From: Nisaea sediminum
Lineage (GTDB): Bacteria > Pseudomonadota > Alphaproteobacteria > Thalassobaculales > Thalassobaculaceae
Direction of reading: 5' to 3'
DNA length: 64,000 nucleotides
NCBI RefSeq assembly: GCF_014904705.1
Contig: NZ_JACZCQ010000011.1
Location: forward strand, 62,001-126,000
Shown here piece by piece: positions 1 to 64,000 of the stretch. The notes under the pieces were generated by a model. That model had not been told where the DNA came from. It made no database searches and worked only from the letters and a program-made list of their open reading frames with translations. Position numbers and translations under genes: made by a program. Position 1 is the stretch's first letter, and the number at the start of each line of letters is the position of its first letter.

Positions 1-161
1 GATTCAGCACCATCATGGTCTGCAAGAAGGTCGAGCCCGAGAGCGACCTTCCCGGACGCGACGAGATCGCCGAGCGGCTGCGTGCGATCAAGTTCGAGAC
101 CTTCGCTCAGCGCTATCTGCGGGATATCCGCCGGGATGCCTTCATAGATACACGTATCTGA
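1..161 (+). CDS. surA: SurA-type periplasmic chaperone / peptidyl-prolyl isomerase, C-terminal fragment
   Basis: The window opens inside a gene; reading from base 3 gives 52 residues ending at TGA 159-161. The fragment begins FSTIMVCKK and ends RYLRDIRRDAFIDTRI, which matches the usual end of SurA. SurA helps outer-membrane proteins fold in the periplasm. The identification rests on this short tail and on context: surA-pdxA-rsmA is a conserved proteobacterial order, and pdxA follows 12 bases later. The catalytic parvulin domains lie upstream of the window and cannot be checked. Confidence 0.8.
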   Translation, partial: FSTIMVCKKVEPESDLPGRDEIAERLRAIKFETFAQRYLRDIRRDAFIDTRI

Positions 162-173
162 GGCGTGAGAGAG

Positions 174-1184
174 ATGTCCGACAGCGCCGCCGCGCCCCTC
201 GTCCTCACGCCGGGAGAGCCTGCCGGAGCGGGAGCCGAGATCGCTCTCAAGGCATGGGCCACGGCGCATGAGCGGCTTCCGCCGTTCTTCCTGCTGGAAG
301 AGCCGGACCGTCTGGCTGCTCTCGCAATCCGGCTCGGCACCGGCACACCAATCATCGAGATCAGTGCCCCCGAAGCAGCCCGTGCGGCGTTCGACAACGG
401 CCTTCCGGTCCTGCCGATTTCCTATGCCGCTCCGCCCGAAGCCGGCCGGCTCGATCCGGCAAACGGCCCTGCGGTGATTGACGCGATCGAACGCGCAGTC
501 GGGATGACCACGGAAGGGCGCGCCGGTGCGGTCGTGACCCTGCCGATCCAGAAAAGCGTGCTGTACGAGGCGGGGTTCCGCTATCCCGGCCATACCGAGT
601 TCCTCGCCGCCCTTGCGGGCCCCGAGATCACCCCTGTGATGATGCTGGCCGCCCCGGAGCTTCGGGTCGTGCCGGTCACCATCCACATACCTCTGAAGCG
701 GGTGCCGGACGTGCTGACGACCGAGATGATCGTCACGAAGGCCCGGATCACCGCGGAGGCCCTGAAGCGGGACTTCGGCTGCGAGCGTCCGCGGCTCGCC
801 ATCGCCGGCCTCAACCCGCATGCCGGCGAAGACGGCACCATCGGCACCGAGGACCGGGACGTCGTCGCCCCCGCCGTTGCCGCGCTCCGCGCCGAGGGCA
901 TCGAAGCGGTCGGCCCGCTTTCCGCCGACACCATGTTCCACGCGGAAGCCCGCAAGACCTACGACGCGGCGATCTGCATGTATCACGACCAGGCGCTGAT
1001 CCCGATCAAGACCGTCGATTTCTGGGGGGGCGTGAACGTGACCCTCGGCTTGCCCTTCATCCGGACCTCGCCGGATCATGGAACCGCGCTCGAGCTCGCC
1101 GGAACCGGAAAGGCCCATGCGGACAGTCTGATCGCCGCCCTCACCATGGCCGGCGAGATGGCAGAGGCGCGGGCCCGCGCATGA
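174..1184 (+). CDS. pdxA: 4-hydroxythreonine-4-phosphate dehydrogenase PdxA
   Basis: A cytoplasmic enzyme of pyridoxal 5'-phosphate synthesis (DXP-dependent route). It oxidises 4-phosphohydroxy-L-threonine, and the product is condensed by PdxJ. The 336-residue length is normal for the family. Visible motifs are LTPGEPAG near residue 11 (family form usually GDPAG), GHTEF with H140, LNPHAGE with H216, and MYHDQ with H271. The three histidines fit the divalent-metal site. An in-frame GTG lies at 165, but ATG 174 is preferred because GAGGCG sits 8 bases upstream. It follows surA by 12 bases and overlaps rsmA by 4 bases (ATGA), so the three are probably one operon. Confidence 0.95.
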
Positions 1185-2023
1185 CCGATCCGGTGATCCA
1201 GGCGATCGAGGCTCTTCCGCCGCTGCGCGACGTGATCGCCCGCTACCAGCTCTCGGCCAAGAAGTCCCTCGGCCAGAACTTCCTGTTCGATCTGAACCTG
1301 ACACGGCGCATCGCCCGATCGGCGGGCAACCTCGCCAACGGAACCTGTATCGAGGTCGGGCCGGGCCCCGGCGGCCTGACCCGCGCCCTGCTGCTGGAAG
1401 GCGCCCGCAAGGTGATCGCCATCGAACGCGACCGCCGGGCGATCGAGGCCATTCAGGACCTTGTGGAGGCGGCGGACGGCCGGCTGGAGATCATCGAGGC
1501 TGACGCGCTCGATGTCGATCTCGCGAGCCTCGGGGAAGCCCCCCGGCGCGTGGTCGCGAACCTGCCCTACAATGTCGGCACGCCGATGCTGCTGTCCTGG
1601 CTGAAGCGGGCCGAGGCATTCGAGAGCTTCACACTGATGTTCCAGAAGGAAGTGGCCGAGCGGATCGCGGCCTCACCCGGAACCGAGCACTACGGCCGGC
1701 TCAGCATCGCGGCCCGCTGGCGGGCGGAGATCTTCCCGCTCTTCGACATCCCGCCGCGTGCCTTCACGCCGCCGCCGAAGGTCACCTCCCAGGTGATCCA
1801 GCTCCGCCCCCGCGCCGTCCCGCTTGCCGAAGCCGATCCGGACGTGCTGGAAAAAATCACCGCCGCCGCCTTCTCCCAGCGCCGCAAGATGCTGCGCGCC
1901 TCGCTGAAGAGTTTCGGCGGGGCCGAGTTCCTCGAAGCCGCCGCGATCGATCCGACGGCGCGGCCGGAAACGCTTTCCGTAGAGCAGTTCTGCGCCCTCG
2001 CGCGGGCAGCCGCACGAAAGTAG
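1181..2023 (+). CDS. rsmA: 16S rRNA dimethyladenosine transferase RsmA (KsgA)
   Basis: Transfers four methyl groups from S-adenosylmethionine to two adjacent adenosines in the 3' terminal helix 45 of 16S rRNA, a late 30S assembly step. The protein has 280 residues, the usual size. Motifs seen are [11 protein letters not shown] (27-37), the SAM-binding loop EVGPGPGG (58-65), and the catalytic NLPYN (127-131). The start overlaps the pdxA stop in an ATGA, pointing to translational coupling. Loss of this gene typically gives kasugamycin resistance (family knowledge). A hairpin shared with rne follows the stop. Confidence 0.96.
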
Positions 2024-2030
2024 GCTTCCA

Positions 2031-2066
2031 AACGAAACGGGGCGGCTCACGCCGCCCCGCTCTCTC
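2031..2066. terminator. Bidirectional hairpin between convergent rsmA and rne
   Basis: A nine-pair GC stem, CGGGGCGGC (2038-2046) with GCCGCCCCG (2051-2059), has the 4-base loop TCAC. On the minus strand it is followed by TTTCGTT, giving a reasonable intrinsic terminator for rne. On the plus strand the downstream CTCTCTC is a weaker U-tract for rsmA. Confidence 0.75.
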
Positions 2067-2084
2067 AAAACATCGCTTGGTCCC

Positions 2085-4691
2085 TCAGGACGGAATCAGC
2101 CGGTTCCACCAGCCGCCACGGCGCGGTTTGTCCTCGCTCGGCTTGTCGTCGACATTGACCACAGTCGCGCCCGCGCTTTCCGCGGGGCTGACCGGGGCCG
2201 GCTCCTCGACCTTGTCCGCACCGCTGCCGGACGATACCGGTTGCGGCGCGCTTTCGGCGGCCACTGCGGCTTCCGGCGCAGCCTCCTCGGACGGAGCCGC
2301 AGGCTCGGTGGTGGCGGTTTCCGGTTCGGCCTTGGGTTCGGTCTTCTTCGCACGGCTGCGGCGGCGCGGTTTCGGAGCAGGCTCCTCTTCCTTCGTTTCC
2401 GCACTGTCGGTAGCGGCGCCCGCCTCTTCGGTGGCCGGAGCTTCAGCATCGGCCTCGGCCGCCTTCTTGCGACGGGTCCGCGGCTTGCGCTTGGGCTTCG
2501 TTTCTTCCGCCTGGGTCTCTTCAGGCTGCTCTTCCGGAGCCGGAGCCGCCTCGGCGGTCACTGTCTCTTCCGCAGGCGCCGCGCTTTCACCGGAGTCATC
2601 GTCGGTTGCCGCAGCCTGATCGGCCGGCTGCTCGGCGCCGTCCGCATTATCCTGCGCAGTCGCACCTTCCTCGCCATTGCCGCGCCGCGAGCGACGCCGT
2701 CCGCCGCGCTTGCCGCGCCGGCGGCGCTTCTTGGCGCCGTCTTCGTCCTCGCCGCCTGCGGGAGCGTTCTCACCGCCAGCGGCCTCAGCCGCGGCGTCTT
2801 CACCGGCCTCGGCTTCCTCGGAGACGCTGTCACCCTGGTCCTGCTGCTCCGAGGCGCGCTTGTCACCGCCACGGCGGCGGCGGCGGCGGGAACGCTTGGA
2901 ACGACGCTCGTCGTCCCGCTCCTCGGAGACCTCGTCCTCGTCCTCGTCATCGTGGACAACCGGTGCGGCCGTGATCGGCGCCGCGAGGTCGAGCTTTTCG
3001 CTGGCCGGTTTCGGGATCATCCGCTCGATCCGCATGTCCGGCGGAATCAGACTTTCGTCGGCCTCGAGGAAGACCCGGAAGCCGTAGCGCTGCTCGATCG
3101 CCGCCAGCGCGTCCCGCTTCTTGTTCAGAATGTAGAAACCGACCTCGGACGGCACGAAGACCGCGATCTCGTTCGATTTCTGCTTGATGCCCTCTTCCTC
3201 GATCGCGCGCAGGACATGCAGCGCCGTCGAGTCCGTCGATCGGACGCGGCCGCTTCCGCTGCACTGCGAGCAAACCTGGGTCGAGGCCTCGAACACGCTC
3301 GGACGCAGCCGCTGACGCGACAATTCCATCAGACCGAAATGACTGATCCGGCCGAGCTGGATGCGCGCCCGGTCATTCTTCATCGCCTCTTTCATGCGAC
3401 GTTCGACGGCGTGCTGGTTGCGCGACTCGTCCATGTCGATGAAGTCGATGACGACCAGGCCCGCCATATCGCGCAGCCGGAGCTGGCGGGCGACCTCGTC
3501 GGCGGCCTCGAGGTTGGTCTTGAGCGCCGTTTCCTCGATATTCCGCTCGCGCGTGGCGCGGCCCGAGTTGACGTCGATGGCGACCAGCGCCTCGGTCTGG
3601 TTCATCACCAGATAGCCGCCGGACTTCAGCTGCACGACCGGATTGTGGATCGCGTCGAGCTGGCCTTCGATCTGGTAACGGTGGAACAGCGGAACCGTCT
3701 GTTCCTTGTAGGGCTGCACCCGCTTGGCATGGCTCGGCACCAGCGTGCGCATGAAGTCCTTGGCGATCCGATAGCCGTCCTCGCCCTCGACCAGCACTTC
3801 GCCGATGTCGCTCGTATAGAGATCACGGATCGAACGCTTGATCAGGTTCGCTTCCTCGTGGATCAGGCACGGGGCCGACGAGGTCAGCGTCTTCTCGCGG
3901 ATCTGGCTCCAGAGCCGGAGCAGATATTCGTAATCGCGCTTGATCTCGGTCTTGGTCCGCTGGCTGCCAGCCGTGCGAACGATGACCGCCATGCCTTCCG
4001 GCACGTCCAGCCCCTCGACCACCTGCTTCAGGCGCTTGCGGTCGGCGATATTGGTGATCTTACGGGACACCCCTCCGCCCCGCGCCGTGTTCGGCATCAG
4101 CACGCAATAGCGGCCGGCGAGCGAGAGATATGTCGTGAGGGCCGCACCCTTGTTGCCTCGCTCCTCCTTGACGACCTGAACCAGCATGATCTGACGCCGG
4201 GTCACGACTTCCTGGATCTTGTAGCGCCGGGAGAGGTTCTTGCGCGGACGGTCGTCCTCGGCATCGTCGGTATCGTCGCCGCCGACGCTTTCCGGCGGCG
4301 GTGCCGGCGGAGCGTCTTCGTCATCGTCGTCGCCGGCTGCGTCGACCGGCATGTCCGGAACCTCGACCGCACTCTCTTCGGACGGATCCTCGGCAGGCGC
4401 GCCACCCTCCCGCTCCTCGGCAAGCAGGGCTTCACGGTCCTCTACCGGGATCCGGTAATAATCGGGATGGATTTCGCTGAAGGCCAGAAAACCGTGACGG
4501 TTTCCACCGTATTCAACGAAGGCTGCCTGCAGCGAAGGCTCTACCCGGGTAACCCGGGCGAGATAGATGTTTCCCTTAAGCTGCTTGCGGGACTCCGTCT
4601 CGAAGTCGAAGTCTTCGACACGATTGCCACTGAGAAGGACCACCCGGGTCTCTTCCTCTTGGGTGGCATCGATCAACATGCGTTTTGACAT
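2085..4691 (-). CDS. rne: Ribonuclease E/G family endoribonuclease (RNase E)
   Basis: Endonuclease that starts mRNA decay and processes rRNA and tRNA. The 868 residues divide into an N-terminal S1 RNA-binding domain (about 35-200), the RNase-H/DNase-I-like catalytic core, and a low-complexity tail from about residue 560. Catalytic aspartates fit AIDVNSG and VIDFIDM, and the zinc-link is CSQCSGSG. The S1 domain is interrupted by a roughly 70-residue acidic insert rich in D, E and P (about 85-155), a known feature of alphaproteobacterial RNase E. The tail alternates acidic stretches with Arg/Lys-rich blocks typical of RNA- and partner-binding regions, and ends GGWWNRLIPS. The start MSKRMLIDA is the family's usual beginning. 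Confidence 0.95.
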   Translation of the reverse strand: MSKRMLIDATQEEETRVVLLSGNRVEDFDFETESRKQLKGNIYLARVTRVEPSLQAAFVEYGGNRHGFLAFSEIHPDYYRIPVEDREALLAEEREGGAPAEDPSEESAVEVPDMPVDAAGDDDDEDAPPAPPPESVGGDDTDDAEDDRPRKNLSRRYKIQEVVTRRQIMLVQVVKEERGNKGAALTTYLSLAGRYCVLMPNTARGGGVSRKITNIADRKRLKQVVEGLDVPEGMAVIVRTAGSQRTKTEIKRDYEYLLRLWSQIREKTLTSSAPCLIHEEANLIKRSIRDLYTSDIGEVLVEGEDGYRIAKDFMRTLVPSHAKRVQPYKEQTVPLFHRYQIEGQLDAIHNPVVQLKSGGYLVMNQTEALVAIDVNSGRATRERNIEETALKTNLEAADEVARQLRLRDMAGLVVIDFIDMDESRNQHAVERRMKEAMKNDRARIQLGRISHFGLMELSRQRLRPSVFEASTQVCSQCSGSGRVRSTDSTALHVLRAIEEEGIKQKSNEIAVFVPSEVGFYILNKKRDALAAIEQRYGFRVFLEADESLIPPDMRIERMIPKPASEKLDLAAPITAAPVVHDDEDEDEVSEERDDERRSKRSRRRRRRGGDKRASEQQDQGDSVSEEAEAGEDAAAEAAGGENAPAGGEDEDGAKKRRRRGKRGGRRRSRRGNGEEGATAQDNADGAEQPADQAAATDDDSGESAAPAEETVTAEAAPAPEEQPEETQAEETKPKRKPRTRRKKAAEADAEAPATEEAGAATDSAETKEEEPAPKPRRRSRAKKTEPKAEPETATTEPAAPSEEAAPEAAVAAESAPQPVSSGSGADKVEEPAPVSPAESAGATVVNVDDKPSEDKPRRGGWWNRLIPS

Positions 4692-5275
4692 TAAAAGGTG
4701 ACTCCTGGGCCACGCGGGTCGCGCGCCGCATCGCGAGATTCACTCTCCCGACCGATATCGGCGCCGCGTTCGCGGGCATGTTCTGTGAGGGCGAAACGTG
4801 CTGGGGAGCAAGTGAGGCTCCGGCATCGCGTTTCCGTTCGGTGGTCGAGATCCCGACCGTCCGGCCCAGTCCGTCATCCTCGCGCCCGCCGTCACCCGGC
4901 AATGCCGCAACGCGGCACCGAGAAGGAACGGACAGATTTGAGCGAGTGTGGGTCACGGTCGGAACAGGTCCCGTTGTGTAGAATAAGGCGCAATCCCGCG
5001 CCAAAAGGGGAGCCTCATCGCCGCGTTTCCGAAGTGTTTGAGGCGGAAATCCGCGCTGACCGCAACGGTCCAGCACACGCGTAACATAGTCACTTTGTAT
5101 TTTCGGAACAATCATTTCCTGCAGGCACGGCAAAATTCATGTGACGCTCAAAAACCATGCTGCAATTGTCTGATACACTGGGATATTATTGCAATCTCGA
5201 TCATCCGCCGCTAAAAATAGTGGGAATTGCGGCATCGACGCTCCGCGGCAGCGACGCGTCAACCGGGTGTAGCTC
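4692..5275. other. 584-bp intergenic region between divergent rne and amiC; probable long rne leader
   Basis: No convincing protein gene is seen. On the minus strand a plausible sigma-70 promoter lies at 5083-5111. It would give rne a 5' leader of about 385 bases containing a perfect small hairpin, GCGGA-AA-TCCGC (5043-5054). On the plus strand TTGCAA (5189-5194) and TAAAAA (5212-5217) with a 17-base spacer are a weak candidate promoter for amiC. Enterobacterial rne has a long self-regulating leader; whether this one works the same way is inference. Confidence 0.5.
5083..5111 (-). promoter_or_regulatory. Candidate sigma-70 promoter of rne
   Basis: On the minus strand, TTGTTC (5111-5106), a 17-base spacer and TATGTT (5088-5083) form a plausible -35/-10 pair. 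It is the best match found upstream of rne. Transcription would start near 5076. Confidence 0.4.
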
Positions 5276-6508
5276 GTGATACAACGCCTGTTCATCCTTC
5301 TGACGCTCCTGCTCGGTGCCCTTGCGGCGCCGCAGCACGCTATGGCCGTCGACGGAGCGGTACGGGACATCCGAATCGGCCAGCATCCGGACAAGATCCG
5401 CTTCGTGATGGATCTCTCGCAGGATCTGGATTTCACCGTCTTCAGCCTCGCCGACCCCTATCGCGTGGTGATCGATCTGCCGGAAGTCGATTTCGAGCCT
5501 GGCGCAAATCCCGATTCACGCCGTCCGGCGGAGATCAAAGGGTTCCGGTTCGGCCTGTTTCGCCCCGGAACCTCGCGGCTGGTGATCGACACGGCGAAGC
5601 CGTTCTCCGTCGCCTCCGCCTTCAGGCTGCCGGCCAAAGAGGGCTACGGACCCAGGATCGTGATCGATCTGAAGCCGACGACCCGGGCCGCCTTCCTTGA
5701 GGAGTCTCAGAAGTCGGTCGCCGCATTCCAGGCGAAGAGACAACCGCGACTCATGGCGCCGGAGCCTGCCGTGCCGCCGCTGCTGACACGGCCGCCGCGC
5801 TCGGTGAACGAGAAGATCATCGTCGCCATCGATGCGGGCCATGGCGGCGTCGATCCCGGCGCCATCGGCGTTTCCGGCATCTACGAGAAGGAAATCGTGC
5901 TGAACGCCGCTCGCGTGCTGAAGAGCGAGCTGGAGCGGACCGGACGCTACGAGGTGATTCTGACGCGCGACCGCGACGTCTTCCTGCAACTGCGCGAACG
6001 TATCGCCGTCGCCCGCCGCGAAGGCGCCGACCTGTTCCTCTCGCTGCACGCGGATTCCATCCCGAACCGAAATCTTCGGGGCGCCTCCGTCTATACCCTG
6101 TCGGAAAACGCCTCGGACAAGGAAGCGGACCTCCTGGCGAAGAACGAGAACAAGTCGGACATCATCGCCGGCATGGATTTCGGCACAGAGACGCCGGAAG
6201 TCACCAGCATCCTGATCGATCTCGCCCAGCGCGAGACGATGAACCATTCGGCCCGCTTCGCAGGCATGCTGGTGCGCGAGATGCGCGGCGAGGTCAAACT
6301 GCTGAAGACGGCCCACCGGTTCGCCGGATTCGCCGTGCTGAAGGCGCCCGACATCCCGTCGGTTCTGATCGAACTCGGCTTTCTCTCGAACAATCACGAC
6401 GAGAAGCTGTTGCGCTCGAACGCGCATCTGACACGCGTCGCCGCCGCTTTACGGCGGGCCATCGACGACTATTTCGATCTTGTTCAGTCGGCCGCCCGCG
6501 CCAATTGA
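5276..6508 (+). CDS. amiC: N-acetylmuramoyl-L-alanine amidase (AmiC type), periplasmic
   Basis: Cleaves the amide bond between N-acetylmuramic acid and the stem peptide to separate daughter-cell peptidoglycan. Of 410 residues, a signal peptide covers about 1-25 (hydrophobic FILLTLLLGALAA, then AMA). It is followed by an AMIN targeting domain (about 28-130) and an Amidase_3 zinc domain from about 180. The zinc-site motifs AIDAGHGG and LSLHAD and the downstream IELGFLSN are all present. The GTG at 5276 is chosen because the next in-frame ATG (5342) would remove most of the signal peptide. It precedes mrcA on the same strand by 135 bases, linking two peptidoglycan genes. Confidence 0.93.
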   Translation: MIQRLFILLTLLLGALAAPQHAMAVDGAVRDIRIGQHPDKIRFVMDLSQDLDFTVFSLADPYRVVIDLPEVDFEPGANPDSRRPAEIKGFRFGLFRPGTSRLVIDTAKPFSVASAFRLPAKEGYGPRIVIDLKPTTRAAFLEESQKSVAAFQAKRQPRLMAPEPAVPPLLTRPPRSVNEKIIVAIDAGHGGVDPGAIGVSGIYEKEIVLNAARVLKSELERTGRYEVILTRDRDVFLQLRERIAVARREGADLFLSLHADSIPNRNLRGASVYTLSENASDKEADLLAKNENKSDIIAGMDFGTETPEVTSILIDLAQRETMNHSARFAGMLVREMRGEVKLLKTAHRFAGFAVLKAPDIPSVLIELGFLSNNHDEKLLRSNAHLTRVAAALRRAIDDYFDLVQSAARAN

Positions 6509-6643
6509 ACAAGATCGCGTGTTCGGGCTTTATGATGGGCACCATCTACATGACATCGCGCACAATCATGACACATTGATCGTGATAATGTACGCGCGTC
6601 CCGCCGCCCCATAGCGGCTCAACCGGAGACTCTGACCTCACTC

Positions 6644-9085
6644 ATGCGCTGGGTACTGATCCTTTTCTCGACCGTTCTGCTCGGCGGCCTTGTCGCGGTC
6701 GGCGGCGTGCTCTGGGGCCTGCACCATTTCGGACGCGGGCTGCCGGACTACAAGCAGCTGGCGGATTACGAGCCTCCGGTGATGACCCGCGTGCATGCCG
6801 GCGACGGCCGCCTGCTCAGCGAATATGCCCGTCAGCGCCGGGTCTTCGTGCCGATCGAGGCAATGCCCCGGCGCGTGATCAAGGCGTTCCTCTCCGCCGA
6901 GGACAAGAATTTCTACAGCCATCCGGGGATCGACTTCTTCGGCCTCGCCAAGGCGATGATCGACAACGTTCGCAACCTTGCGCAGAACCGCCGGCCGCGC
7001 GGCGCCTCCACGATCACCCAGCAGGTGGCGAAGAATTTCCTTCTGACCAACGAGGTCTCGATCGAGCGGAAGGCGAAGGAAGCGATCCTGGCGCTCCGCA
7101 TCGAGCGGGCGATCAGCAAGGACCGGATCCTCGAACTTTATCTGAACGAGATCTATCTCGGCCTGCGCTCCTACGGTGTGGCAGCCGCCGCGCTGAACTA
7201 TTTCGACAAGAGCCTGGACGAACTGACGATCGCGGAGAGCGCCTATCTCGCCGCCCTCCCGAAAGCGCCGAACAACTATCATCCGGTGCGTCAGCACGAT
7301 GCCGCCCTCGTCCGCCGCAACTGGGTGATCGGACAGATGGCGGAGAACGGCTTCATCAGCGTCGCGGATGCCGAGCGGGCGAAGGCCGAACCGCTGACGA
7401 TCCATGAGCGCTCCGTCACCGAGGTTGCCGAAGCGGATTACTTCGCCGAGGAAGTCCGGCGCTGGCTCGTCGACCGTTTCGGCGAGGATGGACTTTACGA
7501 AGGCGGTCTTTCGGTGCGGACAACGCTCGACCCGAAACTGCAGCGCATCGCCGACGAAGCCCTGCAGTGGGGGTTGATGCATTACGACCGGCGGCACGGC
7601 TGGCGCGGCGCGCTCGGCAAGATCGACATCGTTGCCGGCTGGGGCGATGCGCTCGACGCTTTCGCCGTTCCCCCGACCGCGCCGGCGGAGTGGCAAAAGG
7701 CGCTCGCGCTGATCGTCGAGGACAAACGCGTGCAGGTCGGCTTCCCGGACGGCTCGTTCGGCGAGATTCCACTTGCCGAACTGACCTGGGCCCGTCCCTG
7801 GCGGGAAGAGCAGCGCCTCGGCCCGAGCGTCAGGAAAGCGTCCGATGTGCTTCAGCCGGGTGACGTGATCTTCGTCGAGCCGATCGAGAAGGACGACGAC
7901 GGCACCCCCTACCCGGACGGAACCTTCACCCTGAGACAGATCCCGAATGTCGACGGCGGTATTGTCGCGATGGATCCCCATACCGGGCGCGTTCTGGCCC
8001 TCTCCGGCGGCTGGAGCTTCAAGGAGAGCCAGTTCAACCGGGCGACCCAGGCCAACCGGCAGCCGGGCTCCTCCTTCAAGCCCTTCGTCTATCTCGCGGC
8101 GCTCGAGAACGGCTTCACCCCAGCCACCCGCATCCTCGACGCGCCTTTCGTAATCGATCAGGGCCCCGGCCTCGGCAAGTGGAAGCCGGCCAACTACACG
8201 AAGGAATTCTACGGTCCGAGCCCGATGCGCCTCGGCATCGAGAAATCGCGCAACCTGATGACCGTGCGGCTGGCCCAGACCATCGGCATGGATCTGATCA
8301 CCGACTATGCCCGCCGTTTCGGCATCGACGACAACATGCCGAAACACCTCTCCATGGCGCTCGGCGCCGGCGAGACCACCCTGCTGAAGATGACCACCGC
8401 CTATTCGATGCTGGTCAATGGCGGCAAGCGCGTGGTGCCGAGCCTGATCGACCGTGTTCAGGACCGTAACGGCCGGACGATCTACCACCACGATACCCGC
8501 GAGTGCGCCGGCTGCGTCGCCGCGCGCTGGCGCGGCGAGCCCGCGCCGACCATTCCGGACACCCGCGAGCAGGTCGCCGACCCGGCCTCCGCCTATCAGA
8601 TGGTCAGCATGCTCGAGGGCGTGGTCCAGCGCGGCACCGGCCGGCGGATATCGACCATCGGCAAGCCGCTCGCCGGCAAGACCGGAACGACCAACGACAA
8701 TATCGACACCTGGTTTGTCGGGTTCACGCCCGATCTCGCGGTCGGCGCCTTCGTCGGGTTCGACCAGCCGAAGACCCTCGGCCCGCGCGACACCGGCTCC
8801 AATGTCGCCGCCCCGGTCTTCAAGAAATTCATGGAGGAGGCGCTGGTCGACAAGCCGTCGATCCCGTTCCGGATCCCGCCGGGCGTCCGCAACGTCCGGA
8901 TCAATGTCGCGACCGGCGCGCTGGCCCAACCGGGCGACAGGGACGTCATGGTCGAAGCCTTCAAGGCCGGCACCGAGCCGACCGGCGAGAGCGAGATCGT
9001 GTTCGGCGGCGACGCGGCCGGCTGGGACGCCCAGGGCCCCGGCAACACCGCGCCGGTTGCGGGACGCGGCTCCGGGCTTTATTAA
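6644..9085 (+). CDS. mrcA: Penicillin-binding protein 1A, bifunctional transglycosylase/transpeptidase
   Basis: Class A PBP of 813 residues that polymerises glycan strands and cross-links peptides at the inner-membrane surface. A membrane anchor lies at residues 2-26. The GT51 domain follows, with EDKNFYSHPGID (catalytic Glu near 86) and GASTITQQVAKN. An OB-like insertion is present mid-protein. The transpeptidase motifs are SSFK (nucleophile S476, K479), SRN, and KTGTT. ATG 6644 starts just before the anchor. prfB begins 44 bases after the stop on the same strand. Confidence 0.96.
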   Translation: MRWVLILFSTVLLGGLVAVGGVLWGLHHFGRGLPDYKQLADYEPPVMTRVHAGDGRLLSEYARQRRVFVPIEAMPRRVIKAFLSAEDKNFYSHPGIDFFGLAKAMIDNVRNLAQNRRPRGASTITQQVAKNFLLTNEVSIERKAKEAILALRIERAISKDRILELYLNEIYLGLRSYGVAAAALNYFDKSLDELTIAESAYLAALPKAPNNYHPVRQHDAALVRRNWVIGQMAENGFISVADAERAKAEPLTIHERSVTEVAEADYFAEEVRRWLVDRFGEDGLYEGGLSVRTTLDPKLQRIADEALQWGLMHYDRRHGWRGALGKIDIVAGWGDALDAFAVPPTAPAEWQKALALIVEDKRVQVGFPDGSFGEIPLAELTWARPWREEQRLGPSVRKASDVLQPGDVIFVEPIEKDDDGTPYPDGTFTLRQIPNVDGGIVAMDPHTGRVLALSGGWSFKESQFNRATQANRQPGSSFKPFVYLAALENGFTPATRILDAPFVIDQGPGLGKWKPANYTKEFYGPSPMRLGIEKSRNLMTVRLAQTIGMDLITDYARRFGIDDNMPKHLSMALGAGETTLLKMTTAYSMLVNGGKRVVPSLIDRVQDRNGRTIYHHDTRECAGCVAARWRGEPAPTIPDTREQVADPASAYQMVSMLEGVVQRGTGRRISTIGKPLAGKTGTTNDNIDTWFVGFTPDLAVGAFVGFDQPKTLGPRDTGSNVAAPVFKKFMEEALVDKPSIPFRIPPGVRNVRINVATGALAQPGDRDVMVEAFKAGTEPTGESEIVFGGDAAGWDAQGPGNTAPVAGRGSGLY

Positions 9086-9129
9086 GAGCGCCCACGGATT
9101 TTCCAACCCATCGAGGGAGTGCGTCGGCA

Positions 9130-10255
9130 ATGCGTGCCGAGATCACCGCGACCGCCGAAGAGATCAAGCAGTCGATCGAGCTGCTGAGGAGGCATCTTTG
9201 ACTGGGATGCCGCCCATGTCCGCCTTTCCGAGCTGAACGCCCTCGTCGAGGACCAGAGCCTCTGGGACGATGCAGAGCGCGCGCAGAAACTGATGCGCGA
9301 GCGCACCCAGCTCGAGAAGAGTCTGAACGACGTCAAGCAGCTCGAACAAGACCTCGCAGACGCGCTGGAACTAATCGAGCTCGGCGAGATGGAAGAGGAT
9401 CAGGGTGTCGTCGACGAGGCCGAGAAGTCCCTCTTCGCGCTGAAGGAGATCTGCGAGAAGCGCCAGATCGAAAGCCTGCTCTCCGGCGAGGCCGACGGTT
9501 TCGACTGCTATCTCGAAGTTCATGCCGGTGCCGGCGGCACGGAGGCGCAGGACTGGGCCTCGATGCTGCTGCGCATGTACACCCGCTGGTGCGACGCGCA
9601 CGGCTACAAGGTCGACTGGCTGGAAGAGAGCGCCGGCGAAGAAGCCGGTATCAAATCCGCGACGATCAAGGTCAACGGCCACAACGCCTATGGCTGGCTG
9701 AAGACCGAGAGCGGCGTCCACCGCCTGGTGCGGATCTCGCCCTATGACAGCGCCGCGCGCCGTCATACCAGCTTCTCCAGCGTCTGGGTCTATCCGGTGA
9801 TCGACGACAGCATCGACATCGTGATCGAGGAAAAAGACCTGCGCGTCGACACCTACCGCGCCTCGGGCGCCGGCGGTCAGCACGTCAACCGGACGGACAG
9901 CGCGGTCCGCATTACCCACATCCCGACCAACATCGTCGTGCAGTGCCAGAACGACCGCTCGCAGCACCGCAACCGCGCGACCGCGATGGACATGCTCCGC
10001 GCCCGCCTCTACGAGGCGGAGCTGCAGCGCCGAGAGGAAGAGGCGAACGCGGTCGAGGCCACCAAGTCCGATATCGGCTGGGGCCACCAGATCCGTTCCT
10101 ACGTCCTGCAGCCCTACCAGATGGTGAAGGACCTCCGCACCAGCGTGGAGACCTCGGCGACGGGAGCCGTGCTCGACGGCGATATCGATCTGTTCCTGGA
10201 GGCATCGCTGGCGCAGAAACTCGGGGACGGCGACAAGGCCAAGGCGGCGGGATAA
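9130..10255 (+). CDS. prfB: Peptide chain release factor 2, expressed by programmed +1 frameshift
   Basis: RF2 terminates translation at UGA and UAA. The reading is join(9130..9198, 9200..10255): 23 codons from ATG 9130 end at an in-frame TGA (9199-9201). Skipping T9199 then restores a frame continuing [15 protein letters not shown] through the rest of RF2, 374 residues in all. The peptidyl-hydrolysis GGQ is in SGAGGQHVN. The stop-recognition tripeptide is SPY in [15 protein letters not shown], where the textbook RF2 has SPF. This is autoregulation, not a broken gene: low RF2 lets ribosomes pause on UGA and slip. It may share transcripts with mrcA. Confidence 0.97.
9187..9202 (+). promoter_or_regulatory. 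prfB +1 frameshift signal
   Basis: An internal Shine-Dalgarno AGGAGG (9187-9192) lies three bases before the slippery CTT (9196-9198), followed by TGA and C (9199-9202). This reproduces the E. coli prfB layout of purine-rich SD, three bases, CTT-TGA-C. Confidence 0.95.
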
Positions 10256-10270
10256 TCCGTGTTCCCATGC

Positions 10271-10347
10271 GTCATCCCGATGAAAATCGGGATCCACTGC
10301 AGCAGATGTTGTTTCCGAGAGTGGATCCCGGCCTTCGCCGGGATGAC
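10271..10347. repeat. Dispersed palindromic intergenic repeat, copy A
   Basis: A 77-base element begins GTCATCCCG and ends CGGGATGAC. It contains two hairpins, CCCGAT-GAAA-ATCGGG (10276-10291) and CCCGGC-CTTC-GCCGGG (10327-10342). The halves are inverted copies of each other, each carrying GGGATCCACT or its complement. A diverged relative of the same plan lies at 30631-30710. It resembles REP-like elements common in proteobacterial genomes. It sits between prfB and the next gene and may stabilise or end the prfB mRNA. Confidence 0.75.
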
Positions 10348-10365
10348 GGCACGAGGAGATCCCGC

Positions 10366-11082
10366 ATGAGCGCATTTTTCGAGGAACTGGACTACCGCCC
10401 CACACCGATCGGCCCCGTCAGCCTCCGCCGTCGGCGCGAGCTCAGGCTCGATGTCGATGTCTTCGAGATCATGCTCGGCGACGAACACCTGATGTCGAGC
10501 CTGTTCACGGCATCTGAGATCGCTCTCGCCAACCTCGGGATTGCAGCACTCGACGGTGTTGGCCTGGAGGTTCTGGTCGGCGGCCTCGGACTTGGCTACA
10601 CGGCCGAAGCCGTTCTTGCGCACGACAGGGTCGGAGCGCTCGTCGTGGTCGACTATCTGGAAGCGGTCATCGACTGGCACCGCACCGGCCTCGTGCCAAT
10701 GGGCACCGCCTTGGCGGATGACCCGCGCTGCCGCCTGGTCGAGGCGGATTTCTTCGCCGGTGCGGCCAGTGAGACCGGCTTCGATCCCGAAACACCCGGT
10801 CGCAAGTTTGACGCCATCCTGCTCGACATAGACCATTCGCCGGAAGCGCTGCTCGACGCGCGCAGCGCAAGCTTCTACGGATCGGACGGTTTGAGGGCGC
10901 TGGCCACCCATCTGAAGCCCGGCGGCATCTTTGGCCTCTGGTCAGACGACAGGACCGATCCCGCTTTCACCGAGCGGCTTTCAGGCGTGTTCTCGGAGGC
11001 CTCGGCGGAACCCGTGACATTCCACAACCCGCTGCAGGACCGCCCCTTCACGCAGACGGTCTATCTGGCACGGCGCGACTAG
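10366..11082 (+). CDS. Spermidine synthase-like (aminopropyltransferase/methyltransferase-fold) protein
   Basis: A 238-residue Rossmann-fold protein with a nucleotide-binding loop VGGLGLGYTAEAVL (about 64-77), VVVDYLEAVIDW at the second strand, and LLDIDHSP (about 149-156) where spermidine synthases hold their catalytic Asp. It ends with YLARRD. This fits the spermine/spermidine-synthase domain family that transfers aminopropyl or methyl groups from SAM derivatives, but the substrate is unknown. Many relatives are annotated only as spermidine-synthase-like. ATG 10366 has GAGGAGA at 10353-10359. The gene stands alone, just after the palindromic repeat, and no speD is nearby. Confidence 0.7.
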   Translation: MSAFFEELDYRPTPIGPVSLRRRRELRLDVDVFEIMLGDEHLMSSLFTASEIALANLGIAALDGVGLEVLVGGLGLGYTAEAVLAHDRVGALVVVDYLEAVIDWHRTGLVPMGTALADDPRCRLVEADFFAGAASETGFDPETPGRKFDAILLDIDHSPEALLDARSASFYGSDGLRALATHLKPGGIFGLWSDDRTDPAFTERLSGVFSEASAEPVTFHNPLQDRPFTQTVYLARRD

Positions 11083-11262
11083 CACCGGTCCATCAGACCA
11101 AGCGACCGGAAGATGCGGCAAGTTCTCCCGTAGCTACCCGCTAACTCCCTTTTAAATAATAATTTATATGAATTTATCTATGAAAAATTGAGTTTTGCTC
11201 CTGTATGGGTCAAGATCGAAGTCAGTATTGGACTGATTTCTTACAGAAACCGGGGGATAACG

Positions 11263-11790
11263 ATGAGTTCACTTCATCGGGTGGTTCTTTTTGCGTTTCT
11301 CGTCGGTGGAACGTCTACGAGTCCGGCATCTGCAAAAGACTGCATGGAAGCATCGGATGCTCCGATCCCGGATGTCGAAATCCAGTCGTTCGACAAAGCC
11401 CCGCCGGAGGTTGCGCAGTGGTTGGGGCATTTCAAAGGGGCATGGTATTCGCGGGGCGAAGTGGCGCTCTGCCAACGCCTCATCATTTACCGTATTGACG
11501 CGAAAGAGAACGGTGAAGACTACGCTGTACGGACGAAATACTCCCATGGCGTCTATCCGGCATGGAGAATTGCCGAGCCGAATGTTTACGATTGGCATGG
11601 AAAACTAAACGACCGCGGCGAACTGACGCTCAAATGGAAGACTGAGACTGGGTGGTCGCGAATTGCGACCTATCGCATACAAGACGCGAACTCACTCAGC
11701 GGAACCTTCGCATGGGGCAAGGGTGATGAACCGCACAATGGCTGGAGCATAGTCAACACCGCCCCAACGAATCTCATGCGACAAGATTAG
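11263..11790 (+). CDS. Secreted hypothetical protein
   Basis: A 175-residue protein that I do not recognise. It starts with a clear signal peptide (MSSLHRVVLFAFLVGG, then ending ASA near residue 24), so it is probably periplasmic. The mature part has two cysteines (residues about 27 and 68), many Trp and Tyr, and ends in a beta-rich stretch (WHGKLNDRGELTLKWK, YRIQDANSLSGTFAW) that suggests a small beta-barrel or lipocalin-like fold. ATG 11263 has GGGGGA 6 bases upstream; the frame is open further upstream but lacks coding character. The gene and the 180 bases before it are distinctly AT-richer than their neighbours, so it may have been acquired. Confidence 0.6.
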   Translation: MSSLHRVVLFAFLVGGTSTSPASAKDCMEASDAPIPDVEIQSFDKAPPEVAQWLGHFKGAWYSRGEVALCQRLIIYRIDAKENGEDYAVRTKYSHGVYPAWRIAEPNVYDWHGKLNDRGELTLKWKTETGWSRIATYRIQDANSLSGTFAWGKGDEPHNGWSIVNTAPTNLMRQD

Positions 11791-11811
11791 GCAGGCGGCA
11801 ATTTCCGCCGG

Positions 11812-12651
11812 TCAATTGTCGCCTTTCGCCTTCCCTATCGGGGTCACATTCGCATCCGGACCGCTTGGCACCTCGTCGGCTCGGTCGTCGTCCTCCACAT
11901 CCACTGTCCGCTGCAGCCGCAGGTACGACCGGTAGCTGAAGGGCAGCGAGACCAGATATGCGAACAGCAGCGCGGCGAAGAACTGCCAGGGTGCACTGAC
12001 CAGCCAGGCGACGCAGAGGCCGAAGACGATCAGCAGCGGCAATACCAGCTTCTGCGGGACGCGGGCGCCCTTGAAGCTGTAGGTCGGAATCTGCGAGACC
12101 ATGAGCAGACCGACGACGACCTGCCAGATGGCGAGGAAATGCGGCTGGTGCAGGAAGGTGAAATCCGCCTCGAAACTGAGGATCAGCGGCAGCAGGCCAA
12201 GGCCGGCCGCGGCCGGCGCCGGCACGCCGGTGAAGAAGCGGTAGGTGAAGGGCGGCAGGGTCGGGTCGTCCGTCTTGGTGTTGAAGCGCGCGAGCCTGAG
12301 CGCCATGCAGGTCGAGAAGAACAGCGCCGCCATCCAGCCGAAGCTCTTCAGATCGTGGGTCGACCATAGGAAGAGGATCAGCGCCGGCGAAACGCCGAAG
12401 CTGATGAAGTCACCTAGAGAGTCCAACTCGGCGCCGAACTTGCTCTGGCCTTTCAGCAGACGCGCCATGCTGCCGTCGAGCGTATCCAGGATCGCCGCGA
12501 CCGCGATCGCGCCGACCGCCAGCGTCCATTGCTCGTTGAGCGCGAAGCGGACGCCCGAGAGGCCGGCGCAGAGCGCCATGACCGTGATCATGTTCGGGAT
12601 CAGCTTGCTGATCGAAATCACCGGAAGCCGGCGCCGTTTGGCCCTGATCAT
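11812..12651 (-). CDS. pssA: CDP-diacylglycerol--serine O-phosphatidyltransferase
   Basis: Integral membrane enzyme that makes phosphatidylserine from CDP-diacylglycerol and L-serine. The CDP-alcohol phosphotransferase signature is complete: DGSMAR, then eight residues, then G-x3-D-x3-D in GAELDSLGD. Several hydrophobic helices follow, and the last 30 residues are an acidic, hydrophilic tail. Start chosen at the ATG giving MIRAKRRRLPV (279 residues), because a longer reading would overlap psd and has no family-like sequence. It lies 40 bases downstream of psd on the same strand, so the two consecutive steps to phosphatidylethanolamine are cotranscribed. Confidence 0.93.
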   Translation of the reverse strand: MIRAKRRRLPVISISKLIPNMITVMALCAGLSGVRFALNEQWTLAVGAIAVAAILDTLDGSMARLLKGQSKFGAELDSLGDFISFGVSPALILFLWSTHDLKSFGWMAALFFSTCMALRLARFNTKTDDPTLPPFTYRFFTGVPAPAAAGLGLLPLILSFEADFTFLHQPHFLAIWQVVVGLLMVSQIPTYSFKGARVPQKLVLPLLIVFGLCVAWLVSAPWQFFAALLFAYLVSLPFSYRSYLRLQRTVDVEDDDRADEVPSGPDANVTPIGKAKGDN

Positions 12652-12691
12652 CGTCTCGTGTCCGTTTCCCGTTGCCGTGTCCGCAGATTGC

Positions 12692-13402
12692 TCAGCGGAC
12701 CTCGCCCCTGCGTGCCGCCTCCGTCGCATTGAGGTCGGCGATCACCGTTTCGCCGGCCACCGCGCGCTGTCCGACCGTCACCAGCGGATTGACGCCTTCC
12801 GGCAGGTAGACGTCCACCCGGCTGCCGAAGCGGATCAAGCCGAAACGCTCGCCGGCGCGCACCGGCTGGCCTTCCTGAAGGTAACAGATGATGCGGCGGG
12901 CAACCAAACCGGCGATCTGCACGAAGGCGACCTTGCGTCCGTCCTTCATCTCGACCGCGACCAGCTGGCGCTCGTTCTCCTCGCTCGCCTTGTCGAAGGC
13001 GGCATTGACGAACTTGCCCGGGACATAGGCGAGCTTTGCGACCTCGCCGTCGACCGGGATCCGGTTCACGTGGCAGTCGAAGACGTTCATGAAGACGGAG
13101 ACCCGGCACATCGGCTTGTCGCCCATCTCGAGCTGCTTCGGCGGCGGCGCGTCGACGATCATCTGCACCACGCCGTCGGCGGGTGTGATCACCAGCCCCT
13201 CGCGCACCGGCGTCACCCGGTCCGGGTTGCGGAAGAAATAGACGCACCAGAGCGTCAGCATCACGCCGACGAAGCCGAGCGGCTCCCAGACCGCATAGAG
13301 CAGCAGCGTCAGGACCGCGAAGGCGGCGATAAAGGGATACCCCTCGCGCGCAACGGGGACCAGAACGCCTTTCAGAACGCCGTCGTCCTGCTGATTCAAC
13401 AT
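12692..13402 (-). CDS. psd: Phosphatidylserine decarboxylase proenzyme
   Basis: Decarboxylates phosphatidylserine to phosphatidylethanolamine at the inner membrane. The 236-residue protein is the short class of the family. Membrane segments cover about 23-55, and the core carries [11 protein letters not shown] (109-119). The self-cleavage site is [11 protein letters not shown], where G193-S194 would be split to give the pyruvoyl cofactor on the small alpha chain. The gene is the first of the psd-pssA pair. The LysM gene ends 32 bases upstream of psd on the same strand, so it could head a longer transcript. Confidence 0.94.
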
Positions 13403-13433
13403 AGCTTGTCCGTCCGAATGAGTTGAAGGCGGC

Positions 13434-14597
13434 TTAGTTCAGGGCCGGCAGACCGAAGACCTGGCCCGGATAGATCAGGTCCGGATCGCGGATCTGGTCG
13501 CTGTTCGCCTGATAGATCTCGGTATAGCGGAAACCGGAGCCGTAGACCCGGCTCGCGATCCGCCAGAGATTGTTGCCGGGCTGTATAATGACAACGGAAT
13601 CCTGAGGCAATCCCGTGAACGGGACCGCACGCACGAAAGGCAGCTCGATCCGCGCCAGAACCTGTCCGCCCTCGGAGACCTGATCGACGCGGACCTGGTG
13701 GGTTCCAGCTTCGATACTCCGCTCCGGCTTGACCGACCAGTTGCCGGCAGAGTCGGACTTGCCACGCGCCGCGAGCTCGTTGTCGACATAGACCTGGACA
13801 TCCGAGTCCGCCGACGTCTTGCCGCTGAAGACCACTGCGCCCTTTTCGTCATAGTCGATCACATCAAGCGAGACGCCGGGTTTGGCGCCCGCACCCTCAG
13901 TCGCGCTCTTCTCCGGGAAGGACTGCGCAGCCGGCTTGGGCGCCGGATCGGCATTGGCGACTTTCGCCGGCGCTTCGGCCGCCGGAGCGGGCGCCTGCAG
14001 GATCTTCGTCGGCTTGCTCGGAGCCTGCTCGCGCGGCACGACCATCGCGAGCGGCTTCTGCGTCTCCGTATTGTCCCGGCCGGCGATGTCCTTGCCCTTC
14101 TCCGGGATCACGACGACGACGGCATTGCCGGACTTCGTCGCTTCCTTGTCGCCTTCGCCCGGCGTCTCGAGCGTCAGGACGCTGCTCCCGGAGGGCAGCT
14201 TCTCTTCCGGCAGGAAGACCCAGTCACCCTTGTCGTCCGCCTTGACCTCGCCGATCCGCTTGTCGCCGTCCATGATCCGGACTGTCGCATTCGGCAACGC
14301 TTTGCCGGCGATGACCGTGTTGCCTTCCGGATCGACGCGGACGACGTCGAAACTCGGCTGCGAGAGATCGGGCTTGTCGTCACCGCTTTCGGCAGCAGCG
14401 ACCGGTGCTTCCACAGTAGCGGGAGCGGGCGCCTCGGTACTGGGAGCAGGGGCCGGTGCGGGAGCTGCTTTCGGTGCCGCCGCTGTCTCGACAGGAACCG
14501 GCCTGACATCTTCTTCCGATGTCAGGTAGAACAGCCCGCCAGCCATAGCCAACACCAGGACTCCGGCGGCGCCAATGATGTATGGCTTACTCAGCAT
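13434..14597 (-). CDS. Membrane-anchored protein with Ig-like repeats and C-terminal LysM domain
   Basis: A 387-residue envelope protein. One membrane anchor ([19 protein letters not shown], about 7-25) is followed by an Ala/Pro-rich linker, two related Ig-like/bacterial-adhesion-type modules (about 80-145 and 245-315), and a LysM domain at the end ([17 protein letters not shown] to [10 protein letters not shown]) for peptidoglycan binding. The two modules share a VD-x-x-G-x-x-V-x-x-G-K pattern and G-x-W strands, so they look like a duplication. Proteins of this design are common in Rhodospirillales, but their role is not established. Start MLSKPYI sits just before the anchor. The gene is divergent from the LOG gene across 123 bases. 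Confidence 0.8.
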
Positions 14598-14720
14598 GTT
14601 CTCGGGGCTCCAATACGCGCTCGGTCGACAATAAACCCTTACAAACCCGCGCGCAATGCAGGCGGAACCGCCCTTTTTAGCCGCTTGACCGGACCCGGGC
14701 GGGGTGGGATAGACGAGCGC

Positions 14721-15305
14721 ATGAGCGAGAAAAAATCCATCTGCGTATTCTGCGGTTCCTCCGGCAAGGTCGACCAGGCCTACCGCGATGCCGCGACCAA
14801 GTTCGGCACCCTGATCGGCGAGCGCGGCTACAACCTCGTCTATGGCGGCGGGCGTGTCGGTCTCATGGGCCTGACGGCCGATGCCGCGCTGGCGGCCGGC
14901 GCCGCCGTGACCGGTGTGATCCCGAAGTTCCTCGAGGATTACGAGGTCGGGCATCAGGGCCTGAACGAACTGATCATCACCGACAACATGCATGACCGCA
15001 AAAGGATCATGTACGAGAAGGCCGACGCGTTCGTAATCCTTCCGGGGGGCCTCGGGACCATGGACGAGACCTTCGAGGTGATCACCTGGACCCAGCTCGG
15101 CCTGTCGAAGAAGCCGGTGGTCCTCGCCAATGTGAACGGCTTCTGGGATCCGCTGGTCGCGCTCGTCGACCATTTCGTCGCCACGAATTTCGCCAAGCCG
15201 GAAAACCGCAACTTCATCCAGGTCGCGGATACGCTCGAGGGCGTGTTCCCGTTCGTCACGGAAGCGCCGGTCACCCACGGCAAGGTCGAATCCAAATGGG
15301 TCTGA
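14721..15305 (+). CDS. LOG family protein (nucleoside 5'-monophosphate phosphoribohydrolase)
   Basis: A 194-residue lysine-decarboxylase-like (LOG) protein. Relatives release the free base from AMP or cytokinin riboside monophosphate. The family signature PGGLGTMDE (about 109-117) and GGGRVGLMG (about 42-50) are intact, and the N terminus CVFCGSS is typical. Many database entries call such genes lysine decarboxylase or 'TIGR00730 family'; the former name is misleading. In bacteria the job is probably nucleotide salvage rather than hormone production, but that is not shown here. ATG 14721 is the natural start. No operon partner downstream is obvious; icd follows after 130 bases. Confidence 0.9.
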   Translation: MSEKKSICVFCGSSGKVDQAYRDAATKFGTLIGERGYNLVYGGGRVGLMGLTADAALAAGAAVTGVIPKFLEDYEVGHQGLNELIITDNMHDRKRIMYEKADAFVILPGGLGTMDETFEVITWTQLGLSKKPVVLANVNGFWDPLVALVDHFVATNFAKPENRNFIQVADTLEGVFPFVTEAPVTHGKVESKWV

Positions 15306-15435
15306 CGGCCTGATTTTGATTATTCGTCCGCAACGTCACGAGGTCAGTGCCGCGCGCGCATCTTGCATTGCCGCGCCCACCTGATATTTTGCCGCCCGCT
15401 GCTCACAAGATTCCATCCACAAAGGAGCCAGGAAG

Positions 15436-16650
15436 ATGGCCAAGATCAAGGTCAAGAATCCTATCGTCGAGCTCGACGGCGACGAGATGACGCGGATCAT
15501 CTGGAAGATGATCAAGGAAAAGCTCATCCTCCCGTACCTCGATGTCGATCTCAAATACTACGACCTCGGCATGGAAAAGCGCGACGAGACGGATGACCAG
15601 ATCACCATCGACTCCGCGAATGCGATCAAGAAATACGGCGTCGGCGTCAAGTGCGCGACCATCACGCCGGACGAGGCCCGGGTCGAGGAATTCGGCCTGA
15701 AGAAGATGTGGCGCTCGCCGAACGGCACGATCCGCAACATCCTTGGCGGCACCGTGTTCCGTCAGCCGATCATCTGCGACAACGTCCCGCGCCTGGTTCC
15801 GGGCTGGACCCAGCCGATCGTCATCGGCCGCCATGCCTTCGGCGACCAGTACCGCGCCACCGACATGGTGGTGAAGGGCCCGGGCAAACTGACCATGACC
15901 TTCCAGCCGGCCGACGGCAGCCCAGCGATCACCCACGAGGTGTTCGACTTCCCGGGCGGCGGTGTCGCCATGTCCATGTACAACCTCGACGATTCCATCC
16001 GCGGTTTCGCCCGGGCCTGCATGAACTACGGCCTCGATCTCGGCTGGCCGGTCTATCTCTCGACCAAGAACACCATCCTCAAGGCCTATGACGGCCGCTT
16101 CAAGGACCTGTTCCAGGAAGTCTTCGAGGAGGAGTTCGCGGACAAGTTCAAGGCCAAGGGCATCATCTACGAACACCGCCTGATCGACGACATGGTCGCG
16201 GCCGCGATGAAGTGGTCCGGCGGCTTTGTCTGGGCCTGCAAGAACTACGACGGCGACGTGCAGTCCGATACCGTGGCCCAGGGCTTCGGCTCGCTCGGCC
16301 TGATGACCTCCGTGCTGATGACGCCGGACGGAAAGACGGTCGAGGCGGAAGCCGCCCACGGCACCGTGACCCGTCACTACCGCCAGCACCAGCAGGGTAA
16401 GGAAACCTCGACCAACCCGATCGCGTCGATCTTCGCCTGGACCCGCGGCCTCGCCTACCGGGCCAAGTTCGACGACACGCCGGAAGTGCTGAAGTTCGCC
16501 GAGACCCTGGAGAAGGTCTGCGTCGATACCGTCGAGGCGGGCGACATGACCAAGGATCTGGCGCTGCTGATCAGCCCGGACCAGCCCTGGCTCACCACCC
16601 AGCAGTTCCTGTCCAAGCTGGACGAGAACCTGCAGAAGGCGATGAGCTGA
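15436..16650 (+). CDS. icd: NADP-dependent isocitrate dehydrogenase
   Basis: TCA-cycle enzyme converting isocitrate to 2-oxoglutarate with NADPH formation. The 404-residue protein is the homodimeric type II form shared by alphaproteobacteria and eukaryotes ([17 protein letters not shown] at the start, [16 protein letters not shown] in the substrate region, [12 protein letters not shown] near the cofactor site). It differs from the E. coli Icd type. AAGGAG lies 10 bases before ATG 15436. A strong intrinsic terminator ends the transcript at 16677-16708, so icd is probably monocistronic. Confidence 0.96.
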
Positions 16651-16676
16651 GAGCGCGTGCACATGCGATCTTCGAG

Positions 16677-16708
16677 CGGGCCGCCTTCGGGCGGCCCGTT
16701 TTCGTTTT
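16677..16708 (+). terminator. Intrinsic terminator after icd
   Basis: A perfect nine-pair stem, CGGGCCGCC (16677-16685) with GGCGGCCCG (16690-16698), has the stable TTCG tetraloop and is followed by TTTTCGTTTT. Confidence 0.93.
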
Positions 16709-16734
16709 GACGGTCAATCGAGGGAACGTGACCG

Positions 16735-17085
16735 ATGGATTTCTACCACATCTACTGTGACCTGAAGCCTGGCGTTAAGGACATGGACTTCGCCGAGTCC
16801 GTCCAGGGCTATTTCGCCTATCTGAAAGATCAGGGTCTGATCGAGGGGTCCCGCATCACCCGCCGAAAGCTCGGCCTCGGCCCCGCGGACGGAACCGAGT
16901 TCCATATGTGGCTGGAGACCCGCGACCTCGCCCAGCTCGACGCGGCCTTCACTCATGTCTCCAGCCGGAGCGAGCCGGTGGAGAGCTTCCATCACGCGGT
17001 GAACTCCAAGGTCCAGAACGTGCGCTTCACGCTCTACCGGGACTTCCCCGACCCGCAGAGGAAGCGGGGCGAGGAGAAGTTCTGA
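16735..17085 (+). CDS. Small conserved protein, DUF6614-like
   Basis: A 116-residue cytoplasmic protein without signal or membrane segments. The opening FYHIYCDLKPGVKDMDFA, the central ITRRKLGLG, and the ending YRDFPDP resemble a small alphaproteobacterial family I associate with DUF6614, but I cannot confirm this without a search. The alternating pattern suggests a ferredoxin-like (dimeric alpha-beta barrel) fold. The name is tentative and no function is known. It begins 27 bases after the icd terminator and converges on the MFS gene, 15 bases between stops. Confidence 0.6.
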   Translation: MDFYHIYCDLKPGVKDMDFAESVQGYFAYLKDQGLIEGSRITRRKLGLGPADGTEFHMWLETRDLAQLDAAFTHVSSRSEPVESFHHAVNSKVQNVRFTLYRDFPDPQRKRGEEKF

Positions 17086-17100
17086 CGCGGAGTTGCGCCT

Positions 17101-18327
17101 TCAGGCCGGGGCGAGAGTCCCGGCCGGCCTGTCATCCATCGAGATCTGGATCAGGGCGGCGAGCAGGCCGACGACGATCATCGCACTCCAGGCGATGAGG
17201 TAATCCCCGGTCAGATCGAAGGTCAGTCCCCCGAGATAAGCTCCAAGAAAGGCTCCGATCTGGTGGCTGAGGAACATGACGCCGAAAAGGGCGCCGAAAT
17301 TCGTCGCGCCGAACATGTTGTTCAGCAAACCGCTTACGGGCGGGATGACGCTCAGCCAAAGCAACCCCATCGCAGCACCGAAGAGAAGCGTGCTGACGAC
17401 AGAGACGGGCATGAAGGCATAACTCGCGATCGCGATTGTCCGGAAGACGTAGATCAGGCTGAGAACAAGCCGGTTGCCGAACCGCTCACCGAGATATCCG
17501 ACGAGAAGGGTCCCGACCGCGTTGCAGACACCGATGAGAGCGATCGTGTTCGCGCTGACGGAGGGCGAAAGGCCGCAGATGGCGACAAATTTCGGCAGAT
17601 GCGTCGCAACGAAGATCAGCTGGAAACCGCAGGCGAAGAACGCGACCGTCATCGCGACATAGCCGCGATGACGCAACGCCTCGCGAATCGCTTTCAGGGC
17701 ATTCGGCCGTTCCGAATGCGCCGCCGGCTGGCCGCGCCGCCGTCCTCTCAGAACGAGCGCCAGCACAACCATGCCGGCGGACAGCGCGGCCAGAACCAGA
17801 AGCACGGTATTCCATGGCATCCGATCCAGCATGGCCTGAGATGCCGGAGCGAGTACCAGAGTGCCCAGCGACCCGGCGGCGGCGAGGACCGAGATCGAGA
17901 TTGCGCGTACACCAGGAGCGGCGAGGCGCGAGATCACGCCGACCAGAACCCCGTGGGACGTCGCTGCGATCGCGATGCCGATCAGCAGACCGCCGCCGAC
18001 ATATAGGCCGAGCGCCCCACCGAGCGTCATCAGCCACAGCCCGCCGGCGAAGCTCGCCGCGCCGATGGTCACCACCATATGTCCGCCGTAGCGATCCGAG
18101 AGCGCTCCCATCGTCGGCTGGAAAATGCCCCAGACGAGATTTTGCACTGCCATTGCCAGTCCGAAGGAGGCGACGGAGATCCCCGTCGCCCGCGCGACCG
18201 GGTCGAGAAAAAGCCCGAGGCTCTGACGGATGCCCATCGATGTGGAAAGGATCGCGCTGGCGGCGATGAGCGTTCCGACAAGGACCGGAGTCCACGGGGA
18301 GGAAGCAGTCGTAACGGACCGATGCAT
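17101..18327 (-). CDS. Major facilitator superfamily transporter
   Basis: A 408-residue inner-membrane protein with about 12 hydrophobic helices. The loop after the second helix carries a GALSDRYGG sequence, the MFS motif A (G-x-x-x-D-R-x-G). Substrate cannot be read from sequence; the opening (GIRQSLGLFLDPVARATG) is like transporters related to oxalate/formate and monocarboxylate carriers. It lies directly downstream of a tetR gene, with a 22-bp palindrome 58 bases before its start. This suggests the TetR protein represses it and that it exports or imports a compound sensed by that regulator. Confidence 0.85.
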   Translation of the reverse strand: MHRSVTTASSPWTPVLVGTLIAASAILSTSMGIRQSLGLFLDPVARATGISVASFGLAMAVQNLVWGIFQPTMGALSDRYGGHMVVTIGAASFAGGLWLMTLGGALGLYVGGGLLIGIAIAATSHGVLVGVISRLAAPGVRAISISVLAAAGSLGTLVLAPASQAMLDRMPWNTVLLVLAALSAGMVVLALVLRGRRRGQPAAHSERPNALKAIREALRHRGYVAMTVAFFACGFQLIFVATHLPKFVAICGLSPSVSANTIALIGVCNAVGTLLVGYLGERFGNRLVLSLIYVFRTIAIASYAFMPVSVVSTLLFGAAMGLLWLSVIPPVSGLLNNMFGATNFGALFGVMFLSHQIGAFLGAYLGGLTFDLTGDYLIAWSAMIVVGLLAALIQISMDDRPAGTLAPA

Positions 18328-18384
18328 GATGAACTTCTCACGAAATTTGAAATCGGAAGAAGAGGATCACCCTACAAAAGGTAC

Positions 18385-18406
18385 GTACACTCACTAGTCA
18401 GTATAC
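18385..18406. promoter_or_regulatory. Probable TetR operator in front of the MFS gene
   Basis: A 22-base near-perfect palindrome, GTACACTCACT-AGTCAGTATAC, has only two mismatched pairs about the central ACTAGT. It overlaps the last codons and stop of the upstream tetR gene (stop at 18394-18396) and precedes the MFS start. Size and symmetry fit a TetR-dimer site. Confidence 0.65.
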
Positions 18407-18975
18407 ATAGCCGACATGCTGTCGTTCCGTGAGAGCAGAAGGCTCCGCGCCGCCTGCCCCGCCTCCATCGCATAGGCCGGATCCCGATTCACCAGCATCC
18501 GGGCGATGGCGCCGTCGAGCAATATCATGAGCAATCGCGCCAGTTCGTGCGCCGAGCCATAGCCGTCTTGCTCGAGCTCCTCCGCCAGCCATGCTTCGAA
18601 CCCGGCCTTGTGCCGCCGGGCCACTTCGAGCGCCGGATGCCCCTGACTGTCCGCCAGCTCCACCGCAGCCCGGAGAAAGCCGCAGCCCCGCCAGTCTTCG
18701 CGGCGTGCGTGTTCAGACAGGGCGGTGAACATCCTGACGACCCGGTCCGCCATCGGCCCCGATGTCCCGGCCCAGGCGAGATAGCGCTCGCGTGTCGGGC
18801 GATCCCGTGCCTCCAGATAGGCCGCCACAAGATCGTCCTTGGAGCGGAAATGGTAATAGAGCGTCTTCTTGGTTACTCCGGCCCGCTCCGCGATCCGGTC
18901 GACGCTGGTTTCGCGAATGCTGCCCGAATAGAACAATTCGTCAGCGGCCTCTATGATCCGGTCTTTCGTGTTCAT
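18394..18975 (-). CDS. TetR family transcriptional regulator
   Basis: A 193-residue one-domain regulator. The N-terminal helix-turn-helix is clear (TSVDRIAERAGVTKKTLYYH, about 23-42, then FRSKDDLVAAYLEARD). The C-terminal half is the variable ligand-binding and dimer region, with three cysteine-poor helices. The MFS gene follows 66 bases downstream on the same strand, and a palindrome covering this gene's stop codon is the likely binding site. No similar palindrome is seen before this gene's own start, so autoregulation is not evident. Confidence 0.88.
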   Translation of the reverse strand: MNTKDRIIEAADELFYSGSIRETSVDRIAERAGVTKKTLYYHFRSKDDLVAAYLEARDRPTRERYLAWAGTSGPMADRVVRMFTALSEHARREDWRGCGFLRAAVELADSQGHPALEVARRHKAGFEAWLAEELEQDGYGSAHELARLLMILLDGAIARMLVNRDPAYAMEAGQAARSLLLSRNDSMSAMYTD

Positions 18976-19018
18976 CGGATCAGTGTGGTCAAGGCCGCCG
19001 CTTCCGGCAAGGCACGTA

Positions 19019-21343
19019 CTAGCGATAGACGTAGATCGGGCTCGTCCAGGCCCGGGTGCCGTCCTCCTGCTCGACCCGGATGTAGATCGGGTTATCGCCC
19101 TCGGGCTTCAGCTCGATCTTCCGGCTGAAGGCGAAGGAGGTATGCGGGTTCACGTCCGGCAGGCGGGTCAGCTTCAGGAAGCGCGGCAGCTCGCCCGAAG
19201 CGTCGAAGATTCTATCCTCAAACCCGATTCCCGAGACCAGCATTTCCGTCTTCACGAGTGGCGTGTCGATCCTGAGACTGCCGGCCTTCCGCTCTCTCAA
19301 CCGGATGTCCGCTCCACCGAAATTGCCTGTAGTGAGCGCTTTCCAGGCGAGTTCCGATTCGCTGACCCGATCGAAGCTCTTGTCGCGATTGAAGAAATTC
19401 ACCGGCGTCACGCTTTCAACGGCATTGCCGGAGACACTCGCGTTCCCGTCCCAGATCACCTCGCGGAACCGGCCGCGATACTCCGCGCCTTCCCAATGCA
19501 CGCGAATGCGCGATCCGAGATCCGACTCCAGGTATGGCCGCACGGTCTCGACCAGTTCGAGACCGTTGAAGATATCGACCCGGATGATCGGAGAGTTGGT
19601 GTCGACAGAGACGGATAGCTCCATCCCGCCTTTCGGCAGATGGACGATATCGCCCATCAACGCCTCGTGGGCGAGGCTCGGGGCGCTGTCCATGATCTTG
19701 GGATCGTCATGGTAGACAGCACCCTCTCCCTCGAACCAGCCCTTGAGGCGGATCACCATGCGCCCGCCGTCGCCGCCGGTCGTGCCGTAATGCCGACGCT
19801 TGCGCATGCAATCGAGCAGCGCCGCCCGGCTGAGCTCCGCGGTGCTGAAACAGGTCAATCCGCCGATGGCGCCGAACTTTCCCGCGCCGGGATAGCTCGC
19901 GCCCGGGCGTCCCTTGTGGCCGTCCGAGTTGCACACCACGCCGACCCGGTAACCGAGCCGGAAAGCGTCCTCCAGCAGCCACTCGAAGGTGCCCCAGGAG
20001 GAATGCACCTCGACCGACTTCTCGAAGCGTCCGTCATGGGCAACCGCAATATCCGCATAGCGCCCGCCGCAATGGGCGTAGCAGACCACGTCATGCTCAC
20101 CATGTTCGGCGAAGGCCTCGAAAAGCTTTCCGGCGGTGGTGCAGTCTGTATGGGCGGTGCTCCGGTCCTCGATCAGCGCATGCGACGAACGCCGGATGGT
20201 CCGCCCCTCGTTCGGAAAGAAGACGTTGCGGTCGCCGCCGAGCGCGGTGTTGCCGGACCATTCGTAGCCCGGCATGGCAACGAACCGTCCCGGCTCGTCG
20301 AACTCGGCAGTGATCCGGTTCAGCTCGGCCCAGAATTCGTCGGTGATCTGGAAATCGTTGCCCTGGTGCCCGCAGGCATCGACCCAGGCCTTGTCGCGGG
20401 CGAAGGCGAAATAGTCCCGCGCGCTGCCGGTGCCGATAGTCTCCTCCGACTGACCGTGCAGGTCGGCCCAGTAGTGGACAAGATCGGTCTGCTCGACGAT
20501 CAGCGGGTTGGTCTTTGCTACGATCTGGCCAAGCGCGTTCTTCACCGTGACCGACACCCGGCCCGGCGACCTCACGCGGAGACCGGAAACCTTCGTGGAG
20601 AAGCTCCCCTCGGCCATCTCGACCGTCGCCGGCAGCCCCTCGATGTCGCCCTCCGCCTCGAGATGGAAGGTGCCGGAGCAGCGGTCCGACGGATTTCCCC
20701 ACCTGTCGTTACCCTTGAGCTTCAACTCGAAGCGTTCGCCGGGGCGGCGCAGGGTCGGCAGGGCGGCGGAATAGCTTTCCGGCTTGCCGGGCACAATCGC
20801 GATCTCCGGCTGCACCGGAAGGGTCTGGAAATTGAAGGTCGCGATCGGGTCGACCAGGACACGGAATTCGAAACTCGTCTCGCAGAAGGTCTGCAACCGC
20901 ATTCCCGGCCCACCATGGTCGGTCACGCCGAAGCGGATGGTGATGGTATCACCTTCCTCGAGGAAGCCCTTCACCACCTTGATCCAGAGCGTGCGGTCCC
21001 ATGGCCGGACGTTCGCCTTCGGGTCCCAGCGGACCTGTAGCACCGCGCCGTTCGAGGCCTCCACCGTGCAGTAGTTCGCGCCCTTCGGATCGTCGAACTG
21101 CGGATTGCCCTGGTCGGAGGCGAAGCGGAAGCAGACGCGGAGGCTGCCGGAATCGTCGATCCCGAAGGTCCCTGCCGTATAAACCAGCGTGAAGGAGGCG
21201 TAGGAGCCGGCCTCGAAGCTGCCGCTCGGCGTGATCGCCGCGTGGCCGAGATCGCTCTCGGCGATCGGCGCCAGGATGACGCCGCTGTTCATGTCCTCCC
21301 AGGGACGGTTGCCATGCCCTGCCGTCGCTGCCTGTTCGTTCAT
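19019..21343 (-). CDS. DUF3604 / PHP-like domain protein
   Basis: A 774-residue protein of unknown function without a visible signal peptide. An N-terminal half of beta-sandwich character (about 1-290) precedes a metallo-hydrolase-like region starting YWADLHGQSEETIGTG. It then carries histidine/aspartate motifs DACGHQGND, AHCGGRYAD, VHSSWGTFEW and CNSDGHKGRPG, which resemble PHP-superfamily metal ligands and fit DUF3604. The ATG giving MNEQAATAGHG is preferred because AGAGG stands a few bases upstream; the frame extends 30 codons further without a ribosome site. Substrate is unknown; an esterase or phosphoesterase is possible. Transcribed alone, divergent from the TauE gene. Confidence 0.75.
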   Translation of the reverse strand: MNEQAATAGHGNRPWEDMNSGVILAPIAESDLGHAAITPSGSFEAGSYASFTLVYTAGTFGIDDSGSLRVCFRFASDQGNPQFDDPKGANYCTVEASNGAVLQVRWDPKANVRPWDRTLWIKVVKGFLEEGDTITIRFGVTDHGGPGMRLQTFCETSFEFRVLVDPIATFNFQTLPVQPEIAIVPGKPESYSAALPTLRRPGERFELKLKGNDRWGNPSDRCSGTFHLEAEGDIEGLPATVEMAEGSFSTKVSGLRVRSPGRVSVTVKNALGQIVAKTNPLIVEQTDLVHYWADLHGQSEETIGTGSARDYFAFARDKAWVDACGHQGNDFQITDEFWAELNRITAEFDEPGRFVAMPGYEWSGNTALGGDRNVFFPNEGRTIRRSSHALIEDRSTAHTDCTTAGKLFEAFAEHGEHDVVCYAHCGGRYADIAVAHDGRFEKSVEVHSSWGTFEWLLEDAFRLGYRVGVVCNSDGHKGRPGASYPGAGKFGAIGGLTCFSTAELSRAALLDCMRKRRHYGTTGGDGGRMVIRLKGWFEGEGAVYHDDPKIMDSAPSLAHEALMGDIVHLPKGGMELSVSVDTNSPIIRVDIFNGLELVETVRPYLESDLGSRIRVHWEGAEYRGRFREVIWDGNASVSGNAVESVTPVNFFNRDKSFDRVSESELAWKALTTGNFGGADIRLRERKAGSLRIDTPLVKTEMLVSGIGFEDRIFDASGELPRFLKLTRLPDVNPHTSFAFSRKIELKPEGDNPIYIRVEQEDGTRAWTSPIYVYR

Positions 21344-21583
21344 CGCAAGCCTCTTTGATGATGGGCCAACTCGACACCGGTTCCTGTCGACCGGCGCTCT
21401 ACAGCGTAGCAGAACCAAAGCAAGCGGCAGCACCCGTTTAGCGGACGGTTCTCATGCCGCTCCGCGACCTATCCGGCCCGCCCTTCCACCAGCCTATGAA
21501 CGCAATGCTGGCAGGTCCGCCAACTGCGTCCTACAAGGACTGTCCCGTCCCCGTTCCGGCATGCCTTTGGAGCGCCCCTGACC

Positions 21584-22324
21584 GTGGAACACGAACTCGC
21601 CTACTACGCCATCGTCGCCCTCGGCGCCTTCGCCGGCGCACTCGCGACCGGTCTCGCGGGATTCGCCTTCGGCATTACCTCGCTCGGGATCTGGGCCCAT
21701 GTGCTGAGCCCGGCGGAGGCGGCGCCGATGGTGATCATCTGCTCGCTGCTGATCGTGCTCGGCACCATCGGCGCGATCTGGCGGGCGATCGATTTCCGCT
21801 CGGTCTGGATCTTTCTCGTCGGCGGCCTGATCGGCGTGCCGGGCGGCGTCGCGCTCCTGCCCTATGCCGATCCCGGGCCGTTCCGGATCTTCGTCGGCGC
21901 GACGCTGATCCTCTATTGCGCCGCCTTCATCATTTCCGGGCGAATGCCGGCGATCACCGGCAGATACCGGGTGGTCGACGCGCTGGTCGGTTTCGGCGGC
22001 GGGGTGATGGGCGGGTTTTCCGGCCTCTCCGGCGTGCTTCCGACGATCTGGTGCAGCCTGATGAAATGGCCGAAGGATCGCCAGCGGGGTACCTTCCAGC
22101 TCTTCAACGGCGCGATGCACAGCGCCAGCCTGACGCTCTACATCGCCCAGGACCGGCTGCCGGAGAATATCCTGACCCTGCTCGGCGCGTCGGCACCCGC
22201 CATGATCGTCGGCACCGGCATCGGCTTCGCGCTCTACCGGCGGATCAACGACGCCCAGTTCAAGAGAATCCTGCTCTGGATGCTGGGCGCTTCCGGAATC
22301 GGCCTGCTGGTCCCGGCGCTCTAG
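21584..22324 (+). CDS. TauE/SafE family anion permease
   Basis: A 246-residue inner-membrane protein with about eight hydrophobic helices. The N-terminal repeat [17 protein letters not shown] and the second-half [13 protein letters not shown] show the glycine-rich internal repeat of the TauE/SafE (DUF81) family, whose members move sulfite, sulfoacetate or other small anions. Substrate is not evident. GTG 21584 is taken as start with GGAG upstream, but it is not certain. Its last four bases overlap the stop of the convergent glyoxalase-fold gene. Confidence 0.82.
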
Positions 22325-22746
22325 GACGGAACGGCGTCCGGCGCGTACTGCGCGAGGAATTCCGGGCACGGCGGGATCGGGGTGATCACATCGATGAGCA
22401 CGCCGTTCGGATCGCGCGTGATGAAATGGCGCTGCCCGAACGGCTCGTCGCGGAGCGACAGGAGAACCGGCAGTTCCGCCGCCCTGGCCCGGGCATATTC
22501 GGCATCGACGTCGTCAACCTCGAAATTCAGGATCAGACCGGACGTGCGGCCGCGGCCGCTTTCGGGAATGGTTTCGTGGTCCCCCTGCAGGACGGCGATG
22601 TTCACGCCCTCGTCCTCCGAAGACTGAAGGTGAACATACCAGTCGCTCTCGAACGCAGCCCTGAAGCGAAAATTCTCCCTGTAGAACCGCGCGGTCTCCA
22701 CGACATCGCCGGCAAGGATCACCGGGTAGAACTGCGAGCATTTCAT
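22321..22746 (-). CDS. VOC (glyoxalase/bleomycin-resistance fold) protein
   Basis: A 141-residue protein with two paired beta-alpha-beta-beta-beta modules. It opens [21 protein letters not shown] and later has [15 protein letters not shown], then [17 protein letters not shown]. The ending resembles the metal/substrate half of glyoxalase-like proteins; the partner may be a small electrophile or antibiotic. Good ribosome site GGAGAC before ATG. It is divergent from a tetR gene across 68 bases holding two palindromes, so it is very likely the regulated target. Confidence 0.85.
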
Positions 22747-22770
22747 GGCTTTGTCTCCGACGAAATTCTA

Positions 22771-22785
22771 CATACACTGTGTATG
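22771..22785. promoter_or_regulatory. Palindrome 1, probable TetR operator
   Basis: CATACAC-T-GTGTATG is a perfect seven-base inverted repeat around one T. It lies in the divergent promoter region between the VOC gene and tetR, 25 bases before the VOC start. Confidence 0.7.
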
Positions 22786-22797
22786 CAAATTAAATAA

Positions 22798-22814
22798 ACA
22801 TACAGGCTGTATGT
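22798..22814. promoter_or_regulatory. Palindrome 2, probable TetR operator
   Basis: ACATACAG-G-CTGTATGT is a perfect eight-base inverted repeat sharing the ATACA/TGTAT half-site with palindrome 1. It abuts the chosen tetR start codon at 22815, so binding would block transcription start or loading of the ribosome. The centres are 28 bases apart. Confidence 0.7.
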
Positions 22815-23414
22815 ATGCAAGATAAAACCGGACGGCGCTCCAATCGCGAGCGGACGGAGGAAACCCGTGCGGCTCTGCTTTCGGCGGGACGGGCTCTCTT
22901 CATCGCGCATGGCTATGCCGGGACGGGCACGCCGGAGATCGTGAAGGCGGCGAACGTCACCAGGGGGGCGCTTTATCATCACTTCCGGGACAAGGAGGAC
23001 CTGTTCCGCGCCGTCATCGAGCGGGAGGCGGAGACGGTCTCCGCGGAGATCGAACGGTCCGGAACCCGGGCAACGTCGCCACTGGCTGCTTTGAAGGCAG
23101 GCTCGAAGGCCTATTTCGATGCCATGGCCCTTCCCGGGCGCGCGCGTCTGTTGCTGCTCGACGGCCCCGCCGTGCTCGGACCGGAAGAAATGTCCCGCAT
23201 CGACAGGGAAACCGGCGGCCGATCATTGCTGGACGGGTTGGCGGCGCTTTTCGGAGAAGCCGCCGACGGCAATACGGAAGCCCTTGCGGACATGCTCTCC
23301 GCTGCGTTCGACCGGGCGGCACTCGCGATCGCTCATGGCCATTCCCGCCCGGAGTACGAGACCGCGATGAACCGGCTGCTCGATGCCCTCGCGGGCTCCC
23401 GTTCCAGGACTTGA
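22815..23414 (+). CDS. TetR family transcriptional regulator
   Basis: A 199-residue regulator with an N-terminal helix-turn-helix (TGTPEIVKAANVTRGALYHH, about 37-56, then FRDKEDLFRAVIE). The C-terminal domain is all-helical. ATG 22815 directly follows palindrome 2 and no Shine-Dalgarno is seen, so translation may be leaderless or start slightly later. Divergent from the VOC gene; the shared palindromes suggest it represses both itself and that gene. Confidence 0.86.
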   Translation: MQDKTGRRSNRERTEETRAALLSAGRALFIAHGYAGTGTPEIVKAANVTRGALYHHFRDKEDLFRAVIEREAETVSAEIERSGTRATSPLAALKAGSKAYFDAMALPGRARLLLLDGPAVLGPEEMSRIDRETGGRSLLDGLAALFGEAADGNTEALADMLSAAFDRAALAIAHGHSRPEYETAMNRLLDALAGSRSRT

Positions 23415-23577
23415 TCTGCCAGAACCGATACGTGTCGGAGAAGGCCCAGGGCATGGCCTTTCAAAGGCGTCGATCGCCCCCAGCCACAGAAACCGGCATC
23501 TTCCGGGAACCGTTCCCGATAACGCTCCATCCGGTCAGGCAAAAGTTGCACCGCTGCGCCGGGAGCGGCAAGCGTGC
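23415..23577. other. Gap between convergent tetR and dnaE2
   Basis: No gene, terminator hairpin with T-run, or repeat was seen in these 163 bases. The sequence is GC-rich and non-repetitive. Confidence 0.5.
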
Positions 23578-26500
23578 TCAATGGAAATCCCGGCTGACCA
23601 CACGCAGGTCCGGTTTCATGTTGCGGGGATGGGTATGGAGGGGCCGGGACGGCTTGATCTGCTCCGGATTGGGTTTCGGCGCGGGGGGCAGTTTCGGGCG
23701 CGGCGGCTTCTGGCGATAATCCTCCTGCCCGCGCGCGACCTCGTCGGCATTGGCGATCGCGCCCTTGAAGCCCGCCTCGTCGACCGTCCCGTCGGTCAGC
23801 CAGCCGAGACGCCAGGTCAGGTCCTCCAGCGTCTCGACCACGACATGGATCACCCGCCCCTCGCGCTGCACCAGGCCGGTAACACCGAGGAACTTGGCGC
23901 CGAGCACGATCCGCCGGAAGGCCTCGAACTTGTCCGGCCAGACGATCAGGTTGGCGACCCCGCTCTCATCCTCCAATGTAATGAAGATCACGCCCTTCGC
24001 CGTCCCCGGTCGCTGGCGCACCAGCACGAGGCCGCCGAGCCGCACCCGGCGCCCGTCGCGGGTACGGTCGAGTTCCTCGCAGCGAATGCAGCCGTCGCCA
24101 TCGAGGCTCGGCCGCAGCAGGGCGACAGGATGGGCCTTCAGGGAAAGATGGAGCGCGGCGTAATCCTCCACCACCTGCTCGCCCAGCGGGGCGGGAGGCA
24201 GCAGTACCGCCGCCTCCCGCGGCGTGAAAGGCTTCTGTTCCCGCGCCTCGGCGGCGAGGAACAGTGGCAGGCCGTCACGGTCCCGCTCCGCTCGGACCGG
24301 ACCGGTGACCGCGCGAGCGAGTCCGCGGACCGCCCAGAACACCTCGCGGCGAGCAAGCCCCATGGAGGCGAAGGCATCGCCGCGCGCCAGCACCTCCAGC
24401 ACCGCCGGCGTGATCCCGGCACGGCGCCAGAGCGCGCCCGGATCGCTATAGCCCTGCCCCCGGCAGGCGACGATCAGCTCCGCCTCCTCCGCGCGCATGC
24501 CCTTGATCTGCCGGAGCCCGAGGCGGACCGCCTGCCCGCCCCTGCCGTCCGGCTCGAGATCGCAGTCCCAGCCACTCCGGTTCACGTCCGGCGGCAGCAC
24601 GGTGACACCGTGCTCGCGCGCGTCACGCACGATCTGCGCCGGGGCATAGAAGCCCATCGGCTGGGAGTTCAGGAGGGCGGCGGCGAAGACCGCCGGATAG
24701 CGTCGCTTGAACCAGCTCGAGACATAGACGAGGAGCGCGAAGCTCGCGGCATGGCTCTCCGGAAAGCCGTAATTGCCGAAACCCTCGATCTGGCGGAAGC
24801 AGCGCTCGGCGAAGTCGCGCTCGTAGCCGCGCGCGACCATGCCCTCGATCATCTTGTCCCGGAACTGGCCGATCTGCCCGGTCTTCTTGAAGGTCGCCAT
24901 GGCGCGGCGCAGCCGGTCAGCCTCCGACGGAGTGAAGCCGGCGGCGACGATGGCGATCTTCATCGCCTGCTCCTGGAAGAGCGGGACGCCGAGGGTCTTG
25001 CCGAGCACCCCGCGCAGTTCCTCCGAGGGGAACTCGACCGGCTCGATACCGTCGCGGCGGCGGAGATAGGGATGCACCATGTCACCCTGGATCGGGCCGG
25101 GACGCACGATCGCCACCTCGACGACGAGATCGTAGAAGCAGCGGGGGCGGAGACGCGGCAGCATGGCCATCTGCGCCCGGCTCTCGACCTGGAAGACGCC
25201 GAGACTGTCTCCCCGGCAGAGCATATCATAGACGCCGGGATCCTCCGGCGGGACCGTGGCGAGGTCGTGCGCGAGACCGTAATGCCGCTGCAGCAGCTCG
25301 AAGGCCTTCTTCATGCAAGTCAGCATGCCGAGCGCCAGCACATCGACCTTCAGCATGCCGAGCGCGTCGAGATCGTCCTTGTCCCATTCAATGACAGTGC
25401 GGTCCTGCATCGCCGCGTTCTCGATCGGCACCAGCTCGTCGAGCCGTCCCCGGGTGATGACGAAACCGCCAACATGCTGGGAGAGATGGCGGGGAAAGCC
25501 CATGAGCTGGCGGGTGAGGTTCATGGTCATGGCAAGCCGCCGGTCCGACGGATCGAGCCCGACCTCGCGGATCCGCTCGTCCGCCACCGCGTCGCCGTGC
25601 CGGCCCCAGACCTGGGAGGAGAGCAGACCGATCACGTCCTCGGACAGCCCCATCGCCTTGCCGACATCGCGGAGCGCGCTGCGCGAACGGTAGCTGATCA
25701 CGGTCGCCGCCAGCCCGGCCCGCTCGCGGCCGTATTTCCGGTAGATGTACTGGATCACCTCCTCGCGCCGCTCATGCTCGAAATCGACGTCGATATCGGG
25801 CGGCTCGCCCCGCTCCTCGCTGACGAAGCGCTCGAACAGCAGATCGGCGCGCGAGGGATCGACCGCGGTGATGCCGAGGCAGTAGCAGACGGCGGAATTG
25901 GCTGCGGAACCTCGCCCCTGGCAGAGGATGTCCTGGCTGCGGGCGAAGCGGACCATGTCGTAGACGGTGAGGAAGTAGGGCGCGTAGTTCAGTCGCGCGA
26001 TCAGGCCGAGCTCGTGGCGGAGTTGGGCCGCGACTTTCGGCGGGACACCGTCCGGATAGCGCTCCTCCGCGCCCTCGAAGGTGCGCAGCTCCAGCTCCTC
26101 CTGCACAGGGCGGCCGTCGGGCGAGATCTCGTCCGGATATTCATAGGCAAGCTCGTCGAGAGAGAAGTTGCAGCGCCTGGCGATCTCCAGGCTGCGGGCG
26201 ATCGCCTCCGGACAGTCGCGGAAGAGCCGCGCCATCTCCCCCGCTGGCTTCAGATAGCGTTCCGCATTGGCATCGAGCCGCCAGCCGGCCTCGTCCACCG
26301 TGCAATGCTCGCGGATACAGGTCAGCACGTCCTGCAGCGGGCGGCGCTCCGGCAGGTGGTAATGCGCGTCGTTGGTCGCGACCAGCGGGAGATCCGCCGC
26401 TGCGGCATGCGCCGCAAGACGACGGAGCCGTGCCGCGTCGCCGCCATGATAGAGCAGCGTGGCCGCGAGCGAGACGCGGCCGGGGAAACGGGTTCCCCAG

Positions 26501-26916
26501 AAGTGGAGATCTTCCGGACGGATAGCGGCCAGATCCCTTGGCGGGATCAGAACCAGATCATGTCCTTCGGCGTAGTCCGTGACATCGGCGCGGCAGAGCA
26601 GGCAGTCGCCCTTCTCCGCCCGGCGCTTGCCGAGGCTGAGCAGGCGGGACAGCCGGGCATAGGCCAGGCGGTCGTGCGGGAAGGCGAGCAGCTCCCCGCC
26701 CTCCTCCAGCACCAGCCGGGCGCCGACAAGGAGTTTTATGCCATGGCTCTTTGCCGCGATATGCGCCCGGACGACCCCGGCGAGGCTGTTGCGGTCGGCG
26801 ATGGCGACGGCGGCATGGCCGAGCCGTGCCGCCATCTCAACCAGCTCCTCCGGATGCGAGGCGCCCCGGAGGAAACTGAAATTGCTCGTGACCTGAAGCT
26901 CGGCATAGCCCTGCAT
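23578..26916 (-). CDS. dnaE2: Error-prone DNA polymerase DnaE2
   Basis: The polymerase of the SOS mutasome, which extends past lesions. The 1112-residue protein starts with the PHP domain (YAELQVTSNFSFLRGASHPEEL). The catalytic palm has three acidic residues in PDIDVDFEHE near residue 373, with GRGSAANS before it. The C-terminal third includes the OB-fold (RVRLGGLVLVRQRPGTAKGV). Start MQGYAEL is chosen over an upstream in-frame extension that is Arg-rich and not family-like. It lies 31 bases downstream of imuB on the same strand and shares the SOS promoter at 28593-28617. Confidence 0.95.
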   Translation of the reverse strand: MQGYAELQVTSNFSFLRGASHPEELVEMAARLGHAAVAIADRNSLAGVVRAHIAAKSHGIKLLVGARLVLEEGGELLAFPHDRLAYARLSRLLSLGKRRAEKGDCLLCRADVTDYAEGHDLVLIPPRDLAAIRPEDLHFWGTRFPGRVSLAATLLYHGGDAARLRRLAAHAAAADLPLVATNDAHYHLPERRPLQDVLTCIREHCTVDEAGWRLDANAERYLKPAGEMARLFRDCPEAIARSLEIARRCNFSLDELAYEYPDEISPDGRPVQEELELRTFEGAEERYPDGVPPKVAAQLRHELGLIARLNYAPYFLTVYDMVRFARSQDILCQGRGSAANSAVCYCLGITAVDPSRADLLFERFVSEERGEPPDIDVDFEHERREEVIQYIYRKYGRERAGLAATVISYRSRSALRDVGKAMGLSEDVIGLLSSQVWGRHGDAVADERIREVGLDPSDRRLAMTMNLTRQLMGFPRHLSQHVGGFVITRGRLDELVPIENAAMQDRTVIEWDKDDLDALGMLKVDVLALGMLTCMKKAFELLQRHYGLAHDLATVPPEDPGVYDMLCRGDSLGVFQVESRAQMAMLPRLRPRCFYDLVVEVAIVRPGPIQGDMVHPYLRRRDGIEPVEFPSEELRGVLGKTLGVPLFQEQAMKIAIVAAGFTPSEADRLRRAMATFKKTGQIGQFRDKMIEGMVARGYERDFAERCFRQIEGFGNYGFPESHAASFALLVYVSSWFKRRYPAVFAAALLNSQPMGFYAPAQIVRDAREHGVTVLPPDVNRSGWDCDLEPDGRGGQAVRLGLRQIKGMRAEEAELIVACRGQGYSDPGALWRRAGITPAVLEVLARGDAFASMGLARREVFWAVRGLARAVTGPVRAERDRDGLPLFLAAEAREQKPFTPREAAVLLPPAPLGEQVVEDYAALHLSLKAHPVALLRPSLDGDGCIRCEELDRTRDGRRVRLGGLVLVRQRPGTAKGVIFITLEDESGVANLIVWPDKFEAFRRIVLGAKFLGVTGLVQREGRVIHVVVETLEDLTWRLGWLTDGTVDEAGFKGAIANADEVARGQEDYRQKPPRPKLPPAPKPNPEQIKPSRPLHTHPRNMKPDLRVVSRDFH

Positions 26917-26947
26917 GGCGCCATCGCGGATCTCCGGACGGTCCGGA

Positions 26948-28561
26948 TCAGGAGAAGATCCCGTGCAGGAACCAGCTTGGCGCCTCGCCCCGTTCGGCGA
27001 GCCCGTCCCGATAGAGCCAGAACCGGCGGCCGTCCCCGTCCTCGACGCGGAAATAGTCCCGGGTCGACATCGAGGCATCGTCGCTGCCGTCGCGCCACCA
27101 TTCCGGCGCCAGACGTTCCGGACCCGCGGCATGGGCGACCCGGTAGTCCGCACCGCGCCAGCGGAAACGGGCCGGGGGATGATCCGGCAGCAGGGCCGTC
27201 GCCTCGACCGGTTCCGGGCGCCGCATCAGGCGCACCGGGCGGGCCGCCCGTTCCGGCGCCGGGGGACGCACATTGGTCCAGGTCAGCGCCTTGCGGCCCG
27301 GCCGCCCCGCGCTCCGCTTCTCCGCCCGTTCGGGCAGATGGCTCTCGACCGGCTGCAGACGATGCACCGCGTCGACACCGAGCCGGTTCGCCAATCGGTC
27401 GCCGAGATCGGTGACCGCGTCCCGGTCCCGCATCTCGGTGCTGCCGAGCGCGGCCTGCACGCCTTCCGCACGGTCGCCCTCGAGCATCTCCGCCAGCATC
27501 ATGTCGATGCCGAAGCCCGGATCGAGCTTGTCGAAATGCTGCACCAGCAGGCGGAACAACGTGTCCGCCTCACGGCAGGCCCGGCTGGTCCCGGCGCTGA
27601 CCTGCAGCACCTCCCCGTCAACCCGGAAGAAACGCAGACGCACCCGCCGGGCGCCGGCCTGTTCGCGTTCCAGACGGCGGCAGAGCGCGCCGAGCGTCTG
27701 CCGCGCGGCGCCTTCCAGATCCTCGCGCAGGGCAATCGGTTCGGCGAAGGCGATGCGCTCCTGGAACGGCTCCTCCGGCAGTTTCATGTCGAGCGCCGTT
27801 GCCCGCTCCCCGAGCGCCCGGTCGAGCGCCTCGATCAGCCCCACGCCGAACCGGCTGGCGAGCGGGGCCCGCGGCTGGTCGAGCAGCTGCGCGATACGGC
27901 GCAGCCCGACCCGGTCGAGCGCCTCGACCGTTGCCGGCGAGAGCCCGAGCGCCGCCACCGGCAGCGCCCCGAGCGCCAGCCGGAGCCTGCCTTCCGGCAC
28001 CAGGGTCAGGAGGGGGGCGGAGAAGCGGGCGACAGCCCGGGCGGCGAGAGGGGCGTCCGCCACCGCGAGCCGGGCACTGAAGCCGAGCCGGTTCAGGGCT
28101 GCAAGGCAGTCGCGCCCGAGCGCCTGCTCCTCCGTTGCGAGATCCGCCGCCCCCTGGCGGCGGAAGAGATGGACACATCCAGTGATATCGAGCGTAAGGC
28201 CCGCACTGCCACCGTCGCCCGCGAAAGGCGCGGCGGTGCTGTCGACCGCGACCATCGGCGTATAGCGCTGACACCAGGCGGCCAGCCGTTCCAGCTGTTT
28301 GCGGTCCGCAGCCGGGTCCGCCTCCGTTACCGACAGATCCGGGATCATGGCGCGGGCATCGGCCAGCGGCCGGCCGACCGCGATCCCCTGGAGCGCCGCC
28401 GCCTGATTGACCGCCGCGACGGTTTCCGTGCCGACGAGGCGCCGGGTCAGGACCGCGGGCCGGGCGTCGTCCGCCACTGCGACAGTATTTCCGGCCGCAT
28501 CCCGGCGGCGCCAGTCGAAGGAAAAATCCGGAATGTAGAGATAGAGGAATCGCCGTGCCAT
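26948..28561 (-). CDS. imuB: ImuB, catalytically inactive Y-family polymerase partner of DnaE2
   Basis: A 537-residue Y-family-related protein. In the family it joins ImuA and DnaE2 to the beta clamp, and it is itself inactive. The N-terminal strand is LYLYIPDFSFDW. Active Y polymerases have an acidic D-x-D/N-x-F motif at this place, and the pattern here fits the known loss of catalysis in ImuB, although I have not aligned it. Helix-hairpin-helix-type region about 215-250, then little-finger-like sequence and an ImuB-type C terminus (RFRWRGADYRVAHAAGPERL). Preceded by a sigma-70 promoter with a LexA box; dnaE2 follows. Confidence 0.93.
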   Translation of the reverse strand: MARRFLYLYIPDFSFDWRRRDAAGNTVAVADDARPAVLTRRLVGTETVAAVNQAAALQGIAVGRPLADARAMIPDLSVTEADPAADRKQLERLAAWCQRYTPMVAVDSTAAPFAGDGGSAGLTLDITGCVHLFRRQGAADLATEEQALGRDCLAALNRLGFSARLAVADAPLAARAVARFSAPLLTLVPEGRLRLALGALPVAALGLSPATVEALDRVGLRRIAQLLDQPRAPLASRFGVGLIEALDRALGERATALDMKLPEEPFQERIAFAEPIALREDLEGAARQTLGALCRRLEREQAGARRVRLRFFRVDGEVLQVSAGTSRACREADTLFRLLVQHFDKLDPGFGIDMMLAEMLEGDRAEGVQAALGSTEMRDRDAVTDLGDRLANRLGVDAVHRLQPVESHLPERAEKRSAGRPGRKALTWTNVRPPAPERAARPVRLMRRPEPVEATALLPDHPPARFRWRGADYRVAHAAGPERLAPEWWRDGSDDASMSTRDYFRVEDGDGRRFWLYRDGLAERGEAPSWFLHGIFS

Positions 28562-28592
28562 GATCGTCTCCCGCTATGAGCGAGAGCATATT

Positions 28593-28617
28593 GTTCTCGT
28601 TTTGTTCTTATTGTCAA
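28593..28617 (-). promoter_or_regulatory. LexA-controlled promoter of imuB-dnaE2
   Basis: A perfect alphaproteobacterial LexA box, GTTC-TCGTTTT-GTTC, occupies 28593-28607. A consensus -35 element TTGACA on the minus strand lies at 28617-28612, so the box falls in the core promoter. The best -10 match, AACAAT, follows a 16-base spacer at 28595-28590 and is weak. Repressor binding would block imuB and dnaE2. Confidence 0.9.
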
Positions 28618-28662
28618 CACGGTGATGAAACGTGCGTTTAAGCTTCTGAAATGACGGATGTT

Positions 28663-29145
28663 TCAGGCGCCGCTCAGGCCGAATTGCCAGACCAGCCAGA
28701 GCGCGGCGACCAGACTGACCCCGACGACGCCCCAGAGCGCCAGCTTGCGCAGCAGGACCCGGCGCTGGGCACCGCGCTGCTGGCGCTCGATCCGCTCGCG
28801 CCGCTCGGCCTCGATGGCGCTGAGAAAGCGCAGCAGGGTATCGATGGACTCGCCCTCGAGCGAATGGAACTGGGCGGCGAAACGGCCTCCCTCGTCCGGC
28901 CGTCGCACGACATCCGCGCCGAAGGAAAACTCGATCGTCTCGCGTGTGCCGCGCCAGTATATCGTGCCCTCCAGCGGCGAGCTCACATGCCCGCCTTCAT
29001 CCGGCAAACGGGCGAAAAAGCCGCCGATGGAAATATCGATGAGCGGAATCTTACGGCCCTGCACGGCGGCATAGGCGCCGCTCACGGACCAGCGTCCGTG
29101 CCGCCGCCTCTCCTGCCCGATCGCTGCCTCGGCGACAGCACTCAT
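28663..29145 (-). CDS. PilZ domain protein with C-terminal membrane anchor
   Basis: A 160-residue probable cyclic-di-GMP receptor. The PilZ signature is present: basic ERRRHGR near residue 12-18 and DISIGGFF (about 37-44), which is D-x-S-x-x-G. The remainder of the barrel ends near 100, a charged Arg-rich helix follows, and a single hydrophobic helix (LALWGVVGVSLVAALWLVW, about 134-152) anchors it to the inner membrane. The gene stands between imuA and imuB, whose neighbourhood in other genomes is normally unbroken. It has no LexA box upstream, so any link with the SOS response is only positional. Confidence 0.85.
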   Translation of the reverse strand: MSAVAEAAIGQERRRHGRWSVSGAYAAVQGRKIPLIDISIGGFFARLPDEGGHVSSPLEGTIYWRGTRETIEFSFGADVVRRPDEGGRFAAQFHSLEGESIDTLLRFLSAIEAERRERIERQQRGAQRRVLLRKLALWGVVGVSLVAALWLVWQFGLSGA

Positions 29146-29304
29146 TCCCCGGCCTCCATTTGCCTCGGTGACAGTCTACACCATCGCCGCCGAGAAAACT
29201 GCTGGCGATGATCTTTGCCACATCCCGGACAAGAAACAGCCACACAGCATTTTTCAACACAGAATCAATAGTTACGGCAGATGAAGGTAAATGTACATAT
29301 GGGG

Positions 29305-30120
29305 TTACGCGGCAGCGCTTCGTCCCGCCGCGGGCCTCGCTTCCGGCACCTCTTCCGGCACCGAAACGAACTCTTCGGCTTCACGGAATCGGCCGTCCGA
29401 CATAGCCCAGAGCAGCTGCCAGGCGCCGGACCGGCCGCCGCGCAGACGTTCGAGCGAGACCGACCAGACAGGATCGAGACTCCCGCCCGAGGGTGCGGCG
29501 GCGATGCGCCAGCGGCTCTCCGCCGCCCCGGTCGTGACCGTGCTCGCAAGCGGACGAAGCAGGAAGCCGGAGACCCCGCTGGCCTCGGCGGCGAGCTGCA
29601 GGCGCCGCTCCGCCACCCTTCCGGCCTCTCCCGGACGCGCGGGCCCCAGTTCCGCGACGACGGCGGCGAGCCCGCCGCAGCGGAGCCCCTCCTCCATCGC
29701 CCAGAGCCGGTCGGTCTCGTCCCGCGCGCGGACGAACAGCACCCGCTCCGGATCGAGGCCGAGGGCTTTCAACCCCCAGCCGTAGGGCGCGCCGCCGAAC
29801 ATGTTCGCCTCCCGCGCGCACCAGAGGATCTCCCCGCCCCGGCGGGCCACCGGAGAGGCGAGCAGACGGACCAGCAAGGCCGCGGCAAAACCAAAGACGC
29901 TGCCGTCGCGCAACTCGCTGCGGGCCTCGCCGACAAGCTCATGCACACGCCCCGCGGAAAGCCCGCCGCCCAGATGACCGTCCAGCGCGGCATGGCCGAG
30001 CGAAAAGCGCGCGCCCCGCTCCGCCTCCGCGCCGCCGCGCTCAATGGCCCGGACCCGCGCACGCAGAGATGCCAAATCGGCCCGTTGCCCCGTTTCGTCC
30101 CTGTGCTTAGGATCGCCCAT
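29305..30120 (-). CDS. imuA: ImuA, RecA-like accessory protein of the mutasome
   Basis: A 271-residue protein of the ImuA/SulA-RecA-like family that acts with ImuB and DnaE2 in damage-induced mutagenesis. Family features include RFSLGHAALDGHLGGGL near residue 35, GRVHELVGE, and a C-terminal ALD/RFREAEE-like region. The N-terminal start MGDPKHRDE is chosen because a ribosome-like AGGTG lies just upstream and the longer frame is not family-like. It has its own LexA-controlled promoter and is separated from imuB by the PilZ gene, leaving imuA as a separate SOS unit. Confidence 0.9.
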   Translation of the reverse strand: MGDPKHRDETGQRADLASLRARVRAIERGGAEAERGARFSLGHAALDGHLGGGLSAGRVHELVGEARSELRDGSVFGFAAALLVRLLASPVARRGGEILWCAREANMFGGAPYGWGLKALGLDPERVLFVRARDETDRLWAMEEGLRCGGLAAVVAELGPARPGEAGRVAERRLQLAAEASGVSGFLLRPLASTVTTGAAESRWRIAAAPSGGSLDPVWSVSLERLRGGRSGAWQLLWAMSDGRFREAEEFVSVPEEVPEARPAAGRSAAA

Positions 30121-30134
30121 CCAATCACCTGAAT

Positions 30135-30174
30135 GTTCCTGATTTGTTCTAGGATGTCCCCGCTCATGAGTCAA
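30135..30174 (-). promoter_or_regulatory. LexA-controlled promoter of imuA
   Basis: A perfect LexA box, GTTC-CTGATTT-GTTC, occupies 30135-30149. On the minus strand TTGACT (30174-30169), a 17-base spacer and TAGAAC (30151-30146) form a good promoter whose -10 overlaps the box. Its -35 lies within the first codons of the divergent thioesterase gene (start 30166). Confidence 0.92.
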
Positions 30175-30609
30175 TCGGCCGACGCGCCCTCCTCCGACAC
30201 GCCGCCCTCTCTCGAGACCATGTACGGCTTCAATGCCGATATCGGCTTCCGGCTCACCGAATGGACCGACGGCTATGCCAAGATGGAGCTCGACCTCACC
30301 GAGAAGCACCTGAACCGCAGCGGCATCCTGCATGGCGGCGTGCTGGCGACGATGATCGACGCGGTCGGCGGCTATTGTGGCGTCTGGGTGCCGAAAGGCA
30401 GCGACAAGAAACGCGCCCTCACGCTCTCGCTCACCACCAGCTATCTCGGTCAGGCCAAGGAGGGCACCATCGTCGCCTACGGCAAGCGCCGCGGCGGCGG
30501 CAAGTCGGTCTTCTTCGCCACCTGCGAGGTCTATAATCCAGAGGGCGTGCTCATCGCGATGGGTGAAGGCACCTACAAGATCCGCCAGAGCAAGGGCCCG
30601 ATCGGCTAA
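30166..30609 (+). CDS. PaaI-type hotdog-fold thioesterase
   Basis: A 147-residue hotdog-fold protein, probably an acyl-CoA thioesterase. LHGGVLATMIDAVGGYCG (about 55-72) is the PaaI-family active-site helix, where HGG and the Asp are the usual catalytic positions. The later strands TLSLTTSYLG and ATCEVYN complete the fold. Earlier ATGs at 30133 and 30154 exist. ATG 30166 is preferred because AGGA lies 11 bases upstream and because the LexA box occupies the region before it. The gene is divergent from imuA and might be weakly LexA-affected, although the box is positioned for imuA. Confidence 0.85.
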   Translation: MSQSADAPSSDTPPSLETMYGFNADIGFRLTEWTDGYAKMELDLTEKHLNRSGILHGGVLATMIDAVGGYCGVWVPKGSDKKRALTLSLTTSYLGQAKEGTIVAYGKRRGGGKSVFFATCEVYNPEGVLIAMGEGTYKIRQSKGPIG

Positions 30610-30630
30610 ATAGCGGTATCAAGAAATGTT

Positions 30631-30710
30631 GTCATCCCAACGCAAGTAGGAACCCAGGGAAGACGGACACGGCTTTACGATCCCTGGGACCCCGCGTCCG
30701 CGGGAATGAC
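30631..30710. repeat. Dispersed palindromic intergenic repeat, copy B
   Basis: An 80-base element begins GTCATCCC and ends CGGGAATGAC, with a second hairpin CCCGCG-TC-CGCGGG near 30692-30705. Its outer halves are inverted copies with matching CCCAGGGA and TCCCTGGG. It is a diverged relative of copy A at 10271-10347 in length, ends and plan. It lies between the thioesterase and a convergent lysR gene, where it may end both transcripts. Confidence 0.7.
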
Positions 30711-30731
30711 GACCGAAAGAATAAGGTCGGA

Positions 30732-31631
30732 TCACAACCCGGCCCCGCGCTCCCTCAGGAACTCGATGAAGAGCCGCAGCAGTTCCAGGCGGCGGTGCTG
30801 CTCCGGGTAGAAGATATAGAAAGGCGGATGCTCGATCGTGCAGGGATCGAGCACCGTCTCGAGCCGCCCGTCGGCAAGCTCCTCCTCGACCACCCGGCGG
30901 AGCGACCAGCCGATCCCGCGGCCGTCCCGCGCCGCCTCGATCACCGCGCGGAAATCGTCGAACAGCAGATGCGCCGGCGGATCCACCGTCACGGTCCGCC
31001 CGCCGACCGAGAACAGCCAGTCCGCCACCCGCCTTGTGCTGACGAACCGGTAGCGGATGCATTTATGCGCCAGCAGATCGCCCGGATGTTGCGGGCGGCC
31101 GTACGCCGCCAGATAGGCGGGTGAAGCGGAATAGGCTGCGCGCAGCGGCGGCGTCAGGCGAGTCGCGACCATCCCGGTTGCCAGCCGGTCGCCCAACCGG
31201 AAGCCGGCATGAAAGCCCTCGCGCACGATATCGACCAGCCCCTCCTCGAAGGAGATTTCCAGCCTGATCTCCGGATAGGCCGCCTGGAAATCGGCGAGCA
31301 CCGGGGCAATGACGATCCGATAGGCGCTCCAGGGTACGGTGAGGCGCAACACTCCGCTCGTCGCCTGCCCCGCGGCACGCGCCTTTTCGATCGCAGCGGC
31401 GACTTCCTCAAAGGCTGGCCCCGCGCCGTCCAGCAGTACGCGCCCCGCCGCCGTCAGATCGAGCGATCGCGTGGTGCGGGCGATGAGCTCGACACCGATT
31501 TCCCGTTCGAGCGCCTTAAGCCGGTGGCTGACCGCCGGCGCACCGACGCCGAGCGTGCGGGCCGCAGCGTTCAGAGAGCCGCTCCGCACGATCTCGAGAA
31601 AGACCTCTATTCCACCTGAGACATCCGCCAT
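30732..31631 (-). CDS. LysR family transcriptional regulator
   Basis: A 299-residue LysR regulator. The winged helix-turn-helix is at the N terminus (SLNAAARTLGVGAPAVSHRL, about 19-38). A two-lobed periplasmic-binding-protein-like sensor follows. It is divergent from the EamA transporter gene across 94 bases, the usual layout in which a LysR protein controls its neighbour. The intergenic stretch is AT-rich, but I could not single out one T-N11-A site. Confidence 0.9.
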   Translation of the reverse strand: MADVSGGIEVFLEIVRSGSLNAAARTLGVGAPAVSHRLKALEREIGVELIARTTRSLDLTAAGRVLLDGAGPAFEEVAAAIEKARAAGQATSGVLRLTVPWSAYRIVIAPVLADFQAAYPEIRLEISFEEGLVDIVREGFHAGFRLGDRLATGMVATRLTPPLRAAYSASPAYLAAYGRPQHPGDLLAHKCIRYRFVSTRRVADWLFSVGGRTVTVDPPAHLLFDDFRAVIEAARDGRGIGWSLRRVVEEELADGRLETVLDPCTIEHPPFYIFYPEQHRRLELLRLFIEFLRERGAGL

Positions 31632-31725
31632 TCTTTAATTTATCTCATGAAAATACTGAAACCGACAAATCTACTCGAACAATAGAGAGAATTGATAACA
31701 AGGCGTGAGTAGAAGGAGCCACGCC

Positions 31726-32643
31726 ATGAAACCCGTATCGACGAGCCTCTCCGACGCGAACCGGAACCTCTCCGGCGCGCTCCTGATCACCGGAGCCGTC
31801 GCCCTCATGGCGCTGCAAGACGCCGTGATCCGGCTGATGAGCGCAGATCTGCCGCTCGGCCAGATCTTCCTTCTGCGCTCGGCGCTTGTCCTGCCGCTCC
31901 TCACCCTCGCCGCGCGGGGCGGGAGGCTCGCGGTCTGGCGCACTGCGTTCGGTGCCGGACCGCTGCTGCGCGGGCTCTGCCTGACGCTCATGTATCTCTC
32001 GCTCTATTCCGTCCTGCTGGTCCTGCCGCTCGCGACCCTGGCCGCTGGCTTCTATACCGGCCCACTCTTCATAACCCTGCTCGCCGCGCTGATGCTGAAG
32101 GAGCCTGTCCGACTTCGGGGCTGGATCGCCGTTGGTACCGGGTTTCTCGGGGTCCTCGTCCTGTTACGGCCCGGAGACGCCGCCTTCAGTCCGGCCGCAC
32201 TTGTGCCCGTGCTCTCCGGTTTCTGCTACGCGCTTGGAGCAATCCTCGCGCGGGGGGCCTGCCGGAAGCACGCCCCCGTCTCGCTTGCGATCGCCCTCAA
32301 CCTGACCCTGCTGCTTGCCGGCGCTCTGCTGCTCGCCGTCGGCGAGACCATCTCGGGCATGGGTGACAATTCACCGTTCCCTCTGCCCGGCTGGACGGCT
32401 ATGGCGGCTGCCGACTGGCAGCTGATCGGTATGCTGACGGTCCTGATGGTTGGGATCGGGATCGGCCTCGCTGCGGCCTACCAGCACGCCACGCCCGCCG
32501 TCGTCGCGAGTTTCGACTACAGCTACCTGATCTTCGCCGCTCTGCTCGGCTACATATTTTTCGCCGAGATCCCGGATCCGACGACGATCGCGGGCATGGT
32601 CCTGATCGCGTCGGCCGGCCTGTTGTCGATCGTAAAAAGTTGA
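31726..32643 (+). CDS. EamA/DMT family transporter
   Basis: A 305-residue inner-membrane protein with about 10 hydrophobic helices and two EamA repeats. The first repeat ends near LKEPVRLRGWIAVGTGFLGVLVLLRPG, and the second near FFAEIPDPTTIAGMVLIASAGLLSI, both typical of the drug/metabolite superfamily. Substrate is unknown. ATG 31726 has AAGGAG 7 bases upstream; a GTG 21 bases earlier is in frame but less likely. Divergent from the LysR gene and likely under its control. Confidence 0.87.
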   Translation: MKPVSTSLSDANRNLSGALLITGAVALMALQDAVIRLMSADLPLGQIFLLRSALVLPLLTLAARGGRLAVWRTAFGAGPLLRGLCLTLMYLSLYSVLLVLPLATLAAGFYTGPLFITLLAALMLKEPVRLRGWIAVGTGFLGVLVLLRPGDAAFSPAALVPVLSGFCYALGAILARGACRKHAPVSLAIALNLTLLLAGALLLAVGETISGMGDNSPFPLPGWTAMAAADWQLIGMLTVLMVGIGIGLAAAYQHATPAVVASFDYSYLIFAALLGYIFFAEIPDPTTIAGMVLIASAGLLSIVKS

Positions 32644-32658
32644 GCCGTCCGGAACCGC

Positions 32659-34275
32659 CTACTTCGCGAAGGCCACGTCCCGGCCCGGCGCGGCGGCGAG
32701 CAGCGTGCGGGTATATTCGTGCTGCGGGTTGGCATAGACCTTCGCGGTCTCGCCCTCCTCCACCACGACGCCGTTCTGCATCACCATGATGCGGTCGCAG
32801 ATCTGCGCCGCGACCCGGAGATCGTGGGTGATGAAGAGCATCGCGAGGTCGTAGCGCTCGCGCACATCGTCAAGCAGATCGAGCACCTGCGCCTGCACCG
32901 ATACGTCGAGCGCCGAGACCGCCTCGTCCGCGATCAACACCTTCGGCTGCATGGCGAGCGCGCGCGCGATGCAGATGCGCTGGCGCTGGCCGCCGGAGAA
33001 CTGGTGCGGAAAGCGGTCGAGCGCCTCGGCGCTGAGCCCGACGATCTCCATCAGCTCCTTCGCCCGCGCTTCCGCTTCCGCCGCGGAGACACCGAAATTC
33101 ATCGGCCCCTCGACGATCGACTGACCGACCGTGCGGCGCGGGTTGAGCGAGCGGTAGGGGTCCTGGAAGACGATCTGGATGTCGCGCCGGTGCGGCCGCA
33201 TCGCGCTTTCGGAGATCGTCGCGATATCGGCGCCCTCGACCTCGATATGGCCGGACGTCGGGTCCTGCAGACGGACGATGCAGCGCGCCAGCGTGGACTT
33301 TCCGGAACCGGACTCGCCGACCACGCCAAGGGTTTCGCGCCGGTGAACGACCAGATTCACATCCTTGTTCGCATGCACCTCACGCGATTTCCGGAACAGG
33401 CCGACGCCGCCATAAGTCTTGTTGACCTTCTGTGCGATCAGCGCCGGCGCCGTCTTGTCGATCTCGGCCCGGTGGCTCGGCTCCATCGAGGGGACCGAGG
33501 CGATCAGCATCTTGGTATAGGGGTGCTGCGGGCGCAGCAGGATCTCGTCACGCGTGCCCTGCTCGACCACCTTGCCCTTCTGCATCACCACGATGCGGTC
33601 GGCGATCTCCGCCACCACGCCGAAATCGTGCGTGATGAAGAGCACGCCGGTGCCGTGGCGCTGCTGGATATCCTTGATCAGCTCGAGGATCTGCGCCTGC
33701 GTGGTGACGTCGAGCGCCGTCGTCGGCTCGTCCGCGATCAGCAGGCCCGGCTCCAGCGCGAGCGCCATGGCGATCATGATGCGCTGGCGCTGCCCGCCCG
33801 AAAGCTGGTGCGGATAGCTGTCATACATCTTCACGTGATCAGGCAGGGAGACATCCTCCATCACCTCGAGCACGCGAGCCTTCTGTTCGGCCGGAGAAAG
33901 GTCGGTATGGATCTCAAGCATCTCGCGGATCTGCTCGCCGACCTTGATCACCGGGTTCAGCGCCGTCATCGGCTCCTGGAAGATCATCGCCATCTTCTCG
34001 CCGCGGAGGCGGCGCATCTCGGCGACGGACTTCTTCAGCAGATCCTCTCCCTGAAGAATGATCTCGCCCTTGACGGCCTTCACCTCCTTCGGATTGAGCC
34101 CCATCGTGGTGAAGGCGGTGACGGACTTGCCGGAGCCGGACTCGCCGACCACGCAGACGATCTCCTTCGCCCCGACGGTGAAGGAGATGTCCTCCACCGC
34201 GAAGGGACGGTCCGCGCCCTTTGGCAGCGCCACCGAGAGATTGCGGATTTCCAGAACGGGAGTGGAGCCGGTCAT
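32659..34275 (-). CDS. Oligopeptide/dipeptide ABC transporter ATPase, two fused ATP-binding domains (DppD-DppF type)
   Basis: A 538-residue fusion that drives the importer. Each half has Walker A ([13 protein letters not shown] and [13 protein letters not shown]), the ABC signature ([18 protein letters not shown]), and Walker B (LLIADEP, VLIADEA). Each ends with a C-terminal oligopeptide-ABC extension. The single-gene fusion replaces separate DppD and DppF. It overlaps the permease gene by 4 bases (ATGA) and is the last gene of the four-gene unit. Confidence 0.93.
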
Positions 34276-35165
34276 GCGCGCATCTTCCTGGCAATACGGG
34301 GGTCGAGCGTGTCGCGCAGCCCGTCGCCGACGATGTTGACGGCGAGCACGGTCAGCGCCAGCGCGACGCCGGGATAGAAAATGATCCAGGGGGTGAGCTG
34401 GAAGTAGGTCCGGCCCTCAGACATGATGTTGCCCCAGCTCGGGATTTCCGGCGGGATGCCGGCGCCGAGGAAACCGAGGATCGATTCCGTCAGCATCGCC
34501 GCCCCGCAGATATAGGTCGCCTGCACGATCATCGGCGCGATGGTGTTCGGCAGGATATGGCGGATCAGGATGAAGGGCAGCCGCGTCCCCGCCGCGATGG
34601 CGGCCTCCACATAGGGCTCCTCGCGTACGGTGAGCACCACCGAGCGGACGAGGCGCACGACCCGTGGCACTTCGGGGATGGTGATGGCTATGATGACCGT
34701 GGTCAGCGTCGCCCCCGAGATCGCGATCATCGCGATCGCGAGCAGGATCGCCGGGATCGCCATCAGACCGTCCATCACCCGCATGACCGGCGCATCGAGC
34801 CAGCGGATATAGCCCGCGACCATGCCTGTCACCATCCCGATCGCCGTGGCGATCACAGCAACCGAGATCCCGACGACGAGCGAGATCCGTCCGCCGTGAA
34901 CCACGCGCGAGAAGACGTCACGGCCGAGAAAGTCGGTCCCGAACCAGAAGGCCGAGGACGGCGCCTTGAGCCGGCTCATCACGTTCTGCTCTGTCGGCGT
35001 GACAGTGAAGAACGGACCGATGATCGCGATCGCAACCATCGCCAGCAGCAGCAAACCGCCCCAGAAGACCGCCTTGTTGCGCAGCACCAGCCTCAGGGTC
35101 GAGGGCTGGGCCTTTTCGGTGAGGTCCGCTTCGGCGGAGAGCTCGGGTGTCTCTGCGGCGGCCAT
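34272..35165 (-). CDS. Peptide ABC transporter permease, DppC type
   Basis: A 297-residue inner-membrane permease. N-terminal cytoplasmic part, one early membrane helix, then a five-helix core with the EAA loop (VREEPYVEAAIAAG...LPFILIRHILPN) that docks to the ATPase. FWFGTDFLGRDVFSRVV is the OppC/DppC hallmark. It overlaps the DppB gene by one base and the ATPase by four, so translation is coupled. Confidence 0.93.
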   Translation of the reverse strand: MAAAETPELSAEADLTEKAQPSTLRLVLRNKAVFWGGLLLLAMVAIAIIGPFFTVTPTEQNVMSRLKAPSSAFWFGTDFLGRDVFSRVVHGGRISLVVGISVAVIATAIGMVTGMVAGYIRWLDAPVMRVMDGLMAIPAILLAIAMIAISGATLTTVIIAITIPEVPRVVRLVRSVVLTVREEPYVEAAIAAGTRLPFILIRHILPNTIAPMIVQATYICGAAMLTESILGFLGAGIPPEIPSWGNIMSEGRTYFQLTPWIIFYPGVALALTVLAVNIVGDGLRDTLDPRIARKMRA

Positions 35166-36109
35166 CAGTAACGGATCCTCGGGTCGAAGAGCGTGTAGGA
35201 CAGGTCGATCAGCAGGTTGATCAGGATATAGATGAAGCTGAAGAACAGGATCAGCCCCTGGATCACCGGATAGTCACGGGCCAGCACGGCGTCGAGCACG
35301 AGGCGCCCGAGGCCCGGGATGTTGAAGACCGACTCGGTGACCACCACGCCGCCGATCAGCAACGCGATGCCGACACCGATCACGGTGACGATCGGCACCG
35401 CCGCATTGCGCAGCGCGTGATGGATCAGGATCTTCCATTCCGACTGGCCCTTCGCGCGGGCGGTCCGGACATAATCCTCTTCCAGAACCTCCATGACGGA
35501 GGCGCGGGTCATGCGCGCGATGAGGGCGATGAAGATGACGGAGAGCGCCATCACCGGAAGCACCATGTGCCGGAGAAAGGTCAGCAACCCGTGGTCGAAG
35601 GGCGATTTATAGCCCTGCACCGGTAATATCTTCAGCCACATCGCCAGTACATAGATCAGGCAATAGGCGAGGACGAAGACGGGAACGGAAAAGCCCCCGA
35701 CGGAAAACAGCATGACCACGCGGTCTACGAGCGAGCCCGACTTCCAGGCCGCGATGGTCCCGAGCGGCACCGCGACGGCGACGGCGAACAGGATCGTGCA
35801 AAGCGACAGCAACAGCGTCGGCTCGATGCGCTGTCCGATCAGCTCGACCACGGGCTTCTTCGAAAAGATGGCCGTGCCGAGGTCGCCTGAGGCGAGTTGC
35901 ATCATCCAGTGCCAGAGCTGCACGGGGATCGGATCGTTGAGGCCGAGCTGGGTGCGGATCCGCTCCACATCCTCGGCCGTCGCGTAGTCTCCGGCGATCA
36001 CCGCCGCCGGGTCTCCCGGCGCGAGGCGCAGCAGCATGAAGACGAGGACCGCGACGATCGCCATCACCGGGATGGTCGAGAGCACGCGCTTCAGCACATA
36101 GGTCAGCAT
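35165..36109 (-). CDS. Peptide ABC transporter permease, DppB type
   Basis: A 314-residue inner-membrane permease starting with the family's typical MLTYVLKRVLSTIPVM. About six membrane helices, the EAA loop (LEEDYVRTARAKGQSEWKIL) and the RLAPGDPA segment are seen. The ATG at 36109 is preferred over an earlier in-frame GTG (36121) because GAGGAG lies 11 bases upstream of the ATG, whereas it nearly touches the GTG. Downstream of the substrate-binding-protein gene, with a hairpin between them. Confidence 0.92.
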   Translation of the reverse strand: MLTYVLKRVLSTIPVMAIVAVLVFMLLRLAPGDPAAVIAGDYATAEDVERIRTQLGLNDPIPVQLWHWMMQLASGDLGTAIFSKKPVVELIGQRIEPTLLLSLCTILFAVAVAVPLGTIAAWKSGSLVDRVVMLFSVGGFSVPVFVLAYCLIYVLAMWLKILPVQGYKSPFDHGLLTFLRHMVLPVMALSVIFIALIARMTRASVMEVLEEDYVRTARAKGQSEWKILIHHALRNAAVPIVTVIGVGIALLIGGVVVTESVFNIPGLGRLVLDAVLARDYPVIQGLILFFSFIYILINLLIDLSYTLFDPRIRY

Positions 36110-36184
36110 GGAAATGCTCACTCCTCAAAGCCATCACGCGAGATCCGCCCGGAAAGGCGGCCTCGCGGAGGCATTGCAGAGGCA

Positions 36185-36208
36185 CCGCCCGGGACCAGGC
36201 CCGGGCGG
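36185..36208 (-). terminator. Hairpin between binding-protein and permease genes
   Basis: A nine-pair GC stem, CCGCCCGGG (36185-36193) with CCCGGGCGG (36200-36208), has a 6-base loop and no T-run. Such hairpins often protect the upstream binding-protein mRNA, giving excess of it over the permeases. It is more a processing or attenuation element than a full terminator. Confidence 0.6.
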
Positions 36209-36225
36209 CTCCTTCAGATGGGATG

Positions 36226-37806
36226 TCAGTCGACCGACAGGTTCCAGAAGAACTGAACCGGCGACTTGATCAGGCCCTTCACGTTGTTCCGGTAGGCAAC
36301 CGGAACGAAGAACTGACCGAGCTGACCGGACGCACCGATCTTCCAGAGGCGCTCCTGCACCTTGTGGCCGGCGGCGATCTTCGCTTCCTGACTCGTGGCA
36401 TTGGCGAAGGCGGCGCGCGCCTTTTCCAGCTCCTCGTCGGTCGGCCAGCCGAACCAGCCCTTGGCCGGATCGCCGGAGAAGGCAATCGCCATGGGGTCGA
36501 TCACGTCGGCTCCGATCCACCAGGTGTGGAAGATATTCCAGCCGCCCTCGGACACCGGGTCGCGCTTGGCCCGGCGGGAGGTCAGCGTGGACCAGTCCAT
36601 CGCCTGCATGTCGACGTTGAAGCCGGCCTTGCGCAGCTTTTCGCCGGTGATCAGGGTGAAGGCGGAAAGCACGGGGATGTCGGTCGGATGCATGATCACG
36701 ACCGGCGTGCCGTCATAGCCCGCGGCCTTGAGCGCAGCGGCAGCCTTCTCGGTATCGCCCGTCTTGATGCTGTCGGCAGCGACCTCGGAGGCGAGCGGCG
36801 TGCCGCACGGATAAACCGAGTAGCAGGTCTTCCAGAACTGCGGATCGCCGATCGCGCCCGCCAGATAGTCTTCCTGCTTCATGGCCATGAGCGCGGCCTG
36901 CCGGATCTCGACCTTGTCGAACGGCGGCAACAGGTGGTTGAAACGCGCGAAGCCGATATTGCCGAGCGGGTCATTGACCTCGACGGTCACGCCTTCCGCC
37001 GCGGAAAGCAGCGGCATCAGGTCGGTCGAGGGCTGTTCGAAGTAATCGATCTCGCCCGCGATCAGCGCGTTCATCGCCGTGGTCTGGTCCGGGAAGTAGG
37101 TCCAGATCACCTTGTCGACCTTGGCGATCTTGCCGCCTGAGGCCGCGGACGGCGCTTCCTTGCGCGGCACGTAACCGTCGAACTTGGTGTAGACCACGGT
37201 CGAGCCCGGGACCCACTGATCCGCCTCGAACTTGAACGGGCCGGAGCCGATATGCTCGGAGATCTGCTCGAACGGGTCGGTCGCCGCGATGCGCGCCGGC
37301 ATGATGAACGGCACGTTGGAGGAGATCTTGCCGATCGACTCCAGAACAAGGCCGTAGGCGCTCTTCAGCTTGAACTGGAAGGTCTTGTCGTCGACCGCGA
37401 CCATCTCGTCCATCTGCTCCATGAGCTTCTGGCCCATGCCGTCGCGTGCCCCCCAGCGCTTGAGGGAAGCAATCACGTCGGTCGAGGTCACCGCTGCGCC
37501 ATCGTGGAACTTGAGGCCGTCGCGGAGCTTGAAGGTCCAGACCTTGCCGTCCGAGGAGGTCTCCCAGGTGTCGACCATCTGCGGCTGCGGTTTGAAGTTC
37601 TCATCCATCGCAAAGAGCGTGTCATAGATGAGATAGGCATGGTTGCGGGTGATGTAGGCCGTCGTCCAGATCGGATCGAGGTTCTTGAGGTCCGCGTGCG
37701 GGATGACCCGCAGTACTTTTTCAGCGCTTGCCAACGTCGGCGCGCCTGCCAATGGCAGGGCCATGGCGACGAGAGCCAGAAGGCTGCGTCGAGTCCAACC
37801 AATCAT
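36226..37806 (-). CDS. Peptide/solute ABC transporter substrate-binding protein (family 5)
   Basis: A 526-residue periplasmic protein that delivers solute to the importer. The signal peptide contains TRRSLLALVAMALPLAG and ends ASA near residue 28; the twin arginine suggests Tat export. SBP family 5 features include VWTFKLRDGLKFHDGAAVTS and IGSGPFKFE. Members bind oligopeptides, dipeptides, nickel or other compounds, so the substrate is not deduced. It heads the four-gene ABC operon, separated from the rest by a hairpin. Confidence 0.92.
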   Translation of the reverse strand: MIGWTRRSLLALVAMALPLAGAPTLASAEKVLRVIPHADLKNLDPIWTTAYITRNHAYLIYDTLFAMDENFKPQPQMVDTWETSSDGKVWTFKLRDGLKFHDGAAVTSTDVIASLKRWGARDGMGQKLMEQMDEMVAVDDKTFQFKLKSAYGLVLESIGKISSNVPFIMPARIAATDPFEQISEHIGSGPFKFEADQWVPGSTVVYTKFDGYVPRKEAPSAASGGKIAKVDKVIWTYFPDQTTAMNALIAGEIDYFEQPSTDLMPLLSAAEGVTVEVNDPLGNIGFARFNHLLPPFDKVEIRQAALMAMKQEDYLAGAIGDPQFWKTCYSVYPCGTPLASEVAADSIKTGDTEKAAAALKAAGYDGTPVVIMHPTDIPVLSAFTLITGEKLRKAGFNVDMQAMDWSTLTSRRAKRDPVSEGGWNIFHTWWIGADVIDPMAIAFSGDPAKGWFGWPTDEELEKARAAFANATSQEAKIAAGHKVQERLWKIGASGQLGQFFVPVAYRNNVKGLIKSPVQFFWNLSVD

Positions 37807-37980
37807 CTTTTTATCCCCTGTTCTGATTTTTACTCGGAGAGCGCGGGGTTGGCCCCGTCTTTACCGTCTTATGACCATATGTTTTGCATCGCACCATCAC
37901 CGAGTCAATGAAACCTGGGGGCCGCAAGCGCTCGTAAAGAGGAAATAGTCTGATCGCGCAGAAGCAGCACGGGCCAGCAG

Positions 37981-38607
37981 TCAGGCTTCCACCGCGCGCA
38001 TCTCTCCGACGCCCTGACGGATGATCTGGAACGAGGACCAGCAGAACAGCCCCGCCATGATCCCGGCGACGATCAGATCCGGCCAGCCGGTGCCGGTCTG
38101 CCAGACACCGGCGGCGGCCAGTACGACGGCGATATTGCCGATCGCGTCGTTGCGCGAGCAGAGCCAGACCGAGCGGACATTCGCATCCCCGTCGCGGAAA
38201 CGGAACAACAGGCCTACGCTCGCCATGTTCGCGACGAAGGCAATCACCCCGATCGTGGTCATGATGGCCGCTTCCGGAACACCAAGCACCAGCACCTGGT
38301 AGGCGGTCGAGCCAAACACCCAGAGCCCCATGCAGGCAAGCGACACCCCCTTGAAGAGGGCCGCGCCGGCCCGCACTTTCGCCGCCTTGCCGATGACATA
38401 AAAACTGAGCGCGTAAGTCGCGGTGTCGGCGAGGAAATCGAGCGCGTCCGCCTTTAGCGCCATCGAGCCGGCACCGAACCCGGCCGCCATCTCGATGAAG
38501 AACATGGCGCCGTTGATCAGGATCACCGCCCAGAGCGCGCGCCGGTAGGCCGGCGACATGCCTTCGAAAACAACCCCGTCATGATCGTGACCGCAACAGC
38601 CGGACAT
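37981..38607 (-). CDS. Compact cation diffusion facilitator (CDF) metal transporter
   Basis: A 208-residue membrane protein with about six helices and no C-terminal cytoplasmic domain. Metal-binding start SGCCGHDHDG, then KADALDFLAD in the second helix (D-x3-D as in bacterial YiiP), and SRNDAIGN in the fifth helix, where CDF proteins usually have H-x3-D. That change may alter ion choice. The ATG at 38607 is chosen because GAGGAG lies 7 bases upstream, although longer starts are possible. It is transcribed from a MerR-type promoter and is probably an exporter of zinc, cadmium or a similar metal. Confidence 0.8.
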   Translation of the reverse strand: MSGCCGHDHDGVVFEGMSPAYRRALWAVILINGAMFFIEMAAGFGAGSMALKADALDFLADTATYALSFYVIGKAAKVRAGAALFKGVSLACMGLWVFGSTAYQVLVLGVPEAAIMTTIGVIAFVANMASVGLLFRFRDGDANVRSVWLCSRNDAIGNIAVVLAAAGVWQTGTGWPDLIVAGIMAGLFCWSSFQIIRQGVGEMRAVEA

Positions 38608-38641
38608 CGGTCCGCTCCTCGACATTTCCTTCGATGGGTCC

Positions 38642-38672
38642 AATATGGGAGCTACAGCGACTGTAGGTTCAA
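38642..38672 (-). promoter_or_regulatory. MerR-type promoter of the CDF gene
   Basis: On the minus strand TTGAAC (38672-38667) and CATATT (38647-38642) are separated by 19 bases, the overlong spacer that MerR activators correct by twisting DNA. The spacer contains the perfect inverted repeat CTACAG-TCG-CTGTAG (38666-38652), placed as expected for a MerR dimer. Confidence 0.88.
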
Positions 38673-38689
38673 GAGGGAAATCCACAGCC

Positions 38690-39160
38690 ATGTCCGGTAC
38701 CATCCCGTTTTATCCGATCGGCGATCTGGCGAAGCGCACCGGCACCAAGGTGCAGACCATCCGCTACTACGAGAGCATCGGCCTGCTCCCGGAGCCCGCG
38801 CGCACCGCCGGCAACCAGAGGATCTACGGTCAGGACCAGCTCGACCGGCTGGCATTCATCAAGCATGCGCGCGATTTCGGCTTCCCGCTCGATGCGATCC
38901 GCGAACTGCTGGACATGACCGACCGGCCTGCCGCCTCCTGCGCCGAGGCGGACGCGCTCTGCCGGCGGCATCTGACGGAAGTGCGCCGCAGAATCGGCCG
39001 GCTTCAGGCTCTGGAAGGCGAGCTGGAGAGGATGGTGGAGACATGCTCGCACGGGACCGTCGCCGATTGCAGGGTGATCAGCGTGCTGTCAGATCACGAG
39101 AAGTGCTGCGCCGACGAACATGAGCCCGTGGAGACGATGCCGTACAAGGCCCCGGCCTAA
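38690..39160 (+). CDS. MerR family metal-responsive activator (ZntR/CadR-like)
   Basis: A 156-residue activator with the N-terminal winged helix PIGDLAKRTGTKVQTIRYYE (9-28). Its metal site fits the ZntR/CadR group: C84 at the start of the dimer helix, then C119 and C127 with seven residues between, H121 nearby, and C139-C140 in the tail. Seven-residue spacing also occurs in CueR, but CueR lacks a cysteine at the C84 position, so a divalent metal is more likely. It is divergent from the CDF gene and should bind the 19-base-spacer promoter between them. Confidence 0.88.
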   Translation: MSGTIPFYPIGDLAKRTGTKVQTIRYYESIGLLPEPARTAGNQRIYGQDQLDRLAFIKHARDFGFPLDAIRELLDMTDRPAASCAEADALCRRHLTEVRRRIGRLQALEGELERMVETCSHGTVADCRVISVLSDHEKCCADEHEPVETMPYKAPA

Positions 39161-39399
39161 AGCTCGTCGTCGGGATCGATCTCCCGCTCGTCGTAGCCAT
39201 GCTTCGAGCTGTAGAAGGCGAGCCACATCAGCCCGCCGCCGAGTAGCAGCGTGAAAACCGAGCCCGCGGCGAGCGCGATGAAGCCGTGAATGCTCATCAC
39301 AACCTCGCCGTCGACCGAGAACCAGAGCTCCCACACCCCCCAGAGCGCGAAGCCGAGCAGAGCGAAGAGCGAGACCGCGAGAAGGATGATGTTGCGCAT
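39157..39399 (-). CDS. Small two-helix membrane protein
   Basis: An 80-residue hypothetical protein with two hydrophobic helices (IILLAVSLFALLGFALWGVW at 4-23 and FIALAAGSVFTLLLGGGLMW at 40-59), each near 20 residues, and an acidic hydrophilic tail (REIDPDDEL). Good composition and length for a real small membrane protein; similar short proteins occur in related genomes, function unknown. Its stop overlaps the convergent merR stop by 4 bases. Confidence 0.65.
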   Translation of the reverse strand: MRNIILLAVSLFALLGFALWGVWELWFSVDGEVVMSIHGFIALAAGSVFTLLLGGGLMWLAFYSSKHGYDEREIDPDDEL

Positions 39400-39478
39400 C
39401 GCGTAAAACCTGTATGGATTTGACCAATATCAGTTCCGGGCGCACTCTCGCCCGAAACAGCGAAAACGGGAACAGGTC

Positions 39479-40183
39479 ATGACGTGGTCTATCGTCGCAC
39501 GGGAACCGGAGACAGGCCGCTTCGGCATCGCCATCTCCACCTGCGCCTTCGCTGTCGGCGCCATCTGCCCCTGGGCGCGGGCCGGAACCGGCGCGATTTC
39601 TACTCAGGCTCACACCAACCCGATGCATGGCGCGCTCGGCATCGATCTGATGGCGAAAGGTCTGCCGGTCGGGGAAGCGCTCCGGATGACGCTCGGCCAT
39701 GACGAGGGCCGGGACATCCGGCAGGTGCACGGGGTCGATGCGCGCGGCAACACCTTCACCCACACCGGGGCCGCCTGCGTCGACTGGTGCGGACATGCCT
39801 CGGGCGAGAACGTCACCGTCGCCGGCAACATGCTGGCCGGCCCGGCGGTCGTCGCCGACACGCTGGCACGTTACGAGGCTTCCGCCAGCCTCGAGTTCGG
39901 CGACCGCCTGCTGACGGCGCTCGAAGCCGGCGCGGCCGCCGGAGGCGACAAGCGGGGCAAGCAATCCGCTGCCCTGATCATCCAGGGAAGCGAGCCCTAC
40001 CGGGAAGCGGACATCCGCGTCGACGACCATGCCGAACCGATCGCCGAACTGCGCCGCCTGTTCACGATCTACGCCGAGACGCGACGGGCCTATATGCAAA
40101 CCATGGGACGGACGCAGGATTTCTCCGGCATCGTTGATCATGCGGAGCGGGACGCGTTTGTTCTGGCTCGAAGAAAACGCTGA
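39479..40183 (+). CDS. DUF1028 protein, Ntn-hydrolase fold
   Basis: A 234-residue cytoplasmic protein of the DUF1028 family. It starts MTWSIVAREPETGRFGIAIST, with AVGAICPWARAGTGAISTQAHTN. Family members resemble proteasome-type Ntn-hydrolases in fold, and a biochemical role is not settled. The next stop is 3 bases before the convergent gene's stop at 40186, and no co-directional partner is close. Confidence 0.85.
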   Translation: MTWSIVAREPETGRFGIAISTCAFAVGAICPWARAGTGAISTQAHTNPMHGALGIDLMAKGLPVGEALRMTLGHDEGRDIRQVHGVDARGNTFTHTGAACVDWCGHASGENVTVAGNMLAGPAVVADTLARYEASASLEFGDRLLTALEAGAAAGGDKRGKQSAALIIQGSEPYREADIRVDDHAEPIAELRRLFTIYAETRRAYMQTMGRTQDFSGIVDHAERDAFVLARRKR

Positions 40184-40185
40184 TC

Positions 40186-40971
40186 TTACTTCTGGTTCTT
40201 GGGAAACGCGTCGTACCCCCGGACCCGGTGCGTCACCGAATGCTCCCGGTCTATCTCGCCGAGCGGGCATATATCCCAGTTCCAGCTCTCGCCACCCTCC
40301 GGCAACGAAACGTCATGCAGCGCGGAGATGGTCGCTGTCTCGGCGCCGGCCCGGTCGCGGATGATGCGGGCCTCGTCGGTGATCAGCGCCGCCGGGCAGG
40401 CGAAGGACGCGAGATAGTCGAGATGCGCGCGGACGAGCTTCCGCCCCAGCTCTTCGCTCGCCTCCTCGGTTTGCCCGAAGCGCTCTTCCAGATATTCGTT
40501 CGGCACGATCGAGAGCTGGGAGAGTACGTTCGCGGAAACAACGAGGGAAATCGACGGATCGTCGAGATAGGCCGTCGGCAGCGAAACCTCCGTCGTGCCG
40601 CCCGCAAGCGCTTCCAGGGAATTGGTCACGTCCAACGTCGCGAGTTTCAGCCTGGGAACCTGGCGTGCGACCTGACGGGCCGGCCCCATGAAGAGAAGAT
40701 CCGCCAAGATGACCCGCTTGAATTCGGCCAGTAGATCGGCAAGCGGAATATCGTAGAGCAGCCCGGCGCCGAAGATGAGCACTGTATCTCGTGTCTCGCA
40801 TCGTTCCGCCGCCGCGAGGATCAAGTTCCGGCTCCGGTCGAGATGCGACGCCCACGCGTCCCGGTTACGCCGATACCGGCTCTCGATCCCGACACATTCC
40901 CGAAGGAACCCCATGCGCCGATAGGGCTGCGGGCAAGGAGTTGTGAGATAAGTGAAAGCTTCGCGCAGCAT
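40186..40971 (-). CDS. Hypothetical protein with a methyltransferase-like Rossmann core
   Basis: A 261-residue protein I do not recognise. TVLIFGAGLLYDIPLADLL (about 63-81) followed by RVILADLLFMG looks like motif I and II of a class I SAM-dependent methyltransferase, with GAG in place of the usual glycine triad. SLVVSANVLSQLSIVPNEY resembles the following acceptor-loop strand. It lacks a clear catalytic motif, so enzyme activity is not asserted. N terminus is helical with many Arg/Tyr. Converges on the DUF1028 gene with 2 bases between stops. Confidence 0.6.
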   Translation of the reverse strand: MLREAFTYLTTPCPQPYRRMGFLRECVGIESRYRRNRDAWASHLDRSRNLILAAAERCETRDTVLIFGAGLLYDIPLADLLAEFKRVILADLLFMGPARQVARQVPRLKLATLDVTNSLEALAGGTTEVSLPTAYLDDPSISLVVSANVLSQLSIVPNEYLEERFGQTEEASEELGRKLVRAHLDYLASFACPAALITDEARIIRDRAGAETATISALHDVSLPEGGESWNWDICPLGEIDREHSVTHRVRGYDAFPKNQK

Positions 40972-41026
40972 ACGCCAATGCTAGTGCGGAGGCCGCCGCG
41001 CTCCAAGCACGCGGGTCCGCCGCAGC

Positions 41027-41632
41027 TCAATTGTTCGCGCTGACCCAGACGGACTTCACGCTCACCAAACCCGACGCATCGAGATTTTCGGCAAGGGCAG
41101 CCGCGCGCGCCGCATCCAAATCCTGCTTTACGTCAATCTCGACAGGGATATTCCAGGCATCAATGTCGAAAGACCCGATGTAAGAAACAGTGCCGCTTTT
41201 GACCTCAAAGAGATAAGGGGCCCGGAGGTCATATCCGCCGCCATCTCGTTTGATGTATTTGGCGAGCCTCGTTGTCTCTGTTCCCTGTGCGCCGCCACCG
41301 CGGACAAGAACGTTCTCGAGAAAATAATGCCCGGCCTGGACTGGAACGACGTGGTAGGTCCATCCGTCCTCGGATTCCACCCAGAGCTGTTTTCGGAATC
41401 TCTTCGGTCCGGTATCTTTGGCGCGCATTACCTGAACCCGCGCCTCGAGGTTCTTTGCCAAAGCTGTAAAGCCGGACGTCCGATGTTCCGGATAGACGCG
41501 GAGCCCGACGACGATATGCGCTTCCGGCGGCTCCCCGTTGACGGTTCCGACGCATCCCGATGCCAGCACGGCAATCGCACATATCTTCAGGAATACAGCT
41601 ACAGAGCGGACGCTGTTCAGTTTCTGCGCCAC
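41027..41632 (-). CDS. Putative lipoprotein, paired with the next gene (downstream member)
   Basis: A 201-residue protein. A type II signal peptide ends in the lipobox VLASGC, so the cysteine near residue 27 would be lipidated. The mature region has beta-strand character (HIVVGLRVYP, WTYHVVPVQAGHYFLENVLV, YLFEVKSGTVSYIGSFDID) and a helical end. No family name is recognised. It lies 2 bases downstream of a second lipoprotein on the same strand. Several blocks match that protein in order: AGHY-FLE against AGDW-VFE, and F-V-x-x-G-x-V-x-Y-I/L-G. The pair therefore looks like diverged paralogues. Confidence 0.6.
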   Translation of the reverse strand: MAQKLNSVRSVAVFLKICAIAVLASGCVGTVNGEPPEAHIVVGLRVYPEHRTSGFTALAKNLEARVQVMRAKDTGPKRFRKQLWVESEDGWTYHVVPVQAGHYFLENVLVRGGGAQGTETTRLAKYIKRDGGGYDLRAPYLFEVKSGTVSYIGSFDIDAWNIPVEIDVKQDLDAARAAALAENLDASGLVSVKSVWVSANN

Positions 41633-41634
41633 GA

Positions 41635-42510
41635 TTATTTCCTCCGAATAAAGCGGTACTGGACCGTCGAGAGATCCGCTTTGCCCGCCAGCCTTTCCTT
41701 CATTCTGTCCGGGTGAAATTCGAAGGTGTATTTGAACGGGCTGGCTACGTAATAGTAATTATCGGAGTATTTTGGATTGGTTTCGTAGTCTTCGGCATAG
41801 ATGAGACGGCGATCGTTCTTCTCTTCGATCGAGAATTTGCCGACCACATCTCCAAGATAGACCGTTTCTCCAGGGGCCACGTGGAAAGTGAGCGCCTTAT
41901 CCGGAATCTCGCCCTTCTTGAACTGGAGATGATGTTTTCGCGTGATTTTCCCGCGCGCGCCGGGGAACATGATCGTCTTCAAGATCATTCTCTCGAAGAC
42001 CCAGTCGCCCGCCGGAATTTCGTACAGGTCGTAGACTATATATCCCGTGTCAGTCCTCGCTTCGGGAGAATTATAGTCGTTGAAGGTTCCTGCGGCCCCG
42101 GCAAGCGTCCCGAGAGACATGACCATCATCGCCGGAGTAATTTCCGCCCGTTTGTCCAGAACATCGAACCTGAGGTCGACGGAAAGAGACCGTTCCCGGT
42201 CTCCGTATCGCCAAGCGCGCGGAACAGTGCCTTCGGCGGGATCGTATTTCCGGAAAATCAGTTCCGGTCCACTCTGGATCTGGCGAATACCGATCTCCGT
42301 AGTCCAAACGCTCTCTTCCTGCATCCGGCTTCGATAGGCCTCGAGGCCTTGCGCCCTGACTTCTCTGCCGAAGATCACGTGCGCAGTGCCGGCCTCTCCA
42401 CTTGCCTCGCTCTCGGTGCCGGGAGGCGTCGTAACACATCCACAGAGCACCGCTGCTGCAAGGATGGGTAACAACGCGCTGCGCACCCTGATTCCTGAGA
42501 TCGAATTCAA
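41635..42510 (-). CDS. Putative lipoprotein, paired with the next gene (upstream member)
   Basis: A 291-residue protein. The signal peptide ends in AVLCGC, giving a lipidated cysteine near residue 25. The mature part carries AHVIFGREVRAQG, a central YIVYDLYEIPAGDWVFERMI, FHVAPGETVYLGDVVGKFSI, and a positively charged end. Not recognised as a named family, though the V-x-x-G-x-x-Y/V-G beta pattern resembles small surface domains of the DUF2846 kind. It is the first gene of a two-gene lipoprotein unit. A plausible promoter (TTGCTC, 16-base spacer, TATTCT on the minus strand) lies in the AT-rich stretch just upstream. Confidence 0.6.
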   Translation of the reverse strand: MNSISGIRVRSALLPILAAAVLCGCVTTPPGTESEASGEAGTAHVIFGREVRAQGLEAYRSRMQEESVWTTEIGIRQIQSGPELIFRKYDPAEGTVPRAWRYGDRERSLSVDLRFDVLDKRAEITPAMMVMSLGTLAGAAGTFNDYNSPEARTDTGYIVYDLYEIPAGDWVFERMILKTIMFPGARGKITRKHHLQFKKGEIPDKALTFHVAPGETVYLGDVVGKFSIEEKNDRRLIYAEDYETNPKYSDNYYYVASPFKYTFEFHPDRMKERLAGKADLSTVQYRFIRRK

Positions 42511-42681
42511 TTAGCTCCCTCCACACGCTACATCAGAGAGAATACAAAAATACGACACGCGAGCAAAAATATCTACCTTTTCAATCACTTCGATCAAACC
42601 GAAAAGCCATTCCCGCAAATGGGAGATATCCCACGCAAGCGCGCGGCGGTGATGGAGGAAAGAGCCACGTGCCCGCCAGTA

Positions 42682-43977
42682 TCAGGCCCGCAGTACCTCG
42701 CCCTTTTCCTCGTCCCAGCGCCAGGCTGAGCGCCCAGGGCGGATCTCGACGCCGCCGACCCACCGCACGCCGCGCTGGATCGAGATGTAATCCTCCTCGC
42801 CCGCAAGCACGCGCCGTCCCGCATCGCGCAGCGAGAAGACCCGCTTCGGCCAGGGCTGTCCCGCACTGTCCGGATCCATCAGAATCACCGGATCGGTACT
42901 CTTCGCGAGCTCGGTCAGCACGTGCCAGAACATCAGGTCGCCGAGAAACGGCAGCGGCTCGCGCCGCGCCATCAGGATCTGGAAGATCTGGCCCGCGGGC
43001 ATGTCTCCGAGGTCGTCCAGAATCGACAGCGTGATCCGTTGCGTCAGGCCGAGGCCGCTCTTCGGAGCCGGGAGTTCGGCCAGATGACGCCGGAGCGCCG
43101 GCGCCATCAGTTGCAGCGTCGGCGTCCCTGCGGCGGCAATCTCCGCCAGCGCAGACGGGTTGGCATCCGTTACCGCGTCCCAGACTCGCGCGCCGAGGGC
43201 GAGTTGCTCCTCCGTCACCGGATGCAGCTCGTATTCCCAGAGCCAGAGCAGGACTTCCGGGTGAAGCTGGCCGAGGCCGACGAAGTCCTGTACGCCGGGC
43301 ACCTGACCGACACAGATCATCCTCAGGTCGGGCCGCTTTTCGGTCCGGTGGAAGGCCGCGAGTAGACGCGCCAGAATCAGCTGGTCGTAATGGTCGTGCT
43401 CAAACCAGAGCACGGTCGGCGCGCCTTCGTTCAATTTCTCCACAGCCACGTATTCGGCCTTGAGTTTTGCCTCGCTCTCCGCCTGTTCGCGGCCATACGC
43501 GCCGGAAATAAAATCCGCCCGCCGGGAAATGAACTCGGCCAGCGGCACACGCGGCACCGGCCCCTGGCAATAGGGATCGGAGAATTCGAGGAAACGTCCC
43601 TTGAAGCCCGCGACCTCAAGGCTGTGTCGGATATCCTCGCCGCAACGGATATGCGTCGTCTCGGGCGTATCCGGCAGGTCCGGCTTGCCCGCCTCGATGC
43701 GGAGCCGGTCGAATCTCAGGCGCTCGATATGCGCCTTCATGCGCGGCCAGCTGAGAAAGCCGTTTTCCCGCGCGATCACGAGTTGCGCGTCTGAGAGCTT
43801 GAAATCATCGGCAAGGGCGTTCGGGTGATGGGACTCCGCCCGCCCGCAGGCCTGCGGATCGCCGTCGCGCACGAGCTCGAGCAGCTCTTTCGCGCGCTTG
43901 CGCTGCTGTTCGAGATTGAGCCGGCCGCCGAAAAACTCGCGCGGACCGGCAGATGCCGGTGCATTGGATTTAGACAT
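42682..43977 (-). CDS. DUF1835 domain protein
   Basis: A 431-residue cytoplasmic protein. The N-terminal ~90 residues form a small helical region (LNLEQQRKRAKELLELVRDGD to SWPRMKAHIERLRF). The DUF1835 core follows (THIRCGEDIRHSLEVAGFKGRFLEFSDPYCQGPV), with VLWFEHDHYDQLILARLLAAF further on. Function is unknown; homologues are often described only as DUF1835 proteins. The gene has its own promoter region, and its neighbours on both sides are unrelated. Confidence 0.82.
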   Translation of the reverse strand: MSKSNAPASAGPREFFGGRLNLEQQRKRAKELLELVRDGDPQACGRAESHHPNALADDFKLSDAQLVIARENGFLSWPRMKAHIERLRFDRLRIEAGKPDLPDTPETTHIRCGEDIRHSLEVAGFKGRFLEFSDPYCQGPVPRVPLAEFISRRADFISGAYGREQAESEAKLKAEYVAVEKLNEGAPTVLWFEHDHYDQLILARLLAAFHRTEKRPDLRMICVGQVPGVQDFVGLGQLHPEVLLWLWEYELHPVTEEQLALGARVWDAVTDANPSALAEIAAAGTPTLQLMAPALRRHLAELPAPKSGLGLTQRITLSILDDLGDMPAGQIFQILMARREPLPFLGDLMFWHVLTELAKSTDPVILMDPDSAGQPWPKRVFSLRDAGRRVLAGEEDYISIQRGVRWVGGVEIRPGRSAWRWDEEKGEVLRA

Positions 43978-44108
43978 ACGATTCCCTCGTCATCTACCGC
44001 CTGTGTCCGCCTGACAGGCGAGGAAATCGATCAGATGACGATCACTCGGATTTGGGCGCAGCCCTTTCCGCGGACAGGACGCCGTGAGGCGATGCGGAAA
44101 GAGTATCG

Positions 44109-44151
44109 GATTCCGCAACGGAATCAAGCACCTCATCGCCCATGAGGTGCT
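44109..44151. terminator. Two adjacent perfect hairpins
   Basis: GATTCCG-CAA-CGGAATC (44109-44125) is immediately followed by AGCACCTCAT-CGCCC-ATGAGGTGCT (44127-44151), stems of seven and ten perfect pairs. They lie 21 bases beyond the stop of the minus-strand gene ending at 44172, so they probably end or stabilise its transcript. T-runs are weak on both strands. Confidence 0.6.
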
Positions 44152-44171
44152 GTTTCCGCAGATGTCGAGCG

Positions 44172-45518
44172 CTAATCACCGGCAGGACTTAAGCGGATCT
44201 CTTCTTCCTCGCCGCCGTCGGTGTGCGATGAGTTCTTCTCAGCAACCAATTTCGGAGCCGGGGCTTGCCAGGCTTTTAGCTTCTCGCCAACTTGCGCGTA
44301 GAATTCAGGAACAGCCTTTTCAAGCTCAACTATGAACGCCTTGCGCCGACTAAATTGCCCCGCCAAATCTCGCACGTACAAGATTTCGAACGAAGTCGCG
44401 ACCTTACCCGGCATTTCCGCAATAGCCTGATCGTCCAAAAGAGCCTTCAATGAATGTTGCGTGTTTGCACCACGCCCCGGCCAAATCAAACGAACATATA
44501 CATTGTCTGGTGTTGACGACTTGAGTTGGCGCAACAACCAGCTCACCCGTGCTTTGGTCGTTTTTTTATCCGATGGGGCCGCGACTCGCATTGATGCCGA
44601 AATTGATCGTTTTGCGAAATCTGCTACCAAATTGAGATTACTAGCTGCGTTCGGAATGGAAAATTCTGCAGTTAAGGTCTGCGTCTCCGCAAATTTCTCG
44701 CAGTCATGCTTGAGCCTCTCGCCGCTATCACTTGCATGAGCCCGGGACACGCGTATCTCTACGTTTTCCTCGAGTCGGCGACAAAGTATGAGACACAAAT
44801 CTCGAACTTCTTGATACCAAGCGCCAACTACACTTTGAACGTCGGTTGACCGTGCACTTAGTCTACCTCCTGAGTGTACAAAATCTAAAACGGTCGACCA
44901 CTCTGCTGGCATTTGATCGAAACTCTGCACTCCAGCACTCTTGTGCTCAAGAAATCGCATCATTTCGCTCAAGATATAGACGTGATCCGAGTCAGCAACC
45001 TCGTCTCTATTGATCAACAATGTCCCGATTGTTTCAATGTACTTCCATGACCAATGGAAAAGCTGAACCTTCTTCAAACTCGATGCGTTAACATCAACTG
45101 GATGATGACTTGGCAACGGCGCAAATTGATTTGATACCGTAATAACAGCGTCAATTCCATTCAACTTTGCCAATTCTATGTAGCTTAGCAATTGTTCTTT
45201 TGAAATTTCATTATTACCGACCTTTGCCTCTACTAATGCAGACCAATCTTTTTGACCAGTTCGCACGACAATTAACCCATCTGGGCGGAGTTTTTTATCA
45301 TTGCCGTTTTTCAGAACCACTTCGGTATAGGTCTCAAGTCTAGCGCGAACACCGACCCTCAAGCCGAGATCTGCCAAGAGCGATCGCCCGAACTCGTCGA
45401 CACTTTGGATGCAAGCTAGCAATATCGATAATGTGCGCCCTTCTTTGGATGACTCTGAAAGAACCGGAAACAAGCGTGCAGGTTCTCCTTGGATGACATA
45501 CTCCGGCCGCTCCCCCAT
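44172..45518 (-). CDS. PD-(D/E)XK-like nuclease-fold protein of unknown role
   Basis: A 448-residue protein. Its region 70-130 contains RPDGLIVVRT, then VEAKVGNNEISKEQL, an arrangement of D and E-x-K that matches the PD-(D/E)XK nuclease core. The middle (MPAEWSTVLDFVHSGGRL, VGAWYQEVRDLCL) and the C terminus (RVSWLLRQLK, EILYVRDLAGQFSRRKAF) match a widespread but uncharacterised family as I remember it. The ATG at 45518 is chosen because GGAG stands 8 bases upstream and MGERPEYVIQGEPARLFPV begins like that family. Clearly AT-richer than flanking genes. It may be a nuclease or a stress/defence component, but no partner genes support either. Confidence 0.65.
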   Translation of the reverse strand: MGERPEYVIQGEPARLFPVLSESSKEGRTLSILLACIQSVDEFGRSLLADLGLRVGVRARLETYTEVVLKNGNDKKLRPDGLIVVRTGQKDWSALVEAKVGNNEISKEQLLSYIELAKLNGIDAVITVSNQFAPLPSHHPVDVNASSLKKVQLFHWSWKYIETIGTLLINRDEVADSDHVYILSEMMRFLEHKSAGVQSFDQMPAEWSTVLDFVHSGGRLSARSTDVQSVVGAWYQEVRDLCLILCRRLEENVEIRVSRAHASDSGERLKHDCEKFAETQTLTAEFSIPNAASNLNLVADFAKRSISASMRVAAPSDKKTTKARVSWLLRQLKSSTPDNVYVRLIWPGRGANTQHSLKALLDDQAIAEMPGKVATSFEILYVRDLAGQFSRRKAFIVELEKAVPEFYAQVGEKLKAWQAPAPKLVAEKNSSHTDGGEEEEIRLSPAGD

Positions 45519-45636
45519 AAGATCACTCCGCAAAAGAATTTTTATACTCGCGGCATGATGTAGCCAATCCTCCATACATGCAATTACTGCACGCATACAA
45601 AAATGCGCCCACCACCTTTCAGGGCAGAGAATTAAA

Positions 45637-46692
45637 TCAATCGGAATAAAGCGCGGAGCGATAGGCGAAAAGCCCCGGCAATCCGCCGGTATGGATGAAG
45701 AGCACGTTGCCCATTCCCGAGAAGGTGCCGGCGCGGGTGAGGCCGATCAGGCCAGCGAAGCTCTTCGCCGTATAGGTCGGGTCGACGATCAGGGCTTCGA
45801 GGCGGCCGGCAAGATCGATCGCCTCGCGGGTGCTATCGACCATCTTGCCGTAGCCGGGACCGAGCCAGTCGTCGCGGCAGATCACCTCACCGTCCTCGAC
45901 GACCTTGCCGCAGGAGAGCATCTCTTCGGCAAGGCGCAGGATGGAGCGCACGCGTTCGGTCTGGCTCACGGCGTCGCGGCGCACGCAGATGCCGTGTACC
46001 GGTCCCTCATAACCCGCGAGCCGCAAACCGAGCAGCGTCCCGACATGGGTGGCCGCGCTGCCCGTAGGCACCACCACGGCGTCGAAGGAAATCCCGTTTG
46101 TTTCGGCCTCCTCCAGCAGTTCGACGGCGCACTGCATGTAGCCGAGCGCGCCGGTCGGTTTGGTGTCGGGGGAGAGCGTGAAGAGATATGGCTTCCTGCC
46201 CTCGCCTTTCAGCCGCTCAGCGATGCGCGCGAGATTGGCGTCCGCCGCCTTCTCGTCCTCGCCGAGGGGGAAATGGTGCATCCGGGCGCCGAAGATCCGG
46301 TCGAGCAGGACATTGCCCGACTTGTGGTACTCCTCGCCCATCCCCTCGACCCGGTTCTCGAGCTGGACATGGCACTCCATCCCGAGCTTCGCCGCGAAGG
46401 CTGCCGCCGTGCGCATGTAGTTCGACTGGACCGCGCCGGTGATCACCGCCGTGTCGGCGCCGGCGGCCTGTGCCGCGCCAAAGGAATATTCGAGCTGGCG
46501 CACTTTGTTGCCGCCCGTGGCAAGGCCGGTGCAGTCGTCCCGCTTCACCCAGAGCGCCGGAACATCCTTCCCGGTCGCCTCGGAAAGATGGGCGGTCAGC
46601 CGCCTCATCTTCTCCAGCGGTGTCGGGAAATGCCCGAGACGGATCCGCGGAAATCCGTTCAGCCGGTGCCGCAGCGCCTCGGGCGTCCGCAT
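45637..46692 (-). CDS. PLP-dependent D-cysteine desulfhydrase / ACC deaminase family enzyme
   Basis: A 351-residue fold-type II PLP enzyme. The PLP-binding lysine lies in TGGNKVRQLEYSFG, followed by QSNYMRTAAAFAAKLG for phosphate and substrate contact. The family includes D-cysteine desulfhydrase and 1-aminocyclopropane-1-carboxylate deaminase. A choice between the two cannot be made from the motifs I can see. Start at 46692 shares its A with the pepF stop (TGATG), so translation is coupled to pepF. Confidence 0.85.
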   Translation of the reverse strand: MRTPEALRHRLNGFPRIRLGHFPTPLEKMRRLTAHLSEATGKDVPALWVKRDDCTGLATGGNKVRQLEYSFGAAQAAGADTAVITGAVQSNYMRTAAAFAAKLGMECHVQLENRVEGMGEEYHKSGNVLLDRIFGARMHHFPLGEDEKAADANLARIAERLKGEGRKPYLFTLSPDTKPTGALGYMQCAVELLEEAETNGISFDAVVVPTGSAATHVGTLLGLRLAGYEGPVHGICVRRDAVSQTERVRSILRLAEEMLSCGKVVEDGEVICRDDWLGPGYGKMVDSTREAIDLAGRLEALIVDPTYTAKSFAGLIGLTRAGTFSGMGNVLFIHTGGLPGLFAYRSALYSD

Positions 46693-48488
46693 CACTCCAT
46701 CGCCTCGAGCTCGGTGATGAAGCCGTCGATCACGTCCAGCCCCTTGGACCAGAAGGCCGGGTCGCTCGCGTCGAGCCCGAAGGGTGCGAGCAGCTCCTTG
46801 TGCCGCATCGTGCCGCCAGCGGACAGCATCTCCAGATACTTCTCCGCGAAGCCTTCCTCCGCGTCCTGATAGACCGCGTAGAGCGAGTTCACCAGGCAAT
46901 CGCCGAAGGCGTAGGCATAGACGTAGAACGGCGAGTGGATGAAGTGCGGGATGTAGGACCAGAAGGTCCGGTAATCCTCATCGAACCGGATGGACGGGCC
47001 GAGGCTCTCCGTCTGGGTCTCGATCCAGATATTGCCGAGATCCTCCGGCATCAGCTCGCCGTCCTGGCGCGCCGCATGCACCTTGCTCTCGAACTGGTGG
47101 AACGCGATCTGCCGGACCACGGTGTTCAGCATGTCCTCGACCTTGCCCGCGAGCATGGTGCGGCGCTGCTTCGGGTCGGTCTTGCTCTTCAGCACCGCGC
47201 GGAAGGTCAGCATCTCGCCGAACACGGAGGCGGTCTCGGCGAGGGTCAGCGGCGTGTCGGAGAGCAGCTGGCCCTGTTTGCCGGCGAGCACCTGGTGCAC
47301 GCCGTGCCCCAGCTCATGCGCCAGCGTCATCACGTCCCGCGTCTTGCCCTGGTAGTTCAGCAAGAGATAGGGATGCGCGCTCGGCACCGTCGGATGGGCG
47401 AAGGCGCCCGACGCCTTGCCGGGACGCACCGGCGCGTCGATCCAGGCATTGTCGAAGAAACGCTGCCCGACATCGGCCAGCTCCGGCGAGAACGAGCGGT
47501 AGGCGTCGAGCACCGTGCGGGTCGCCTTCTCCCACGGGATCGTCGCGTCATCATCGTCAGGTAGCGGCGCATTGCGATCCCAGTAATTCAGCGCCTCTAC
47601 GCCAAACCATTTCGCCTTCAGCGCGTAATAGCGATGCGACAGCCGGTGATAGCTGCCCGTCACCGCGTCGGAAAGCGCCTGCACCACCTCGTCCTCGACC
47701 TGGTTGGCGAGGTTGCGCGCGGAGATCGGCTTCTCGTAGCCGCGCCACTTGTCCTCGATCGCCTTGTCCTTGGCGAGCGTGTTGGTGATCAGGGCGAAGA
47801 GCCCGATGTTCTGCTTCAGCACGCCGGCGAAGCTTTTCGCCGCCTTCTCGCGCACCGCACCGTCCTTGTGGCTCAGCTTGTCGAGCACTTCGGCCGAGGT
47901 CAGCTGCTTGCCGTCGAACGGAAAGCGCAGGCGCGCGAAAGTCTCGTCGAACAGTCGGACCCAGGCGGACTTCCCGGTCACGGATTTCTCGTGCAGCTTC
48001 TCTTCGATCTCGTCGGAGAGCTGATACTCGCGGAAGGCGCGGACGTCGCGCAACCACGGCTTGTAGAAGGCGAGCTCCGGCGCTTTCAGCCGTTCGGCGA
48101 TGTCCTCTTCCTCGACCCGGTTGATCTCCAGCGTGAAGAACAGCAAGTCGGTGCCGGCCGCGTTGACCTTCTCCTGCATGGACTGGAAGAAGCGGCCGTT
48201 CTCGGCGCTGCCCATGTCGCCCGCATAGACGAGATAGGCGTAGGACATGATCCGCCCCATGACCTCGTCCATGCGCTCGTAGGCCTGCACCGCCTCGCCC
48301 AGTTCGCCGCCGTCCAGTCCGGAGATCTTTCCGGCATAACGCGCCTTGAAAGCCTTCGCGTCCGCCGCCAGTTTCTCGAGATCTTTTTTCAGAGCGTCGG
48401 AGTCAGGGCCGGGATAGAGATCGGAGAGATCCCATTCGGGAAGAGCGCCAAGTTCGGATTGTGCGGCTTCGGCCATATCGGTATCCAT
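46692..48488 (-). CDS. pepF: Oligoendopeptidase F (M3 family metallopeptidase)
   Basis: A 598-residue cytoplasmic zinc peptidase that cuts short peptides. The M3 zinc site TLAHELGHGVHQ (H-E-x-x-H) lies near residue 390, and the upstream LLLNYQGKTRDVMT is the family's approach strand. N-terminal helical lid region follows the start MDTDMAEAAQSELGAL. First gene of a pair with the PLP enzyme, overlapping by one base. Confidence 0.93.
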   Translation of the reverse strand: MDTDMAEAAQSELGALPEWDLSDLYPGPDSDALKKDLEKLAADAKAFKARYAGKISGLDGGELGEAVQAYERMDEVMGRIMSYAYLVYAGDMGSAENGRFFQSMQEKVNAAGTDLLFFTLEINRVEEEDIAERLKAPELAFYKPWLRDVRAFREYQLSDEIEEKLHEKSVTGKSAWVRLFDETFARLRFPFDGKQLTSAEVLDKLSHKDGAVREKAAKSFAGVLKQNIGLFALITNTLAKDKAIEDKWRGYEKPISARNLANQVEDEVVQALSDAVTGSYHRLSHRYYALKAKWFGVEALNYWDRNAPLPDDDDATIPWEKATRTVLDAYRSFSPELADVGQRFFDNAWIDAPVRPGKASGAFAHPTVPSAHPYLLLNYQGKTRDVMTLAHELGHGVHQVLAGKQGQLLSDTPLTLAETASVFGEMLTFRAVLKSKTDPKQRRTMLAGKVEDMLNTVVRQIAFHQFESKVHAARQDGELMPEDLGNIWIETQTESLGPSIRFDEDYRTFWSYIPHFIHSPFYVYAYAFGDCLVNSLYAVYQDAEEGFAEKYLEMLSAGGTMRHKELLAPFGLDASDPAFWSKGLDVIDGFITELEAME

Positions 48489-48588
48489 TCAAGTAACTGA
48501 AGAGCGAACAGCTCATCCATGTCGGTCGCCGGCATGTCGTTTCCAGCCCCGTGCGACAATTCGGGGCGGAGGGAGGAGACCTGATTTA

Positions 48589-50382
48589 ATGGACTACAAG
48601 GCAGTTCGTAATCTCGCAACTTTGTTCTTCGACCAGTCCGCGCGTCTGTCGGACCGCCCATTCCTCTGGGCGAAACGCGACGGGATATATGAGCCTCTCA
48701 CCTATGGCGAGACCCGCGCCGAGGTGCAGCGCTGCGCCAAGGGCCTGCGCGCCATCGGCATCGGGAAGGGCGACCGGGTCCTGCTGCTCTCCGAGAACCG
48801 GCCCGAATGGGTCATCGCCGATCTTGCGATCATGGCGGTCGGCGCCATCGCGGTCCCGGCCTACACCACCGCGACGAGCGACGACATTCTGTTCGTGCTG
48901 GACCATAGCGGTTCGAAGGCGGCGATCGTCTCGACCGACCGGCTTTCCAAGAAGCTGATGCCGGCCGCCCGCAGCTCCGATGCCTGCGAGACCGTTGTTT
49001 CGATAGAGAATACCGGCGGCGCGACCCAGGCCGGCGTCAATGTCGTCGGGTGGGAGGAACTCTGCAAACGCGGCGAAAGCATAGATGGCGATCCCGCGAA
49101 CTGGGCCGCGGAGCTGAAGCGCGACGAGGTCTGCAGCCTGATCTATACCTCCGGCACCGGGGGACGCCCGAAAGGCGTCATGCTGACCCACGGCTCGCTG
49201 CTGACGAACTGCGAGGGCGCGCACGACCTGCTCGCCGAGCTCGGCCTGAAGCACGAGGTCTTTCTCTCGCTACTGCCCTTATCGCATTCCTATGAGCATG
49301 CCTGCGGCCTGCATTTCCCGATCTCCATCGGCGCGGAGATCTACTATGCGGAGGGGCCGGACAAGGTCGCGCAGAACCTCGGAGAAGCGAAACCGACGAT
49401 CATGACCGCGGTGCCTCGGCTCTACGAGGTCCTGCACGACCGGATCCGGCGCGGCGTCGATGCCAAGGGCGGGCTGAGCGCGAAGCTGTTCCACCGCGCC
49501 GTCGAACTCGGCACCAAGGCGTACCGCGATCGCTCCAGCCTCTCGCTCGGGGAGAAAGCGGAGAATCTCTTGCTCGACGCGCTCGTGCGCAAGAAGGTCT
49601 CGGCCCGCTTCGGCGGACGTCTCAAGGCCTTCGTGTCCGGCGGTGGCGCCCTCAATCCGGATATCGGTACCTTCTTCCTCGCGCTCGGTGTCCGCATCCT
49701 GCAGGGCTACGGCCAGACCGAAGCCTCTCCGGTGGTGAGCTGCAACCGCTGCAAGCTGGTGAAGATCCACACGGTCGGCCCGCCGCTCAAGGATGTCGAG
49801 GTCAAGATCGCCGCCGACGGGGAGATCCTGGTGCGCGGCGAGCTGCTGATGAAAGGCTATTGGCTCGATCCCGAGACCACCGCCAAGACGATCGTCGACG
49901 GCTGGCTGCATACCGGCGATATCGGGAAGATCGACGAGGACGGTTACATCGTCATCACCGACCGGAAGAAAGACATCATCGTCAATTCCGGAGGCGACAA
50001 CATTTCTCCGGCTCGCGTCGAGGGCCAGATCACGGTCGAGCCCGAGATCGCCCAGGCGATGACCTACGGGGACAAGCGTCCCTATCTCGTCGCCGTCCTG
50101 GTTCCCGACCAGATCTTTATCGAGGAGTGGGCGAAGGCCAACGGCGCGCCACCCGACTTGGCGGAGCTTGCCGGCAACGAGGACTTCATCAAGGCGATCG
50201 CCGCCGCGATGGAGCGGGCGAACGGCCGGCTATCCCAGATCGAGAAGGTCCGCCGCTTCATGCTCGCCGACGGCCCGTTCACGACCGAGAACGCGATGAT
50301 GACGCCGACCCTGAAGATCCGGCGCCACAAAATACGCGAGGCTTACTGGCAGCGGCTCGATGCGCTTTACGGACGGAGCTGA
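48589..50382 (+). CDS. Long-chain acyl-CoA synthetase (AMP-dependent synthetase)
   Basis: A 597-residue adenylate-forming enzyme that activates fatty acids to acyl-CoA at the membrane. ATP/AMP motif YTSGTGGRPKGVMLTHG (186-202), the GYGQTEASPVVS motif, LHTGDIGKIDEDGYI, and the C-terminal DRKKDIIVNSGGDNISP are seen. The length and motifs fit the long-chain (FadD15-like) group. The gene has 100 bases upstream, divergent from pepF, and its substrate chain length is not read from sequence. Confidence 0.92.
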   Translation: MDYKAVRNLATLFFDQSARLSDRPFLWAKRDGIYEPLTYGETRAEVQRCAKGLRAIGIGKGDRVLLLSENRPEWVIADLAIMAVGAIAVPAYTTATSDDILFVLDHSGSKAAIVSTDRLSKKLMPAARSSDACETVVSIENTGGATQAGVNVVGWEELCKRGESIDGDPANWAAELKRDEVCSLIYTSGTGGRPKGVMLTHGSLLTNCEGAHDLLAELGLKHEVFLSLLPLSHSYEHACGLHFPISIGAEIYYAEGPDKVAQNLGEAKPTIMTAVPRLYEVLHDRIRRGVDAKGGLSAKLFHRAVELGTKAYRDRSSLSLGEKAENLLLDALVRKKVSARFGGRLKAFVSGGGALNPDIGTFFLALGVRILQGYGQTEASPVVSCNRCKLVKIHTVGPPLKDVEVKIAADGEILVRGELLMKGYWLDPETTAKTIVDGWLHTGDIGKIDEDGYIVITDRKKDIIVNSGGDNISPARVEGQITVEPEIAQAMTYGDKRPYLVAVLVPDQIFIEEWAKANGAPPDLAELAGNEDFIKAIAAAMERANGRLSQIEKVRRFMLADGPFTTENAMMTPTLKIRRHKIREAYWQRLDALYGRS

Positions 50383-50412
50383 CGTTCTGAATTCGCGCGC
50401 ACGGAACGGATT

Positions 50413-50441
50413 TTGGCCGCATTTTGGCGTTCTGCTATGAT
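50413..50441 (+). promoter_or_regulatory. Sigma-70 promoter for the TPR gene
   Basis: TTGGCC (50413-50418), a 17-base spacer and TATGAT (50436-50441) form a good promoter 75 bases before the ATG. Confidence 0.6.
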
Positions 50442-50515
50442 GAGGCGTCGTAATTCGCCGAGGCACGCGGGCCGTCCGGACCGCTGTCAGGCTGGGTCGA
50501 GAGGAAATACCTCAA

Positions 50516-52489
50516 ATGGTGAATACGCCAGGCACGGACCGCCCTGCCCCCGCTGAGCTCCAGCGGCAGTTCACCGAGGCCCTCTCGCTCCATGAAGCGG
50601 GCAATCTGGCGGCCGCCCGACCGCTCTATGAGCAATTGTTCCGCTATTTGGGGCCCGTTGCTGATCTTCAGCATCTCTATGGCACGCTTCTTTTTCAGAC
50701 CGGAGCGGCACGCAAGGGGCAGGCGCAGATAGCAAAAGCCATCCTGCAACGTCCGGATGCGGCATCGTTCTACGATCATTTCGGAAGCGCAGCACGGGCA
50801 GCCGGCGGCACGGGCCCGGCAGCCGCGGCTTATGAAAGAGCCGGAATCATAAACCCGGCAGCCGGCACGGCTTTTCTCAATGCCGCGATCGTAGCGCTTG
50901 AAACCGGGCGTCCCGACATCGCCGTAACCCGCGCTTTACGGGCGGTCGAACTGATCCCCGAGAATGCCGAGGCGTGGCTGCGTCTCGGATGCGCCTACCA
51001 GACAATCGGCGAGCCGGCGAAAGCTCTCGAGGCTCTCTCCAGGGCACGAGACCGGGCACCGGCAAATGCCGAAATCTATTTTCATTTGCGTGCCGCACAT
51101 CTTTCCCTCGGTGAAACCGCGCTGGCGGACCGGGCAACCAAGTGCGGCATCCTGCTTGATCCGCAGCGTTTCGAGTTCTACGCGAACTTCCGCGACGGAG
51201 ATATTTCCGAAATATCCGGCCGGCCGGGCCTCGTTCCAAGGAAGCTCGCGACAATACTCAGCCCCGGGTCGGCCAATGCCTGGAACCAGTTGTCCGCGAC
51301 CTATTACGGCGACGTCAGATACGAGGCTGCGGCCGAGGCCGCCCGGCGTGCCATCCTGCTCTCGCCGGCAACGGTGATGTTTTACAACTCTCTCGGAACC
51401 ACGTCGTACCAGCTTGGCCGCTTCCATGAATCCGTCCGCGTCTCCCGCCACGGATTAAGTGTAGACCCGACATTCGACGACCTCGGCTACAACCTATCGC
51501 TTTCCGCTTTCTGCACGCAGGACGTTGAAACCGGCTGGAGGTACTGGCCAAACCGTCTCGGGATGAAGGTCGCCCCGCTCAGGGTCGGGATCCCCCCGCG
51601 TTGGTCGCCGGGTTCCACTGTCCCGGACCACTTGCTCGTCGCCTCGGAACAGGGGGTCGGCGACGATCTCAGGTTTCTGTCGCCTCTCAGAGAACTGCTT
51701 CGCGACGTGAAGACCGTAACGGTGGAAACGGATACGAGGCTGCACCCCCTTCTGAAGCGCACCTATCCGAGCATCGACCTGATCCCGACACAGCTCAGGC
51801 CGGGTCCGCAGGGAAAGCCTACGCACGATTACACGACGCTGGCGGCGGAAAGGGGCTTCACTCACTCGATTTTCAGCGGCGACCTTCCTGCGATTTACCG
51901 TTCAACTCCGGAAAGCTGGAACGAGACGCCGTGCTATTTGCAGCCCGACCCGGGCTATACCGCCGCATGGCGCGAGCGCCTGAATGCGCTGGGACCGGGC
52001 CCGTATCTGGGAATCAGCTGGCGCAGCGGAACGCTGATCACCTCGCACAGGGCGATCCACTACAATACCATCGACGAATTGATTCAGGAGATCCCGACCG
52101 GGGATTTCACCCTGGTCAATCTGCAATATGGCGATGCTTCCGGGGAACTCGCGGACATCCGGTCGAAATACGGCGTCGTGATCCACGACTTTCCGGACCT
52201 AAATCAAACCAGGGAACTCGATCGCGTCTTCGCTCTGATGGCCTGCATGGACCTGATCGTGACGCCGTCCACGGCTGCGCTGGCGCTGGCCTGTTCGGCC
52301 GGCGTTCCCGTGATCGGTCTCGGAAAGGCTTATTTCTATTTCGCCGATGGATGGGATCCGATGTTCCCCACCCATTATCCCGTGAAGCGGCCGTCGGACT
52401 CGACGGCGACAAGCGACCGGCCGCAGCGCGTCGGGGCCGCGGTCCGTCATTTCCTCGAGACCGGGGCGCTCCCGATCAGGAAACCCTGA
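50516..52489 (+). CDS. TPR-repeat protein with a glycosyltransferase-like C-terminal domain
   Basis: A 657-residue cytoplasmic protein without a signal peptide. Residues about 10-330 contain repeated TPR helices (AWLRLGCAYQTIGEPAKALEAL and AWNQLSATYYGDVRYEAAAEAARRAI). The rest resembles the GT9/heptosyltransferase-type or TPR-linked glycosyltransferase domain: VASEQGVGDDLRFLSPLREL, GISWRSGTLITSHRA, MACMDLIVTPSTAALALACSAGVPVIGL. Donor and acceptor are unknown. Its last 14 bases overlap the convergent purK gene. Confidence 0.75.
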   Translation: MVNTPGTDRPAPAELQRQFTEALSLHEAGNLAAARPLYEQLFRYLGPVADLQHLYGTLLFQTGAARKGQAQIAKAILQRPDAASFYDHFGSAARAAGGTGPAAAAYERAGIINPAAGTAFLNAAIVALETGRPDIAVTRALRAVELIPENAEAWLRLGCAYQTIGEPAKALEALSRARDRAPANAEIYFHLRAAHLSLGETALADRATKCGILLDPQRFEFYANFRDGDISEISGRPGLVPRKLATILSPGSANAWNQLSATYYGDVRYEAAAEAARRAILLSPATVMFYNSLGTTSYQLGRFHESVRVSRHGLSVDPTFDDLGYNLSLSAFCTQDVETGWRYWPNRLGMKVAPLRVGIPPRWSPGSTVPDHLLVASEQGVGDDLRFLSPLRELLRDVKTVTVETDTRLHPLLKRTYPSIDLIPTQLRPGPQGKPTHDYTTLAAERGFTHSIFSGDLPAIYRSTPESWNETPCYLQPDPGYTAAWRERLNALGPGPYLGISWRSGTLITSHRAIHYNTIDELIQEIPTGDFTLVNLQYGDASGELADIRSKYGVVIHDFPDLNQTRELDRVFALMACMDLIVTPSTAALALACSAGVPVIGLGKAYFYFADGWDPMFPTHYPVKRPSDSTATSDRPQRVGAAVRHFLETGALPIRKP

Positions 52490-53549
52490 TCCGGTTCACA
52501 TGTCCCATCTTGCGGCCCGGACGCGCTTCAGCCTTGCCGTAGAGATGCAGTTTGGCGTCCGGCTCCGCGACGATCGTCTTCCACTGCTCGACCTGATCGC
52601 CGATCAGGTTCTGCATCACCGTCGGAAAGCGCACATCGACCGGACCGAGAGGCAGTCCGGTCACAGCACGGACGAATTGCTCGAACTGGCTGGTCGCGCA
52701 GCCGTCCTGGGTCCAGTGGCCCGAATTGTGCGGCCGGGGCGCAACCTCGTTGACGAGGACCTTGCCGTCGGAGGTCACGAACATCTCCACTGCGAGCAGA
52801 CCAACGAGATCAAGGCGCTCCGCAAGCGCTTCCGAGACCGCGCGCGCCGCGGCTTCGGTTTCCGGAGCGATCGCCGCTGGGACCGTGCTGGTGCTGAGGA
52901 TATGGTCGACATGATGGTTCTCGGCCACCGGAAAGGCGCGGGAGGTTCCGTCGAGACCGCGCGCGACGATGACGGAAATCTCCTTCTCGAAGGAAACGAA
53001 TCCTTCGAGGACCGCGTCGTCCGTGTTCAACGATTCCCAGGCTTCCGCGAGGTCCGTCTCCGCCGCGATCTTCACCTGACCCTTGCCGTCATATCCGAAA
53101 CGGCAGGTCTTCAAAACCGCCGGACGGCCGATTTCCTCGACCGCCTTGCGCAATTGCTCAAAGCTGGTGACGTGACGGTAAGGCGCGGTTCCCGCCCCCG
53201 CATCGCGCGCGAAGTCCTTCTCCGCAACCCGATGCTGAGAGACCGCCAGAACGCTCGGCCGCGGCCGCACCGGAGCCAGCTTTGAAAGCCGCTCGACCGT
53301 GTCGACGGGAATATTCTCGAACTCGTAGGTGATGACATCGACACTGGCGGCGAACGCAGAGAGCGCGACTTCATCATCATAGGACGCGACGGTTGTGCGT
53401 TCCGCGACCTGGGAGGCCGGGCTGTCTTCTTCCGGGGTGAAGATATGGCAGCGATAGCCGAGCGGCGCAGCGGCCAGCGCCGTCATCCTGCCGAGCTGCC
53501 CGCCGCCGATGATTCCGATGACAGCGCCCGGCGCCAGAACCTCAGGCAT
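52476..53549 (-). CDS. purK: N5-carboxyaminoimidazole ribonucleotide synthase PurK
   Basis: A 357-residue ATP-grasp enzyme that makes N5-carboxy-AIR from AIR, bicarbonate and ATP in purine synthesis. The N-terminal IGIIGGGQLGRM (nucleotide-binding strand), CRFGYDGKGQ (ATP-grasp loop) and NEVAPRPHNSGHWTQDGC (metal/substrate loop) are intact. Start shares one base with the purE stop (TGATG). purE and purK are the two consecutive steps, encoded as an operon. Confidence 0.96.
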   Translation of the reverse strand: MPEVLAPGAVIGIIGGGQLGRMTALAAAPLGYRCHIFTPEEDSPASQVAERTTVASYDDEVALSAFAASVDVITYEFENIPVDTVERLSKLAPVRPRPSVLAVSQHRVAEKDFARDAGAGTAPYRHVTSFEQLRKAVEEIGRPAVLKTCRFGYDGKGQVKIAAETDLAEAWESLNTDDAVLEGFVSFEKEISVIVARGLDGTSRAFPVAENHHVDHILSTSTVPAAIAPETEAAARAVSEALAERLDLVGLLAVEMFVTSDGKVLVNEVAPRPHNSGHWTQDGCATSQFEQFVRAVTGLPLGPVDVRFPTVMQNLIGDQVEQWKTIVAEPDAKLHLYGKAEARPGRKMGHVNRIRVS

Positions 53550-54055
53550 CAGGAGTCCACCGGAACGTCGCCGACCGAGTCGGTTTGAGCCTCGCGCCAG
53601 GCGGCCAGCCGGGCATGCAGGGCGTCGTCTTCGTTGGCGAGGATCGCCGCCGCCAGAAGGCCGGCATTCTTGGCTCCGGCCTTACCGATCGCGAGCGTAC
53701 CCACGGGAATACCGCCCGGCATCTGCACGATCGAAAGCAGGCTGTCCATGCCTTTCAGCGTCTTGCTTTCCACCGGCACGCCGAGCACCGGCAGCGCCGT
53801 CTGCGCTGCCACCATGCCCGGCAGATGCGCCGCGCCGCCGGCGCCGGCGATCACCACCTTGAGGCCCCGCGCCTTCGCCGTGGCCGCATAATCCGCCATG
53901 CGCGCGGGTGTGCGGTGCGCGGAGACGATGCGGGTTTCGTGCGGAACCTCGAGAGCCTCGAGAATGAGGGCGGCTTCCTTCATGGTTTCCCAGTCCGACT
54001 GGCTTCCCATGATAATGCCGACCAATGGTGTCGCGGCCTCGGCCATATGCGCCAT
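53549..54055 (-). CDS. purE: N5-carboxyaminoimidazole ribonucleotide mutase PurE
   Basis: A 168-residue enzyme that moves the carboxyl group to give CAIR. Motifs: [23 protein letters not shown] with the catalytic His, and [14 protein letters not shown]. Two near starts exist (54055, MAHM, and 54046). 54055 is preferred for GGAAG upstream, with the coding family region beginning at VGIIMGS. First gene of the purE-purK operon, in opposite orientation to the aminotransferase gene. Confidence 0.95.
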
Positions 54056-54209
54056 CCTGCTTCCAACGGCCCCGCCTGCGCGGCGGAGCGGGCCAAAGAA
54101 GCGCGGCATTATAGGAGCGAAGCTTTCAGTTACAAGCGCGGACTGACGGCTTTTGTCCCGGCGCGCTTTGTGGTTGAGTCGTAAGGGAGTAAGCGGAGAG
54201 GAACGGGTC

Positions 54210-55439
54210 GTGAGTGAGTCCATCAGCAGACGGGATGCCGCCGCCTTCCTGCATCAGGCGGGCTCCACGCCGGTTGCCCATGCCTTCACCTCGTGCCGGG
54301 GGGCCTGGGCGGTGGACGAGACAGGCCACCGGTTCCTCGATTTTCACGGCAACACTTGCCACAATATCGGCTACGCGCACCCCCGCATGGTTGCGGCGCT
54401 GAAACAGCAACTGGACACGCTGTCCTTCACGCCGCGGCTCTTCACATCGGAGCCTGCGGTCGAACTCGCGGAAATGCTGGCCGCGCGCTGGCCCTACGGC
54501 AATGCCCGCGTTCTACTTGGCGTCTCGGGCACGGACGCCATCGAAATGGCGCTCAAGCTCGCCTATGTCGCGACGGGGCGCACTAAGACGATCGCTTTCG
54601 ACGGCAGCTGGCACGGCGCCGCGCTCGGCGCGCTCTCGGTCGGCGGCACCGCCGCGGAGCGAGAGGAATTTCCCGCTCTCGAAGGCTGCCATCACGTTCA
54701 TCCCTTCTGGCCGCGCAACAGCGGCGAAACCGCCGAGGCGGCGGCGCAGACCGCGTTCGAGGCGCTGGAATATTATCTCGCAGCGCGCGACATCGCGGCT
54801 CTCCTCTCGGAGCCTATCCGCGCCACACCGCATTTGCCGCCGGACTGGTTCTGGCCGGAGATCCGCTCCCTCTGCGACCGGACCGGAACATTGCTGATTT
54901 TCGACGAGATCCCGACGGGCCTCGGCAAAACCGGCCGCTTTTTCGCCAGCGAACATTTCGAAGCCGCGCCGGACATCACCGTACTTGGAAAATCGCTGGG
55001 CGGCGGCGTCCTGCCGCTCTCGGCCGTGATCGCCAATACCGAACTCGACGTCGCCCAACATCTCGGGATCGGTCACTACACCCACCAGAAAAATCCGGTG
55101 TTGGCCCGCTCGGGGATCGAGACGCTCAGAATCATCGATGACGAGAAACTTGTCGAAAGATCCGCGAACCTGGGCCGTTGGGCGCTGGCGGAGTTGCAGG
55201 CGCTCTCGAAAAAGACACCCGCCTATTCATATGCGCGGGGGATCGGTTGCGCGATGGCGGTCGAATGCGACGATCGGACGAATTTACCCGCCCTGAAAGA
55301 CGCCTGCTACAGGCTGGGTCTCAACACCGGCACTGCAGACGGCCGCTATCTCACCCTCTCCCCGCCGCTGAACATCTCTGAGGAGGATTTCCGGTTCGCC
55401 GTCGGCATCCTTGCCGAAGCCGGGTCCGGTTTTATCTGA
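54210..55439 (+). CDS. Class III aminotransferase
   Basis: A 409-residue PLP enzyme of the class III (ornithine/GABA-type) group. Substrate-side [51 protein letters not shown] (Asp that holds the pyridine ring), and [10 protein letters not shown] with K261 as Schiff-base lysine. The natural substrate is not read. GTG 54210 is chosen for GGAGAGGA 7 bases upstream; an earlier in-frame start has no such site. The stop overlaps the convergent glycosyltransferase-like gene by 8 bases. Confidence 0.85.
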
Positions 55440-56328
55440 CCGCGGCCCTGTTCCGCCGCCGGGGATCGTAGAAGAGGCGCGATTCCATCGTTTCGTCGCG
55501 CCCGACCATCGCGATCCGCTGGCTGGCGAGTTTGATATCGCCAGTCAGGTGCAGGATACCGATCGGGCGGTGAGGGATATCGGGTTCAACCAACTCTCCC
55601 GCTTCCGGATCGAAAGCCGGAAGCGCCATGTTGGCCAGCCAGTTGAAGGTGCTCGGCAGGAAGCAGCGCGGATGGTCGGTCGTGTAGACGGCGTAATTGA
55701 GCGACATCTGATCCGCATAGAACCCGACCTTCCGGCCGAGAGCCGTGCGCATCGCGTCGGCCCAGACATCCCAGACCGGATGGGCGGCCGGCATGGAGAA
55801 AACGCCGCAATTCAGTACCGGATTGTATCCGACCCGTTTGGCCTCGTCGGCGCCGAAATATCCGGTTTGCTGCTCGACCGTCCAGCGCACATAGGACTTG
55901 ATGTCGAAGCAATGCGCATAGGCACGATCCATCTCCGGAACAATCGAGAGCCGCCCCTGCAGCGCGCTCTTTTCCAGCCACTCGATCGCCCACCAATGCT
56001 GAATCCAGGCATCGGCGTCGATCCAGATATAGGTTTCGTATCCGGGGAAATGGTCGCGCAGGAACGGACGTGAGACCATCGCCTTGAAACCGGGCCCAAC
56101 CGTCGATCGATCGCGGCCCGGCGGTGCGAAGTCGACGTCCCATCCGGGCGAAGCGATTTCCGGACTAAACTTTGCCAGCGTCGCTCGGTTCTCCTCGGAC
56201 AATCCGAGATCGAGATAGCCGATATCGATATCGGCACTCTGCTGATCCCTGATCGAACGCAGAAGGCTGAGCGATACCTGAAAGAAGCGATCGTCGCTTG
56301 CCGTGCAGATGATGGCTCTGGCGGTCAC
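55432..56328 (-). CDS. Glycosyltransferase family 8-like protein
   Basis: A 298-residue protein with a GT-A-type D-x-D motif, YIWIDADAWIQHWW (about 100-113), and an N-terminal strand AIICTASDDRFFQVSLSLLRSI that is typical of nucleotide-sugar transferases. Late NPVLNCGVFSMPA resembles the acceptor side. The sugar and acceptor are unknown. No membrane segment is seen. Downstream, DUF465 lies in the same direction, 17 bases apart. Confidence 0.7.
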   Translation of the reverse strand: MTARAIICTASDDRFFQVSLSLLRSIRDQQSADIDIGYLDLGLSEENRATLAKFSPEIASPGWDVDFAPPGRDRSTVGPGFKAMVSRPFLRDHFPGYETYIWIDADAWIQHWWAIEWLEKSALQGRLSIVPEMDRAYAHCFDIKSYVRWTVEQQTGYFGADEAKRVGYNPVLNCGVFSMPAAHPVWDVWADAMRTALGRKVGFYADQMSLNYAVYTTDHPRCFLPSTFNWLANMALPAFDPEAGELVEPDIPHRPIGILHLTGDIKLASQRIAMVGRDETMESRLFYDPRRRNRAAVR

Positions 56329-56345
56329 CGGACGCTGAGCCCCGC

Positions 56346-56549
56346 TCAGGCGATGATGTCGGGGAGGAGCTCGCTCTCGAGCCGGATGATCTGATCCTTC
56401 AGCAGCAGCTTGCGCTTCTTGAGACGCTGGATCTGGAGCTGGTTGAACGGCCCGTCTTCCGCCAGACGGGCAATCACGTCATCTAGATCGCGGTGCTCCA
56501 CCTTGAGCTCTTCGAGCCTGCGTGACAGTTCTTCGCGGTCTGCTTCCAA
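56346..56549 (-). CDS. YdcH family (DUF465) small coiled-coil protein
   Basis: A 67-residue protein that is one long helix. FNQLQIQRLKKRKLLLKDQI is the DUF465/YdcH signature, and the first half is a charged coiled coil. Function is unknown, though such proteins are common in Proteobacteria. Encoded upstream of the glycosyltransferase-like gene on the same strand. Confidence 0.85.
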   Translation of the reverse strand: MEADREELSRRLEELKVEHRDLDDVIARLAEDGPFNQLQIQRLKKRKLLLKDQIIRLESELLPDIIA

Positions 56550-56644
56550 CGCGGTGATCCGTAGCCGTCCATATGCTGAATGGATCTGTCATATCTCAAA
56601 GCGATCCCGTTTGGTAGGGCGCTTTTGCATGCTAGACATGAGCA

Positions 56645-57196
56645 ATGCGCGCGCTCGATAACCCGTTCTGGACCTACTCCCTCACGACCTACGCCCGGGA
56701 CGGCGCGGCTGCCGCATGCCTCGATCTGCAAGACCGGTACGGTCTCGACGTCAACCTTCTGCTGCTGTGCTGCTGGCTCGGATCCATGGGCGTCGCTCTG
56801 GATCGCGGAGATGCCCGACGCGCGATCGAACTTGCCGGTGAGTGGACCGGACCGGTCATTGCGCCTCTGAGAGCCATCCGGCGCCACCTGAAACCGCTCG
56901 CGGCAGACCCGGGGCTCACCGCGTTCCGCCAACAGGTCGCCGCACTGGAACTGACCGCGGAACAGATCCAGCAGGCGCGGCTTCACACGGCGTTCGAAGG
57001 ACTTTCCGGGAGCGGAGACGATCCGGTCCACGCGGCGGCCGGCAATCTGCGGCATTACCTTTCCCTCGCGGCAACGGGCCCCGGCGACGGGATTCAAGAC
57101 AGTCTTTTGAAACTCGTCCGCACCGCCTTTCCCGACGCGGCGGAAGCGGATATCGTTTCCGCTCTCGCCGTTCCGGCATCCGACCAGACCAGATAG
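56645..57196 (+). CDS. TIGR02444 (DUF2390) family protein
   Basis: A 183-residue cytoplasmic protein. The opening NPFWTYSLTTYARDGAAAACLDLQDRYGLDVNLLLLCCWLG matches the TIGR02444 family. Function is not known, and there are no catalytic motifs. The next gene starts 11 bases later, so they are likely in one operon with DUF2848 and an amidase. Confidence 0.8.
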   Translation: MRALDNPFWTYSLTTYARDGAAAACLDLQDRYGLDVNLLLLCCWLGSMGVALDRGDARRAIELAGEWTGPVIAPLRAIRRHLKPLAADPGLTAFRQQVAALELTAEQIQQARLHTAFEGLSGSGDDPVHAAAGNLRHYLSLAATGPGDGIQDSLLKLVRTAFPDAAEADIVSALAVPASDQTR

Positions 57197-57207
57197 GGAA
57201 CCAGCTC

Positions 57208-57897
57208 ATGCGCGACGGCGCCCATGTCACGCTCCGCTTCGAAAAACCCGACGGCGGAATGCTCGCCGTCAGCGTCTCGGACCTGGTTGTCGGCGGCTGG
57301 AGCGGCCGGGACACCGAAGCCCTGCAGCATCATATCGACGAGTTGAAGGCGATCGGCGTCGCACCGCCGAGCCAGACGCCGCTTTTCTACCGGAACGCGG
57401 TCAATATTCTGATGCAGGACGATGCGATCCAGGTGGTCGGAACCGAGACCTCGGGAGAGGTCGAGGCGGTCCTCATCGCCAGCGACGAAGGGCTTTGGGT
57501 GACCGTCGGCTCCGACCATACCGACCGCGCCGCCGAGGCCTATTCCGTCGCCGCCTCGAAACAGATGTGCCCGAAGGTGCTGGCCCGCGAAGCCTGGCCG
57601 CTGGCGGACCTGCTGGACCATTGGGATCAGATCCGGCTGCGCTCCCGTGTCGTGATCGATGGCGAGGAAATGCTCTACCAGGACGGAACCCTCGGCGCGA
57701 TCCACCGGCCGGAGACCATGATGGAGAAATACGCGAAGGGCGATCTCGCACCCGGCACCGTCATGCTGCTCGGGACCTTCGCCGCGATCGGCGGCATTCG
57801 CCCGGCGGACCGCTTTTCGATGGAGATCGAGGATCCGGTGCGCGGAGCCAGGATCTCTCATGCCTACGACATTCATACCCTTCCAAATGTGAGTTGA
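57208..57897 (+). CDS. DUF2848 protein
   Basis: A 229-residue protein that resembles DUF2848, relatives of the fumarylacetoacetate-hydrolase fold, with VTVGSDHTDRAAEAYSVAASKQMCPKVL as its core. The ATG at 57208 with TAGGGA 8 bases upstream is the best start. The amidase gene starts 4 bases after this stop, a pairing found in other genomes, so the two may act on the same nitrogenous compound; the compound is not known. Confidence 0.8.
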   Translation: MRDGAHVTLRFEKPDGGMLAVSVSDLVVGGWSGRDTEALQHHIDELKAIGVAPPSQTPLFYRNAVNILMQDDAIQVVGTETSGEVEAVLIASDEGLWVTVGSDHTDRAAEAYSVAASKQMCPKVLAREAWPLADLLDHWDQIRLRSRVVIDGEEMLYQDGTLGAIHRPETMMEKYAKGDLAPGTVMLLGTFAAIGGIRPADRFSMEIEDPVRGARISHAYDIHTLPNVS

Positions 57898-57901
57898 GAC
57901 C

Positions 57902-59251
57902 ATGTTCGCCCCGCTCAAAGACCTCGCCGCCGACCTCTCCACCGGCAAGACGACCTCCGAGAAACTGACCGAAGAAGCGCTGGCCCGGATCGAGGATCCA
58001 AAAGGCGAAGGGTCCCGCACCTTCACCAATGTCTTCGCCGAAGGGGCGCGGGCGGAAGCGAAAGCGAGCGATGCCCTGCGCGCGGCCGGGATCGTCCCCT
58101 CGCCGCTCGCCGGTATTCCGATTTCCGTGAAGGACCTGTTCGATATCCGCGGCAAGGTCACGATGGCCGGCTCCGTCGCCCGCAAGGACGAACCCGCCGC
58201 TGCCGCGGACGCGCCGGCCATCGCCCGTCTCCGGGCCGCAGGCGCCGTCATCGTCGGGCTCACCAACATGACCGAATTCGCCTTCTCGGGCCTCGGGCTG
58301 AACCCACATTACGGCACGCCGAAGAATCTCTATGACCGGGCAACGGGCCGGATTCCCGGCGGTTCCTCCTCCGGCGCGGCGATCTCCGTGACCGACGGCA
58401 TGGCGGCGGCCGGCATCGGCACCGACACCGGCGGCTCGGTCCGCATCCCCTCGGCGCTGAACGGCCTCACCGGCTTCAAGCCGACCGCGCGCCGGGTGCC
58501 GACCGATGGCGCCTTCCCGCTTTCCTGGTCGCTCGATTCCATCGGTCCGCTCGCACGCTCCGTCGCCTGCTGCGCCCTGCTCGACGCGATCATGGCGGGC
58601 GAGACGCCGAAGCCGGTCGAGCCGTTCCCGGTCAAGGGCATGCGCCTGGTGGTGCCGGGCACCCTCGTGCTCGACGATATGGACGAGCATGTCGCGAAGA
58701 CATTCGAGGCCGCGCTCGACAGGCTCTCCAAGGCCGGCGCGATCCTGGAAGAGAAAAGCTTCGAGTGGCTGCTGGAAATCCCGGCCTCGAACAGGGCCGG
58801 CGGTTTCGCCCCGACGGAGGCCTATGCGATCCACCGCGACCTTCTGTCCCGCAAGGAAGCCGATTACGACCCGCGGGTCGGGACGCGGATCCAGGGCGGC
58901 GCGAAGATGCTGGCGGCGGATTATGTGATCCTGCAGCGCCGCCGGGCCGAGATCCAGGCCATCGCCAATGCGGCGACGCGGGACTATGACGCGGTGCTGA
59001 TGCCGAGCGTGCCGGTCGTCGCGCCCGGCATCGCCAGTCTCGAGGCCGACGATCACCTCTATCACACCACCAACATGCTGATACTGCGCAACCCGTCGCT
59101 CGGCAATTTCCTCGACCGTTCGGCCGTCTCGCTGCCCTGTCACGAGGCGGGCACAGGACCGGTCGGCCTTATGGTGGTTGGCGAAACGATGGGCGATGCG
59201 AAGACGCTGGCGGTTGCCGCCGGGATCGAGGCCACGCTGGCCGGCCGCTAG
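57902..59251 (+). CDS. Amidase signature family hydrolase
   Basis: A 449-residue amidase. The Ser-cisSer-Lys triad can be placed: K77 in PISVKD, a Ser in the GGSSSG loop (155-157), and nucleophile S179 in GTDTGGSVRIPS. It hydrolyses a carboxamide, but the substrate is not read from sequence. It follows the DUF2848 gene by 4 bases in a probable operon. It is not GatA, given its context without gatB or gatC, though the fold is the same. Confidence 0.88.
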   Translation: MFAPLKDLAADLSTGKTTSEKLTEEALARIEDPKGEGSRTFTNVFAEGARAEAKASDALRAAGIVPSPLAGIPISVKDLFDIRGKVTMAGSVARKDEPAAAADAPAIARLRAAGAVIVGLTNMTEFAFSGLGLNPHYGTPKNLYDRATGRIPGGSSSGAAISVTDGMAAAGIGTDTGGSVRIPSALNGLTGFKPTARRVPTDGAFPLSWSLDSIGPLARSVACCALLDAIMAGETPKPVEPFPVKGMRLVVPGTLVLDDMDEHVAKTFEAALDRLSKAGAILEEKSFEWLLEIPASNRAGGFAPTEAYAIHRDLLSRKEADYDPRVGTRIQGGAKMLAADYVILQRRRAEIQAIANAATRDYDAVLMPSVPVVAPGIASLEADDHLYHTTNMLILRNPSLGNFLDRSAVSLPCHEAGTGPVGLMVVGETMGDAKTLAVAAGIEATLAGR

Positions 59252-59290
59252 GACAATCCTTTCCGCGTCCCACGTGCACGGCGCTTAATC

Positions 59291-59315
59291 GCCCGGCAGG
59301 CAGTTCCTGCCGGGC
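59291..59315 (+). terminator. Hairpin after the amidase gene
   Basis: GCCCGGCAGG (59291-59300) and CCTGCCGGGC (59306-59315) form a ten-pair stem with a 5-base loop, 40 bases after the amidase stop. No T-run follows, so it may be a processing or rho-linked end rather than a strict intrinsic terminator. Confidence 0.5.
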
Positions 59316-59392
59316 ACCACTCCCCCAAGAGCCTTTCATATCCGAAAACCCAACCGGCTCGCCACTCGTGCCAGGCCCGGCACGTATTTTGC

Positions 59393-59406
59393 TTAACCAT
59401 TATTAA
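59393..59406. promoter_or_regulatory. Possible CtrA-like motif
   Basis: TTAA-CCATTA-TTAA resembles the CtrA site TTAA-N7-TTAA but with six spacer bases, and it is 75 bases before the next gene's start. A one-base difference makes this uncertain. Confidence 0.25.
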
Positions 59407-59480
59407 CGTCCGCACCGGATCGATTTCCGACGCGGCGGGTATGCGAAAAGGCATGAATTCGGAAGTCTTGGGACCGTCCT

Positions 59481-60437
59481 ATGATCAGCACTCTCGGCGT
59501 ATACGCGCAGGGGCTGTTGCCCCAATTGTTCGAGGCTCAGAACGCGGATACCCCGGATCGCAAGGCCTCGCTCTCACAGAGACCTGCGTCGGGCACCGGT
59601 ATCGTCGATACAGTGGAAATTTCAGCCGAAGCGCGGGCTTTGCTGAAGACGCAACAGGCCGAGGACGCTCTTTTTCAGGCGCGGGTCGACTATTTCGAAC
59701 AGTTTCGGCCGACGAGAGAGGGGTTCTCGGCAAGAAACCTTTCTGCTGGCATCGTCGATCCCAGCGCTGAACCATTTTCCCAGGAACGGTCGTTTGCCCA
59801 GGTCGCCGAAGCAGCCCGGCAAAATCTGGACTCGAAATATGAGGCCATGCGGGAGAGCGGAGAGCCATTCTCCACCCACAATTATGAGGGCGTCGATCAC
59901 TATTCGCTGTTCGGAGAGCTCGACCGCCGGGCACTTCACGCCGTGGCCAGCAATGAGGGAGGCCTGTTCAGCGAGGACGAACAGAACACGGCCAGAGATC
60001 TCATGAACGGCCAGCAAGGCATGGCGATGGGTCTCTATAACGGCCCGACCCGCCTTAGCGGCGAGTTCTTAGCCGCCAGCCCGCTGGACCACGAAAGTAC
60101 CTACAAGGCCGGCCTTCAGTTCCTCGACAAGGTGAGCATCGAGGAGAAAGCCACCCGCATCGAGTGGGCCGTACAGCGAGCCGTCATCCAGCGCGCCTAC
60201 GAATCCGAGGTGTCAGAGCGCGGCGGCATCCCTGAACGGTTTGCGATCGATCACCCGGTGGTGGCACTTATCTCTGCCGCGATGGAGGCTTGGGAGCATA
60301 ATCCCGGGCTGAAGAACACTGCTCAGCACCGGAATGCCGCCGAATTGCGATCGCAGGAATGGTTCGCGCCGTTCGCCGATCGACTCGATGCGGCGATAGC
60401 CGAGACCCTGAAGATGTACGGTCTGGCGACTTCGTGA
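59481..60437 (+). CDS. Hypothetical protein with 'VEISAEARALL' N-terminal motif
   Basis: A 318-residue protein I do not recognise. It is hydrophilic, without signal or membrane helices. VDTVEISAEARALLKTQ (about 42-58) is a short motif shared by several alphaproteobacterial proteins of unknown function, some near flagellar genes, as far as I recall. The remainder is helical with a high content of E, Q and A. ATG 59481 was taken with a weak ribosome site (GGGA). Possible CtrA-type site upstream. The function is unknown. Confidence 0.6.
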   Translation: MISTLGVYAQGLLPQLFEAQNADTPDRKASLSQRPASGTGIVDTVEISAEARALLKTQQAEDALFQARVDYFEQFRPTREGFSARNLSAGIVDPSAEPFSQERSFAQVAEAARQNLDSKYEAMRESGEPFSTHNYEGVDHYSLFGELDRRALHAVASNEGGLFSEDEQNTARDLMNGQQGMAMGLYNGPTRLSGEFLAASPLDHESTYKAGLQFLDKVSIEEKATRIEWAVQRAVIQRAYESEVSERGGIPERFAIDHPVVALISAAMEAWEHNPGLKNTAQHRNAAELRSQEWFAPFADRLDAAIAETLKMYGLATS

Positions 60438-60470
60438 CGGAGGTGACCGGCAAGCCGGCCGCCGACGGTC

Positions 60471-61157
60471 TTAGACTTGCCGCGCGCCGGCGAAGGGACG
60501 CCGTTTCGGGGCGCAGTTCCTGAGTGCCTCGAACGGGCTCTTCACCTTCTCGGCAGCCTCCTTCAGACGGCCGGTCAGCTTTGGTATCGCCATGACATTC
60601 CGGATCCGCCGGTCGAGGAAGTCCCAGGTCTCGACATGGTCCTCGGACGTATCGTTCAGCCAGAACAGCAGGGTCGAGCTGTACACCGCCGCGAGCAATC
60701 CGCGCTTGGTATAGAAATTGTAGTCGGTCGAGGTATCTCCCGCCGCCTTCCAGATCGCATCCACGGTCCGGTAGAGGCTGCGGGTTCCGAGGCCGCCCTG
60801 CCCCGGGACCGCCATATAGGCCAGCGTACGGCGCACCGCTTCCTTGTGCGGCACGGCCTGCTCGAAACGGATGCGGACCGCGGCGGCAATCCGGTCGCGG
60901 ATCTTCATCTGCGACGGATTGCGGCGCTGGAACTCCCGAACCATCTCGCGGTCGGCCCGGTCGAGAAAATGCCCGATGCAGTCACCGACGCCCGCCGGGA
61001 ACAACCGGTCGAGGTCCGCGGCGGAAATGCCCGCATCCTCGGCGCCGTGCTTCAGCGCCTTGCGGCTCCAGCCGTCGAACATGACGTGCGGCAGGATGCT
61101 GTCCAGCAACCGGTCGCGCTCCGCCTCCCGTTTGTCGAGAACGGTATCGTCGCTCAT
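60471..61157 (-). CDS. COQ9 family protein, ubiquinone synthesis accessory
   Basis: A 228-residue protein of the COQ9 family. In eukaryotes this lipid-binding TetR-fold protein helps COQ7 in ubiquinone synthesis. The N-terminal LDSILPHVMFDGWSRKAL and the core FYTKRGLLAAVYSSTLLFWLNDTSEDHVETWDFLDRRI match the family well. It overlaps def by 4 bases (ATGA), so translation is coupled; no other ubiquinone gene is in the window. The tail is Arg/Lys-rich. Confidence 0.9.
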   Translation of the reverse strand: MSDDTVLDKREAERDRLLDSILPHVMFDGWSRKALKHGAEDAGISAADLDRLFPAGVGDCIGHFLDRADREMVREFQRRNPSQMKIRDRIAAAVRIRFEQAVPHKEAVRRTLAYMAVPGQGGLGTRSLYRTVDAIWKAAGDTSTDYNFYTKRGLLAAVYSSTLLFWLNDTSEDHVETWDFLDRRIRNVMAIPKLTGRLKEAAEKVKSPFEALRNCAPKRRPFAGARQV

Positions 61158-61717
61158 TTGCCGTCTCCTTCTTCTTCCCGCTCCGGAATGTCCGCCGCCG
61201 CGCGCAGCAGTTCCTCGCCGTAGCCGAAGCGCCGCATGTCGGTCATGCGCTCCGGATAGAGAATGCCGTCCAGATGGTCGACCTCGTGCTGGATCACCCG
61301 TGCATGAAAACCTTCCGCCTGGCGCAGCACCTTCTCGCCGTTCAGATCATAGCCCCGGTACAGGATCTTCCGGTAGCGCGGCACTTCGCCCTTGAGGCCA
61401 GGAATGGAGAGACATCCCTCCCAGCCGAGTTCCATTTCGCCCGAAAGCGGCTCGATCACCGGATTGACCAGAACCTGCAAATCGAGCGGCCCGTCATTCG
61501 TCTCCGCGGTCGCCCGTTCGGCCGGAACCTTGAAGACGATGATCCGCTTCGAGATGCCGATTTGCGGCGCCGCGAGGCCGACACCGCCGGCGGCAGCCAT
61601 CGAGTCGGCCATGTCCTCGGCGAGCGCGGAAATCCCTTCCGCGGCCGGATCCGGAATCTCTTCCGCCCGGCGGCGAAGGACCGGATCTCCCATTCGTACG
61701 ATCTTTTGTGCTGTCAT
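61154..61717 (-). CDS. def: Peptide deformylase
   Basis: A 187-residue metalloenzyme that removes the formyl group from the first methionine of nascent proteins. Motif 1 GVGLAAPQ (45-52), motif 2 EGCLS (100-104, C102 metal ligand) and motif 3 HEVDH (144-148, two histidine ligands) are all present. The start MTAQKIVRMGDP is the family's usual opening; a longer upstream reading is not family-like. No fmt gene follows on this strand; COQ9 follows instead. Confidence 0.95.
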   Translation of the reverse strand: MTAQKIVRMGDPVLRRRAEEIPDPAAEGISALAEDMADSMAAAGGVGLAAPQIGISKRIIVFKVPAERATAETNDGPLDLQVLVNPVIEPLSGEMELGWEGCLSIPGLKGEVPRYRKILYRGYDLNGEKVLRQAEGFHARVIQHEVDHLDGILYPERMTDMRRFGYGEELLRAAADIPEREEEGDGK

Positions 61718-61958
61718 GACTTCGATATAGAGCGCTAACATCGCAGGGTAAACCGCGCTTCGGGCTTTCGACGGCTGCCCGGATGACATCAGGGGCTGTG
61801 CAAAGCTGCTCTGCAAATAACCGCGCGATTTATGTAAAGCCGGGCTTTGCAAGTCGCGAAGGGTTGTGATACATACCCGCCTCCTGCCCGTGGGGAGCGA
61901 AATCCCTAGGGGCACCTTGTGTTCTGAATTCGCACAGTTGTTTTGGAGGTCGGGTTTC
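61718..61958. other. Divergent def-rpsU intergenic region
   Basis: No gene seen. On the plus strand it includes the rpsU ribosome site TGGAGGT (61944-61950). Promoters for def and rpsU are expected here, but none stood out clearly. Confidence 0.4.
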
Positions 61959-62162
61959 GTGCATGTAACGGTCCGCGATAACAATATCGATCAGGCCCTG
62001 CGCGCGCTGAAGAAGAAGATGCAGCGCGAAGGTGTCTTTCGGGAAATGAAGCTGCGTCGCAACTTCGAGAAGCCGTCCGAAAAGCGGGCGCGCGAGAAAG
62101 CCGAAGCGGTGCGCCGCTATCGCAAGCTCATGCGCAAGCGCATGGAGCGCGAAGGCTTCTAG
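61959..62162 (+). CDS. rpsU: 30S ribosomal protein S21
   Basis: A 67-residue basic protein of the small subunit. The family sequence [19 protein letters not shown] and [20 protein letters not shown] is clear. The start is GTG 61959 with TGGAGGT 8 bases upstream; the ATG at 61963 is in another frame and ends at once. A strong terminator follows at 62217. S21 helps form the anti-Shine-Dalgarno region in the 30S. Confidence 0.95.
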
Positions 62163-62177
62163 AGCCCTCGGGGCTCT
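62161..62177 (+). other. Short hairpin at the rpsU stop
   Basis: AGAGCCC-TCG-GGGCTCT, seven pairs, begins at the rpsU stop codon. It has no T-run and may protect the mRNA end. Confidence 0.5.
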
Positions 62178-62216
62178 TGCCGCTTCGGCGGTATCTACCC
62201 GGTCCAGAACACGGAA

Positions 62217-62252
62217 CCGCCCTCGCATGCCGAGCGGCGGTTTTTGTGTTTT
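62217..62252 (+). terminator. Intrinsic terminator after rpsU
   Basis: CCGCC-CTCG pairs with CGAG-C-GGCGG (nine pairs, one bulged C, loop CATGC), ending at 62240 and followed by TTTTTGTGTTTT. Confidence 0.9.
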
Positions 62253-62268
62253 CCCGGTTTTGCCGCTC

Positions 62269-62973
62269 CTATTTCTCCTCTTTCGGCATCAGGCGCGCCA
62301 GCGACATGGCGAGTTCGGCGATCGGCTGGGTCTGCACGATGACGTGGCCGGGGCCGGTTACGTGGGTGACGAAGATCCCCTCGCCGCCGAACACCAGATT
62401 GCGGATCCCTTTCTGAAACGCGATGTCGTAGTCGCAGGTCCCGGAGAAGCCGACGAGGCAGCCGGTATCCACCGTGATGCGCTGTCCCTCACCCAACTCC
62501 CGCTCGACCAGGGTGCCGCCGGCATTGAGGAAGGCGAAACCGTCGCCTTCCAGTTTCTGCAGGATCAGCCCTTCGCCGCCGAAGAACCCGGCGCCGAGCT
62601 TGCGGGTCAGCGCGATCGAGACATCGACGCCGCGGGCGCTGCAGAGATAGGCATCGCGCTGGCAGTAGAAGAGCCCGCCGCTCTTGCCGAGATCGATAGG
62701 GCGGATCTGCCCCGGCATCGAGCCCGCGAAACAGACGTCCTGGCGCTCGTCCGCCTCATTGATGAAATAGGTGAGGAACAGGCTCTCGCCGGAGAACTTC
62801 CGGAACAGGCCGCCAAGCAGGCCGCCTGTGAGCTCGGTCGTCATCCGGATTCCCTGATCCATCATGACCATCGCCCCCGCCTCGGCCTGCACCGCCTCCC
62901 CCGGATCGAGCGTGACGGTCAAGAGCGGGGCGTGGTCCCCCTCGATCCTGTAGTCGATGACGTCGGCGGCCAT
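62269..62973 (-). CDS. AIM24 / TIGR00266 family protein
   Basis: A 234-residue cytoplasmic protein of the AIM24 (TIGR00266) family. The start MAADVIDYRIEGDHAPLLTVTLDPGE, a GGLLGGLFRKFSGES region, and many Gly-rich beta turns such as GAGFFGGEGLILQKLEGDGFAF fit the family's trimeric beta fold. Function is uncertain. ATG 62973 has AGGAG just upstream. Its stop is only 17 bases from the convergent rpsU terminator, which may serve both. Confidence 0.85.
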   Translation of the reverse strand: MAADVIDYRIEGDHAPLLTVTLDPGEAVQAEAGAMVMMDQGIRMTTELTGGLLGGLFRKFSGESLFLTYFINEADERQDVCFAGSMPGQIRPIDLGKSGGLFYCQRDAYLCSARGVDVSIALTRKLGAGFFGGEGLILQKLEGDGFAFLNAGGTLVERELGEGQRITVDTGCLVGFSGTCDYDIAFQKGIRNLVFGGEGIFVTHVTGPGHVIVQTQPIAELAMSLARLMPKEEK

Positions 62974-63109
62974 GAGAACTCCTGTCGCTCGAAAATGGTT
63001 CGGTCCACGACACTTGGTGTCGCCCACCGGGCAATCAACGCGATTGCATTTCGCTATTGAGCTTCATATTGCTGCGCCGACGCGCCATTGCCAAATACAG
63101 GCTTGCCCT

Positions 63110-64000
63110 ATGACCGATCTGCTCACCGAACTCCTCGCCGAAAAGCCCTGGCTGCTGACCGACGGCGCCACCGGCACGAACCTGTTCGCACGCGGCCTCC
63201 AGCATGGCGACGCGCCGGAAATCTGGAACGTCGAGGAGCCGGCGAAGATCCGCGCCCATTACCGCGACTTCATCGAGGCCGGCAGCGACATCGTGCTGAC
63301 CAACACCTTCGGCGGCACGGCGAACCGGCTGAAGCTGCACAAGGCCGAGGAGCGGGTCTACGAACTGAACAAGGCGGCCGCCGAGCTGCTTGCGGCGGAG
63401 ATCGCCGAAAGCGGACGGAAGATCGTCAATGCCGGCAGCGTCGGCCCGACCGGCGATCTCTACCAGCCGCTCGGTCCGCTTAGCGTCGAGGACGGCAAGG
63501 AGAGCTTTGCGGCGCAGATGCGTGGCCTCAAGGACGGCGGCGCCGACGTCGCCTGGATCGAGACCATCTCCTCTGAAGAGGAACTGACGGCGGCGCTGGA
63601 TGCGGCGGACGAGGTCGGATTGCCGGCGGTCTGCACGCTCTCTTTCGACACCAACGGGCGCACCATGATGGGCATGACGCCGCAGCGCCTGGTCGAGATG
63701 GTCCATGCCCGCCCGGTCCGTCCCGTCGCCTTCGGAGGCAATTGCGGCACCGGCGCCTCGGACCTGCTTGTCGGCCTGCTCAGCATCGCGGACAAGCTGG
63801 AAAGCGGAGACGTGCTGATCGCCAAGGCCAATTGCGGGATCCCGGTCTACGAGGACGGCGAGATCCGCTACACCGGCACGCCGGAGTTGATGCAGGCCTG
63901 CGCCCGTCTTGCGGTCAATCTCGGGGCCCGGATCGTCGGCGGCTGCTGCGGCACCACACCGACCCATATCCGCGCGATGCGGGAGGCGCTCGACGCCCAC
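63110..64000 (+). CDS. Homocysteine S-methyltransferase family protein (betaine-homocysteine methyltransferase-like), 3' end cut off
   Basis: The first 297 residues of a homocysteine S-methyltransferase; the frame is open to the window edge. Three zinc-binding cysteines are placed: C212 in FGGNCGTG and C279-C280 in GGCCGTTP, as in the BHMT family. N-terminal LLTDGATGTNLFARGL is the substrate strand. It moves a methyl group from betaine, dimethylsulfoniopropionate-type donors or S-methylmethionine to homocysteine; the donor is not read from sequence. The size so far suggests the stop is just beyond the window. ATG 63110 has a weak ribosome site. Confidence 0.9.
   Translation, partial: MTDLLTELLAEKPWLLTDGATGTNLFARGLQHGDAPEIWNVEEPAKIRAHYRDFIEAGSDIVLTNTFGGTANRLKLHKAEERVYELNKAAAELLAAEIAESGRKIVNAGSVGPTGDLYQPLGPLSVEDGKESFAAQMRGLKDGGADVAWIETISSEEELTAALDAADEVGLPAVCTLSFDTNGRTMMGMTPQRLVEMVHARPVRPVAFGGNCGTGASDLLVGLLSIADKLESGDVLIAKANCGIPVYEDGEIRYTGTPELMQACARLAVNLGARIVGGCCGTTPTHIRAMREALDAH

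Follow-up and report, generated by a model that had tools for sequence, protein, structure and literature searches.

Division of the imu cassette into parts that each carry an SOS box has been described before (PMC3901139): almost all configurations of the cassette exist, including those with each gene at its own locus and with its own SOS box, and in Mycobacterium tuberculosis the cassette is split into imuA'-imuB and dnaE2, which carry separate SOS boxes. The locus described here resembles the imuABC cassettes of Alphaproteobacteria, of the Caulobacter and Sinorhizobium type, in its three genes, in their order and orientation, and in a LexA-type box before imuA, but differs from those contiguous cassettes in that imuA and imuB are parted by a PilZ-TM gene and a second LexA box. 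We consider it probable that an ordinary mutasome cassette has here been broken into two LexA-repressed units, and that the genus keeps a still-linked form of a split that has been finished in sister genera.

Layout of the cassette

The window, by which we mean the whole 64,000-nucleotide stretch of DNA that was analysed, carries on its minus strand imuA, a PilZ-TM gene, imuB and dnaE2 in that order; the coordinates given in the initial annotation were confirmed. The features, following the minus strand, are:

30163..30609, plus strand: hotdog thioesterase gene, divergent from imuA (PF03061, TIGR00369)
30135..30149, minus strand: LexA box GAACAAATCAGGAAC before imuA, a perfect GTTC-N7-GTTC with the motif found at lexA, kept in five of five genomes of the genus
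29305..30120, minus strand: imuA, 271 aa (NCBIfam ImuA NF033429, 5.8e-18)
28663..29145, minus strand: PilZ-domain gene, 160 aa (Pfam PilZ PF07238, 28.2 bits against a cut-off of 22.5)
28590..28617, minus strand: sigma-70-like promoter TTGACA-N16-AACAAT, a 10/12 match, over the imuB LexA box
28593..28607, minus strand: LexA box GAACAAAACGAGAAC in the imuB promoter, a perfect GTTC-N7-GTTC, kept in five of five genomes of the genus
26948..28561, minus strand: imuB, 537 aa, Y-family polymerase-like mutasome subunit (Pfam IMS PF00817 and DUF6504 PF20114)
23578..26916, minus strand: dnaE2, error-prone C-family polymerase (NCBIfam NF004225, 1428.7 bits against a cut-off of 939)

Homologues of imuA, imuB and dnaE2 are all present, which identifies the locus as an ImuA-ImuB-DnaE2 mutasome cassette. 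The imuA product scores below the equivalog cut-off of NF033429, and its identity is clear from the position of the gene and from its homologues, which were found in 36 of 61 relatives. The IMS match of the imuB product is weak, and searches of the PDB returned no useful match for ImuB and only weak Alg44 matches for PilZ. The dnaE2 reading frame most likely starts at 26916 (MQGYAELQ), about 30 nt past imuB and slightly beyond the interval 26948-30174 of the initial annotation. Rather than imuA being followed directly by imuB behind one LexA box, as in a single-operon imuABC, the two genes are 740 nt apart, with pilZ and the second box in the gap, and each part has a LexA box of its own, as in a split imu cassette. 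Directly past the imuA stop, at 29289-29304 on the minus strand, the sequence CCCnATATGTACnTTT is nearly invariant in five of five genomes, and the rest of that gap is variable.

LexA boxes and the imuB promoter

Both perfect boxes reported earlier lie exactly where they had been placed. The bare 8-base pattern is by itself weak evidence, and the weight rests on the position and conservation of the boxes. GTTC-N7-GTTC matches four times in the window, against about 1.8 expected by chance, and one of the four (the box at 7133) falls within a penicillin-binding-protein gene. This chance expectation is what speaks for reading the imuB box as a fortuitous match that leaves imuB-dnaE2 without LexA control of its own. 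Against such a reading, the box occupies the identical place in five species, overlaps a promoter, and is also found upstream of imuB in unlinked relatives, so that its likelihood is close to negligible; chance boxes were rejected on conservation and position. When the pilZ-imuB gap is aligned across the five genomes, both GAAC half-sites are invariant and most other columns are variable. The -35 element directly ahead of the box reads TTGACA in four of these genomes and TTGGCA in the fifth, and the sigma-70-like site is the sole one in 8 kb, where 0.7 would be expected.

The genome has 13 matches to the longer form GTTCN5TTGTTC and 0 to a reversed control, and in every one of the five genomes of the genus the box GAACCAAAGTAGAAC stands immediately upstream of lexA itself. 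Because the boxes are conserved, the longer motif is enriched, and a box of the same type stands at lexA, LexA control of both units is the natural reading of the sequence, and the two LexA-controlled units proposed in the initial annotation are supported to that extent. The first unit would consist of imuA, possibly with pilZ, and the second of imuB-dnaE2, both bound and repressed by LexA. Upon DNA damage, RecA-stimulated cleavage of LexA would release both promoters and co-induce the two units; the mutasome subunits would still be produced together, and a single transcript would no longer be needed.

The box at 30135-30149 also lies 13 nt upstream of the ATG of the thioesterase gene (30163-30609, plus strand), and the divergent thioesterase-imuA pair recurs in genera g3 and g12; on these grounds the thioesterase may be under SOS control too. 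Other GTTCN5TTGTTC sites are found at G000:C1:185762, C4:63603, C6:109614, C6:407605 and C6:690432, and the genes near these five resemble GFA, MraZ, a PEP-mutase/isocitrate-lyase type enzyme, a MazG-like protein and a radical SAM protein.

Relatives within the family

The family was sampled with 36 genomes from 12 genera. The order imuA-pilZ-box-imuB-dnaE2, together with both boxes, is found in five of five genomes of the window's genus (g1). A PilZ homologue also lies behind imuA in G006 (g3) and G009 (g6), where imuB-dnaE2, preceded by its own box, is located on a different contig. Genera g7 and g11 possess a boxed imuB-dnaE2 with no imuA upstream, the imuA of g7 residing on a separate contig with its own box, and the two genes are also unlinked in g9, where a one-mismatch site precedes imuB. 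Contiguous imuA and imuB, the latter without a box, are found in g5, g10 and two g12 genomes. One genome, G024, has imuA, imuB and dnaE2 each split into several frames.

Orthology of the PilZ gene was judged on 30-42% identity and on there being one strong match per genome in most genomes. The best homologue in g5, g4 and one g2 genome is away from the mutasome, beside an isopropylmalate-dehydrogenase-like gene, and in the remaining g2 genomes and in g12 it occupies other places outside the mutasome; no homologue was found in g7 or g9. Relatives with the PilZ gene outside the mutasome had been named at the outset as evidence that would count against the proposed split, and such evidence was found in part: the closest homologue does lie outside in several relatives, a location that fits movement of pilZ into the cassette. 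A recent insertion, one of the origins suggested in the initial annotation, was rejected, since all five species of the genus share the order and two further genera also have pilZ behind imuA, which would place the insertion before the origin of the genus.

The rpoB species tree did not resolve the deeper nodes that join the separated genera, so a tree of ImuB and DnaE2 was used. In that tree a branch sets the family's separated loci apart from g5 and g12; support for this single-separation branch is modest (80/62), and the alternative grouping of all contiguous family members was not rejected (AU p 0.158). The simplest order of events, because pilZ lies elsewhere in the contiguous genera, would begin with insertion of pilZ between imuA and imuB in an ancestor of g1, g3 and g6, before the genus arose. 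The imuB gene would then have retained or acquired a LexA promoter of its own, and imuB-dnaE2 would subsequently have left in g3 and in the group of g6, g7, g9 and g11, with the PilZ homologue staying behind imuA in g3 and g6. The reverse order, with imuB-dnaE2 rejoining the cassette, is less simple, as it would require rejoining exactly behind pilZ in g1. At loci L090 and L114 (genus g2) and L111 (G031), imuB groups with other alphaproteobacteria, and because of this grouping these cassettes were probably replaced by transfer.

Separation and the imuB box across Alphaproteobacteria

Among the matches listed, 112 alphaproteobacterial imuB loci were compared, drawn from the family itself, from a class-wide sample obtained by an ImuB scan (mainly other families among the matches listed) and from named genomes; an imuB box was scored when a perfect box lay within 300 nt upstream. 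Contiguous imuA-imuB, presented as the rule in the earlier description, accounts for 87 of the 112 loci among the matches listed. None of these 87 contiguous loci has a perfect box of imuB's own, versus 20 of 25 separated loci (Fisher p 8e-18 for loci among the matches listed, uncorrected for their shared ancestry), and two of the five separated loci without a perfect box have a one-mismatch site. On supported branches there are four independent pairs, in which the box went with separation in one to three and never against it, too few for significance in a phylogenetic sign test.

The genes found between imuA and imuB differ among lineages. A reversed RidA gene lies there in G046 and G221 (f12/f88), and a reversed pair of small lipoprotein genes in G044, G165, L182, L222 and L232 (f10 and relatives). 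Reversed, related small lipoprotein genes are also seen paired between imuA and a boxed imuB at L109 and L159, as at L182, L222 and L232. Forcing the family's separated loci and the f12/f88 loci into one clade was rejected (AU p 1e-55). Because one clade is rejected and the intervening genes differ (PilZ, RidA, lipoproteins), separation appears to have arisen more than once, at least twice independently, unless cassettes have re-fused.

The class-wide pattern bears on whether the locus is read as one transcript or two. Read-through from imuA via pilZ into imuB is possible, since no terminator-like site is predicted on the coding strand of the imuA-pilZ or the pilZ-imuB gap. A single SOS transcript of imuA-pilZ-imuB-dnaE2 could thus persist, with pilZ SOS-induced and the second box just boosting imuB-dnaE2, as the codirectional genes and the imuA-pilZ adjacency retained in three genera would also allow. 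The gaps of 159 and 101 nt, however, are long for an operon, and contiguous imuA-imuB never has an imuB box among the matches listed, a pattern that points to a need for the second promoter after separation; we regard a persisting single transcript as a credible but less likely account.

The PilZ gene

The PilZ protein has a hydrophobic C-terminal stretch, a probable TM helix, and bears the sequence features of a c-di-GMP receptor, namely the domain match and, in alignment, the RxxxR and DxSxxG motifs. The protein is 68-95% identical to the window copy among the five species of the genus, and dN/dS for pilZ within the genus is 0.07-0.23, indicating purifying selection similar to that on imuA. 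The gene lacks a separate LexA box and may be transcribed from the promoter of imuA, given that no terminator-like site lies between.

Whether the PilZ-TM protein is a working SOS partner, coupling c-di-GMP or membrane state to mutagenesis, is a question raised by the purifying selection, by the c-di-GMP motifs left intact in the copies of this genus and by the imuA-pilZ adjacency in three genera. Such a role is distinctly unlikely, however: g5, g4, g2 and g12 have the homologue at another location and g7 and g9 yielded none, unrelated genes occupy the same spot in other lineages, and the G009 copy has lost the final G of DxSxxG. A functional imuA-pilZ unit, in which a membrane-anchored c-di-GMP receptor would be damage-induced with ImuA and would connect error-prone repair with the c-di-GMP or surface state of the cell, is very unlikely. 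Because pilZ is placed elsewhere in relatives and unrelated genes take its spot in other lineages, we infer that the PilZ protein is a bystander for mutagenesis. Among the titles and abstracts of the literature on PilZ, SOS and LexA that were seen, none concerned a PilZ gene in a mutasome, and one paper that was checked reports no PilZ gene for its organism.

Comparison with known systems

Because the LexA site of imuB occurs only where the gene is parted from imuA, among the matches listed, selection for SOS control of all mutasome subunits is implied. The locus thereby provides a still-linked example of the break-up of an SOS operon, and the genus with pilZ in between is a natural test case of whether the second promoter frees imuB-dnaE2 from dependence on the first. 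Split cassettes of the M. tuberculosis type likewise have mutasome parts in separate LexA-controlled units, but here it is imuA that is parted from imuB-dnaE2, and the parts remain neighbours, separated by a single codirectional gene. The combination of a second LexA site and inserted genes has a precedent in the ruvCAB operon of Vibrionaceae, which has a second, internal LexA site and was later interrupted by inserted genes (PMC3323433). The upstream part of ruvCAB lost SOS control, whereas both parts of the cassette described here keep their boxes (PMC3323433).
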